The notes under the pieces: model-generated
The model's input: only the letters and a program-made list of their open reading frames with translations
Database searches by the model: none
What the model was told of the DNA's origin: nothing
Part shown: positions 1 through 37,788 of the stretch, piece by piece
Layout: each line of letters opens with the position of its first letter
How positions within the stretch are numbered: the first letter of the stretch is position 1
NCBI GenBank assembly: GCA_003353855.1
Contig: PIVS01000004.1
Location: forward strand, 1-37,788
Reading direction: 5' to 3'
Source of the DNA: Desulfobacteraceae bacterium
GTDB lineage: Bacteria > Desulfobacterota > Desulfobacteria > Desulfobacterales > Desulfobacteraceae
Length of the DNA: 37,788 bases
Made by a program: the position numbers and the translations under genes

Positions 1-81
1 CATTTACGGGAACGCTATGCTATAGTAGCAGTTTAGCTAATATAAGCAATATATAAAATGATCTTAAAGGAGGTGATTTTT

Positions 82-177
82 TTGGGTAGTGTTATTAAGA
101 AGAGAAGAAAAAAAATGCGGAAGCATAAACACAGAAAACTCCTTGCCAAAACCAGACATCAGAGAAAGAAAAAATAA
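82..177 (+). CDS. bS22-like small ribosomal protein (AURKAIP1/COX24 domain)
   Basis: This short gene encodes 31 residues, almost half of them Lys or Arg, beginning (M)GSVIKKRRKKMRKHKHRK and ending in RHQRKKK. That pattern matches the AURKAIP1/COX24 C-terminal domain, the family of mitochondrial mS38 and of the mycobacterial small-subunit protein bS22, so a structural role in the 30S subunit is likely. The start is TTG at 82, chosen because a near-perfect Shine-Dalgarno (AAAGGAGGTGA, 66-76) sits 5-6 nt upstream; an internal ATG at 115 would delete the conserved N-terminus. The gene stands alone upstream of a 13-bp hairpin and is convergent with hflC. The family match is from recognition of the sequence pattern, not from a search. 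Confidence 0.85.
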   Translation: MGSVIKKRRKKMRKHKHRKLLAKTRHQRKKK

Positions 178-201
178 CCGTTAGACATGTACTTTTTGGG
201 G

Positions 202-235
202 GAGTATTGAGTTGTCATTTACCAACTCAATACTC
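202..235. terminator. 13-bp inverted repeat between convergent genes
   Basis: The arms GAGTATTGAGTTG (202-214) and CAACTCAATACTC (223-235) are perfectly complementary, with an 8-nt loop. The hairpin lies between the end of the bS22-like gene (177) and the end of hflC (280), where a two-way terminator is expected. Neither side is followed by a proper U-tract, so it is not a textbook intrinsic terminator; it could instead protect 3' ends or halt RNA polymerase together with Rho. Confidence 0.5.
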
Positions 236-279
236 ACTCCCATTTAAATTTCCATCAACGGCAGACTGCCGACCACAGC

Positions 280-1227
280 CTAGTTACCAAGCCCCTTCAT
301 ATACTTCATCAAATCCGAATCCGTTGAAAGAATCAAAGTGCTATCCTTTGAAAGACTCTTTTTATACAATTCCAGTGTTTTCTGGAACGCATAAAAATCA
401 GGATCAGCACCATATGCATCTGCATATATCCGGGTGGCTTTGGCATCGGCCTTACCCTTGGTTTCCTGGGCAGTACGATATGCCTCTGATTTTATTTTCT
501 GGAGTTCTTTTTCCTTTTCACCCCTTATGTTACTGGCCTCTCCCTTTCCTTCTGCACGGAATTTTTCAGCGATCTGATTTCTCTCGGCAATCATCCGGTC
601 GTATACAGAACGTCGGACACTGTCTATATAATTAAGCCGTTTTATTTTCATATCCACCAGCTCCATACCGAATTCATCCAGCTTCTTCCGGGACTGCTCA
701 ACCATTCTGCGGGTTATTTCATCACGCCCAAGCTCAACCTTATACCGGACTTGTCTGTTTTTATTTTCATCATAATTTGCAACATCAAAGGTATCCATGG
801 GCCGGTCGGTATTCCGAACCGTTTCCACCAAAGAATAAGAGGTGACCAAATTCCTCATGGCAGGATCTATAATATCATCCAGACGTTTCAAGGCAGAGAA
901 TTCATCCTTTACCGTCTGAAAATAAAGAATGGGATCAGCGATCCTCCAGCGGGCAAAGGTATCCACCCAGATATAGGTTTTATCCTTTGTGGGCACCTGG
1001 CCCGGAGCACCGTCCCATTCCAGAAGATTTTTGGGGAAATAATTGGCAGTTTGGATAAATGGCAGCTTAAATTTCAAACCAGGCTCTTTGACAGGCGCCC
1101 CCACAATCCGGCCAAACTGGGTAATCACCACCTGCTCGGTTTCATTCACCACATAGGCAGAACTGAAAGCCAGCACAAGTCCAACCGAGACAATCGTTAG
1201 AATCAGTATTTTTATATTATTATTCAT
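280..1227 (-). CDS. hflC: HflC, SPFH/band 7 subunit of the FtsH modulator complex
   Basis: This encodes a 315-residue SPFH (band 7) protein with one N-terminal membrane segment (about residues 7-26) followed by a periplasmic prohibitin-type domain (VNETEQVVITQFGRIVG). The Lys/Glu/Arg/Ala-rich coiled coil around residues 210-270 carries AERNQIAEKFRAEGKGEA, the signature stretch of HflC. In known systems HflC pairs with HflK to form a large membrane cage around the AAA protease FtsH and limits its access to membrane substrates. It starts 2 nt after hflK, with an AAAGGT ribosome site formed by the end of hflK, so the two are co-translated. Length is close to that of the E. coli protein (334). 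Confidence 0.95.
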   Translation of the reverse strand: MNNNIKILILTIVSVGLVLAFSSAYVVNETEQVVITQFGRIVGAPVKEPGLKFKLPFIQTANYFPKNLLEWDGAPGQVPTKDKTYIWVDTFARWRIADPILYFQTVKDEFSALKRLDDIIDPAMRNLVTSYSLVETVRNTDRPMDTFDVANYDENKNRQVRYKVELGRDEITRRMVEQSRKKLDEFGMELVDMKIKRLNYIDSVRRSVYDRMIAERNQIAEKFRAEGKGEASNIRGEKEKELQKIKSEAYRTAQETKGKADAKATRIYADAYGADPDFYAFQKTLELYKKSLSKDSTLILSTDSDLMKYMKGLGN

Positions 1228-1229
1228 AA

Positions 1230-2321
1230 TTACTTACCTTTTTGAAGGGATTTGTCCAAAGATATCAACGGAGATCCATTGCCCCCCATATTTAAAAGCG
1301 GCAATAAATTTTTCTGGTCAGAGTCAATAATATATTTGGAACCAAGCTTTGGGATAACCTCCAGCATGGCTTCAAGATACATCCGTTTTTTGGTCACATC
1401 CTTTGCCTGGGAGTAGGCTTGATAAATTGCTTTAAACTTGGTTGCATCACCCTGGGCACGATTGACACGATCAATGGCATACCCTTCTGCGTCCAGAATC
1501 AAGCGCTTTGCCTCACCCCTTGCAAGGGGAACCGCCTTGTTATATTCCTCCCTGGCCTTGTATACGGTCTGTTCCTTTTCCTGAATGGCCTGGTTTACCT
1601 CATTGAATGATGCCTGAACAGGTTCCGGAACATTTGTTTTTTTCATTTCTATTGTAACAATACTGATACCTGCCCGGGACTGGTCCATCTCACCTTGAAG
1701 CATCTCCTTGGCAGCCAAAGCAATTTCCTCACGACCGGAGATCACTTCATTAATACTCCTGTCCCCGACAACGGTTCTCATGGTTGCCTCTGACATGTTA
1801 CGGAGCAGGGTTTTGACATTCTTTACATTAAAAAGAAAAGCCCGGGGATCTGACCTTCTATACTGGACGATCCAGGGGATCACAGCAACATTCAAATCCC
1901 CTGTCAGCATCAGTGAAGATTCCTGCCTCGAACCAGCTGAAGAAGTCCTGTATTTATCGCTGCTGCTGTAAGTGTTAAAGCCAAACTCTTCTGTTTCCGG
2001 AGTTTTAACATTCACCTTGGTCACTTTCTCGATACCCGAGGGAAGCTTAAAATTCAATCCAGGCTGGGATATTCTGTTATATTTACCAAACCTCTGGATA
2101 ACCCCCACCTCATTTCGATCCACCGTAAAAAAAGTAGAAGATCCCAAATATAAAGCCAAAAGGATGAAACCAACCAAAAAAACGCCGGGAAATTGAAACC
2201 CTTTAAATTTATTCAGAAGTTCATCCATCTGGGGCGGCCTGGGCATGCCCGGCCCACCTCCGCCCTGTTTTTTCTCATACTTTTGCTGGTTATCCCTCAG
2301 CTTTTCCCAATCCCAATTCAT
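1230..2321 (-). CDS. hflK: HflK, SPFH/band 7 subunit of the FtsH modulator complex
   Basis: The 363-residue protein has the HflK layout: a Gly/Pro-rich cytoplasmic N-terminus (KKQGGGGPGMPRPP, about 18-31), one membrane segment (about 46-63), and the SPFH domain beginning TVDRNEVGVIQRFGKY. The coiled-coil region contains VNQAIQEKEQTVYKAREEYN and RGEAKRLILDAEGYAIDRVNRAQGDA, typical of the family. It acts with HflC as a membrane cage controlling FtsH. The ATG at 2321 is preceded by AGGGA at about 8 nt. The gene leads a two-gene operon; the 280-bp upstream region is shared with divergent dciA and holds a 10-bp direct repeat just before the start. Confidence 0.95.
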   Translation of the reverse strand: MNWDWEKLRDNQQKYEKKQGGGGPGMPRPPQMDELLNKFKGFQFPGVFLVGFILLALYLGSSTFFTVDRNEVGVIQRFGKYNRISQPGLNFKLPSGIEKVTKVNVKTPETEEFGFNTYSSSDKYRTSSAGSRQESSLMLTGDLNVAVIPWIVQYRRSDPRAFLFNVKNVKTLLRNMSEATMRTVVGDRSINEVISGREEIALAAKEMLQGEMDQSRAGISIVTIEMKKTNVPEPVQASFNEVNQAIQEKEQTVYKAREEYNKAVPLARGEAKRLILDAEGYAIDRVNRAQGDATKFKAIYQAYSQAKDVTKKRMYLEAMLEVIPKLGSKYIIDSDQKNLLPLLNMGGNGSPLISLDKSLQKGK

Positions 2322-2335
2322 AAATAAATCCCTGT

Positions 2336-2358
2336 AAATGATTATCGAAAATGATTAT
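2336..2358. repeat. AAATGATTAT direct repeat upstream of hflK
   Basis: AAATGATTAT occurs at 2336-2345 and again at 2349-2358, 13 bp apart, immediately upstream of the hflK start. The AT-rich, ATGATTAT-type units faintly resemble half-sites of metalloregulators such as Fur, but the arrangement is direct rather than inverted. It may be an operator for hflKC; no regulator can be assigned. The rest of the 2322-2601 intergenic stretch is AT-rich with no gene. Confidence 0.3.
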
Positions 2359-2523
2359 TGATAAACTTTCTCATAATTTACCGCCATAATTTGCCCATTA
2401 GATTGAACAATTTTAAAGAAAAAATATGACCATATTTATAATTATCAAGCCCAAAAGGCAATATTTATTTGATCATAGCAATGCCTGCATCCAAGTTTAT
2501 ACAAGCAACCTCCTATTAAATTT

Positions 2524-2551
2524 TTGGTATATTCCAAGGATAGAATATGAT
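2524..2551 (+). promoter_or_regulatory. possible sigma70 promoter for dciA
   Basis: TTGGTA (2524-2529) and TATGAT (2546-2551) are separated by 16 nt, about 50 nt upstream of dciA, in the correct orientation in an otherwise empty AT-rich region. The match to the -35/-10 consensus is moderate, and AT-rich DNA gives such matches by chance. Confidence 0.3.
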
Positions 2552-2601
2552 ATGCAGGTATAAATTATAGTAAAGACACAATCAACCCGGCAAGTAGATG
2601 C

Positions 2602-2937
2602 TTGGACAAAAAAAACGAAATGACAAGAAAAAAAAACAGCAAACTAATTCATATCAGCGACATTTTAAATTCAGCCCTCGGCAAGTACAGACCTGCCAGG
2701 GACACTGACATGACCCGGATATGGGATATCTGGGATTCAGCAGTGGGCCAAGCCATTGCCATGAATGCCAAACCAGACGCCTTTAAAGATGGCCATCTTA
2801 CTGTCAATGTCTCAAGCTCCGCCTGGATTCACCAGCTTAAATTTCTCGAAAAAGAAATCATTTCAAATATTAACAAACAAATGGACAAGAATCTCATCAA
2901 GCAGATTCGGTTTAAAATTGGAAAAATCCACAGCTGA
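2602..2937 (+). CDS. dciA: DciA/DUF721 family protein, predicted replicative helicase accessory factor
   Basis: This is a 111-residue protein with the DUF721 pattern: an N-terminal helix leading into DILNSALGKYRPA, then IWDIWDSAVGQAIAMNAKPDAFKDGHLTV and VNVSSSAWIHQLKFLEKEI. DUF721 is the core of DciA, which assists loading or function of the replicative helicase DnaB in bacteria lacking DnaC. The neighbouring replication genes (dnaX, recR) fit that role. The start is uncertain: TTG at 2602 and ATG at 2620 are both in frame and neither has a strong ribosome site. Its 3' end overlaps the next gene by about 20 nt. Confidence 0.85.
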   Translation: MDKKNEMTRKKNSKLIHISDILNSALGKYRPARDTDMTRIWDIWDSAVGQAIAMNAKPDAFKDGHLTVNVSSSAWIHQLKFLEKEIISNINKQMDKNLIKQIRFKIGKIHS

Positions 2938-3640
2938 CTCTTTTTTTGAAAACCAGATAAAAATTTATCAACCGGAAGCCGGGTATCGTTACTCCATGGA
3001 CCCTGTTATTCTTGCCGCCCAGGCCACCCCCTTTAAAGATTGTAAAATTATTGATATTGGATGCGGATGCGGCATTATCCCTCTGATTCTCGGGTATAAA
3101 TTCAAGGATGCCCAGATCACAGGCGTTGAAATTCAATCAGAACTGGCCGGATTTGCAAAAAAAAACATCCTTGAAAACCAGATGTCGGATCGGATTCAAA
3201 TTCTGAACAAAGATATCCGGGCCACCACACCCCACGACACCCATGGATTGGCTGATATCATCATTTCCAACCCCCCTTATAAAAAAAAGGGCACAGGCCG
3301 GCTGAACCCGGATATCCAGAAAGCAATTGCGAGACATGAAATTAAGCTGGAACTGTCACAATTTTTTTCAAGTGCCCACAGACTTTTGAAACCCCAAGGA
3401 CAGATCCTGTTTATATTTCCTGCGGATCGGCTGACAGATATTATTATAGGTCTGCAACCCCTTAATTTTCGACTGGACTGGATTAAGTTTATCCACACTA
3501 AAAAAAAAAATTCGGCCAAGCTGATACTGGTTTCAGGCCTTAAAGAGGGGCACGGACGCGGCATTGTCAGACCGCCCCTGTATATCTATAACACTAAAAA
3601 TAATCCAACAAATGAATATTCGGCCATGTTTAAACCTTGA
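2918..3640 (+). CDS. TrmN6-like tRNA1(Val) (adenine37-N6)-methyltransferase
   Basis: This is a class I S-adenosylmethionine-dependent methyltransferase of 240 residues from the chosen start. Motif I is IIDIGCGCGIIPLILG (residues about 44-59), the acidic residue after strand 2 is in VEIQ (70-73), and the catalytic N6-adenine motif NPPY is at 118-121. The N-terminal YQPEAGYRYSMDPVILA is the substrate-binding opening typical of TrmN6/YfiC proteins (about 245 aa), which methylate A37 of tRNA1-Val. The frame is open back to 2765, but that part overlaps dciA out of frame, so I place the start at TTG 2918. No strong ribosome site is visible; translation is probably coupled to dciA. The exact substrate is inferred from the family. 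Confidence 0.8.
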   Translation: MEKSTADSFFENQIKIYQPEAGYRYSMDPVILAAQATPFKDCKIIDIGCGCGIIPLILGYKFKDAQITGVEIQSELAGFAKKNILENQMSDRIQILNKDIRATTPHDTHGLADIIISNPPYKKKGTGRLNPDIQKAIARHEIKLELSQFFSSAHRLLKPQGQILFIFPADRLTDIIIGLQPLNFRLDWIKFIHTKKKNSAKLILVSGLKEGHGRGIVRPPLYIYNTKNNPTNEYSAMFKP

Positions 3641-3685
3641 CACAAAGGCAAAAAGAGTCTATTTTGCGTTGAATTAATTGACTGC

Positions 3686-3776
3686 GGAGAGGTGACCGAG
3701 TGGCTGAAGGTGCACGCCTGGAAAGCGTGTGTATCCTAACCGGGTACCGAGGGTTCGAATCCCTCCTTCTCCGCCA
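3686..3776 (+). tRNA. tRNA-Ser (anticodon GGA)
   Basis: A full cloverleaf folds. The acceptor arm GGAGAGG pairs with CTTCTCC (one G-U), followed by discriminator G and an encoded CCA (3774-3776). The anticodon stem CACGC/GCGTG carries the loop CTGGAAA with anticodon GGA (3720-3722), reading UCC and UCU. The long variable arm (TATCCTAACCGGGTACC) is the serine class II hallmark, and the T arm GAGGG/CCCTC encloses TTCGAAT. The gene ends only 21 nt before the dnaX start codon, so dnaX is probably transcribed through it. Confidence 0.97.
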
Positions 3777-3797
3777 CACAGCAATTAGCGGACATCC

Positions 3798-5513
3798 ATG
3801 TCATATCAAGTATTAGCATTAAAATATCGGCCCCAAACATTTGATGAAGTTGTTGGTCAATCCCACGTAACCCGCACCCTTGCAAATGCAATCACGGCGG
3901 ATCGTGTTGCCCATGCCATTTTATTTACCGGCCCCAGAGGCACAGGCAAGACCACGGTTGCCAGAATCCTGGCCAAGGCCATGAACTGTCAGAAGGGCCC
4001 TTCTCCAACCCCCTGCAACGCCTGTAAAACCTGCAAGGACATCATTGAAGGACATTGTTCCGATGTGTTTGAAATTGACGGCGCATCCAATAACAGCGTT
4101 GACCAGATCAGGGATCTCCGGGAAAATGTCACCTATATGCCGGCAACAGCCCTCCACAAGATCTATATTATTGATGAAGTGCATATGCTGTCCACGGCTG
4201 CCTTTAACGCGCTGCTGAAAACCCTGGAAGAACCCCCTGAACACGTGATGTTCATATTTGCCACAACTGAAGTGCATAAAATACCCGCAACCATTTTATC
4301 CCGGTGCCAGCGCCACGACCTTGGCAGAATTCTTCTTGAAGAAATTTCAGATCACCTTGAAATGCTCTGCAAAAAAGAAGGTTTTGCAATTGAAAGGGAA
4401 AGCCTTGACCTGATATCCCTGGAGGCGGACGGATCTATCAGAGATTCATTAAGCCTTCTTGACAGAATCTTGTCTGCCTGCCCGGACAAAGAGATTGATC
4501 ATGTCAGGGTGGTGGAAAACCTTGGTGTAATGGACAGGAAACTCATGCATGACATCTCATCTGCCGTGTTTCAAAAAGATGGGGCAAAACTTATCAACCT
4601 AGTTGAAATTGTCAATGATTCCGGCCTTGATTTGAAAAAATTCTTCTCGGATATAATACTTCATTTTCGAAATTTAAATGTCATAAAACTTTGCGGCCGG
4701 GACAACCCGGCTATTAATCTGACAGATATTGAAAAAAAGAGGCTGGCCCATACTGTGAATGAGCTGCCCCCTGACTATCTGGGGATGCTTTTGCAACTGC
4801 TCTTAAATGAAGAATCCCTGGTGAAATTTTCTTCCCATACAAAAACAGCTGTGGAAATGGTTCTGCTCAAACTGATTCAGATCAACCCGGGTGCACAACT
4901 GGACCAGGTTATTGACAAGCTGGATCTTTTGGCCAGCCAGATAGATTCAAAACTCAAAGCGCAGACGTTGGCAGTTCCCGGACGGGTTAATCCTGATATT
5001 ACCCCCTCCGCGCCCTTGGTGCAGCCCTCTGCAAAACAGGCTCCTGTATCAGACACCTCTGGCAGACCAAGGGAGGAACCGGTTCATAATTTACAGCCAG
5101 CCCCCCCTTTGCAAATGGAAGAAAACCAGACTCCCTATGCTCCCATGGAAGCGGTAGCTGAAGAGGTAATCCCAAAAACCTGGCCCAATTTTTTAAAAAA
5201 AATTGAAAAAAAACTGCCCTTTATATTTGCCCTGCTTTCAAAGGGGCAGACAGATGAGTCAAACCCGGAAACTGTCCTGGTTAAATTATATAAGTGTTCG
5301 GCCTTTGACAAATCCAGACTCAAAACAAAAAAAGAAGAATTGCACTCCCTTTGTAAAAACTTTTTGGGAAAAAGACTGGAAATCACTATTATGTCCGAGA
5401 ACGAACCCCTTGGGAAACCCGATAAACAAAAGAGCAACCAGAGAATGGTCGCACGCAATCACCCCCTGGTTCTTGATGCCCAACGCATCTTTGACGGCCA
5501 GATCATCAATTAA
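3798..5513 (+). CDS. dnaX: DNA polymerase III subunits gamma/tau
   Basis: This 571-residue AAA+ clamp-loader subunit opens with [19 protein letters not shown]. Walker A is GPRGTGKT (45-52), the zinc-binding cysteines are C64, C73, C76 and C79, Walker B is DEVH (126-129), and sensor 1 with the arginine finger region is SRCQRHD (168-174). The Pro-rich linker at about 400-450 separates the AAA+/collar domains from a C-terminal tau-type domain. DnaX forms the pentameric clamp loader and, as tau, ties it to DnaB and the polymerase. A T TTA AAA AAA run at 5192-5201 followed by a -1 frame stop could yield a short gamma form of about 469 residues. The gene is 21 nt downstream of tRNA-Ser and begins a cluster with ybaB and recR, as in many bacteria. 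Confidence 0.97.
5192..5249 (+). promoter_or_regulatory. candidate -1 ribosomal frameshift site in dnaX
   Basis: In the dnaX frame the message reads T TTA AAA AAA (5192-5201), which contains two overlapping slippery heptamers, T TTA AAA and A AAA AAA. A -1 slip gives AAT and then TGA at 5204-5206, ending the protein after about 469 residues, which removes the tau domain exactly as E. coli gamma does. From 5214 a stem CTGCCC/GGGCAG (5214-5219 with 5244-5249), extendable by TTT/AAA around one bulged G, lies 12 nt after the slip site, where a stimulatory hairpin is expected. A second A-run (5206-5213) could also allow transcriptional slippage. The elements are visible; use of the site is inferred. 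Confidence 0.55.
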
Positions 5514-5554
5514 TAATAATTATATTAAAAATAAATAAACAGGAGTTTGCAAAC

Positions 5555-5854
5555 ATGAAAAATATGATGAAACAAGCCCAGAAACTTCAGAAAAAAATGC
5601 TGAAAACACAGGAAGAACTGGCAACAAAAACAGTTGAAGCCTCTGCCGGCGGCGGAATGGTAAAGGTAATTGCAAATGGGGGTCAAAAGATAGAATCCAT
5701 TGTACTTGAAAAGGAAGTGGTTGACCCGGAAGATGTTGAGATGCTTCAGGACCTTGTCATGGCAGCCGTCAATGATGCCTTAAATAAAGCCCAGGAAATG
5801 GTTTCCTCTGAAATGGGCAAACTCACCGGTGGACTCAACATTCCAGGCCTGTAA
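5555..5854 (+). CDS. YbaB/EbfC family nucleoid-associated protein
   Basis: This encodes 99 residues with the YbaB/EbfC signature: a Met/Lys-rich N-terminal helix ([15 protein letters not shown]), the central strand region [23 protein letters not shown], and a C-terminal helix ending GLNIPGL. Family members are homodimeric tweezer-like proteins that bind DNA and help shape the nucleoid; they are typically encoded between dnaX and recR, as here. AGGAG at 5541-5545 lies about 10 nt before the ATG. It ends 6 nt before recR, so the genes are co-transcribed. Confidence 0.95.
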
Positions 5855-5860
5855 ACTAAA

Positions 5861-6460
5861 GTGAATCATTATCCTGAAGCGATTTTAAAGCTGATTAATT
5901 CCCTGTCCACCCTCCCCGGCATTGGAAAAAAAACAGCAGAAAGGCTTGCGCTTCATATCCTGCATGCCCCTGATCATGAGGCTGCCGCACTCGCGGGAGA
6001 TATTATTGAGCTCAAGAGTAGTGTCAGGCTTTGTTCCTCCTGTTTTGCCCTAAGCGACAAGCCAAAATGCAGGATATGCACTGATCCTGCCCGGGATCCC
6101 TCTTTGATTTGTGTGGTTGAAAACCCAAAGGATATGGCAGCCATTGAAAAGGCCAATATTTTTTCAGGCAGGTATCATATCCTGGGAGGCGCCCTTTCTC
6201 CCATTGACGGTATTGGCCCCGATGATATCCGGCTGGCTGAATTATTCAACAGGGCCGACCCTAAAAAAGTAACGGAAATCATCCTGGCAACAAAATCAGA
6301 TGTGGAAGGAGAGGCGACCGCAGCCTATATCCTGGACCGGCTTAAATCAAGAGGTCTTATCATCACACGGATTGCCTCGGGGGTTCCCATGGGCGGAGAT
6401 TTGCAATATGTCGACCCCTTAACACTGCAAAAAGCAATGGAAAAACGATATGGATTCTAG
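5861..6460 (+). CDS. recR: recombination mediator RecR
   Basis: The 199-residue protein has the RecR order: an N-terminal helix-hairpin-helix (LINSLSTLPGIGKKTAERLALHIL), a four-cysteine zinc element (CSSCFALSDKPKCRIC, about 57-72), a TOPRIM domain starting ICVVENPKDMAAIEKA, and the family stretch FSGRYHILGGALSPIDGIGP. RecR works with RecF and RecO to load RecA on gapped DNA. The GTG at 5861 is used because the conserved N-terminus begins there and it follows ybaB directly. Length equals the usual 195-205 residues. Its last 11 nt overlap the next gene. Confidence 0.97.
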   Translation: MNHYPEAILKLINSLSTLPGIGKKTAERLALHILHAPDHEAAALAGDIIELKSSVRLCSSCFALSDKPKCRICTDPARDPSLICVVENPKDMAAIEKANIFSGRYHILGGALSPIDGIGPDDIRLAELFNRADPKKVTEIILATKSDVEGEATAAYILDRLKSRGLIITRIASGVPMGGDLQYVDPLTLQKAMEKRYGF

Positions 6461-6872
6461 ATACAAGACAGCAGAAGATATATTTGAATGCCAACTCTGC
6501 GGGGACTGCTGCAATGGATTTGGCGGTACCTATCTAACAGACAATGATATCATTGAAATCGCCTCTTTTATCAAAGCCGACCCAAAAACATTTGTTGCAA
6601 GTTATTGTGATTATGCCGGATCAAAACCTGTCTTAACCCTTGGAGCCAGCGGGAGTTGTATTTTTTTTGATAAAGAAAAACAATGCACTATTCATCCTGT
6701 CAAGCCTTATATGTGCAAAGCATGGCCCTATATTAAAACCATCATAAAAAACCCTGAAAACTGGAATGCAATGGCTGGTGCATGTCCGGGCATGAAAAAA
6801 AATATCCCCCATAAAAATCTTAAACAAATTGTTGCCCTTGAATCCCAAAAGCTGGATATATCCCTGAAATAA
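6450..6872 (+). CDS. YkgJ-type CxxCxxCC cysteine-cluster protein
   Basis: This 140-residue protein begins with CQLCGDCCNGFGG (about residues 14-26), the CxxCxxCC cluster of the YkgJ/UPF0153 (zinc- or iron-chelating) family, and has further family cysteines in GSCIFFDKEKQCTIHPVKPYMCKAWP and ACPG. The molecular function of the family is not established; a metal or Fe-S site is assumed from the cysteines. The ATG overlaps the recR stop by 11 nt with GGAAAA just upstream, so it is translationally coupled to recR and closes this operon. No terminator hairpin with a U-tract follows. Confidence 0.85.
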   Translation: MDSRYKTAEDIFECQLCGDCCNGFGGTYLTDNDIIEIASFIKADPKTFVASYCDYAGSKPVLTLGASGSCIFFDKEKQCTIHPVKPYMCKAWPYIKTIIKNPENWNAMAGACPGMKKNIPHKNLKQIVALESQKLDISLK

Positions 6873-6967
6873 TCCGGCTTTGCCAAATTCTACCCGACAC
6901 ACCGGATCCCACGGATTCAAATCCCCCAAAAGCCTGCCCCAATATTCAAATAGAAATCATTCTTCAG

Positions 6968-6995
6968 TTGACTTTTGACAGACACTATTGATAAT
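6968..6995 (+). promoter_or_regulatory. sigma70-like promoter upstream of the first pilB/gspE gene
   Basis: TTGACT (6968-6973) and GATAAT (6990-6995) are separated by 16 nt, about 90 nt upstream of the ATPase gene at 7085. Orientation and spacing fit a vegetative promoter with a transcript start near 7003, leaving a leader of about 80 nt that contains a hairpin and a 15-codon open frame. Confidence 0.45.
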
Positions 6996-7022
6996 TTAGG
7001 ATCGAAACTCGTGGAATCAAAA

Positions 7023-7045
7023 TGCCGCCAATGAAAATGGCGGCA
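7023..7045 (+). repeat. 8-bp hairpin in the leader of the pilB/gspE gene
   Basis: TGCCGCCA (7023-7030) pairs perfectly with TGGCGGCA (7038-7045) around a 7-nt loop, 40 nt before the start codon at 7085. There is no U-tract, so it is not a terminator. ATAATTTAGG flanks it as a direct repeat at 6991-7000 and 7061-7070. An open frame of 15 codons from ATG 7022 to TAG 7067-7069 runs through the hairpin, preceded by GTGGAA. It may be a regulatory leader; this is inference. Confidence 0.45.
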
Positions 7046-7084
7046 CCAAAGCGAATATCTATAATTTAGGGACTAAAGGAACAC

Positions 7085-8941
7085 ATGAATTCTGAATTGG
7101 GTGAAATTGTCTCTTTACTGCTGAAAGAAGGTCTGCTCACAAAGAAAAATGCCCTATACGCAAAGCGTGTACAGTCAAAACTTGGGCCCGAAAAAACCCT
7201 GATCGAGACCTTAAAGGATCTGAAATATATTGATGAGAAGCAGGTAAAAGAGGTGTTGCGGGCCAATCTTATTTCCCTGCGAATCGGTGATCTTCTGGTG
7301 GAGTGCGGATACCTAAGCCAGGAAAAGCTCAATGCCGCCCTGGATATTCAAAAAAACCAGCCTGAAAAACGGATCGGACAAATCATTGTTGAAAAACAGT
7401 ATATGAGCGAGAATAATTTCATTGATGCCCTTTCTGTTCAACTTGGTTTTCGGTTCATCGATCTGTCCATTGAAGATGTGGATTCAAGCGCCTTTGAAAA
7501 CATCCCCGTCAAATGGTGCATGTCCAACCATTTCCTGCCCGTAAGAAAGGTAAAGGGCAAGACATTGATTGCCTTTGCCGATCCCTTCAGTAAAACCGAT
7601 ATCCGGGGAGCAGAAAAACTGTTCGGCAAAAATTTTACCATTGGTATTGCCGCACCCTATATGATTGAAAAAAAACTTGAAAAAATAGGGTCAGGCATAA
7701 TCAACCCCAGAGCGGCTGTAGATGAAAATACAGCCATTGGTATTGTGGACTCCATCATCGGTAATGCCATCGACCAGGGAGCCTCGGATATCCATATTGA
7801 ACCCTTTGAGGAACGACTCCAGGTGAGGTATCGGATAGACGGAATTCTCATACCCTATAAAATGTTTCCTGCCAATGCCGCCACCATGGTGGCAGCCCGT
7901 ATCAAAGTTTTGTGCAGAGCCAATATTGCTGAAAAAAGGCGGCACCAGGACGGCAGGATGACATTTGAGCACAAGGGCAATTCCTTTGATTTAAGAACCT
8001 CTGTTTTTGTGACCATATTTGGTGAAAAGATTGTTCTCCGAATTTTAAACCGCATTGACCAGATCATAAAATTTGACCAAATAGGCATGCAGCCCAAAAT
8101 GCTGGATCGATTTAAAAAAGATGTTTTAAATGTTCCCAGCGGGGTGATGATTATCACAGGACCGACAGGATCTGGAAAGACAACCACCCTTTATTCCTGT
8201 GTGTCGGAAATCAGCAATCCCCAGACCAGTATTATTACGGCCGAAGACCCGGTGGAATATGTGGTGGAAGGGATTTGCCAGTGTTCCATTGATCCCAACA
8301 TCAATCTGACCTATGAGGAAACCCTGCGCCATATTGTTCGCCAGGACCCGGATGTCATCGTTATCGGGGAAATCAGGGACAATTATTCGGCTAAAGTTGC
8401 TGTCCATGCTGCCCTTACGGGCCATAAGGTTCTAACCTCCTTTCACACCGAAGACAGTATCAGCGGATTAATACGCTTGATGAACATGGAGATTGAGGCA
8501 TTTTTGATTTCTTCCACTGTGGTCTGTATCCTGGCCCAGCGACTGTTAAGAAAGATCTGCACCCATTGCCAGGGACCCTATACCCCCTCTTCATCTGACC
8601 TGAAACTTTTGGGATATGGCTCCGATGATATGAAAAAATACACATTATTAAAGGGAAAAGGATGCCCTGTATGCAACCACACCGGATACAGGGGCAGGAT
8701 TGCTGTATTTGAGTTGCTGGTTTTGAATGAATTTGTAAAAGAAGCTATTTTGGATTGCAGATCCAGCTATGACTTAAGAAAAATCAGTATGGAAACCACA
8801 GGCCTTGTTACATTGATGGAAGATGCCCTGTCCAAGGTTTCTTCAGGCGTCACAACCCTGGAAGAAACCTTCAGATGCATCCCCCGACTGATAGCCCCCC
8901 GCCCCATCCATGAAATCAACAGATTGCTAGGAGTCTCCTAA
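7085..8941 (+). CDS. GspE/PilB-type secretion or pilus-assembly ATPase (first copy)
   Basis: This is a 618-residue hexameric traffic ATPase. Two MshEN-like N-terminal repeats (about 66-200) precede the catalytic core: ASDIHIEP (233-240), Walker A GPTGSGKT (359-366), the Asp box region TAEDPVEY (385-392), Walker B DPDVIVIGEIRD (421-432), and a His box in TSFHTED. The zinc pairs C492/C495 and C527/C530 are intact. Such enzymes power pilus extension or type II secretion from the cytoplasmic side. An extra N-terminal segment of about 60 residues repeats the MshEN-like style. No pilus or secretin genes are nearby, so the machine it drives is unknown. AAAGGA (7075-7080) supports the ATG. The downstream HDOD gene starts 1 nt after its stop. 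Confidence 0.9.
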   Translation: MNSELGEIVSLLLKEGLLTKKNALYAKRVQSKLGPEKTLIETLKDLKYIDEKQVKEVLRANLISLRIGDLLVECGYLSQEKLNAALDIQKNQPEKRIGQIIVEKQYMSENNFIDALSVQLGFRFIDLSIEDVDSSAFENIPVKWCMSNHFLPVRKVKGKTLIAFADPFSKTDIRGAEKLFGKNFTIGIAAPYMIEKKLEKIGSGIINPRAAVDENTAIGIVDSIIGNAIDQGASDIHIEPFEERLQVRYRIDGILIPYKMFPANAATMVAARIKVLCRANIAEKRRHQDGRMTFEHKGNSFDLRTSVFVTIFGEKIVLRILNRIDQIIKFDQIGMQPKMLDRFKKDVLNVPSGVMIITGPTGSGKTTTLYSCVSEISNPQTSIITAEDPVEYVVEGICQCSIDPNINLTYEETLRHIVRQDPDVIVIGEIRDNYSAKVAVHAALTGHKVLTSFHTEDSISGLIRLMNMEIEAFLISSTVVCILAQRLLRKICTHCQGPYTPSSSDLKLLGYGSDDMKKYTLLKGKGCPVCNHTGYRGRIAVFELLVLNEFVKEAILDCRSSYDLRKISMETTGLVTLMEDALSKVSSGVTTLEETFRCIPRLIAPRPIHEINRLLGVS

Positions 8942-8942
8942 G

Positions 8943-9785
8943 ATGGCACAGCAAGCCAGCATTATTGAAATAATAAAACAGCAAATCAAAAAAGAGGAAT
9001 CCTTGCCTGTCCTCAGCCCAAAGGCGATGAATATACAAAAAGAGGCCACAAGTGAGGACCCGGATTTTAAAGTATTGGCCCGGTTGATCCGCATGGACCC
9101 CACCCTGACCAGCCAGGTGCTCAAAACTGCAAACTCTCCTTTCTACAGGGGATTGGGCAATGTGAATACCATTAATGATGCAGTGATACGACTGGGACAG
9201 GATGAAATGGTCAATATTGTCATGAAGGTGCTGCACCAGGAAAATTTCAGGTCATCCCACCCCTTGATACGCCCATACCAGATCCGGTTGTGGAACCATT
9301 CCGTTTCCTGCGCCATTGGATCTTTGTGGACGGTCAAATATCTGTCCGTGGAAGAATTAATCTCCAGGGCATTCATTGCAGGCCTTCTCCATGACATAGG
9401 CAAATTATATCTTTTAACGGCCATCGAAAAAATTTTTAAATCCAAAACAGCCACATTTAAACCCCCGCCGCAACTCATTGACAAAATACTTAGCAACCTC
9501 CACTCGGCAATGGGATATAACCTTCTCACCAAATGGCATCTGCCCCTGCAATACCGGACTATTGCCCGGGACCACCACACCGACGAATATGATCATTCCA
9601 ATATGCTGCTGCTTATTGTCAGGCTTGTAGATGCGGTGTGCATAAAAATTGAAAACAATGGTTCTAAAACCGATCTTGCAGGGATTGTCAGCTCAAGGGA
9701 GGCGGATATCCTGGGAATGCCTGAAATCGGGGTGGCCGAGCTTGAAATTGCCCTGGAAGATGCCAGAACCCAAAACGCCATTTAG
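8943..9785 (+). CDS. HDOD domain signalling protein
   Basis: This is a 280-residue stand-alone HDOD domain. LPVLSPKAMNIQKEATSEDPDF and LARLIRMDPTLTSQVLKTANSPFYRG match the family start, where the second-messenger or protein-interaction surface lies. The HD residues are retained: H119 in LWNHSVSCA and H150-D151 in LLHDIGK (148-154), with later histidines in ARDHHTDEYDHS. HDOD proteins usually act as regulatory scaffolds in chemotaxis, motility and type IV pilus control rather than proven hydrolases. The gene starts 1 nt after the ATPase stop, so the two form one transcript and HDOD may modulate the ATPase. It ends 13 nt from convergent motB. Confidence 0.88.
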   Translation: MAQQASIIEIIKQQIKKEESLPVLSPKAMNIQKEATSEDPDFKVLARLIRMDPTLTSQVLKTANSPFYRGLGNVNTINDAVIRLGQDEMVNIVMKVLHQENFRSSHPLIRPYQIRLWNHSVSCAIGSLWTVKYLSVEELISRAFIAGLLHDIGKLYLLTAIEKIFKSKTATFKPPPQLIDKILSNLHSAMGYNLLTKWHLPLQYRTIARDHHTDEYDHSNMLLLIVRLVDAVCIKIENNGSKTDLAGIVSSREADILGMPEIGVAELEIALEDARTQNAI

Positions 9786-9798
9786 CAAATAGTTTTGA

Positions 9799-10602
9799 TC
9801 AGTTCTTCATATCGGCAAACTGCCGGGCGATGCTGTCCCGTTCATAGACAATTTCTACCCGCCGGTTTCGGGCCCTGCCCCGGGCAGTATCATTGGTAGC
9901 CACGGGATGGTATTGGGCATACCCTTCGGCTGAGATATACTTTGGAGAGACCCCGTTTTGTACCAATAGCCGTACCACGGTAGATGCCCTGGCACTGGAC
10001 AATTCCCAATTGGAGGGATAAAAGGCCGAAGATATGGGCTCGCTGTCCGTATGCCCCTTTATCTTGACCTGGTAGGCCAGTTTGGACAGGACAGATGCCA
10101 GTTTTTCAAGGATATCCAAACCTTTTCCGGACAGCAGGGTTCCGCCTTGGGCAAAAAGGAGCAGATCCGACATGGTTATGACAACCCCGTCTTCGGACTT
10201 GGTGACGCTTACCTCCCCCCCAAGCTTATTGAACAATACCAATTCCCTGATCTCGGACACAATATCGTCCATCTCTTTTTCAATCATTCCGCCCAACTCG
10301 TCTATCTGCTGGTTTTCAGAAGGTTCTTCGGAAGGGACCGCATGCATTGTCAACCCTTCCCTGGTGCCGGATTCAGGTACGGCCTGGGACCCGAGAGCAC
10401 TTCGCAAAGACTGTACTAATTCCTTGTATGTCTCCTGCTGGGTGGTACTCATGGCAAAGAGCAAAACAAAAAAGCACATCAAAAGGGTTACAAGATCGGC
10501 AAAGGTAGCCATCCATTTGGGCGAACCTTGATTCCTCTTTTTTCCCTCCTCGGGCGGAGGGGACAGGTTTATCTCTGCTTCTGCTCCGTTCTTGTCAACC
10601 AT
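9799..10602 (-). CDS. motB: flagellar motor stator protein MotB/PomB-type
   Basis: This 267-residue stator B subunit has a short cytoplasmic tail, one membrane helix carrying the ion-binding aspartate D36 in WMATFADLVTLLMCFFVLLF, a linker with the plug region, and a C-terminal OmpA-like peptidoglycan-binding domain (IKGHTDSEPI, NWELSSARAS, GYAQYHPVA, ARNRRVEIVYER). It anchors the stator to the wall and forms the ion channel with MotA. It lies 40 nt downstream of motA. Whether it uses H+ or Na+ cannot be fixed by eye; the MotA partner is of PomA style, which leans towards Na+. Confidence 0.93.
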   Translation of the reverse strand: MVDKNGAEAEINLSPPPEEGKKRNQGSPKWMATFADLVTLLMCFFVLLFAMSTTQQETYKELVQSLRSALGSQAVPESGTREGLTMHAVPSEEPSENQQIDELGGMIEKEMDDIVSEIRELVLFNKLGGEVSVTKSEDGVVITMSDLLLFAQGGTLLSGKGLDILEKLASVLSKLAYQVKIKGHTDSEPISSAFYPSNWELSSARASTVVRLLVQNGVSPKYISAEGYAQYHPVATNDTARGRARNRRVEIVYERDSIARQFADMKN

Positions 10603-10642
10603 ACTATCTTCTCTTTTTTTCTAAGCTATTATTTTTTTTCTT

Positions 10643-11404
10643 CTATTTCTTTTCTTCTTCCTTGCCTTCTGCCATATAAACCTTGAGTTTATCCTCCATG
10701 AGTTTGGGATGTTCCCCTTCCCTGATGGAGAGGATTCCTTCAAAAATAATATTCATGTTGGTGATCTCTTCTTCATTTCTTCCCAAAAGTTTATCGCTCA
10801 TGGGAATAAAAAACAAATTGGCAAGAACAGCCCCGTAAAAAGTGGTGATCATGGCCACAGCCATCTTAGGGCCGATGGAGGAAGGATCATCCAGGTTGGC
10901 AAGCATCTGGACCAGGCCGATCAATGTTCCGATCATTCCAAAGGCGGGTGCGTAGGCCCCCATGCTTGAAAAAATATCCGCCCCCGTGTCCAGTCCTTTT
11001 TTGGTCAGGGACATCTTTTTTTGCATAATGGCGGCAATGTCCCCTGTTTTAACCCCATCCACCGTCATCTGAAGGGCCTGGGCAAGATAAGGGTCCGGGG
11101 TGGTCTGGATATCCCCTTCTATTGAAAGCAACCCTCCTTTCCTGGCCTTATTGGATATTTCAACAAGATTTGCAATGATGTCTTGAGGCTTTTCAATTTT
11201 AAACATAAAGATTTTTATGCCGGTTTTAAACATAGCTAAAAAATCGGACAAGGGATAGCCGACCATGGTGGCAGCAACGGTTCCCCCCATAACAATGAGA
11301 ATAGACGGAATATTGACAAACATCATTATACTCCCGCCCAAAAGTATGGTTCCCAACACAAAACCCATTCCTGAGACAACACCAATAATCGAAGCAATGT
11401 CCAT
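10643..11404 (-). CDS. motA: flagellar motor stator protein MotA/PomA-type
   Basis: The 253-residue protein begins MDIASIIGVVSGMGFVLGTI, the PomA-like start, and has four predicted membrane segments (about 5-25, 30-50, 145-170, 178-200). The cytoplasmic loop with conserved charged residues (NKARKGGLLSIEGD) interacts with FliG of the rotor. MotA forms the pentamer that rotates around the MotB dimer as ions pass. It sits 3 nt downstream of the HD-GYP-like gene, in one - strand operon (HD hydrolase, HD-GYP-like, motA, motB). No other flagellar genes are in the window. Confidence 0.93.
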   Translation of the reverse strand: MDIASIIGVVSGMGFVLGTILLGGSIMMFVNIPSILIVMGGTVAATMVGYPLSDFLAMFKTGIKIFMFKIEKPQDIIANLVEISNKARKGGLLSIEGDIQTTPDPYLAQALQMTVDGVKTGDIAAIMQKKMSLTKKGLDTGADIFSSMGAYAPAFGMIGTLIGLVQMLANLDDPSSIGPKMAVAMITTFYGAVLANLFFIPMSDKLLGRNEEEITNMNIIFEGILSIREGEHPKLMEDKLKVYMAEGKEEEKK

Positions 11405-11407
11405 TTT

Positions 11408-12757
11408 CTAAGCCTTTATGTAAACAGTTTCATCAACAGGGTACTCCCTGTGATATTGTATAATCTTCTCAATTGATTCCCGGGTCAACAATGTGTCCAC
11501 AGAAAAAAGTTTGGTCCCGGTGACTGTAAACAAGGCAGTTCCCAGCCTCATCCCAGGTTCAAGCTGTTCAACCCCGACCCCCCTTACCCGGTATGAGTCA
11601 GCCCCCATGTGGATCACGGCATATTTTTCAAGCCATCCAACAATGGCAGGATCAAGCCGGGAACCGGATAAACTCTCCAGCCCGGCCAGTAAATCTTCCA
11701 GAGAGTGAACATCGGGTCCGTCTTTCAGCCTGTCAAACTCATCGGCTCCGGCAAGGATCCGGGAAGCCAAAGGGATATATCTTTTTTTCAATCCGTCGGG
11801 GTAACCGGTTCCATCGGAATTCTCATTTAAAAACCGGACCATCCTGGAGCAGTCCTCAAATCCCTGGCATTCATTTAAAAGATCGGCCCCTTTTACCGGA
11901 TATTGAATCCAAATATTATTTTCATAACTTGTAAGATCTTTTTCCTCTTTTCCAAATGCCTGACCCGGCATGAAAAGAAGCCCTGTTTCATGGAGCATAG
12001 CAGCTTTTCGAAGATCCTCCAACTTTTTTCCATCAAAATCAAATTGTTTTGCAATAAAACAGGCAATATGGGCAACCCTGTCGGCATGGCCCCTGTTTGC
12101 TTCGATCCGTGTTGTAATGAGAATTGACAAAAGCCGCTCAAATCCCGTCACATTCCGGCCAAGGAGTTCTTTCATAAGGGTTGCCGATTTTTTCATCTGA
12201 CTGCGCTCACGGGTCATGTGATGAATCTGTTTTAATGCATTGTTCAGGCTGGTTTTTTCCAGGATCAGTTCTTTTTTAACACCTTTCAATTCCTGCTTAA
12301 ACTTATCCAGGTATAGAAATGATTTTTCCAGGGTCTGTTCCCGGACTATCTGTTTTTGCACAAGATTTTTCCTTTCAAGATAAACACTTGATCTAGTGTA
12401 CAATTCCCCTGCTGACAAAGGCCGGATAATAAATTCATCAAATCCATATCCATGGAGCGCCATCCTTGATTCAAAGGGAGGATATTGTTCCACCCCCAGA
12501 AAAAAGGCCGGCCTGAACCTAAAGTCAACTTTATCAAAGGTTTTTATCCATTTTTCCAGGGAGGATAACCCTTTTTGGTCAAGGTTTAAGGTATCAATTA
12601 AAATGATATCCGGAAGGGTTGTGCCGGCTTTTTGAACAGCCTCTTTTCCATTGGCACAAAAATGCGCCACAAAGCCATTGGCCTTGGAAAACAGCTCTAT
12701 TTGGGCATCACTTTTTTTTTTGCAAACAAAAAGCAATGATATGAGATCTTTGTCCAT
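11408..12757 (-). CDS. response regulator-like protein with degenerate HD-GYP domain
   Basis: The 449-residue protein has an N-terminal receiver-like domain (1-125) with D55 in the phosphoacceptor position (IILID) but without the usual acidic pair near the start, and with Arg in place of the conserved Lys (FIIRPLS). A coiled coil (about 130-195) leads to an HD-GYP-like domain (205-390). There the hallmark HDIGK is HETGL (256-260), the HHE motif is replaced by NENSDGTGYP (311-320), and only H224 of the HADR element is typical. The GYP is kept. It is therefore probably not an active cyclic di-GMP phosphodiesterase; it may bind the nucleotide or act as a scaffold. Placed 3 nt upstream of motA, it may tune the stator. 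Confidence 0.8.
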   Translation of the reverse strand: MDKDLISLLFVCKKKSDAQIELFSKANGFVAHFCANGKEAVQKAGTTLPDIILIDTLNLDQKGLSSLEKWIKTFDKVDFRFRPAFFLGVEQYPPFESRMALHGYGFDEFIIRPLSAGELYTRSSVYLERKNLVQKQIVREQTLEKSFLYLDKFKQELKGVKKELILEKTSLNNALKQIHHMTRERSQMKKSATLMKELLGRNVTGFERLLSILITTRIEANRGHADRVAHIACFIAKQFDFDGKKLEDLRKAAMLHETGLLFMPGQAFGKEEKDLTSYENNIWIQYPVKGADLLNECQGFEDCSRMVRFLNENSDGTGYPDGLKKRYIPLASRILAGADEFDRLKDGPDVHSLEDLLAGLESLSGSRLDPAIVGWLEKYAVIHMGADSYRVRGVGVEQLEPGMRLGTALFTVTGTKLFSVDTLLTRESIEKIIQYHREYPVDETVYIKA

Positions 12758-12787
12758 GGTCTCCTTGGGTCTATTTACCCTGGGGGT

Positions 12788-13339
12788 TTATTCTGAATAG
12801 TCATTGGTCCACCACTCATCCCATCGGGTTTCCATTATGCTTTGGGCTATTTGCCGACCCACCTGGGTTTTTATCCTTCCAATGACAAGGGGCAGCCATT
12901 TTTCAGGGGAAGTAGCCCCTGTGTCTTCAAGTTTTTTCAATTCAAGAACAAAAGACAGCTGATCAGCATCACCGGCAAGTTTTGCCTCCCTGGTTTCCCC
13001 CTGATTAAACTCCTCAATAAGAGATTTGATATCATTACCAAAAGGAAGGGGCTTTATCAAATGCGAAATAGCTTTGGCTTCATTTACCTGGGTATATTTT
13101 TTCTGGACATAGTTAAGATCACCGGTGCGTGCTTCGGGAATATCATGCAATAGAGCCATTGCCATAAGTTTAGTCCCATCAGCCTCCCCATCAAGCTTGG
13201 ACATGACAAAACAAATAAAGGCTGTGGTAAAACAATGTTCTGCAATACTTTCACTCCCCGATCCCAAAAAAGAGTAGCCAGACCGAACAATATCCTTTAA
13301 CATTCTCATCTCAAAAAGCAAATTAGCAATGTGTTTCAT
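12788..13339 (-). CDS. HD domain hydrolase, 5'-deoxynucleotidase (HDDC2/YfbR-like)
   Basis: This 183-residue HD-superfamily enzyme has H35 (SIAEHCFTTA), H65-D66 in LLHDIPEARTGDL (64-76) and the later aspartates in AGDADQLSFVLELKKLEDTG, the complete metal-binding set of the HDDC2/YfbR group. Characterised relatives dephosphorylate deoxynucleoside monophosphates in the cytoplasm. Substrate specificity here is inferred from the family. It is the first gene of the - strand operon ending in motB, 30 nt before the HD-GYP-like gene, an unexpected neighbour for motility genes. Confidence 0.82.
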   Translation of the reverse strand: MKHIANLLFEMRMLKDIVRSGYSFLGSGSESIAEHCFTTAFICFVMSKLDGEADGTKLMAMALLHDIPEARTGDLNYVQKKYTQVNEAKAISHLIKPLPFGNDIKSLIEEFNQGETREAKLAGDADQLSFVLELKKLEDTGATSPEKWLPLVIGRIKTQVGRQIAQSIMETRWDEWWTNDYSE

Positions 13340-13378
13340 CTTTTTGTATCCAAATTTTAAGGTATTAGAGTAACAATT

Positions 13379-13417
13379 CTTGACTTTTTATAGAACAGGC
13401 GTTTAAATAAAGTCAAG
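13379..13417 (+). promoter_or_regulatory. promoter-like element within a 9-bp inverted repeat
   Basis: TTGACT (13380-13385) and TTAAAT (13403-13408) at 17-nt spacing face the LysM gene. CTTGACTTT (13379-13387) and AAAGTCAAG (13409-13417) form a perfect 9-bp inverted repeat that brackets the presumed -35 and -10. The arrangement could be an operator over a promoter. It lies in the divergent region between the HD hydrolase and the LysM gene. Confidence 0.4.
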
Positions 13418-13455
13418 ATATTCAAAGCGTACCAATGCAGATCAAGGGGGAGACC

Positions 13456-14496
13456 ATGCATCAAATGAAATGGATAGCAAATATTACAGGTATAATTATA
13501 TTTTTAACGCTTATTTTTTTTCCCACAACCTGGGCCCAGGAGCCCGACAAATCTGATCCTGCCCAGGAGTCTGGTTTTTACTATACAATACAAAAGGGGG
13601 ATACCCTCTGGGATCTGTCCCAAAAATTCTACAGCTCCCAATGGGACTGGCCAGGACTCTGGGAGATGAACAAGGAGATTAAAAATCCCCACTGGATATA
13701 TCCGGGAAAAAAAATCCGAATTTTCTTAAAATCAGAATTAGCTCCCAAAATACCTGCGGCACCACCTGAACCTGTAAAAACAGGACCGTTGCCGCCAATA
13801 ACCCCCTCATTCACCTACCGGGAAATGAGCCATACCGGATTTATCAAAAAAAATATTGTAAACTCCCTTGGTAACATCATCCGGGAAAAAGACGGAAACC
13901 TGATGATATCAGCCAATGATATTATTTATATCAATCCCACGGGAATCGGCCGCCTGATGCCCGGGGAAATCTACCAAATTTTTGACACGGAAAAAATAAA
14001 AGAGAAAACTGACAACAGGAAGTTTACGGGTATCAAGCACTTGATTAAGGCAGAGATTAAGATTCTTGAACACAACGGCAGCTATGCTATTGCCGTCATC
14101 ACCAATTCCTACCGGGATGCCGCTGTGAATGACAGAATCATGGCCTATTATGAACGGGACACGGTATTGTCGGTCCAGGAAAATCCGGCTCCCATTGAGG
14201 CCAATCTTCTTTGTTCGGAAGAAAACACGGTCATGCTCAATGATTATCAAATTGCCTTTATCGACAGGGGCAGACAAGATAATGTCCTGCCCGGTCAGAT
14301 TTATACAGTTCTCCAGAAAAATAATTCTGCATTTGACGCTTCCGATACCATCTGGCCCGGGAAGGCCGACAAGAAAGTTGCTTTGGACCCTTTAAAGTCA
14401 GGGAAGCTTATTGTGCTGCACGCAGAGGATATTGCGGCCACGGTCATGATTTTGTCCAGCAGAAGAGCTCTTTATCCGGGGGATATGGTCAACTGA
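13456..14496 (+). CDS. exported LysM-domain protein
   Basis: The 346-residue protein starts with a signal peptide (MHQMKW, then a hydrophobic core ending TTWAQ, cleavage near residue 28) followed by a LysM domain (about 40-90: YTIQKGDTLWDLSQKFY, WPGLWEMNKEI, NPHWIYPGKKIRI). The remaining 240 residues include a Pro-rich linker and a region of unknown fold with two similar PG-rich segments (RLMPGEIYQI and NVLPGQIYTV). LysM binds peptidoglycan, so a periplasmic wall-associated role is expected. The ATG at 13456 is chosen over 13435 because GGGGGAGA lies 3-10 nt upstream. Its last 25 nt overlap the convergent ATPase gene tail to tail. Confidence 0.88.
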   Translation: MHQMKWIANITGIIIFLTLIFFPTTWAQEPDKSDPAQESGFYYTIQKGDTLWDLSQKFYSSQWDWPGLWEMNKEIKNPHWIYPGKKIRIFLKSELAPKIPAAPPEPVKTGPLPPITPSFTYREMSHTGFIKKNIVNSLGNIIREKDGNLMISANDIIYINPTGIGRLMPGEIYQIFDTEKIKEKTDNRKFTGIKHLIKAEIKILEHNGSYAIAVITNSYRDAAVNDRIMAYYERDTVLSVQENPAPIEANLLCSEENTVMLNDYQIAFIDRGRQDNVLPGQIYTVLQKNNSAFDASDTIWPGKADKKVALDPLKSGKLIVLHAEDIAATVMILSSRRALYPGDMVN

Positions 14497-16307
14497 TCCC
14501 AGGTTACCCGCAAAATTTCCTGGTAAGTGGTCTGACCCTCCAGCATTTTTTTAATCCCATTCTGACGAAGCAGGGTCAATCCTTCTTCAACAGCCTTGGC
14601 TCTTAAATCTTCGAGACTGGCATCATTGGAAGTCAAACGCTTGAGGGATTCGGAATAGGGAAGGATTTCATAAATTCCGGTCCGTCCGCTATAGCCCGTA
14701 TTCCTGCATTTTACACATCCCTTCCCATGGGAAAGTAAAATATTGCCTTTTTGGGGAACAATAATCCCCAAGCCTGCCAATTCGCTGGCATCCATTTCAA
14801 AGGTCTGGGCACAATGGGGACAAATTTTTCTGACCAGGCGCTGGGCAACAATACCGTTCAGGGAGGAATGAACCAGATAGGGAGGAATCCCAAGGTCCAG
14901 CAGCCGGAACACCGTTGAAACCGCATCATTTGTGTGGAGGGTGGACAGAACCAGGTGACCGGTCAAGGCGGCCTGAACCGCTGCCTGGGCCGTTTCAAGA
15001 TCTCTGATCTCCCCCACCATGATGATATCAGGATCCTGGCGGAGAATATTTCTCAATACAGAGCCAAAGGTTACGTTAATGGCAGGCTGAACCGCAATCT
15101 GATTAAACTCCTCATGAACCATTTCAATAGGGTCTTCAATGGTGGTGATATTCACCTCGGGAGAAGAGAGCATTCGCAGACTCGAATAGAGGGTGGTCGA
15201 TTTTCCGGAACCTGTGGGGCCTGTCACCAGAACAATACCAAAGGGCATGGCAATCAGCTTTTTATACCGTTCAAAATCATTCTTTAAAAACCCCAGCATC
15301 TCAAGGTCCTGGAACAAGACATCCGGGTCCATTATCCTCATGACCACCTTTTCCCCAAAGGCCACGGGAATGGTGGAGACCCTGATTTCAACCTCTGCAT
15401 CCCCCTTTCCCATTTTGATCCGGCCGTCCTGGGGTCTTCTTTTCTCAGCCATATCCAGTCCTGAAAGGGTTTTAATCCTGCTGACCACTGCATTGTGAAG
15501 TTTTTTAGGCAGCTTGTATACCGTATTTAAGGCACCGTCAATGCGCATTCTCACCAGACAGATTTCCCGTTTAGGTTCAATATGGATATCACTGGCTTTT
15601 TGTTCAAAGGAGTAGGAAAACAGGTGATTGACCGCATTTACAATATGCTGATCCGTTGCCGGGGAGTCCAGGGAAGTCAGGCTGACAAATTGTTCAAGAT
15701 TCCCCAGGTCAACCCCTTTTTGTGAAAACAGATCCTCAGCCGCTGAAATGGAATAATGAAATCCAAAAAATTCATTGATCAATTTTATAATGTCTGACTT
15801 GGAACTGACAATGGGTTTGACTTTCAATTTTGAGACCATCTCCACGTCCTTAAGGGCCTCATAGTTGAATGGGTCGGGGGTTGCCACCACCAGCTTGCCC
15901 TCTTCCACTTTCAGGGGCAGGAGAAGGTGCTTTAAGGCAAAGGATTTTGAAATGGTGCCTGTGACAAGGTTTAATTCCAGTTTTAAGGGATCTATTTTTA
16001 TATATTCAAGACGATAAGCCGCAGCAATGGCTTTATAAATCAAATCTTCATCAATAATTTCCCCCGGCTGATCAAGCCGGTCAATCTTTAAATATAAAAC
16101 AACATCTATAAAGGGTATCTGGAGAACGGCTCTTTTCCTTGCCTCTCCTGTCAAAGATTTATCCTTTACCCGGCCCCATAAAATTTCTTTGGTCTTTTTT
16201 TCCCTGGCCAACAATCCCTTTGCCTGGTCCTTTGAAATCAATTTTGCTGCAATAAGAACTTTACAAATATTGGTGGAAGAAAATTTTGGATTGTTCCGAT
16301 CCTGCAT
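14472..16307 (-). CDS. GspE/PilB-type secretion or pilus-assembly ATPase (second copy)
   Basis: This is a 611-residue traffic ATPase with an MshEN-like N-terminal domain (about 75-185), ASDIHIEPKRE (238-248), Walker A GPTGSGKS (363-370), the Asp box TIEDPIEM (389-396), Walker B DPDIIMVGEIRD (425-436), the His box STLHTND, and the zinc cysteines CPHC and CVKC. It would power pilus assembly or protein secretion at the inner membrane. It is clearly distinct from the first copy at 7085. The ATG has AGGTGA 8 nt upstream and a promoter with TATAAT further up. It is monocistronic and convergent with the LysM gene. No pilin, secretin or inner-membrane platform gene is in the window. Confidence 0.92.
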   Translation of the reverse strand: MQDRNNPKFSSTNICKVLIAAKLISKDQAKGLLAREKKTKEILWGRVKDKSLTGEARKRAVLQIPFIDVVLYLKIDRLDQPGEIIDEDLIYKAIAAAYRLEYIKIDPLKLELNLVTGTISKSFALKHLLLPLKVEEGKLVVATPDPFNYEALKDVEMVSKLKVKPIVSSKSDIIKLINEFFGFHYSISAAEDLFSQKGVDLGNLEQFVSLTSLDSPATDQHIVNAVNHLFSYSFEQKASDIHIEPKREICLVRMRIDGALNTVYKLPKKLHNAVVSRIKTLSGLDMAEKRRPQDGRIKMGKGDAEVEIRVSTIPVAFGEKVVMRIMDPDVLFQDLEMLGFLKNDFERYKKLIAMPFGIVLVTGPTGSGKSTTLYSSLRMLSSPEVNITTIEDPIEMVHEEFNQIAVQPAINVTFGSVLRNILRQDPDIIMVGEIRDLETAQAAVQAALTGHLVLSTLHTNDAVSTVFRLLDLGIPPYLVHSSLNGIVAQRLVRKICPHCAQTFEMDASELAGLGIIVPQKGNILLSHGKGCVKCRNTGYSGRTGIYEILPYSESLKRLTSNDASLEDLRAKAVEEGLTLLRQNGIKKMLEGQTTYQEILRVTWDQLTISPG

Positions 16308-16375
16308 ATTGGGTTCACCTCATTATGTTTTAAAAAAGCAAAAAGATAAAGCATCAAGCTTAGTTGTACTTGTTT

Positions 16376-16405
16376 ATTATAAGTGATAGGCAAACGGGTT
16401 GTAAA
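16376..16405 (-). promoter_or_regulatory. sigma70 promoter of the second gspE/pilB gene
   Basis: On the - strand, TTTACA (16405-16400) and a perfect TATAAT (16381-16376) are separated by 18 nt. Transcription would begin near 16369, about 60 nt before the ATG at 16307. The intergenic stretch between this gene and nuoN (16308-16502) holds no other feature; no intrinsic terminator for the nuo operon is evident. Confidence 0.55.
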
Positions 16406-16502
16406 GGTCTATCAGAAGAATGGGTTGGGTATACACCGCTTCAAATGTTAATTTACCGGAGCGGAGCATGGGTTGCACCTTTGGCCCAAGAGCGCCTGTG
16501 AC

Positions 16503-17936
16503 TTAAGGTAGAGAGGCCAGGGGTACAGCGTTACGTATTGCCAGGTCAAAAAAGTTCATGACCGGCCCCGGGAAAATGCCCAGGGCAAAGATGATGATAA
16601 TCAATGCGCCGCCAAGGCATTTTGAAAAGGGGCTGAGCATAAGGCTGATCTCTTTTTGTGTATCCCCGGTATAGGCGGCCCGGATCAGTTTTAGATAGAA
16701 AAAGGCTGAAACCCCAGCGTTGATCACAGCCAGGATTACCAAAGGATACATCCCCTCCTTGATGGCAGAGACAAAGACCAGAAACTTTCCCATGAATCCT
16801 GCGCTGGGGGGAATTCCGGCAAGCCCTATGGCGCCTGCTGTAAGGGTGGCCGCAAGGATCGGGGATCGTTTGTGGAGTCCCTTGATGTCATTGAAACTGA
16901 TGTTGTTGCTCAGGGGGGCCAGGTGATAGATAACATAAAAGCAGGCCATGTTCACAAACATGTAGGCGGTGATGTAATACCCGACGGCCATCATGCCCTC
17001 GTGGTTTCCCGCGGCAATCCCCACCATGAGGTAACCCGCATGGGCGATGCTGGAATAGGCCAGAAGGCGCTTGATGTCATTCTGAACAAGGGCGGACAGG
17101 TTGCCGACGGTCATGGACAACACGGCCAGAATGGAGATGATTACCAAGAGGACACTTGGTACATGTCCCAGGAGAATGATAATTCTAAGCAGCATGATGG
17201 TGGCACCCACCTTGGGGATGGTGGCCACAAAGGAGGCAGTCTCATTGGCAGCCCCCTGGTAGACATCAGGAGCCCAAAAATGCAGGGGAAACAATGCCAG
17301 CTTGAAAAAAATCCCGCAGAGAATCAGGGTAAACCCCATGACCAGCATGGGATGGGTGTTGATCATCCCCGGTACGATCCGGGCCAGCTGGTGCAGGTAG
17401 GTGGTATGGGTCAGGCCGTAGACATAGCCCATGCCGTAGAGGGTCAGGCCCATGGCAAGGGCTCCGAACATCATGTACTTTAAGGCCGCTTCCATCTGGG
17501 CCCGGTACCCTCTGCCCTTGCGCCGGAAAGGAATGATCACATAAACGCAGAATGAAGAGATTTCAAGGCAGAGGATCATTGTTAAAAATTCGGCTGCACT
17601 GGACAGAAGCACCAGGCCGAATACACTTAAAAAAAGGAAAAAATAGTATTCCGCGTTCAGCCGCTCTTTGACCCCCAGAAGCCCGGGACTCATGGCAATG
17701 ACAAAAAATAGCCCGATGCACAGGATCAGCTTGAACCCCTGGGAAAAGGGATCGATGCTGTAGGCGTTGAAAAAGAAAACCCCTGACTGCCCCAGGGATG
17801 CAACAGCTGCAGCTGCTCCAAGGAATGCAGCGATCAGTGCCGTACGTCTCAGGGTGTTGGCCGAAAGTCTTCCCAGAGAAAGCAGGAAAAAGACCAGTGC
17901 TACTGCGATTAAAACAAATTCAGGTAAAAATTGCAT
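16503..17936 (-). CDS. nuoN: NADH-quinone oxidoreductase subunit N (antiporter-like)
   Basis: The 477-residue membrane protein has about 13-14 helices. The antiporter-family residues are visible: E125 in LCLEISSFCVYV, K212 in IFFKLALFPLHFWAPDVYQGA, and K242 in ATIPKVGATIMLL. NuoN is one of the proton-pumping subunits of the complex I membrane arm. It is the last gene of the operon, 28 nt after nuoM. Length and motifs match the family (E. coli 485). Confidence 0.95.
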   Translation of the reverse strand: MQFLPEFVLIAVALVFFLLSLGRLSANTLRRTALIAAFLGAAAAVASLGQSGVFFFNAYSIDPFSQGFKLILCIGLFFVIAMSPGLLGVKERLNAEYYFFLFLSVFGLVLLSSAAEFLTMILCLEISSFCVYVIIPFRRKGRGYRAQMEAALKYMMFGALAMGLTLYGMGYVYGLTHTTYLHQLARIVPGMINTHPMLVMGFTLILCGIFFKLALFPLHFWAPDVYQGAANETASFVATIPKVGATIMLLRIIILLGHVPSVLLVIISILAVLSMTVGNLSALVQNDIKRLLAYSSIAHAGYLMVGIAAGNHEGMMAVGYYITAYMFVNMACFYVIYHLAPLSNNISFNDIKGLHKRSPILAATLTAGAIGLAGIPPSAGFMGKFLVFVSAIKEGMYPLVILAVINAGVSAFFYLKLIRAAYTGDTQKEISLMLSPFSKCLGGALIIIIFALGIFPGPVMNFFDLAIRNAVPLASLP

Positions 17937-17964
17937 ATTCAGATCCTAAAACCCCTTGGGGCGG

Positions 17965-19554
17965 TTAAATCAATCCCTTGATAAAGGTGGTCATTGAAAA
18001 AAGCCAGGCATGGCCTGCGCCCTGTGCCTGTGGAATATGGGATATCCCATCCTGGTATTGTCTGACCAGGTGGGTGACGCTGGCATCGGTAATCGAGAGA
18101 AAGGTTGCAGGCGCAAGCCCGATCCAGAAGACAAAGAGTGCCAGGAAGGCCAGAGTCCCTGTTTCCCTCAGGTTCAAATCCCAGCCTGCTCTGTTGGCGT
18201 CAGCCTTTCCATGTCCGTTGTCATCGGCCCAGATCATTTTCTGGGTCAGCCTCAGCATGTATGCGGCCGCCAGAACTGCTCCGGGAATCGCTGCCCCCCC
18301 GATGAGGGGGTTTGCCTTGAAGGCGGCAATGAGGATCATGACCTCCCCCACAAAGGAGTTGGTGCCGGGAAAGCCGAAGGAAGACAGGGAAAAGATCACG
18401 AAAAAGGTAAGGAACAAGGGCATTGACCGGCCCAGGGCCGAGTTGTCCGCAATCTCCCGGCTGTGGGTCCGCTCGTACAAAAGCCCGAGGCATACGAACA
18501 GGGCGCCGGTGGTAATTCCGTGGTTGACCATCTGGAGGATGGCACCCCGTATGCCCATGGCCGAGACCATAAAAATACCCAGGGTGACAAAACCCATATG
18601 GCCTACACTGGAATAGGCAATGAGTTTTTTCATATCGGTCTGGCCCAGGGCCAGGTAGCCCCCGGCAATGATGGAGATGATGGAAATCGTGATAAAGGCC
18701 GGTGCAAAAAGCTGGGTGGCCCCCGGTGCTATGGGGATGCAGAATCTTAAAAATCCGTATCCACCCATTTTAAGAAGCACCGCCGCAAGGATCACACTTC
18801 CCGGGGCCGGAGCCTCCACATGGGCGGCGGGCAGCCAGGTATGCAGCGGAAACATTGGGATCTTAATGGCAAAGGCCAGGGCCAGGGCCAAAAAGATCAG
18901 AACCTGATATTTCAGACTGAATGAATGTTCCATGATGGCCGGGATGAAAAAGGTTCCGGTCTTGATATAGATGGAAACCATGGTGATGATCAGAAAGACG
19001 CTGCCCAGAAGGGTGTAGAGAAAAAATTTGATGGCGGCATAATCCCGTCTTTCCCCGCCCCACACTGCAATGAGCAGGTACATGGGAATCAACATGGCCT
19101 CCCAGAAGATGAAAAACAAGATGGTGTTCAGGCTTACAAAAACCCCCAGCATGAAGGTTTCCATCAACAGAACACAAAAGACAAACTCCTTGTGCCGTTG
19201 GCCGATATAGTTAAAGGAACAGAGCATAACCACAGGCATGATCAGGGCTGTGAGCATGACCAGAAGCAGGCTTATCCCGTCCACCCCCACAGTGTAGTTG
19301 ATGTTAAAGGCACTGATCCAGGAATGGTCTTCGGCAAACTGGTAGAGGTGGCTTGCCCTATTAAAATGGGTAAACAAGGGCAATGCCGCAAGGGCTGTGA
19401 CCAGGGTTACCAAAAACCCCCAGACCTTTTGGGCGGAAGTTGCTTTCCCCTCCCTGTCCGGGAGGAGCAGGGTGATGAGCGCCCCTGCCAGGGGCAGCAG
19501 CAGAACCGATGAAATAACCGGATAGCCCAGGGTGTTGTAAATAAGATAATCCAT
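17965..19554 (-). CDS. nuoM: NADH-quinone oxidoreductase subunit M (antiporter-like)
   Basis: This is a 529-residue integral membrane protein of complex I. Channel residues are E152 in FFIFWEAMLIPMYLLI, K231 in AFAIKIPMFPLHTWLPAAHVEAPAPGS, and the following Lys in LLKMGGYGFLRF. It contributes one of the proton half-channel pairs of the membrane arm, between the L-type subunits and NuoN. It begins 4 nt after the preceding gene. Length is typical (about 500-530). Confidence 0.95.
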   Translation of the reverse strand: MDYLIYNTLGYPVISSVLLLPLAGALITLLLPDREGKATSAQKVWGFLVTLVTALAALPLFTHFNRASHLYQFAEDHSWISAFNINYTVGVDGISLLLVMLTALIMPVVMLCSFNYIGQRHKEFVFCVLLMETFMLGVFVSLNTILFFIFWEAMLIPMYLLIAVWGGERRDYAAIKFFLYTLLGSVFLIITMVSIYIKTGTFFIPAIMEHSFSLKYQVLIFLALALAFAIKIPMFPLHTWLPAAHVEAPAPGSVILAAVLLKMGGYGFLRFCIPIAPGATQLFAPAFITISIISIIAGGYLALGQTDMKKLIAYSSVGHMGFVTLGIFMVSAMGIRGAILQMVNHGITTGALFVCLGLLYERTHSREIADNSALGRSMPLFLTFFVIFSLSSFGFPGTNSFVGEVMILIAAFKANPLIGGAAIPGAVLAAAYMLRLTQKMIWADDNGHGKADANRAGWDLNLRETGTLAFLALFVFWIGLAPATFLSITDASVTHLVRQYQDGISHIPQAQGAGHAWLFSMTTFIKGLI

Positions 19555-19558
19555 TGTC

Positions 19559-21349
19559 CTATGCTCCTGTTTTCAATAGCACGATCAGGGCGATCAAGCC
19601 GAAAAGACAGATCACGGCCGCCCCGATATAGTGCTGGATCTTTCCTGTCTGTATATGCCGAAGCTGGTCACCGCCGGCCAGCACGGATTTTGCCGCCCCG
19701 TCAACAGCCCAGTCGATCCCCTCTTTGTCAAACCGTGTAAATCCCCTGGCAAGTGCCCTTGTCATGCGAAGGCCCACACTCTCATAGACATTATTCAGCA
19801 CCCGGTCCATGCCGCCCAGCCATTTTTTAACCCATGTCATAAACCTGGGTATTCCTTTTCTGTAGAACCAATCCACATCCAGGGCAACCCTGTCTTCCGG
19901 GGTCAGCCGACGGATGAAAAGATAAAACCCAAGACCGGTAAAACACAGGATCTGAAGAGTTTCAGCCAGGTGATAGGCCGAATAGGGCTGGTAGTCTGTC
20001 GCATAGGGCAGCAGCGCATACAGGGCACGGTAACCCGGGCCCGTGCCCAGAAAGATGCATAGAAAAGCCGCCAGCCCCATGGCCAGGTTCATCTGCCAGC
20101 CCGCCTCCTTTGGTACAGGAGAATAGGTTTTGTCTTTTCCGAACCAGATAAAATAGGGCAGTTTGATGCCCACAGACAAAAAGGTACCAACAGCGGCCAG
20201 GGAAAGTATGAGCATGATCACGGGCTGGTGGTTTTCACCGGCTGCGGCAATGATCATGGACTTGGAGATAAACCCGCTGGTCAGGGGAAAGCCTGAAATG
20301 GAGATCCCGCCGATAAGGGTAAAGAAAAAGGCCCAGGGCATATACCGGTACAGCCCCCCCAGTTCACTGAGTTTGGATCTGCCGGTCATCTGGAGTACGG
20401 CGCCGGCCCCCATGAACAGCAGGGCCTTATAGAGGATATGGGCATAGGCATGGGCACAGGCTCCGTTAATGGCCATTTTAGTTCCGATGCCCACAGCACA
20501 GACCATGTATCCAACCTGACTGATGATATGGTAGGCCAGGATCCGCCTGGCGTCGTTTTCAATCACCGCATAAAACACACCGTAAAGGGTCATGACAGCT
20601 CCCAGAATGGTGAGCACCCCGAACCCTGGAAAAGCCCGGGCCAGAACATAGACTGCGCTTTTAGTGGTAAAAGCGCACATGAACACCGCCCCGGAAACCG
20701 TGGCCTCGGGATAGGCATCGGCCAGCCAGGCGTGGAGGGGAGGTACTGCTGCATTCAAAATAAAGCCTGTCATAATGAGGTATTCGGCTAGCCCTGCCCC
20801 GGCCGGATCCAGCCGGTCAAAGGAAAGGTCCCCTGTAACCTTGTACCGGAGCATAATCCCGCCCAGAAGGATGAGACCGCCCAGGGTGTGCATGAGCAGG
20901 TACCGAAATCCTGCGTTCCGGGCCTTTGGTCTTTTGCTGTACCAGATCAGGAAGACCGAGGAAAATGCCATGAGCTCCCAGAATACAAAGAGGGTCAGAT
21001 AGTCGCCGGCAAGTGTTGTGCCCAGAGCCCCTGCCACATAGAAAAAACCCGCAGCCTTCTGTCCCGCCTCTTTGACTTTAAGGCCGTACAGGGCACCGAT
21101 GAAGGCCATGATCACAAAGATGTGGAGAAAGATAAAGCTCAATTTGTCCAGCCGGCCTAGGACCAGGTCGAACCCGAGCCAGGTGGCCTTCCCGAAAACC
21201 GCAACTTCCGGCAGCATATAGATCACTGCCAGGGCAATGACGGGTATCGCAGGGAAAACTATCTTGATCAGCCGGATCTTCTGGAGCAACGGGGCCAGCA
21301 GTGCGGCTGCAATGAACCAGGCTGCCGGGTGGATGAAAAGATCAGTCAT
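19559..21349 (-). CDS. NuoL/MrpD-like antiporter subunit with C-terminal extension
   Basis: This 596-residue proton-conducting membrane protein of the NuoL/MrpD family sits in the distal NuoL position. The TM5 glutamate is present (E125, FVFWELMAFS), as is a TM8 lysine (K230, FTTKSAVYVLAR). The lysine that usually precedes the PLH motif appears as Asn199 (ILNAAVPPLHAWLADAYPEA). After about residue 470 comes a soluble amphipathic stretch (VDWFYRKGIPRFMTWVKKWL, then ARGFTRFDKEGIDWAVDG) and a final membrane helix after RHIQTGKIQHYIGAA, like the C-terminal end of NuoL/NdhF. It overlaps the 80-residue upstream gene by 8 nt. It probably supplies the NuoL-type lateral contact; exact equivalence to NuoL is inferred. 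Confidence 0.82.
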   Translation of the reverse strand: MTDLFIHPAAWFIAAALLAPLLQKIRLIKIVFPAIPVIALAVIYMLPEVAVFGKATWLGFDLVLGRLDKLSFIFLHIFVIMAFIGALYGLKVKEAGQKAAGFFYVAGALGTTLAGDYLTLFVFWELMAFSSVFLIWYSKRPKARNAGFRYLLMHTLGGLILLGGIMLRYKVTGDLSFDRLDPAGAGLAEYLIMTGFILNAAVPPLHAWLADAYPEATVSGAVFMCAFTTKSAVYVLARAFPGFGVLTILGAVMTLYGVFYAVIENDARRILAYHIISQVGYMVCAVGIGTKMAINGACAHAYAHILYKALLFMGAGAVLQMTGRSKLSELGGLYRYMPWAFFFTLIGGISISGFPLTSGFISKSMIIAAAGENHQPVIMLILSLAAVGTFLSVGIKLPYFIWFGKDKTYSPVPKEAGWQMNLAMGLAAFLCIFLGTGPGYRALYALLPYATDYQPYSAYHLAETLQILCFTGLGFYLFIRRLTPEDRVALDVDWFYRKGIPRFMTWVKKWLGGMDRVLNNVYESVGLRMTRALARGFTRFDKEGIDWAVDGAAKSVLAGGDQLRHIQTGKIQHYIGAAVICLFGLIALIVLLKTGA

Positions 21350-21584
21350 AATAGTTGGGTTCCTTCATGAGCCAGACATGGTAAACGCCCTTGAACAGGG
21401 CTATCATACCGATGCACCCGACAAAGGCAAACAGAGCCCAGAATCCGTTTACGGTATCTCCCCAAAAATGTGTGCTATGCCTGGGAGCAAAGCAGTCAAA
21501 GATTACGCTGGCCGCGGCACTGCCCAGAAAAAGCCATTTGAGTGCCGACCTGCGTTGTCGCAAAAATAAGAGGATACTCTGCAT
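21342..21584 (-). CDS. small membrane protein of the complex I operon, function unknown
   Basis: The 80-residue protein has a basic start (MQSILLFLRQRRSALKW) and two predicted membrane helices (about 16-32 and 44-66), ending KGVYHVWLMKEPNYYD. I recognise no characterised family. It starts 1 nt after the stop of the preceding NuoL/MrpD-like gene and overlaps the following one by 8 nt, so it is translationally embedded between two antiporter-like subunits. That position suggests a small accessory subunit of the membrane arm, comparable in size to the small Mrp subunits, but there is no sequence proof. Confidence 0.75.
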   Translation of the reverse strand: MQSILLFLRQRRSALKWLFLGSAAASVIFDCFAPRHSTHFWGDTVNGFWALFAFVGCIGMIALFKGVYHVWLMKEPNYYD

Positions 21585-21585
21585 T

Positions 21586-23076
21586 TTAATTCACCACCGT
21601 ATGGATAAGGGTTAATAAAGGTCCTGGAAACAACCCCAGAACCAGGGTAAAAAGAGCGGTCACAAGCAGGGGAATCACCATGAACCTGATCAGTCCTGCT
21701 TTTTCCCTGTTTTCATACCCAGGGTCAACCAGAGTCTCCTTCCGGCCTGAATAGGCCTGGACCAGCACAGGCACAAAATACCCGGCATTGAGCAGAGAAC
21801 TTACCAGCAGCACCACAAGAAGGCCTATCTGCCCTGCTTCCATGGTGCCCACGGCCAGGAACCACTTGCTAACAAATCCCGAGACCGGGGGCACCCCGAT
21901 CATGGACAGGGAGGCCAGACCAAATGCGGCCAGGGTTATTGGCATGGTGTATCCGGTTCCTTTGAGCTCACGTATATCTTTTTTACCCGTGGCCACAAAG
22001 ATGGCGCCGGCGCAGAAGAAAAGAGTAATTTTGGCAAAGGCGTGGTTAACAATGTGGAACAGCCCGCCGGTAATCCCGGAAGGGGTCAGCAGGGCCACCC
22101 CCAGGATGATATAAGAGAGCTGGCTGATGGTGGAGTAAGCCAGGCGCGCTTTGAGGTTGGTCTGGGTCATGGCTATGAGGGATGCTGCGATAATGGTGAA
22201 AGAAACAATATAGGCCGTTATTATCCCAAGCCCCATACGCTCAAGCAGTGCCGTCCCGAACACCGAGAGCATGACCCTTGCAATGGAGAATACACCAACT
22301 TTTACCACCACCACAGCATGAAGCAGGGCAGACACAGGTGTTGGGGCCACCATGGCTGAGGGCAGCCAGTTGTGAAAAGGCATGATCCCGGCCTTGGCAA
22401 AACCGAAGAGGCATAAAAAATATGAGATTGCCACCAGGACATGGCTTGGGTTCCCGCTGAAAATACCCTGGACAATATCGGCTGAGGTGAACTCCAGGGT
22501 GCCGGCCTGAATGTAAATAATCACCATGGCCGGCAGCAGAAAGGCTTTGGAGGTGAAAAAAAGGTAGATCAGGTATTTTTTTCCACCCTCATAGCCTTCG
22601 GCATCCTGGTGGTGGGCCACCAGGGGATAGGTCACCACCGAGACAATCTCATAAAAGAGATAGAGGGTAAAAAAGTTGCCGGCAAAGGCAGCGCCCATGG
22701 CCCCTCCCACGGCTGCGGAATAGCAGACGAAGAACCTTGTCTGGGCGTGTTCGGACAGCCCCCGCATATAGCCGATGCAGTAGAATCCGGCAAGTATCCA
22801 CAAAAAGGAGGAGGTCCCCGCAAAAAGCAGGCTTAAGCCGTCCGCCCGAAAGGAGATGTTTATGCCCGGTAAGATCTGGGTTAGATGGAGGGTCAAAATG
22901 GACCCGCCCATTATTTTAGGGGCCAGTACCAGTACCGAGACAAAGGTCAGGACCGCCCCGGCAAAGGAGAAGAACTCCCTTAAGTTCTTCCGTTTCCCGG
23001 ACACAAGGTTTAAAATTGCCGCGGCAAAGGGCAGGATCACAGTGAGTGCCAGGGCTGGATGTGGTACAAAGGTCAT
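21586..23076 (-). CDS. NuoL/MrpD-like antiporter subunit
   Basis: The 496-residue membrane protein has the complete antiporter set: E143 in YLFYEIVSVVTYPLVAHHQ, K228 in FGFAKAGIMPFHNWLPSAMVAPTPVSALLHA, and K259 in VVVVKVGVFSIAR. The length and lack of a C-terminal lateral helix resemble MrpD rather than NuoL. With the 596-residue protein, NuoM and NuoN it makes four antiporter-like subunits in this operon. It begins 11 nt after nuoK. It could be an additional ion-translocating module; whether H+ or Na+ is moved cannot be told from sequence. Confidence 0.85.
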   Translation of the reverse strand: MTFVPHPALALTVILPFAAAILNLVSGKRKNLREFFSFAGAVLTFVSVLVLAPKIMGGSILTLHLTQILPGINISFRADGLSLLFAGTSSFLWILAGFYCIGYMRGLSEHAQTRFFVCYSAAVGGAMGAAFAGNFFTLYLFYEIVSVVTYPLVAHHQDAEGYEGGKKYLIYLFFTSKAFLLPAMVIIYIQAGTLEFTSADIVQGIFSGNPSHVLVAISYFLCLFGFAKAGIMPFHNWLPSAMVAPTPVSALLHAVVVVKVGVFSIARVMLSVFGTALLERMGLGIITAYIVSFTIIAASLIAMTQTNLKARLAYSTISQLSYIILGVALLTPSGITGGLFHIVNHAFAKITLFFCAGAIFVATGKKDIRELKGTGYTMPITLAAFGLASLSMIGVPPVSGFVSKWFLAVGTMEAGQIGLLVVLLVSSLLNAGYFVPVLVQAYSGRKETLVDPGYENREKAGLIRFMVIPLLVTALFTLVLGLFPGPLLTLIHTVVN

Positions 23077-23087
23077 TACAGATTCCC

Positions 23088-23402
23088 TTACAGTTTCAAG
23101 TCTTTAACATCCTCTGGATCCACCGTATAGTACTTACGGTAGACCGAAAGGCTTACGCTGACCACAATGGCCGCCTCTGTGGCGGCGAGCCCCATGATGA
23201 ACATGGCGAATATGCGGCCGGTATCAGGTTCAGGCGCGGTAAATCTGGAAAAGGCCATAAAATTCAGAGCCGCCCCGTTGAGAATCAGCTCCACGGCCAC
23301 CAGCATCCGGATAAAGGAGCGTCGCTGGATCAGTCCGTAGCACCCGGCCGCGAACAAAAATATGGCAAGGAGCAGGTAGATGTAAATATTTTCACTTAAC
23401 AT
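23088..23402 (-). CDS. nuoK: NADH-quinone oxidoreductase subunit K
   Basis: This is a 104-residue, three-helix membrane subunit of complex I. The two buried glutamates of the central proton axis are present: E38 in VAVELILNGAALNF and E76 in GLAATEAAIVVSVSLS. AAGGAAG, inside the nuoJ-nuoK junction, precedes the ATG. It is 9 nt downstream of nuoJ. Length and motifs equal the family (about 100). Confidence 0.96.
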   Translation of the reverse strand: MLSENIYIYLLLAIFLFAAGCYGLIQRRSFIRMLVAVELILNGAALNFMAFSRFTAPEPDTGRIFAMFIMGLAATEAAIVVSVSLSVYRKYYTVDPEDVKDLKL

Positions 23403-23411
23403 GGTTCTTCC

Positions 23412-23960
23412 TTAATGGTCATCAATGGGGACCGAGGCTTTTTCGTCGGCCACATGGCCGCCCCGGGCCAGAATAATGGAGCCCACGATGCCGATGAGCA
23501 AGATAACGGATATCAGCTCAAAGGCCATACAATACCGGTAAAGCAGCATGGTTCCCATGGGCTCCAGATCCCCGGCCGGCACCGCCGTTGACACGTTCCA
23601 GTCCACCCTTGTGACCAGAAGGCCCATTGGTATGCAGACCAGGATGCAGGCGGCCAGGGCCAGGGGCATGTGCTTGCCCGTAATGCCCATGCGGTAAATC
23701 TCATTGGGGGTGTAGGAAATCATGATGCCGAAGACCAGCACCACACAGAGCGCACCGATATAGATCAGCACCTGCATCATGGCCATGAACATGGAACCTA
23801 AAAAAAAGTAGAGCCCTGAAATTCCCAGCATGCAGACGGCAAGTCCCAGAACCGTGTGCATGAGCAGCACCGATCTTCTGACCGCAAGATAGGCGCCCAG
23901 AACGGTCATGACCGCGAAAGCCACAAATAATATTTCGGACATGGCTTGCAGATAACTCAT
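23412..23960 (-). CDS. nuoJ: NADH-quinone oxidoreductase subunit J
   Basis: The 182-residue, five-helix membrane subunit carries the family stretch LGISGLYFFLGSMFMAMMQVLIYIGALCVVLVFGIMI, whose third helix contains the pi-bulge implicated in coupling quinone reduction to proton transfer. The start codon overlaps the nuoI stop by 4 nt (ATGA). It forms part of the E-channel region with NuoA, NuoH and NuoK. Confidence 0.94.
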   Translation of the reverse strand: MSYLQAMSEILFVAFAVMTVLGAYLAVRRSVLLMHTVLGLAVCMLGISGLYFFLGSMFMAMMQVLIYIGALCVVLVFGIMISYTPNEIYRMGITGKHMPLALAACILVCIPMGLLVTRVDWNVSTAVPAGDLEPMGTMLLYRYCMAFELISVILLIGIVGSIILARGGHVADEKASVPIDDH

Positions 23961-24391
23961 TTATCCACCTCCTCCAACAGATTAAAATGAAAATCCTCCT
24001 TGACAAAGGAGGCCAGCTCATAGGCATTGGAAAATGCCAGGGCATCGGTCGGGCAGACATCCACGCAACTGCCGCAAAGGCTGCACAAAGTAAAATTGTA
24101 CTCATACCGGACCAGAACCTTGCCTTTTACCCCCTCCTGCTTTTCCCCCTTAAGGTCGATGCAAGATGAGGGGCATTCCCTGGCGCAGCGCCCGCAGCTG
24201 ATACACCGGTGGGTGGCTGATTCAGTATCCTTTACCAGTTCAAGGCGTCCCCTAATATTGGGGGTAACATCGATTTTTTCTCTGGGATACTGGGTGGTGA
24301 CGATTGGCTGACAAAATGCCTTAAATGTTACGGCCATGCCGGCAATCAGGCTTTTACTCCCTGAAAAAAGGTCATGAAAATAACCGGTCAT
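23957..24391 (-). CDS. nuoI: NADH-quinone oxidoreductase subunit I (2[4Fe-4S])
   Basis: This is a 144-residue ferredoxin-like subunit of the connecting arm. Cluster ligands are C63, C66, C69, C73 (CISCGRCARECP) and C103, C106, C109, C113 (CSLCGSCVDVCP), which hold N6a and N6b. The N-terminal helix lies on the membrane arm. In this operon without nuoEFG, NuoI is the outermost encoded iron-sulfur subunit and so the likely docking point for a soluble electron donor. It overlaps nuoH and nuoJ by 4 nt each. Confidence 0.96.
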   Translation of the reverse strand: MTGYFHDLFSGSKSLIAGMAVTFKAFCQPIVTTQYPREKIDVTPNIRGRLELVKDTESATHRCISCGRCARECPSSCIDLKGEKQEGVKGKVLVRYEYNFTLCSLCGSCVDVCPTDALAFSNAYELASFVKEDFHFNLLEEVDK

Positions 24392-25386
24392 ATCATCCCC
24401 CTGATCAACGGAAAGAGTTTAATACAGACAGCTGTCAGCAGCAGATTCACCAGGGAAAAGGGAATCAGGTACTTCCAGCAAAAATTGAGCAGCTGATCAA
24501 ACCTGACCCTGGGAAAAGTCCAGCGGATCCAAACCATGACCAGCATGAGAAAATAGACCTTGGCAAGGAACCAGATGGCGCCCGTGTATTCGAAAAAAGG
24601 CAGTGGAATCCCGCGCCATCCCCCCAGAAAGAGCACTGTGGCAATGGAACAGACCAAAAACATATTGGCGTACTCGCCAATCATGAACAAAGAGAACCCG
24701 AATCCGCTGTATTCGGTGTGGAACCCTGCGGTCAGCTCGCTTTCCGCCTCGGGAAGGTCAAAGGGATTCCGGTTGGTCTCGGCAAGCCCTGCTATAAAAT
24801 AGATGATAAAGGCCAGGGGCTGGATCAGAATGAACCATACCCTGTCCTGGGCCTCCACAATGCCCTGCATGCTGTAGGTGCCGGTTATGAGTGCAATGCA
24901 GAGAATTGAGAGCAACACCGGCACCTCAAAAGAGATGTTCTGGGCAACGGACCGCATGGCCCCGAACAAGGAGTACTTGTTATTGGACCCCCATCCGGCA
25001 ATGACGATGGTCAGAACGTTGATGGAGGCAATGGTCACGATGAACAAAAGCCCCAGGCTGAAATCCCTGGCCTGGAGGCTTTTACTGAACGGGATGACGA
25101 TAAACGGCAGCACCACCGGCGCAAAGGAGAGCACCGGCGCTATCCGGTACAAAAGGCCGTCCGCTTCTTTGGGGATTATGAGCTGTTTACCGATGATCTT
25201 AATCCCGTCCACGGCCAGCTGGTAGATGCCGTGGGGTCCCACCTCCATGGGTCCGGGCCGCCGCTGGATCCTGGCTGCTATTTTCCGTTCCAGATAACCC
25301 ATGACCAGGGCGTTGACAAACCCGAAGGAGATCATGATAACAGCATAGGCCAGAGCCCGTGCAATGATAAGTATCAGTTCCTGCAT
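24388..25386 (-). CDS. nuoH: NADH-quinone oxidoreductase subunit H
   Basis: The 332-residue, eight-helix membrane subunit forms the floor of the quinone cavity. Conserved segments are GYLERKIAARIQRRPGP, GPHGIYQLAVDGIKI, the acidic loop AETNRNPFDLPEAESELTAGFHTEYSG, and the C-terminal WIRWTFPRVRFDQLL. These carry the quinone-channel and E-channel carboxylates. AGGAAA precedes the ATG. It follows nuoD after 52 nt and overlaps nuoI by 4 nt. Confidence 0.96.
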   Translation of the reverse strand: MQELILIIARALAYAVIMISFGFVNALVMGYLERKIAARIQRRPGPMEVGPHGIYQLAVDGIKIIGKQLIIPKEADGLLYRIAPVLSFAPVVLPFIVIPFSKSLQARDFSLGLLFIVTIASINVLTIVIAGWGSNNKYSLFGAMRSVAQNISFEVPVLLSILCIALITGTYSMQGIVEAQDRVWFILIQPLAFIIYFIAGLAETNRNPFDLPEAESELTAGFHTEYSGFGFSLFMIGEYANMFLVCSIATVLFLGGWRGIPLPFFEYTGAIWFLAKVYFLMLVMVWIRWTFPRVRFDQLLNFCWKYLIPFSLVNLLLTAVCIKLFPLIRGMI

Positions 25387-25438
25387 ATATTTCCTGCTCC
25401 CGAATTTATCGGATAAAAATTGTTTATGCCTGCCCTCA

Positions 25439-26566
25439 TCACCGGTCGATCTCCGGAATGACCAGGTCGAAACTGCCCATGATGGTGACCAGATCCGACA
25501 GCAGCATGTCCGAACACAGTTCTGGCATCACGCTCAGGTTTGAAAAGGAGGGTACCCTGATCTTCAGGCGGTATGGAACCTCTGATCCGTCCCCGATCAA
25601 AAGGAGGGTCAGCTCCCCCCTGGCCGTCTCCACGCTGTAACTTGTCATGCCGGGCTTAAGCTTGATCTTCTTGACCTTAGCCCTGAACTCCCCTTCAGGC
25701 AGTTTGTCCAGGGCCTGCTCAATTATGCGAAGGCTCTGCTCCATTTCAGCAAACTTCACAAAATACCGTTCCATGCAGTCCCCTGCCTTTCCCACGGGTA
25801 TCTGAAAGTCAAACTCTGGATAGACAGAGTAGGGAGCGTTTTTCCGGACATCATAGGAGATGCCGCTGCCCCGGAGGACTGCTCCTGTCACGCCGTAGCG
25901 CCGGGCCATGTCCTGGGATATGACACCTATGCCCTTCATCCGCTTGTGGATGATGACATTCCCGTTCACCAGTGTTTCGTACATGGGAAAGCGGTCCCGG
26001 AGGCGCTGGATAAATTTTAGGGTCCCCTTGATGAATTTATCGTCGATGTCCTTCATCACCCCGCCCACCCTGAAATAGCTGTAGGTGAGCCGGGACCCTG
26101 TAATATCCTCCAGGATATCCAGTATCTCTTCCCGGTCGTCAAAGGTGTAGAGAATGGGGGTAAAGGCACCCAGGTCCAGGATAAAAGCACCCAGCCAGAG
26201 CAGGTGGCTGGCCACCCGGTTCAGCTCCGCCGTTATCACCCTGATATATTCGGCCCGCCTGGGCACTTCAATGCCGGCGGCCCGTTCAATGAGGCCGGCA
26301 TAGGCGTGGTTGAACGCCATGGCATTAACATAGTCCATCCGGCCCACATTGGCAAAAAACTTGGACCAGGACCGGGATTCCCCCATTTTCTCGTGCATAC
26401 GGTGACCGAATCCCAGGTCGGGCTGGGGATCCAGCACCCATTCTCCATCCATTTCCAGGATCACGCGCAAAACACCGTGGGTGCTGGGGTGCTGGGGCCC
26501 AAGATTCAGGTAGAACTGGTGGATTTTTGCAATTTTCTGGTCAGGAGATATGGGCTGATCAGTCAT
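25439..26566 (-). CDS. nuoD: NADH-quinone oxidoreductase subunit D
   Basis: This is the 49-kDa-type subunit, 375 residues, related to hydrogenase large subunits but without nickel ligands. The quinone-site loop LNLGPQHPSTHGVLR (H26, H30) and Y79 of GRMDYVNAM are present, as is the C-terminal SDLVTIMGSFDLVIPEIDR. It forms the quinone-reducing site with NuoB. I place the start at ATG 26566, where GGGGGAGGTC lies about 7 nt upstream; a longer frame to 26617 would overlap nuoC by 59 nt. NuoC and NuoD remain separate, not fused. Confidence 0.95.
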   Translation of the reverse strand: MTDQPISPDQKIAKIHQFYLNLGPQHPSTHGVLRVILEMDGEWVLDPQPDLGFGHRMHEKMGESRSWSKFFANVGRMDYVNAMAFNHAYAGLIERAAGIEVPRRAEYIRVITAELNRVASHLLWLGAFILDLGAFTPILYTFDDREEILDILEDITGSRLTYSYFRVGGVMKDIDDKFIKGTLKFIQRLRDRFPMYETLVNGNVIIHKRMKGIGVISQDMARRYGVTGAVLRGSGISYDVRKNAPYSVYPEFDFQIPVGKAGDCMERYFVKFAEMEQSLRIIEQALDKLPEGEFRAKVKKIKLKPGMTSYSVETARGELTLLLIGDGSEVPYRLKIRVPSFSNLSVMPELCSDMLLSDLVTIMGSFDLVIPEIDR

Positions 26567-27044
26567 GGCAGACCTCCCCCGGGAAAATTTCGTCAACGGA
26601 TTTGAGCATTTTTCCATTTTTAAGCAAAGGCTTTAAATCCCTGTCAGATTCGTCCAGGATAAAAGGCGCCATATTGGGGTGGTCCTTGAAGGTCAGCCCG
26701 AAAAAATCCCTGGTCTCCCGTTCATGCCAGTCTGCACCCGAAAAGATACTGCTGATGGTAGGAACGCTGTTGTCCTTGTCCGCCGGGCATCTTACCATGA
26801 TCCTGTGGTTCACGTCATGGCGGGCAAACTGGTATAGGACCTGGATGGCAGGCTCGGTGTGGCAGGCAGTGACAAACCCAATGAAATACTCCTGCTCGTA
26901 AAATTTTCTTGCCAGTTCCGGCAGAAGGTCGCAGGATTCCGGCAAAAGACAGGCATGATAGCCCTTGGCCTCGAAATCGACCTCTTCAATCCGGACAGGC
27001 AGTCCGTACAAGGCCTTGGCCAGTGATTCGGTATGCACATTCAT
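26559..27044 (-). CDS. nuoC: NADH-quinone oxidoreductase subunit C
   Basis: The 161-residue 30-kDa-type subunit has the family signature WHERETRDFFGLTFKDHPNM (about 105-124). It scaffolds NuoD and NuoB in the connecting arm and has no cofactor of its own. AAGGAAG precedes the ATG. It overlaps the nuoD start by 8 nt, suggesting translational coupling, and follows nuoB after 23 nt. Confidence 0.94.
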   Translation of the reverse strand: MNVHTESLAKALYGLPVRIEEVDFEAKGYHACLLPESCDLLPELARKFYEQEYFIGFVTACHTEPAIQVLYQFARHDVNHRIMVRCPADKDNSVPTISSIFSGADWHERETRDFFGLTFKDHPNMAPFILDESDRDLKPLLKNGKMLKSVDEIFPGEVCHD

Positions 27045-27067
27045 GGGTGGTCTTCCTTAATTTAATC

Positions 27068-27655
27068 CTAGGTGGTTTTCTGCACGGGATGAGGGTTCTG
27101 GGGAAAGGGATGACGGACACCGGCAATCTTTTCCTGAAGTTTGAACAGTCCTTCCATGAGGGCTTCAGGACGCGGAGGGCATCCAGGCACATAAACATCC
27201 ACCGGGATGAGCTTGTCCACCCCTTCAATGACGTTATAGTTTTCCTCCACTGCAAAGGGGCCGCCTGAAATGGCACAATTGCCCATTGCAATGACCCATT
27301 TGGGATAGGGCATCTGCTCGTAGAGGGTCATGAGTGCCGGGGCCATCTTCTTGTTCACCGTGCCGGATACGATCATCAGATCGCACTGGCGTGCAGAGGG
27401 CCGGAACACCTCCGCCCCGTATCGGGCCATGTCGATCCTTGCCATACCGGCGGCCATCATTTCGATGGCACAGCAGGCCAGGCCAAAGGTCATGGGCCAC
27501 AGGGAGTTAGCCTGGCAAAATCTTAAAATCTTGTCCGCAATGTCCAGGTTGAGTAAAGGCCCCTGCTTTAATGTCTCCCCATTACCAAAGACCTTTAGTT
27601 GAAGATCCCGGGTAAATGAGCTCAATGCTGTATTTTTGGCAGTCTTTTTTTCCAA
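27068..27655 (-). CDS. nuoB: NADH-quinone oxidoreductase subunit B (cluster N2)
   Basis: This 195-residue subunit carries the terminal [4Fe-4S] cluster N2, with ligands C61-C62 ([11 protein letters not shown]), C127 (MGNCAISGG) and C159 ([11 protein letters not shown]). N2 hands electrons to quinone. The start is TTG at 27655, supported by AAGGAG about 8 nt upstream; it lies inside the end of nuoA, giving a 34-nt overlap. The C-terminal tail after about 180 is Pro/His-rich and unconserved. Confidence 0.95.
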
Positions 27656-28023
27656 TCGAACGCTCCTTTTCGCCAGGCATACACAATGGCCAGGGACAAG
27701 ATGAAAATAAATATAAAAAGCTCTGTAATCCCCCTGACGGCAGAGACCTTGTGGAACGCCTCAACAATGGGAAACAAATAGAGAATATCCACATCAAAGG
27801 CCAGAAACATCAGGGCGTACAGGTAATAGGAAATCCCATACCTGAAATCCCAGGCCGAGCCGAATGGGTCCATGCCGCATTCATACGCCTGTCGGGTTTT
27901 TTTGTAAAATGTACGCCGGGGCCGCAGCAGATAGCAGATACCAAAAGGAACAAGCGCCGCGATGGAGCCGCCGGCAAGAAAGATGGTGATATAAATGGCG
28001 TTAAGCAAATATTCGTGGTTCAT
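27622..28023 (-). CDS. nuoA: NADH-quinone oxidoreductase subunit A
   Basis: The 133-residue, three-helix membrane subunit has the conserved loop [41 protein letters not shown], with the Cys and acidic residues that close the quinone channel. It is the first gene of the 13-gene operon. I use ATG 28023 because family homology begins there, with GGCGGAAA just upstream; the frame itself extends to 28101 without family sequence. Its end overlaps nuoB by 34 nt. Confidence 0.95.
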
Positions 28024-28135
28024 TTTTCCGCCCAGTACCCTCCCCTGGTTAGCAGATGCGAACAAAAAAAGCTCCCGTAAAACCCAACAGAAGCAGACCA
28101 TACAAACCTGCGATTAATTTTTTGATTTAAGTCGA

Positions 28136-28165
28136 ATGATATCATATTATAAATTTAATTGTCAA
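28136..28165 (-). promoter_or_regulatory. sigma70-like promoter of the nuo operon
   Basis: On the - strand a perfect TTGACA (28165-28160) and TATCAT (28141-28136) are separated by 18 nt. Transcription would start near 28129, giving a leader of about 105 nt before nuoA. The -10 lies within the 10-bp palindrome ATGATATCAT (28136-28145), which could be an operator. An alternative TATAAT lies too close (8 nt) to the -35 to pair with it. Confidence 0.55.
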
Positions 28166-28247
28166 CAGATTAAGGATACCCCAAAACAGGGCCAACGCCA
28201 GAAATATCTACAAAGCCCCATGGCTTGACCAGCCGCATTGATCACCC

Positions 28248-28287
28248 GAAAAAATAAAGATGCCGCATGGGCATGGGGCATCTTTAT
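28248..28287 (-). terminator. intrinsic terminator of sstT
   Basis: ATAAAGATGCC (28254-28264) and GGCATCTTTAT (28277-28287) form a perfect 11-bp stem with a 12-nt loop. On the - strand it is followed by a run of Ts (complement of 28249-28254). It lies 56 nt downstream of the sstT stop and separates it from the nuo promoter. The loop contains GCATGG twice in tandem. Confidence 0.78.
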
Positions 28288-28342
28288 CTTAACTGTTCGG
28301 TATATGTGCCGCATAATCATACCTGCCAGATGAGTTGCAGGA

Positions 28343-29572
28343 TCATTTTTTTGCAGTGACAAAGCCCAGCTCAGCCCGGTCGGCGGCAGCGGTAAACAGA
28401 ACATCCGTTGAACTGTTCAATGCGGTCTCGGCCGAATCCTGGATGACACCGATGATAAATCCTGCCGCAACAACCTCCATGGAGATGTCGTTGGGAACAC
28501 CGAAAAGGCTACAGGCAAGGGGGATAAGAAGCAGGGAACCTCCTGCTATACCGGATGCACCGCAGGCGGAAACCGCGGCAACCAGACTGAGGAGAAGTGC
28601 CGTTGCAAGATCCACCTTGATACCCAGGGTGTGTACCGCAGCCAGGGTTAATATGGTGATGGTGACGGCAGCCCCCCCCATATTGACCGTTGCGCCAAGG
28701 GGAATGGATACCGAATAGGTATCCTCATTAAGGTTCAGACGCTCGCAAAGGTCCATATTTACCGGGATATTTGCAGCGGAACTCCTGGTGAAAAATGCGG
28801 TTACGCCGCTCTCCCTGAGACAGGTGAAAACAAGGGGATAGGGATTTTTCCGGGTTTTCAAAAATACGATAAAAGGATTAACAACAAGCGCGATGATCAG
28901 CATGGACCCCAAAAGCACCTGGAGCAGGTGGGTGTAACCTGCCAGGGCGGCAAATCCCGTTGTTGCGATTGTGTTTGCAACCAGGCCGAAAATACCCAGG
29001 GGCGCAAAGCGGATAACCAGCCTGACGACGCTGGAAACAGCCTGGGAGAGATCGTGTAGAATGGTCTTCATGCCCTCTGATGCATGCTGAAAACTAAATC
29101 CCAGCACGATGGCCCAGGCAAGGATTCCGAGAAAGTTACCCGTGGCAAGGGCATTGACCGGGTTATCCACCATTTTAAACAGCAGTGTATGGAGAACCTG
29201 ACCTATGCCATCGGGCGGAGTTACCGAGACGCTGCTTGCAACGAGAGTAAGATTGGTTGGAAAAAGAAAGCTCATTGTAACGGCAACCAATGCCGCCATG
29301 AATGTGCCTACTAAATACAACAAAACAATTGAGCGCATGTTTGTGTGTGCGCCTTTTTTCTGATTTGCAATGGATGCGGTAACAATAACAAACACAAGTG
29401 TCGGAGCAACGGCCTTAAGTCCACCGACGAATATTCCTCCCAGCAGACCTGCCGATTTTGCAGCCCCTGGTGCGACCATCGCGAGAGCAACACCTGCTAT
29501 GATTCCCATCATAATCTGGGCAACTAAACTTCCCGATACAATCCTCTTAAAAACCCCTGCTAATTGATTCAT
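28343..29572 (-). CDS. sstT: serine/threonine:Na+ symporter SstT
   Basis: This is a 409-residue transporter of the dicarboxylate/amino acid:cation symporter (DAACS) family. SstT features include [42 protein letters not shown], which contains the serine-rich re-entrant loop and the NMGG substrate/sodium motif, and [23 protein letters not shown] for the second hairpin. E. coli SstT (414 aa) imports serine and threonine with Na+ at the inner membrane. It is monocistronic with its own promoter and terminator. Confidence 0.93.
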
Positions 29573-29610
29573 GTCATTTCCTTTAATTATTTTTTTTTAA
29601 ACCGCCACTT

Positions 29611-29637
29611 ATTATCCCACACAGTAGTTTTTGTCAA
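29611..29637 (-). promoter_or_regulatory. possible promoter of sstT
   Basis: On the - strand TTGACA (29637-29632) is followed after 15 nt by GATAAT (29616-29611), about 40 nt before the sstT start. The spacing is short for sigma70. AAAGGAAA just before the ATG is the ribosome site. The divergent region to the EamA gene is AT-rich and holds no gene. Confidence 0.4.
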
Positions 29638-29837
29638 TGAAATCATAATTCATTTCGCATTATCCTTATATTTGTTATTTTTTTTTATGTAATGTTCATT
29701 TTTTTCAAGAGCTATTAATCGCAACAAAAGCCTGTTTACAAGGTCGGCCCGCCAGGAGAAACATCTAATCCGCCTTGACTTTTCACCGCTTGTCTGGGCA
29801 GATAAAGGCTTTTTTAATAAAAACCAGGGGATCCCAA

Positions 29838-30728
29838 ATGATCTATTTCAAACTATTTTTAACTGCTTTTTTATGGGGGGGGACCTTTATTGCCGGAAAA
29901 GGAATTGCCGGCAGTGTAGACCCCTATTGCGCTGCTTTCTTAAGATTTGCCATCGCCTCGGCATTTTTGATTTTCCTGACCCGGAAAACAGAAGGTCGAT
30001 TACCTGCCGTCAACATGGGCCAGATCATAAACATTCTTTTCCTTGGGGCCACCGGCGTATTCGCCTATAATATTTTATTTTTTACAGGGCTTTCCATGAT
30101 CAATGCAAACCGGGCATCCCTGATCATTGCCACCAATCCCATTTTTATCAGCCTGTTTTCCGTTTTATTGTTTAAAGACAAGCTATCCTTTTTAAAATTA
30201 GCCGGTCTTGGTTTATCCGTAGCCGGTGCATTGATCGTCATCTCCTCGGGTCACATCTCAAATATTTTCAAAAGCGGCATTGGAAAAGGGGAACTGGCAA
30301 TTTTCGGCTGTGTGGTATCCTGGGTGTCTTATTCTCTCATGGGCAAGCCCCTGATGCGGAGGCTATCTCCAATGGCAGCTGTTTGTTATTCAGCCGTTGC
30401 CGGCACCCTCATGCTTTTTTTTCCAGCCCTGGCCCATGGCCTTTTTTCCAACCTGCCTTCCTATGGGTTCATGGATTGGGCCAGTCTCTTTTATCTGGGA
30501 TTTTTTGGAACGGTTTTGGGATTTTTCTGGTATTATGAGGGGATACAGGAAATCGGCCCCATGAAGGCCGGGGTATTTATTAATTTTGTACCGGTCTCCG
30601 CCATTGTTTTATCCTATTTTATCCTGAATGAGCCTGTAACAAAAGAAATCTTCACAGGCGCAATCCTGGTCGTTGCCGGGGTTTATCTCATCAATTCATC
30701 CGGATTCCGGACAAAGAACAAGAGATAG
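29838..30728 (+). CDS. EamA/DMT-family transporter
   Basis: This 296-residue membrane protein has ten predicted helices arranged as two EamA repeats (about 4-135 and 150-288). Family marks include AFLWGGTFIAGKGIAGSVDPYCAAFLRF near the start, NANRASLIIATNPIFI at the end of repeat 1, and GPMKAGVFINFVPVSAIVLSYFILNEPVT in repeat 2. DMT transporters export amino acids or other small metabolites; the substrate is not predictable here. ATG 29838 with AGGGGA upstream is used rather than the upstream TTG at 29775, which lies within a promoter-like TTGACTTTT. Confidence 0.88.
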   Translation: MIYFKLFLTAFLWGGTFIAGKGIAGSVDPYCAAFLRFAIASAFLIFLTRKTEGRLPAVNMGQIINILFLGATGVFAYNILFFTGLSMINANRASLIIATNPIFISLFSVLLFKDKLSFLKLAGLGLSVAGALIVISSGHISNIFKSGIGKGELAIFGCVVSWVSYSLMGKPLMRRLSPMAAVCYSAVAGTLMLFFPALAHGLFSNLPSYGFMDWASLFYLGFFGTVLGFFWYYEGIQEIGPMKAGVFINFVPVSAIVLSYFILNEPVTKEIFTGAILVVAGVYLINSSGFRTKNKR

Positions 30729-30817
30729 CGGGGGGGATATACCTAAGTTGAAGCAGATGTTTCCGGGCTTAGAAAACCGGATGGCGGGTCAAGCTTATAA
30801 CCAGGGGAAAAACTCGC

Positions 30818-30858
30818 AAAAAAAATGCCGGTATCTGTCGTATAGATCCCGGCATTTT
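30818..30858 (-). terminator. intrinsic terminator between the EamA and ferredoxin genes
   Basis: AAAATGCCGG (30822-30831) pairs with CCGGCATTTT (30849-30858), and beyond one mismatch ATCT/AGAT (30833-30836 with 30844-30847) extends the stem around a 7-nt loop. On the - strand the stem runs into eight Ts (complement of 30818-30825), a strong terminator for the ferredoxin gene. On the + strand only four Ts follow, so it may also stop the EamA transcript less efficiently. Confidence 0.85.
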
Positions 30859-30880
30859 CATATACTAAAAAACGCGCTAA

Positions 30881-31069
30881 TCAGTCTTCTTCGATTACAA
30901 TCGCATCTTCTTCACAAACTTCAACGCAGCTTTCACAGCCCATGCACTCTTCTGCATTAACAGCAACTGATTTTTCGTCTTCCATCTCAAATACCTCTAC
31001 GGGGCAAACGTCTACACATTCTTCACAACCAACACATTTTGCTTCGTCAACAATTGGATTAAATGCCAT
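30881..31069 (-). CDS. 2[4Fe-4S] ferredoxin
   Basis: This 62-residue acidic clostridial-type ferredoxin has ligands C12, C15, C18, C22 (CVGCEECVDVCP) and C42, C45, C48, C52 (CMGCESCVEVCE). The proline usual after the last cysteine of the second motif is Glu. Such proteins carry low-potential electrons in anaerobes. AAGGAG precedes the ATG by about 9 nt. It is monocistronic with a strong terminator. It is a plausible donor for the NADH-module-free complex I encoded nearby, but that link is inference. Confidence 0.95.
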   Translation of the reverse strand: MAFNPIVDEAKCVGCEECVDVCPVEVFEMEDEKSVAVNAEECMGCESCVEVCEEDAIVIEED

Positions 31070-31096
31070 CTTAAAAATCTCCTTAATAATTAATAG

Positions 31097-31164
31097 TTTT
31101 ATAAAATCATTTGGTAAATATAAACCTGTTTAAAAAACGCTTTTATAACATGCCATTTGGTAAA
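31097..31164. repeat. imperfect direct repeat upstream of the ferredoxin gene
   Basis: CATTTGGTAAA occurs at 31108-31118 and 31154-31164. Each copy is preceded by TTTTATAA (31097 and 31141), so a segment of about 22-24 nt is present twice, 44-46 nt apart, in the 105-nt region between the ferredoxin start and the end of the unknown gene. It may be a binding site pair or a duplicated promoter element. Confidence 0.4.
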
Positions 31165-31174
31165 ATCAAGTTCT

Positions 31175-32155
31175 TTATGATTTTAGTTGTACCAGACAGA
31201 CGGCAATCGACTGACCTGGCATATTTAAAAATTGTTTCATGCCCTCTCCCGGAAAAAGGCACAATTTAATTCGGCCTGCCCTCAGACAATTATCATCCAC
31301 TTCAGGCTGATCAACCCCGGAAGAACCTTTTCCTGCAACTGCTTCTTCTAAAAACTGAAAAAAAGTCTGGTGCCACCTGCCTTCATTTACACATCCATTC
31401 TCATGCACTTTTATGGAATCAATGTCAAGGGCATTTATCACACCCTCGGACTTGGACACCATGTAGTCCATCACAGCCGGGCTTGTGGTGATTAAAAGGG
31501 GAGATGCTCCAGACTTCTTAAACAGCTCTTTTTCACCTGCATATCTGAACCAGGAGGTGATTCTTTCTTCGGTCATTATTCTTCCTGGATCGGAAGGGGG
31601 TGAATTTAATGAGACTAAATCAGATTGCTCAAAACTATTTTCAGAAGTCTTTTCCGATATTTCCCCGGTTAATTCGGAAAAAAGCGAAGACTTGCTCTGG
31701 TCCAAAGCATCCAATTCATCATCAATATCTTCATTCTGCACATCCAATAATTGGGCAAATTTCAATAACAACAACGGATTCGACCCAGCCTTTTTTTCAT
31801 CGGATGCTTCTTTTTTCTGGGTTCCTTTTCGAATCTGGGACTGGAGACTGGAAAGCCCGGCATCCTCCATAAAATAGGGCTGCTCCTTGAACAATGATTT
31901 AAGGTTTTTCTCATTGCCCCGGTGAAGTTGCGCCCAGTCCAGATAGGAGCTCACCTGTTTTTGGACCAACTGAACCTCCCGGGCCAAGGGAAATATGGGT
32001 TGCAAGATCCCTTGCTCTGTCAATCGGGCAAGCATGGGATCCAACTTAAAATCTTCGACCAGGGGCAATAAACCCAGGTTCAAAAAAAATGTAGTTACAC
32101 ATTTCAATTGATCTTTACTGATATGGGAAAACGGAAAAAATAAAGTTTTTATCAT
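31175..32155 (-). CDS. protein of unknown function coupled to the CysM-CysS fusion gene
   Basis: I do not recognise this 326-residue protein. It has no signal peptide or membrane helix. The N-terminal part (about 1-115) is mixed helix with hydrophobic strands (MIKTLFFPFSHISKDQL, FFLNLGLLPLVEDFKL); the middle (about 115-200) is Ser/Glu/Asp-rich and probably disordered; the C-terminal part (about 195-326) looks globular, with ERITSWFRYAGEKELF, SPLLITTSPAVMDYMV and SIAVCLVQL. The start at ATG 32155 has AAGGTG about 9 nt upstream, formed by the last codons of the preceding gene; GTG 32164 is an alternative that overlaps that gene. The 5-nt gap indicates co-translation with the cysteine gene. Confidence 0.8.
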   Translation of the reverse strand: MIKTLFFPFSHISKDQLKCVTTFFLNLGLLPLVEDFKLDPMLARLTEQGILQPIFPLAREVQLVQKQVSSYLDWAQLHRGNEKNLKSLFKEQPYFMEDAGLSSLQSQIRKGTQKKEASDEKKAGSNPLLLLKFAQLLDVQNEDIDDELDALDQSKSSLFSELTGEISEKTSENSFEQSDLVSLNSPPSDPGRIMTEERITSWFRYAGEKELFKKSGASPLLITTSPAVMDYMVSKSEGVINALDIDSIKVHENGCVNEGRWHQTFFQFLEEAVAGKGSSGVDQPEVDDNCLRAGRIKLCLFPGEGMKQFLNMPGQSIAVCLVQLKS

Positions 32156-32160
32156 AATAG

Positions 32161-34455
32161 TCACACCTTTTTGTCATGAACACAAACGCCCATGGCCGTA
32201 AGCTGATCGCGAAGCTTGTCGGCCAAAACCCAGTCATTTTTAAACCTGGCCCCATCGCGCTCCTTAATAAGAGCCAGGGCAGTATTGGAATATTCCATTT
32301 TTCTGTTAAAATCAAATATTTTTAACATGGAGTCCACTTCCCTGAAACAGGTCAGCAATTGTTTGGCACAGGCAAAATTGATTTGATTCAGGTTCATCAG
32401 CCGGTTTATTTTTTTTACCCCCGAAAGGAGGCAGAAAATAACACTTGAGACCTTCAGGTCATCTGCCATTGCAGACAGAACTCCCTGGCGGATATCATAA
32501 ATCAATTGGTCGTTATTCTCAGTATCACCCTCTTCAAATTTATCCTCCAGGGTAATGGCACCCAGAGTTTCAATACATCTATTAATTTTGGCCAGGGTAT
32601 ATTTTGCATCCCGCAGCCCTTTGGTTGACAGGGCCAACTGCTTTCTATAGTGACCAAAGATGAGCCAGAACCGGATGGTTTTCAGATTCCACCCCTGCTG
32701 GGTAAGGGTATCAAGACTTATCTCTTCAATGCCCTTTTTTCCCAGGCTGCCATCATATTGGACCGGGTCACAATGCATCCACACATTAGCAAGGGTGGAC
32801 CCTGTTGCGGCCCTGGCAATTGCAATTTCATTTTCATGGTGGGGAAATAAAAGTTCCCGGCTTCCAGTGTGGATATCAAACTGCTTGCCCAGGTACCTCA
32901 TAGCAATGGCCGAACACTGCAAATGAAGGGAGGGCCTGACGTTTCCCCATTCCGTCTTTATCCCCACCCCCCGTTTCAGTTCTGAAAGGCGAACCCGCTT
33001 TAAAAGGGTAAAATCCCTGGGGTTGCGCTTTTCATACTCATCCAGGTCAACGGTTGCCCCAAGGCGTATCATGTTGAGGTCCACCTTTGAAAAAAGACCA
33101 TACTCGGGCTGGCTTGAAATATCAAAATAAACCGAATGCAATTTTTCATAGGCATGGTCACGGTCCAGCAGCCTCCTTGACAAATCAGTCATTTCAGTAA
33201 AATGATCGGAAACCCTGGGGTAGGCCTGGGCCGGCCGCATGCCCAGGGAATTAAGATCGGCTTTAAAGGCTGCAATGCAGGGACGGACAAAATCATCAAG
33301 GGACTGGCCTGCTTTTTCCGACCCCTGTATGGTTTTGTCATCATAATCGGTAATATTAATGACATGGTTGACGGTAAATTGGTGGAACTCAAGATACCTG
33401 ACCAAAAGGTCTGTGAAGACAAAGCGCCTGAGCAGTCCGATGTGCAGACGCCGGTGCACCGTCGGACCGCAGGTGTATATCCCTATTTTATCTTTTTCAA
33501 TGGGGACAAACCCCTCCTTTTGTTTGGAAAGGGTATTGTACACCTTCAGGTCAATCTTTTTTCCCGCCGAAAACAAAGGGGTGGAAAGGTATCGTTCCCC
33601 GCTGTCCGGAAAGATGACCACAACAACTCCCTTTTGGATATTTTGGGCTTCTTCAATGGCGGCAACCATTGCCGCACCGCTGCTCATGCCCACAAACAAA
33701 CCCTCTTGCCTGGCCAATTGCCTGGCCGCTTCAAAGGCGGTATGGTCATCCACACGGATGGTGGCATCCAAGCGGTTTTTATCAAAAATTTCAGGAATAT
33801 AAGATTCCTTCATATTTTTCAGACCCTGGATCTTGTGACCCAGATAGGGCTCGGCACACACAATATTGATGTTTGCATCCTTGTGTTTAAAATACCGCGA
33901 CAAACCCATGAGGGTCCCGGAAGTGCCAATGGTTGCCACTATGCTTGACACCCTGCCCCGGGTCTGATCCATGATTTCAGGGCCTGTTGTATTATAATGG
34001 GCTTTCCAGTTTGCCTCATTATTATATTGATCAGTGATAAAATATTGTTCCGGGTTTTCCCTTGCCAGACGATAGGCTTCTTCGATGGCGCCGTCGGACC
34101 CCAGATGCTTGGGAGTCAAAATAATCTGAGCCCCCCGGGCCTGTAATATTTGTTTTCTCTCCTCACTGGCATTCTCCGCCATTGTCAATGCAATCTTATA
34201 TCCCTTTACTGCACAGATCATGGCAAGCCCGATACCGGTATTGCCGCTGGTGGCTTCAATCACGGTTTTTTCAGCGCTAAGATGACCTGCTTTTTCGGCA
34301 GCCAAGATCATATGCAGTGCAGCCCTGTCCTTGATAGACCCACCGGGATTCATATACTCCAGTTTTGCGAAAATTTTCACGCCGGGCACAGGGTTTAACC
34401 TATTTATTTCAACAAGGGGGGTATTACCGATAGACTCTATTATGGAAGCTGTCAT
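32161..34455 (-). CDS. fused cysteine synthase and cysteinyl-tRNA synthetase-like protein
   Basis: This is one 764-residue frame with two enzymes. Residues 1-300 are a cysteine synthase (CysK/CysM) with IGNTPLVEINRL, the PLP lysine K42 in GGSIKDRA, TSGNTGIGLA (69-78), GTSGTLMG (177-184) and FPDSGERYLST (282-292). Residues 315-764 are a cysteinyl-tRNA synthetase: zinc ligands C329, C514, H539 and E543 are kept and the HIGH element is HIGL (338-341). KMSKS is degenerate (GSLGKKG, 569-575), the usual PGWH is PSLH, and the Trp is lost. The C-terminal anticodon-binding region ends ADKLRDQLTAMGVCVHD. ATG 34455 is used (AAAGGA 6 nt upstream). It may make Cys and charge tRNA-Cys, or the second half may have a new role. 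Confidence 0.9.
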   Translation of the reverse strand: MTASIIESIGNTPLVEINRLNPVPGVKIFAKLEYMNPGGSIKDRAALHMILAAEKAGHLSAEKTVIEATSGNTGIGLAMICAVKGYKIALTMAENASEERKQILQARGAQIILTPKHLGSDGAIEEAYRLARENPEQYFITDQYNNEANWKAHYNTTGPEIMDQTRGRVSSIVATIGTSGTLMGLSRYFKHKDANINIVCAEPYLGHKIQGLKNMKESYIPEIFDKNRLDATIRVDDHTAFEAARQLARQEGLFVGMSSGAAMVAAIEEAQNIQKGVVVVIFPDSGERYLSTPLFSAGKKIDLKVYNTLSKQKEGFVPIEKDKIGIYTCGPTVHRRLHIGLLRRFVFTDLLVRYLEFHQFTVNHVINITDYDDKTIQGSEKAGQSLDDFVRPCIAAFKADLNSLGMRPAQAYPRVSDHFTEMTDLSRRLLDRDHAYEKLHSVYFDISSQPEYGLFSKVDLNMIRLGATVDLDEYEKRNPRDFTLLKRVRLSELKRGVGIKTEWGNVRPSLHLQCSAIAMRYLGKQFDIHTGSRELLFPHHENEIAIARAATGSTLANVWMHCDPVQYDGSLGKKGIEEISLDTLTQQGWNLKTIRFWLIFGHYRKQLALSTKGLRDAKYTLAKINRCIETLGAITLEDKFEEGDTENNDQLIYDIRQGVLSAMADDLKVSSVIFCLLSGVKKINRLMNLNQINFACAKQLLTCFREVDSMLKIFDFNRKMEYSNTALALIKERDGARFKNDWVLADKLRDQLTAMGVCVHDKKV

Positions 34456-34541
34456 AAATGTCCTTTCTAACCCGGCAGTCATGATCAATTATCTAATTAA
34501 TAAAAAGCTGTCTTGCCGGATCTTTGTAAGCTTATTCTGAC

Positions 34542-34571
34542 TTGACTTTTGCAATATAAAATGGCTTTATA
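34542..34571 (+). promoter_or_regulatory. possible promoter of the lptD operon
   Basis: TTGACT (34542-34547) and TTTATA (34566-34571), 18 nt apart, lie about 40 nt before lptD in the divergent gap with the cysteine gene. TTGACTTTT here is identical to elements before four other + strand genes of the window. The -10 match is moderate. Confidence 0.4.
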
Positions 34572-34611
34572 CAATAATTTTAATTGATGTGCAATTTATT
34601 ACTGGACAGCT

Positions 34612-36876
34612 ATGTTTTGCTTATTTTTCAAAGGAAAACTGCCGTTGATAGCGGCAGTTGCTTTTTTTTGTTGTTTGGTTTCAGCTAGGGTTGTAACAGC
34701 CAAGACTCTTCCTGAAAATCCCAAGGAAATCTCCTGGCATATTTCCGCCCTCATGGTAACCTATGACAATGAACGGAATCTGTATATTGCCGAAGATAAC
34801 GTGGTAATCACCGGCGGTGCAACACGACTGGAAGCCGATTATGTAGAATTTTCCAACAAGACAAAAGATGCATTTGCCCAGGGCAATGTCTTGTTCCTTT
34901 CCGGCCAGGATTCCATCACCTGCAATGCAATGCAGATCAATCTTCTGACAGAAAAAGGAACCATAAATAAAGGAACCATCTTCATCCAGGAAAATAATTT
35001 TTATATCAACGGCGAAAATATTAAAAAAACAGGGGAATTTACCTATAGTGCAGACAAGGGCTCCATCACCTCCTGCGAAGGTGATGACCCGGACTGGAAA
35101 ATTTCTGGCAAAAACATAAGGGTAACCGTTGAAGGCTATGGATATGCCGACAATACAGTTCTCTGGGCCAAAAAGCTCCCCACCCTCTATTCCCCGTTTC
35201 TTTCCTTTCCCGTAAAAACAAAGCGCCAGACCGGCCTGTTATTTCCCCGGGTAACCAGTTCGGACAAAAAGGGGTTTGAATATGAGCAGCCCTTGTTTAT
35301 AGCCATTTCAAGAAACGTGGATGCAACCTTTTATGCCAATTATATGTCGGACCGGGGCACAAAGGTTGCCGGTGAATTCAGATATGTACTGGATAACGCC
35401 TCACAGGGCTCCATGTTTTTAGACTTTCTGGATGATTCAAAACTTGGCGACGGCACAGATGATACCGAAAAAAACACATACAGCTATGACAGCACCCCCC
35501 CACGGACCAACCGGGACCGGTACTGGTTTCGAATGAAACACAACCAGGACCTGACCAATGGTTTTTCAGGAAAACTGGACCTGGACATTGTCAGTGATGC
35601 AGACTACCTTCAGGAATTCAGGGATGGATTCACAGGCTATGATGGCACCAATGAATATTTTGAAACTGTCTTTGGAAGAAGTCTTGATGAATATGATGAC
35701 ACCACCCGGAAAAACAGTCTGGTCATCAGCAAATCCTGGTCCAATTATTATTTTAATGCCCAGGCGCTGTGGTATGATAATGTTGAGGCCCGGCAGGAGG
35801 ACACAGCAGACACCACCCTGCAAACTCTTCCCAGCCTTGAACTTGACTCCGCAAGGCAGCAGATCAAGAACTCCGGAGTTTATTATAAACTGGACTCGGA
35901 ATTCAGATCCTTTTACCGCCAGGACACCGACCAGGAGGCAAGCACGCCGCTTGTTAGCGGGCAAAGGATTGATATCTACCCCAAATTTTACCTTCCCACC
36001 CGCCTTGGCAAATCCTTTTTCTTTGAGCCCTTTATCGGTACCCGGGGGACTTCCTGGTTTACGGATAACTTTACAGATACCGACGGAAATGACGACAAAT
36101 TCAGAACCCGGGCCACCTATGACCTGGGGGCCGAGTTGTCCACATCCCTGAACAAGATTTTCACCCTGAACAACAGCTTTGCAGAAAAGGTCAAGCATGC
36201 GGTTGTGCCCAAGCTTGAATACAGCTTTCAGCCCGATGCATCCCCGGAGGATTTACCCTACTTTGACGCCATTGACAGTATTCAGGAAGAAAATCTTCTC
36301 ACCTGGTCCTTGACCAACAGCTTTATTGCCAGAAACATGGTTGAAACTCCGGAGGGAACCCAGTCAAATTCATACAAGGAATTTATCTGGATCAAACTTT
36401 ACCAGAGCTATGATATTGATGCTGAAAAGGATGAAACCCAATCAAAACCCTGGTCGGACATCAGCCTTGAGAGTGAAATCAATCCCTTTGAGTATTTTTC
36501 AATGGATGCGAACATTGACTGGTCTCCCTATACAAATCATTTCACCGACACCAAAATAGGGGCAACCATAAAAGACCATCGGGGGGATTCCATCCGTACC
36601 TACTACCGGTATACACAGGACTCTTTAGAAACTTCTATCGATGAATCTCTCGAAACCTGGTATACCCGTCTCAACCTCCAGCTTACCCAGTCTCTTATGG
36701 CCTATTGTTCATATGAGGCAGATCTGTATACAAATAAAAACATTGAAAGCCGCATCGGCATCACCATTGAAAAGGCCTGCTGGGGATTGGGCCTGGAATT
36801 TAAAGATACTTCTGCTGACACGAGTATCACCTTTTTGGTCACCCTTAACGGAATTGGAGGGTTTGGCACCCAATGA
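34612..36876 (+). CDS. lptD: LPS-assembly protein LptD
   Basis: The 754-residue outer-membrane protein has a signal peptide (core LPLIAAVAFFCCLVSARVV, ending near TAK at 31), an OstA-type beta-jellyroll (about 40-150: LYIAEDNVVITGGATRLEADYVEF, AFAQGNVLFLSG), and a large beta-barrel domain from about 190 (PTLYSPFLSFPVKTKRQTGLLFPRV is the junction signature). LptD with LptE inserts lipopolysaccharide into the outer leaflet. Barrel strands rich in alternating aromatic residues run to the C-terminus, which ends FGTQ. Only a weak ribosome site is visible. The stop overlaps the NusG-like start by 4 nt. Confidence 0.93.
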   Translation: MFCLFFKGKLPLIAAVAFFCCLVSARVVTAKTLPENPKEISWHISALMVTYDNERNLYIAEDNVVITGGATRLEADYVEFSNKTKDAFAQGNVLFLSGQDSITCNAMQINLLTEKGTINKGTIFIQENNFYINGENIKKTGEFTYSADKGSITSCEGDDPDWKISGKNIRVTVEGYGYADNTVLWAKKLPTLYSPFLSFPVKTKRQTGLLFPRVTSSDKKGFEYEQPLFIAISRNVDATFYANYMSDRGTKVAGEFRYVLDNASQGSMFLDFLDDSKLGDGTDDTEKNTYSYDSTPPRTNRDRYWFRMKHNQDLTNGFSGKLDLDIVSDADYLQEFRDGFTGYDGTNEYFETVFGRSLDEYDDTTRKNSLVISKSWSNYYFNAQALWYDNVEARQEDTADTTLQTLPSLELDSARQQIKNSGVYYKLDSEFRSFYRQDTDQEASTPLVSGQRIDIYPKFYLPTRLGKSFFFEPFIGTRGTSWFTDNFTDTDGNDDKFRTRATYDLGAELSTSLNKIFTLNNSFAEKVKHAVVPKLEYSFQPDASPEDLPYFDAIDSIQEENLLTWSLTNSFIARNMVETPEGTQSNSYKEFIWIKLYQSYDIDAEKDETQSKPWSDISLESEINPFEYFSMDANIDWSPYTNHFTDTKIGATIKDHRGDSIRTYYRYTQDSLETSIDESLETWYTRLNLQLTQSLMAYCSYEADLYTNKNIESRIGITIEKACWGLGLEFKDTSADTSITFLVTLNGIGGFGTQ

Positions 36877-37397
36877 AGAAATGCTTAAACTGGTTTGCGC
36901 TTTTAACCCGAAGTAATTTTGAACAAACAGTCTATAATGTGATTAGCGGTAAAAGCATAGATGTCTTTTTACCCAGGACAAAAAAAAAGAGCAAAAGAAA
37001 AGACAGGACCCTGATGATTGAAGTCCCGTTATTTCCCGGTTATTTATTTGTGAGGTCCACGTTTGAAGCCTCAGACCAGCTCAATATCCTGAAAACCACA
37101 GGAGCTGTCAGGCTGCTGGGAAATAAAAGGGGACCGCTTCCCATTCCCGATTCCCAGATAAACTCCTTGCAGCTTATGACCAATGCAAATATGGATCTCA
37201 TTACAGGACGCTCAATTTTGCTTCAAAAAGGAGATCCCGTAATGATTTTAGAGGGCCCCATGACTGGATTGAAAGGAGAATTCACCCGGCACAAAGGAAA
37301 GGGACGGATCATCATCAAGATTGATCTTCTCGGTCAATATGCCGGGGTGGAGATGGATGCTGAAAATGTTGAAAAAATTTCCAACTTTTCATCATAA
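36873..37397 (+). CDS. NusG paralogue (RfaH/UpxY-like antiterminator)
   Basis: The 174-residue protein has an NGN domain (about 7-105: NWFALLTRSNFEQTVYNVI, then VPLFPGYLFVRSTF, the NusG/RfaH hallmark) and a C-terminal KOW domain (about 115-170: LLQKGDPVMILEGPMTGLKGEF). General NusG is usually encoded beside rplK, so this is probably a specialised paralogue such as RfaH, LoaP or UpxY that keeps RNA polymerase going through long operons, often for surface polysaccharides. The 4-nt ATGA overlap with lptD means co-translation and supports an envelope connection. I found no obvious ops-like element. Confidence 0.88.
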   Translation: MKKCLNWFALLTRSNFEQTVYNVISGKSIDVFLPRTKKKSKRKDRTLMIEVPLFPGYLFVRSTFEASDQLNILKTTGAVRLLGNKRGPLPIPDSQINSLQLMTNANMDLITGRSILLQKGDPVMILEGPMTGLKGEFTRHKGKGRIIIKIDLLGQYAGVEMDAENVEKISNFSS

Positions 37398-37402
37398 CCC
37401 CT

Positions 37403-37433
37403 TGACTTTTTATTAAATATTCATTAAAAGTCA
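37403..37433 (+). repeat. TGACTTTT inverted repeat upstream of the HU/IHF gene
   Basis: TGACTTTT (37403-37410) and AAAAGTCA (37426-37433) form an 8-bp inverted repeat in the 77-nt gap between the NusG-like gene and the HU/IHF gene. It contains the recurring TTGACTTTT element and so may be a -35 region, an operator or a weak terminator. I could not find a convincing -10 at the right distance. Confidence 0.35.
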
Positions 37434-37474
37434 GACAAAATAATTTGCATTTTTTAATTGTACATTGAGGATTT

Positions 37475-37750
37475 ATGAATAAACTTGAATTGATTTCCAC
37501 GTTAAAGGAAAGGGCTAACCTGACCAAGGCTGAGGCCGCAGAAGTAATAAGACTTTTTTTCGATTCCCTGGCAGAATCATTTATCAAAGGAGAAAGGGTT
37601 GAGATAAGGGGATTGTGCAGTTTTCATATAAAAGAATACAAAAGCTATACCGGAAGAAATCCCAAAACCGGACAAAAGGTGCAAATCCCCCCCAAACGAC
37701 TGCCCTTTTTCAAATGCGGAAAAGAGTTAAAGGAGCGGGTAGATTACTAG
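37475..37750 (+). CDS. HU/IHF family DNA-binding protein
   Basis: The 91-residue histone-like protein has the helical dimerisation half (MNKLELISTLKERANLTKAEAAEVIRLFFDSLAES) and the beta-arm half with the family signature GRNPKTGQKVQIPPKRLPFFKCGKELKERV (about 60-89). The proline at the arm tip region is retained (RNPKTG), so DNA bending is expected. HU and IHF subunits cannot be told apart safely by eye; the PPKRLPFFK end leans to the IHF/HU-beta type. GAGG about 6 nt upstream supports the ATG. It is the last gene in the window; 38 nt follow without a feature. Confidence 0.93.
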   Translation: MNKLELISTLKERANLTKAEAAEVIRLFFDSLAESFIKGERVEIRGLCSFHIKEYKSYTGRNPKTGQKVQIPPKRLPFFKCGKELKERVDY

Positions 37751-37788
37751 CCGATGGTCATTGATCAGAGGATGTCGGATTTTGATCA

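Follow-up and report, generated by a model that had tools for sequence, protein, structure and literature searches.

Introduction

HisRS-like domains take part in regulation in GCN2 and HisZ. A second synthetase relative, MshC, is the cysteine ligase of mycothiol synthesis and lacks an anticodon domain. The lysines of the KIIK and KMSKS motifs are required for adenylation and have been proposed to act in persulfide formation as well. Within the Desulfobacterales, a CysRS-like protein without an anticodon domain, CysRS*, is coupled to selC*/selB*, as summarized in PMC9437257 from the work of Mukai et al. (2017).

Here we describe a different arrangement, in which a CysM-type cysteine synthase and a CysRS-like half are encoded in one frame. 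The gene lies in a 37,788-nucleotide stretch of DNA from a Desulfobacteraceae bacterium, referred to below as the window. We found no earlier description of this fusion in the openly accessible literature searched, and no NCBIfam model specific to it among the best 25 matches. Because the protein passes a cysteine synthase model and also matches a cysteine--tRNA ligase model, automated pipelines will probably give it a wrong name.

The fused gene

The fused gene reads without interruption from an ATG at 34455 to a stop at 32161 (Table 1), and there is no need to invoke the longer reading that starts at a TTG. The CysM-type synthase makes up the first 295 residues and passes TIGR01136 (cysKM), with 369.9 bits for a cut-off of 344.15. 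Its PLP lysine and substrate loops (SIKDR, SGNTG, GTSGT) are present in the window protein and in its relatives. The C-terminal half matches PF01406 and, weakly, CysS_C. Its match to TIGR00435 (cysS) is full length, but the score of 319.2 bits falls under the cut-off of 340.

Table 1. Features of the fused gene and its immediate surroundings, in window coordinates
Feature	Position	Strand	Basis
Fused gene, 764 aa plus stop: CysM-type cysteine synthase and CysRS-like half	32161..34455	-	Single open frame
Shine-Dalgarno-like AAAGGA, before ATG 34455	34461..34466	-	Direct sequence reading
Cysteine synthase (CysM-type) domain; motifs GGSIKDR (lysine), SGNTG, GTSGT, SSGAA	33571..34440	-	TIGR01136 373 bits over the stretch; PDB 2bht (cysteine synthase B) 1.8e-74
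CysRS-like catalytic domain (PF01406); Zn ligands C329, C514, H539, E543 kept; HIGH is HIGL, KMSKS is YDGSLGK, W205 position is L	32602..33510	-	PF01406 248.9 bits; alignments
Anticodon-binding domain (CysS_C); R737, W742, D746, R749, D761 correspond to E. coli R427, W432, D436, R439, D451	32167..32289	-	PF23493 25.6 bits; residue mapping
Overlapping downstream gene, unknown 329-aa protein	31175..32164	-	Beside the fusion in 21/21 loci of the order; overlap 4 bases

A preliminary description, made from the letters of the window, had read the gene as a single uninterrupted frame joining an intact synthase to a CysRS-like half with altered motifs, and in these respects it holds. The frame is open throughout and the same fusion frame recurs in dozens of independent genomes, the synthase half passes its model as given above, and the motif states HIGL, KTIQ, PSLH and GSLGKKG are all seen in alignments of the window protein. 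Likewise, the four zinc ligands that it named (C329, C514, H539 and E543, counted from ATG 34455) align to C28, C209, H234 and E238 of E. coli CysRS. The PSLH and GSLG states, however, mark a derived clade centred on the family of the window and are not general to fusions. It had also named a sequencing error joining two separate genes as something that would remove the fusion; the source genome is indeed a draft of 1269 contigs, but such an artefact has a negligible probability and is already refuted by recurrence, as the same frame occurs in independent genomes of many families, single-contig assemblies among them, and in-genus dN/dS is ~0.1 for both halves.

An AF2 model of the window protein, built from an 18-row alignment, has a mean pLDDT of 85.4 and a pTM of 0.60, and in view of the latter the relative placement of the two halves is not interpreted. 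When compared with known structures, the synthase part of the model aligns to cysteine synthases with Z ~38, and residues 302-764 align to the tRNA-bound CysRS 1U0B with Z 48.8.

Distribution and phylogeny

The fusion is present in about 77 of the 198 genomes sampled across the phylum and was found within the class as well; named matches in Desulfobacula, Desulforapulum autotrophicum, Desulfocapsa and Desulfobulbus put it in the Desulfobacterota. Most of the 58 relatives of the window carry a single-frame fusion, ~45 of them near full length in one frame, and nearly all fusions extend to the CysRS end (query 772-775). One candidate, L130, was dropped from the set because it turned out to be a spurious long reading frame that lies upstream of a normal cysS.

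In our trees the CysRS halves group in a single fusion clade (100/100) that lies among HIGN-type CysRS. Outside this clade fall the canonical cysS resident in the phylum as well as MshC, here a single row on a long branch. The preliminary description had looked to MshC and CysRS as the relatives against which to place this half, and it groups with neither MshC nor the resident cysS. The CysM halves, too, fall in a single clade (96/86), adjacent to stand-alone CysM of the phylum. A single ancient fusion is the simplest reading of the two trees.

The fusion is present twice in some genomes (G021:C1:2260880, G093, G103 and G107), and these copies are 50-61% identical to the window protein. In three genomes of one genus (G018, G024 and G033) the open frame is longer, at 819-880 aa, and its matches are interrupted close to where the halves join, as if there were an insertion at that point. 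A separate CysRS paralogue with KMAKSAGN and HHEDE motifs occurs in one family of the phylum (L207, L208 and L209, in G189, G226 and G261); it forms its own clade and is fused in one frame to a C-terminal domain that by eye is glycosyltransferase-2-like.

The fusion coexists with an ordinary synthetase. A separate cysS is found in 69 of the 70 fusion genomes checked, the exception (G174) being 79% complete, and in nearly all of those 69 genomes it outscores the fusion on PF01406 by far. The source genome has a canonical cysS in two pieces at contig ends. The N-terminal part, on C425, adjoins an ispF-like gene, and the C-terminal part, on C961, has KMSKSLGN and PGWHIEC. The two pieces may be one gene; congeners carry a whole cysS. 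The fusion as sole CysRS is thus rejected, and with it falls the case of a simple fusion, which the preliminary description had reserved for a genome with no other cysS and full tRNA-Cys charging.

Motifs of the CysRS-like half

We compared the motifs of 105 fusions with those of 87 canonical CysRS, using E. coli numbering. The residues of ATP activation are widely lost. H37 of HIGH is found in 47% of fusions versus 100% of canonical enzymes, and M267 in 34% versus 99%. K269 of KMSKS, a lysine in 99% of canonical enzymes, is K in ~3% and R in 30% of fusions, and the second KIIK lysine is kept in ~9%. At least eight changes of KMSKS state have occurred among the fusions. KMS(K/R)S persists in about a quarter of them (26/105), so some fusions may still be active.

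Zinc ligands are retained to an intermediate degree: C28 in 89% of fusions, C209 in 92%, H234 in 100% and E238 in 72%, versus 100% for canonical CysRS. All four are found in 74 of the 105 fusions, and the two cysteines and the histidine together in 93. C28 is lost in 12, some of which are also without C209. T68, W205 and H224 are eroding.

The anticodon pocket is the best-retained part of the CysRS half, and the preliminary description had left it out of consideration. R423 (99%), R427 (96%), D436 (99%), R439 (99%) and D451 (99%) are kept in the 105 fusions as they are in the 87 canonical enzymes, and R427, D436, R439 and D451 are at 100% even in the 12 fusions with lost zinc ligands. In 1U0B, residues R423, R427, W432 and D436 of E. 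coli CysRS touch G34 of tRNA-Cys (PMC12684709), and the window protein carries equivalents of all four. The window protein and its clade lack the last strand of the anticodon domain (GxxWR), and in ~40% of fusions the C-terminal W aligns with a gap. The survey thus indicates that selection has released the activation chemistry in many lineages but has held the anticodon pocket. The anticodon-domain residues could alternatively be conserved for structure or folding.

The CysRS half is under purifying selection, with an in-genus dN/dS of 0.12-0.16; for the CysM half the value is 0.09-0.11. Between genera the CysRS half diverges faster, with 64% identity to L012 versus 81% for the CysM half.

CysE and the substrate of the synthase half

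The fusion is the sole cysteine synthase in 24 of 36 good genomes, and cysE is found in none of these 24. It is found in 11 of the 12 genomes that have a second synthase, usually beside the second cysK; the source genome itself has such a cysE-cysK pair, at C669. The association of cysE with a second synthase among fusion genomes gives a Fisher p=2e-8, a value that ignores kinship. The non-fusion genomes of the phylum have cysE in 35 of 40 cases (Fisher p=5e-13, again ignoring kinship). The genomes share ancestry, so both Fisher values overstate the evidence, but the same contrast is seen among close relatives, in one genus (g8, G020 versus G034) and in one family (f83, G235 versus G199). Neither the fusion nor cysE occurs in four genomes (G185, G222, G257 and G285), whose stand-alone CysM belongs to a separate clade with a GLEGLKHM motif.

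Since cysE is missing where the fusion is alone, the fused synthase appears to be independent of the O-acetylserine that CysE makes. SerA is present in 25 of the 25 genomes tested, and with it the O-phosphoserine route to serine. O-phosphoserine is probably the substrate of the fused synthase, as judged from gene content. The alignment to M. tuberculosis CysM, an O-phosphoserine sulfhydrylase, is gapless around R220 and places a K of the window protein there. This basic residue does not serve as proof that O-phosphoserine is used: the same motif occurs in stand-alone CysM from genomes with cysE, so the lysine is not diagnostic.

Gene neighborhood

The overlapping 329-aa gene downstream is constant only within the order and is not beside most fusions elsewhere, and we therefore dropped it as a phylum-wide operon partner. 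Its product has no Pfam or NCBIfam match, and its AF2 model is poor (pLDDT 53.6). In many relatives (L048-L056) a gene for a tmk-like kinase lies upstream of the fusion, and in some of them surE-like and YhaM-like genes come before the kinase. The window and its nearest relatives have a divergent lptD there instead (34612-36876 in the window). Immediately past lptD lies a short NusG/RfaH-like gene (36873-37397, plus strand), and an HU/IHF-like gene (37475-37750) comes next; this order is conserved in relatives. An Rfam scan of 30500-37788 gave nothing at gathering scores.

Discussion

We tentatively propose that the fusion is a CysE-free, O-phosphoserine-using cysteine synthase joined to a non-charging pseudo-CysRS that binds tRNA-Cys and regulates cysteine synthesis. 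In the synthase half, sulfide would most likely replace the phosphate of O-phosphoserine, and serine acetyltransferase would be dispensable. The pseudo-CysRS half would have been acquired once, from a HIGN-type CysRS, and would have lost tRNA charging in most lineages, the source lineage included, with its anticodon domain retaining the ability to bind tRNA-Cys. The activity of the fused synthase would then be governed by whether tRNA-Cys is charged, possibly in combination with cysteine at the zinc site. The pseudo-CysRS would in this way supply a CysE-free pathway with the feedback normally given by CysE. We infer the use of O-phosphoserine, the loss of charging, the binding of tRNA and the regulatory role from comparative evidence. 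A more far-reaching claim, that a catalytically dead CysRS senses charged or uncharged tRNA-Cys and directly switches cysteine synthesis phylum-wide, replacing CysE feedback, is possible but more doubtful.

The main rivals to tRNA sensing are cysteine-only sensing and a scaffold. In the former, which we consider unlikely, free cysteine at the zinc site would allosterically inhibit the fused synthase, with tRNA uninvolved. This would suit the joint retention of the C28, C209 and H234 equivalents (93/105) while the ATP motifs are lost, the presence of all four zinc ligands in the window protein, and the lack of CysE, on which cysteine feedback usually acts, in genomes that have the fusion as their only cysteine synthase. 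However, the fusions that have lost C28 (12/105) still have the anticodon residues at 100%, T68, W205 and H224 are eroding, and sensing of cysteine alone leaves the preservation of the anticodon pocket unexplained.

In the latter, the CysRS half would be a leftover without a ligand that stabilizes or oligomerizes the synthase. Erosion of the catalytic motifs in several lineages and the faster divergence of this half between genera would both be expected of such a scaffold, which we nevertheless regard as quite unlikely: a dN/dS of 0.12-0.16 together with selective retention of the anticodon residues indicates a ligand, and nearly all fusions continue to the CysRS end.

A bifunctional enzyme, in which the CysRS half activates cysteine and charges tRNA-Cys so that new cysteine is channelled to translation, is improbable. 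The predicted fold is that of a complete CysRS with its anticodon domain, and five fusions of other lineages have HIGH/N and KMSRS (L147, for example, has HLGN, KMSRSLGN and PGWHIEC). The window clade, however, has HIGL and YDGSL, K269 is almost never K across the fusions, the TIGR00435 score is under its cut-off, and all but one of the fusion genomes checked have a canonical cysS.

More improbable still is an MshC-like ligase or persulfide synthase that would supply a pathway of thiol or sulfur metabolism with cysteinyl adenylate or cysteine persulfide. MshC is a CysRS-derived ligase, the two share a fold (3c8z, Z 44.0), and a sulfur-rich lifestyle makes persulfide chemistry plausible. Kinship to MshC can nonetheless be rejected, as the score on TIGR03447 is 151.8 bits versus a cut-off of 485.1 and the tree separates MshC from the fusion clade. 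In addition, the KIIK and KMSKS lysines are mostly gone, the loci read have no conserved thiol-pathway neighbor, and the fusion keeps the anticodon domain that MshC lacks. The preliminary description, correct on the fusion, the intact synthase and the relaxed signatures, had offered channelling or MshC-like adenylate or persulfide chemistry as the function. These functions fit poorly because they need the ATP site or its lysines, which the fusions have mostly lost.

If our proposal of a tRNA-responsive synthase is correct, a phylum of sulfate-reducing and related bacteria would link translation demand to cysteine supply in one protein. A pseudo-synthetase acting as sensor would account for the control of cysteine synthesis in genomes without serine acetyltransferase, and would mean that tRNA directly controls how active a biosynthetic enzyme is, within a single polypeptide. 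The fusions would also form a natural gradient, running from near-intact to fully degenerate, in which to study the conversion of a synthetase into a regulator.

Of the known systems compared, cysteine synthase B (CysM) matches the N half, an intact PLP-type cysteine synthase with 44% identity to 2bhs, but unlike CysM the fused protein bears a C-terminal pseudo-CysRS, and its use of O-phosphoserine is our inference. It is like CysRS (TIGR00435/PF01406) in full-length homology, in its fold (Z 48.8 to 1U0B), in the zinc ligands that most members keep and in its anticodon-domain residues, but differs in its degraded HIGH and KMSKS, in the sub-cut-off score of the window protein, in the synthase in front and in coexisting with a canonical CysRS. 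With MshC it shares a CysRS-derived class I fold, whereas MshC is a catalytic ligase that lacks the anticodon domain, and its place in the tree is outside the fusion clade. According to PMC9437257, CysRS* with SelC* is another CysRS-like protein of the same bacterial order; the anticodon domain of the fusion rules out that identity, and no selC*/selB* neighbors were recognized in the loci read. Finally, GCN2, with its HisRS-like domain, and the HisZ-HisG pair also employ a degenerate aminoacyl-tRNA synthetase paralogue, and we propose the fusion likewise as a regulator of amino-acid supply. The fusion, however, is built on a class I CysRS rather than a class II HisRS and is covalently joined to the enzyme that completes the cognate pathway, and its regulatory role is a proposal made here. 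By analogy, then, the fusion would resemble HisZ and GCN2 in idea while belonging to neither.
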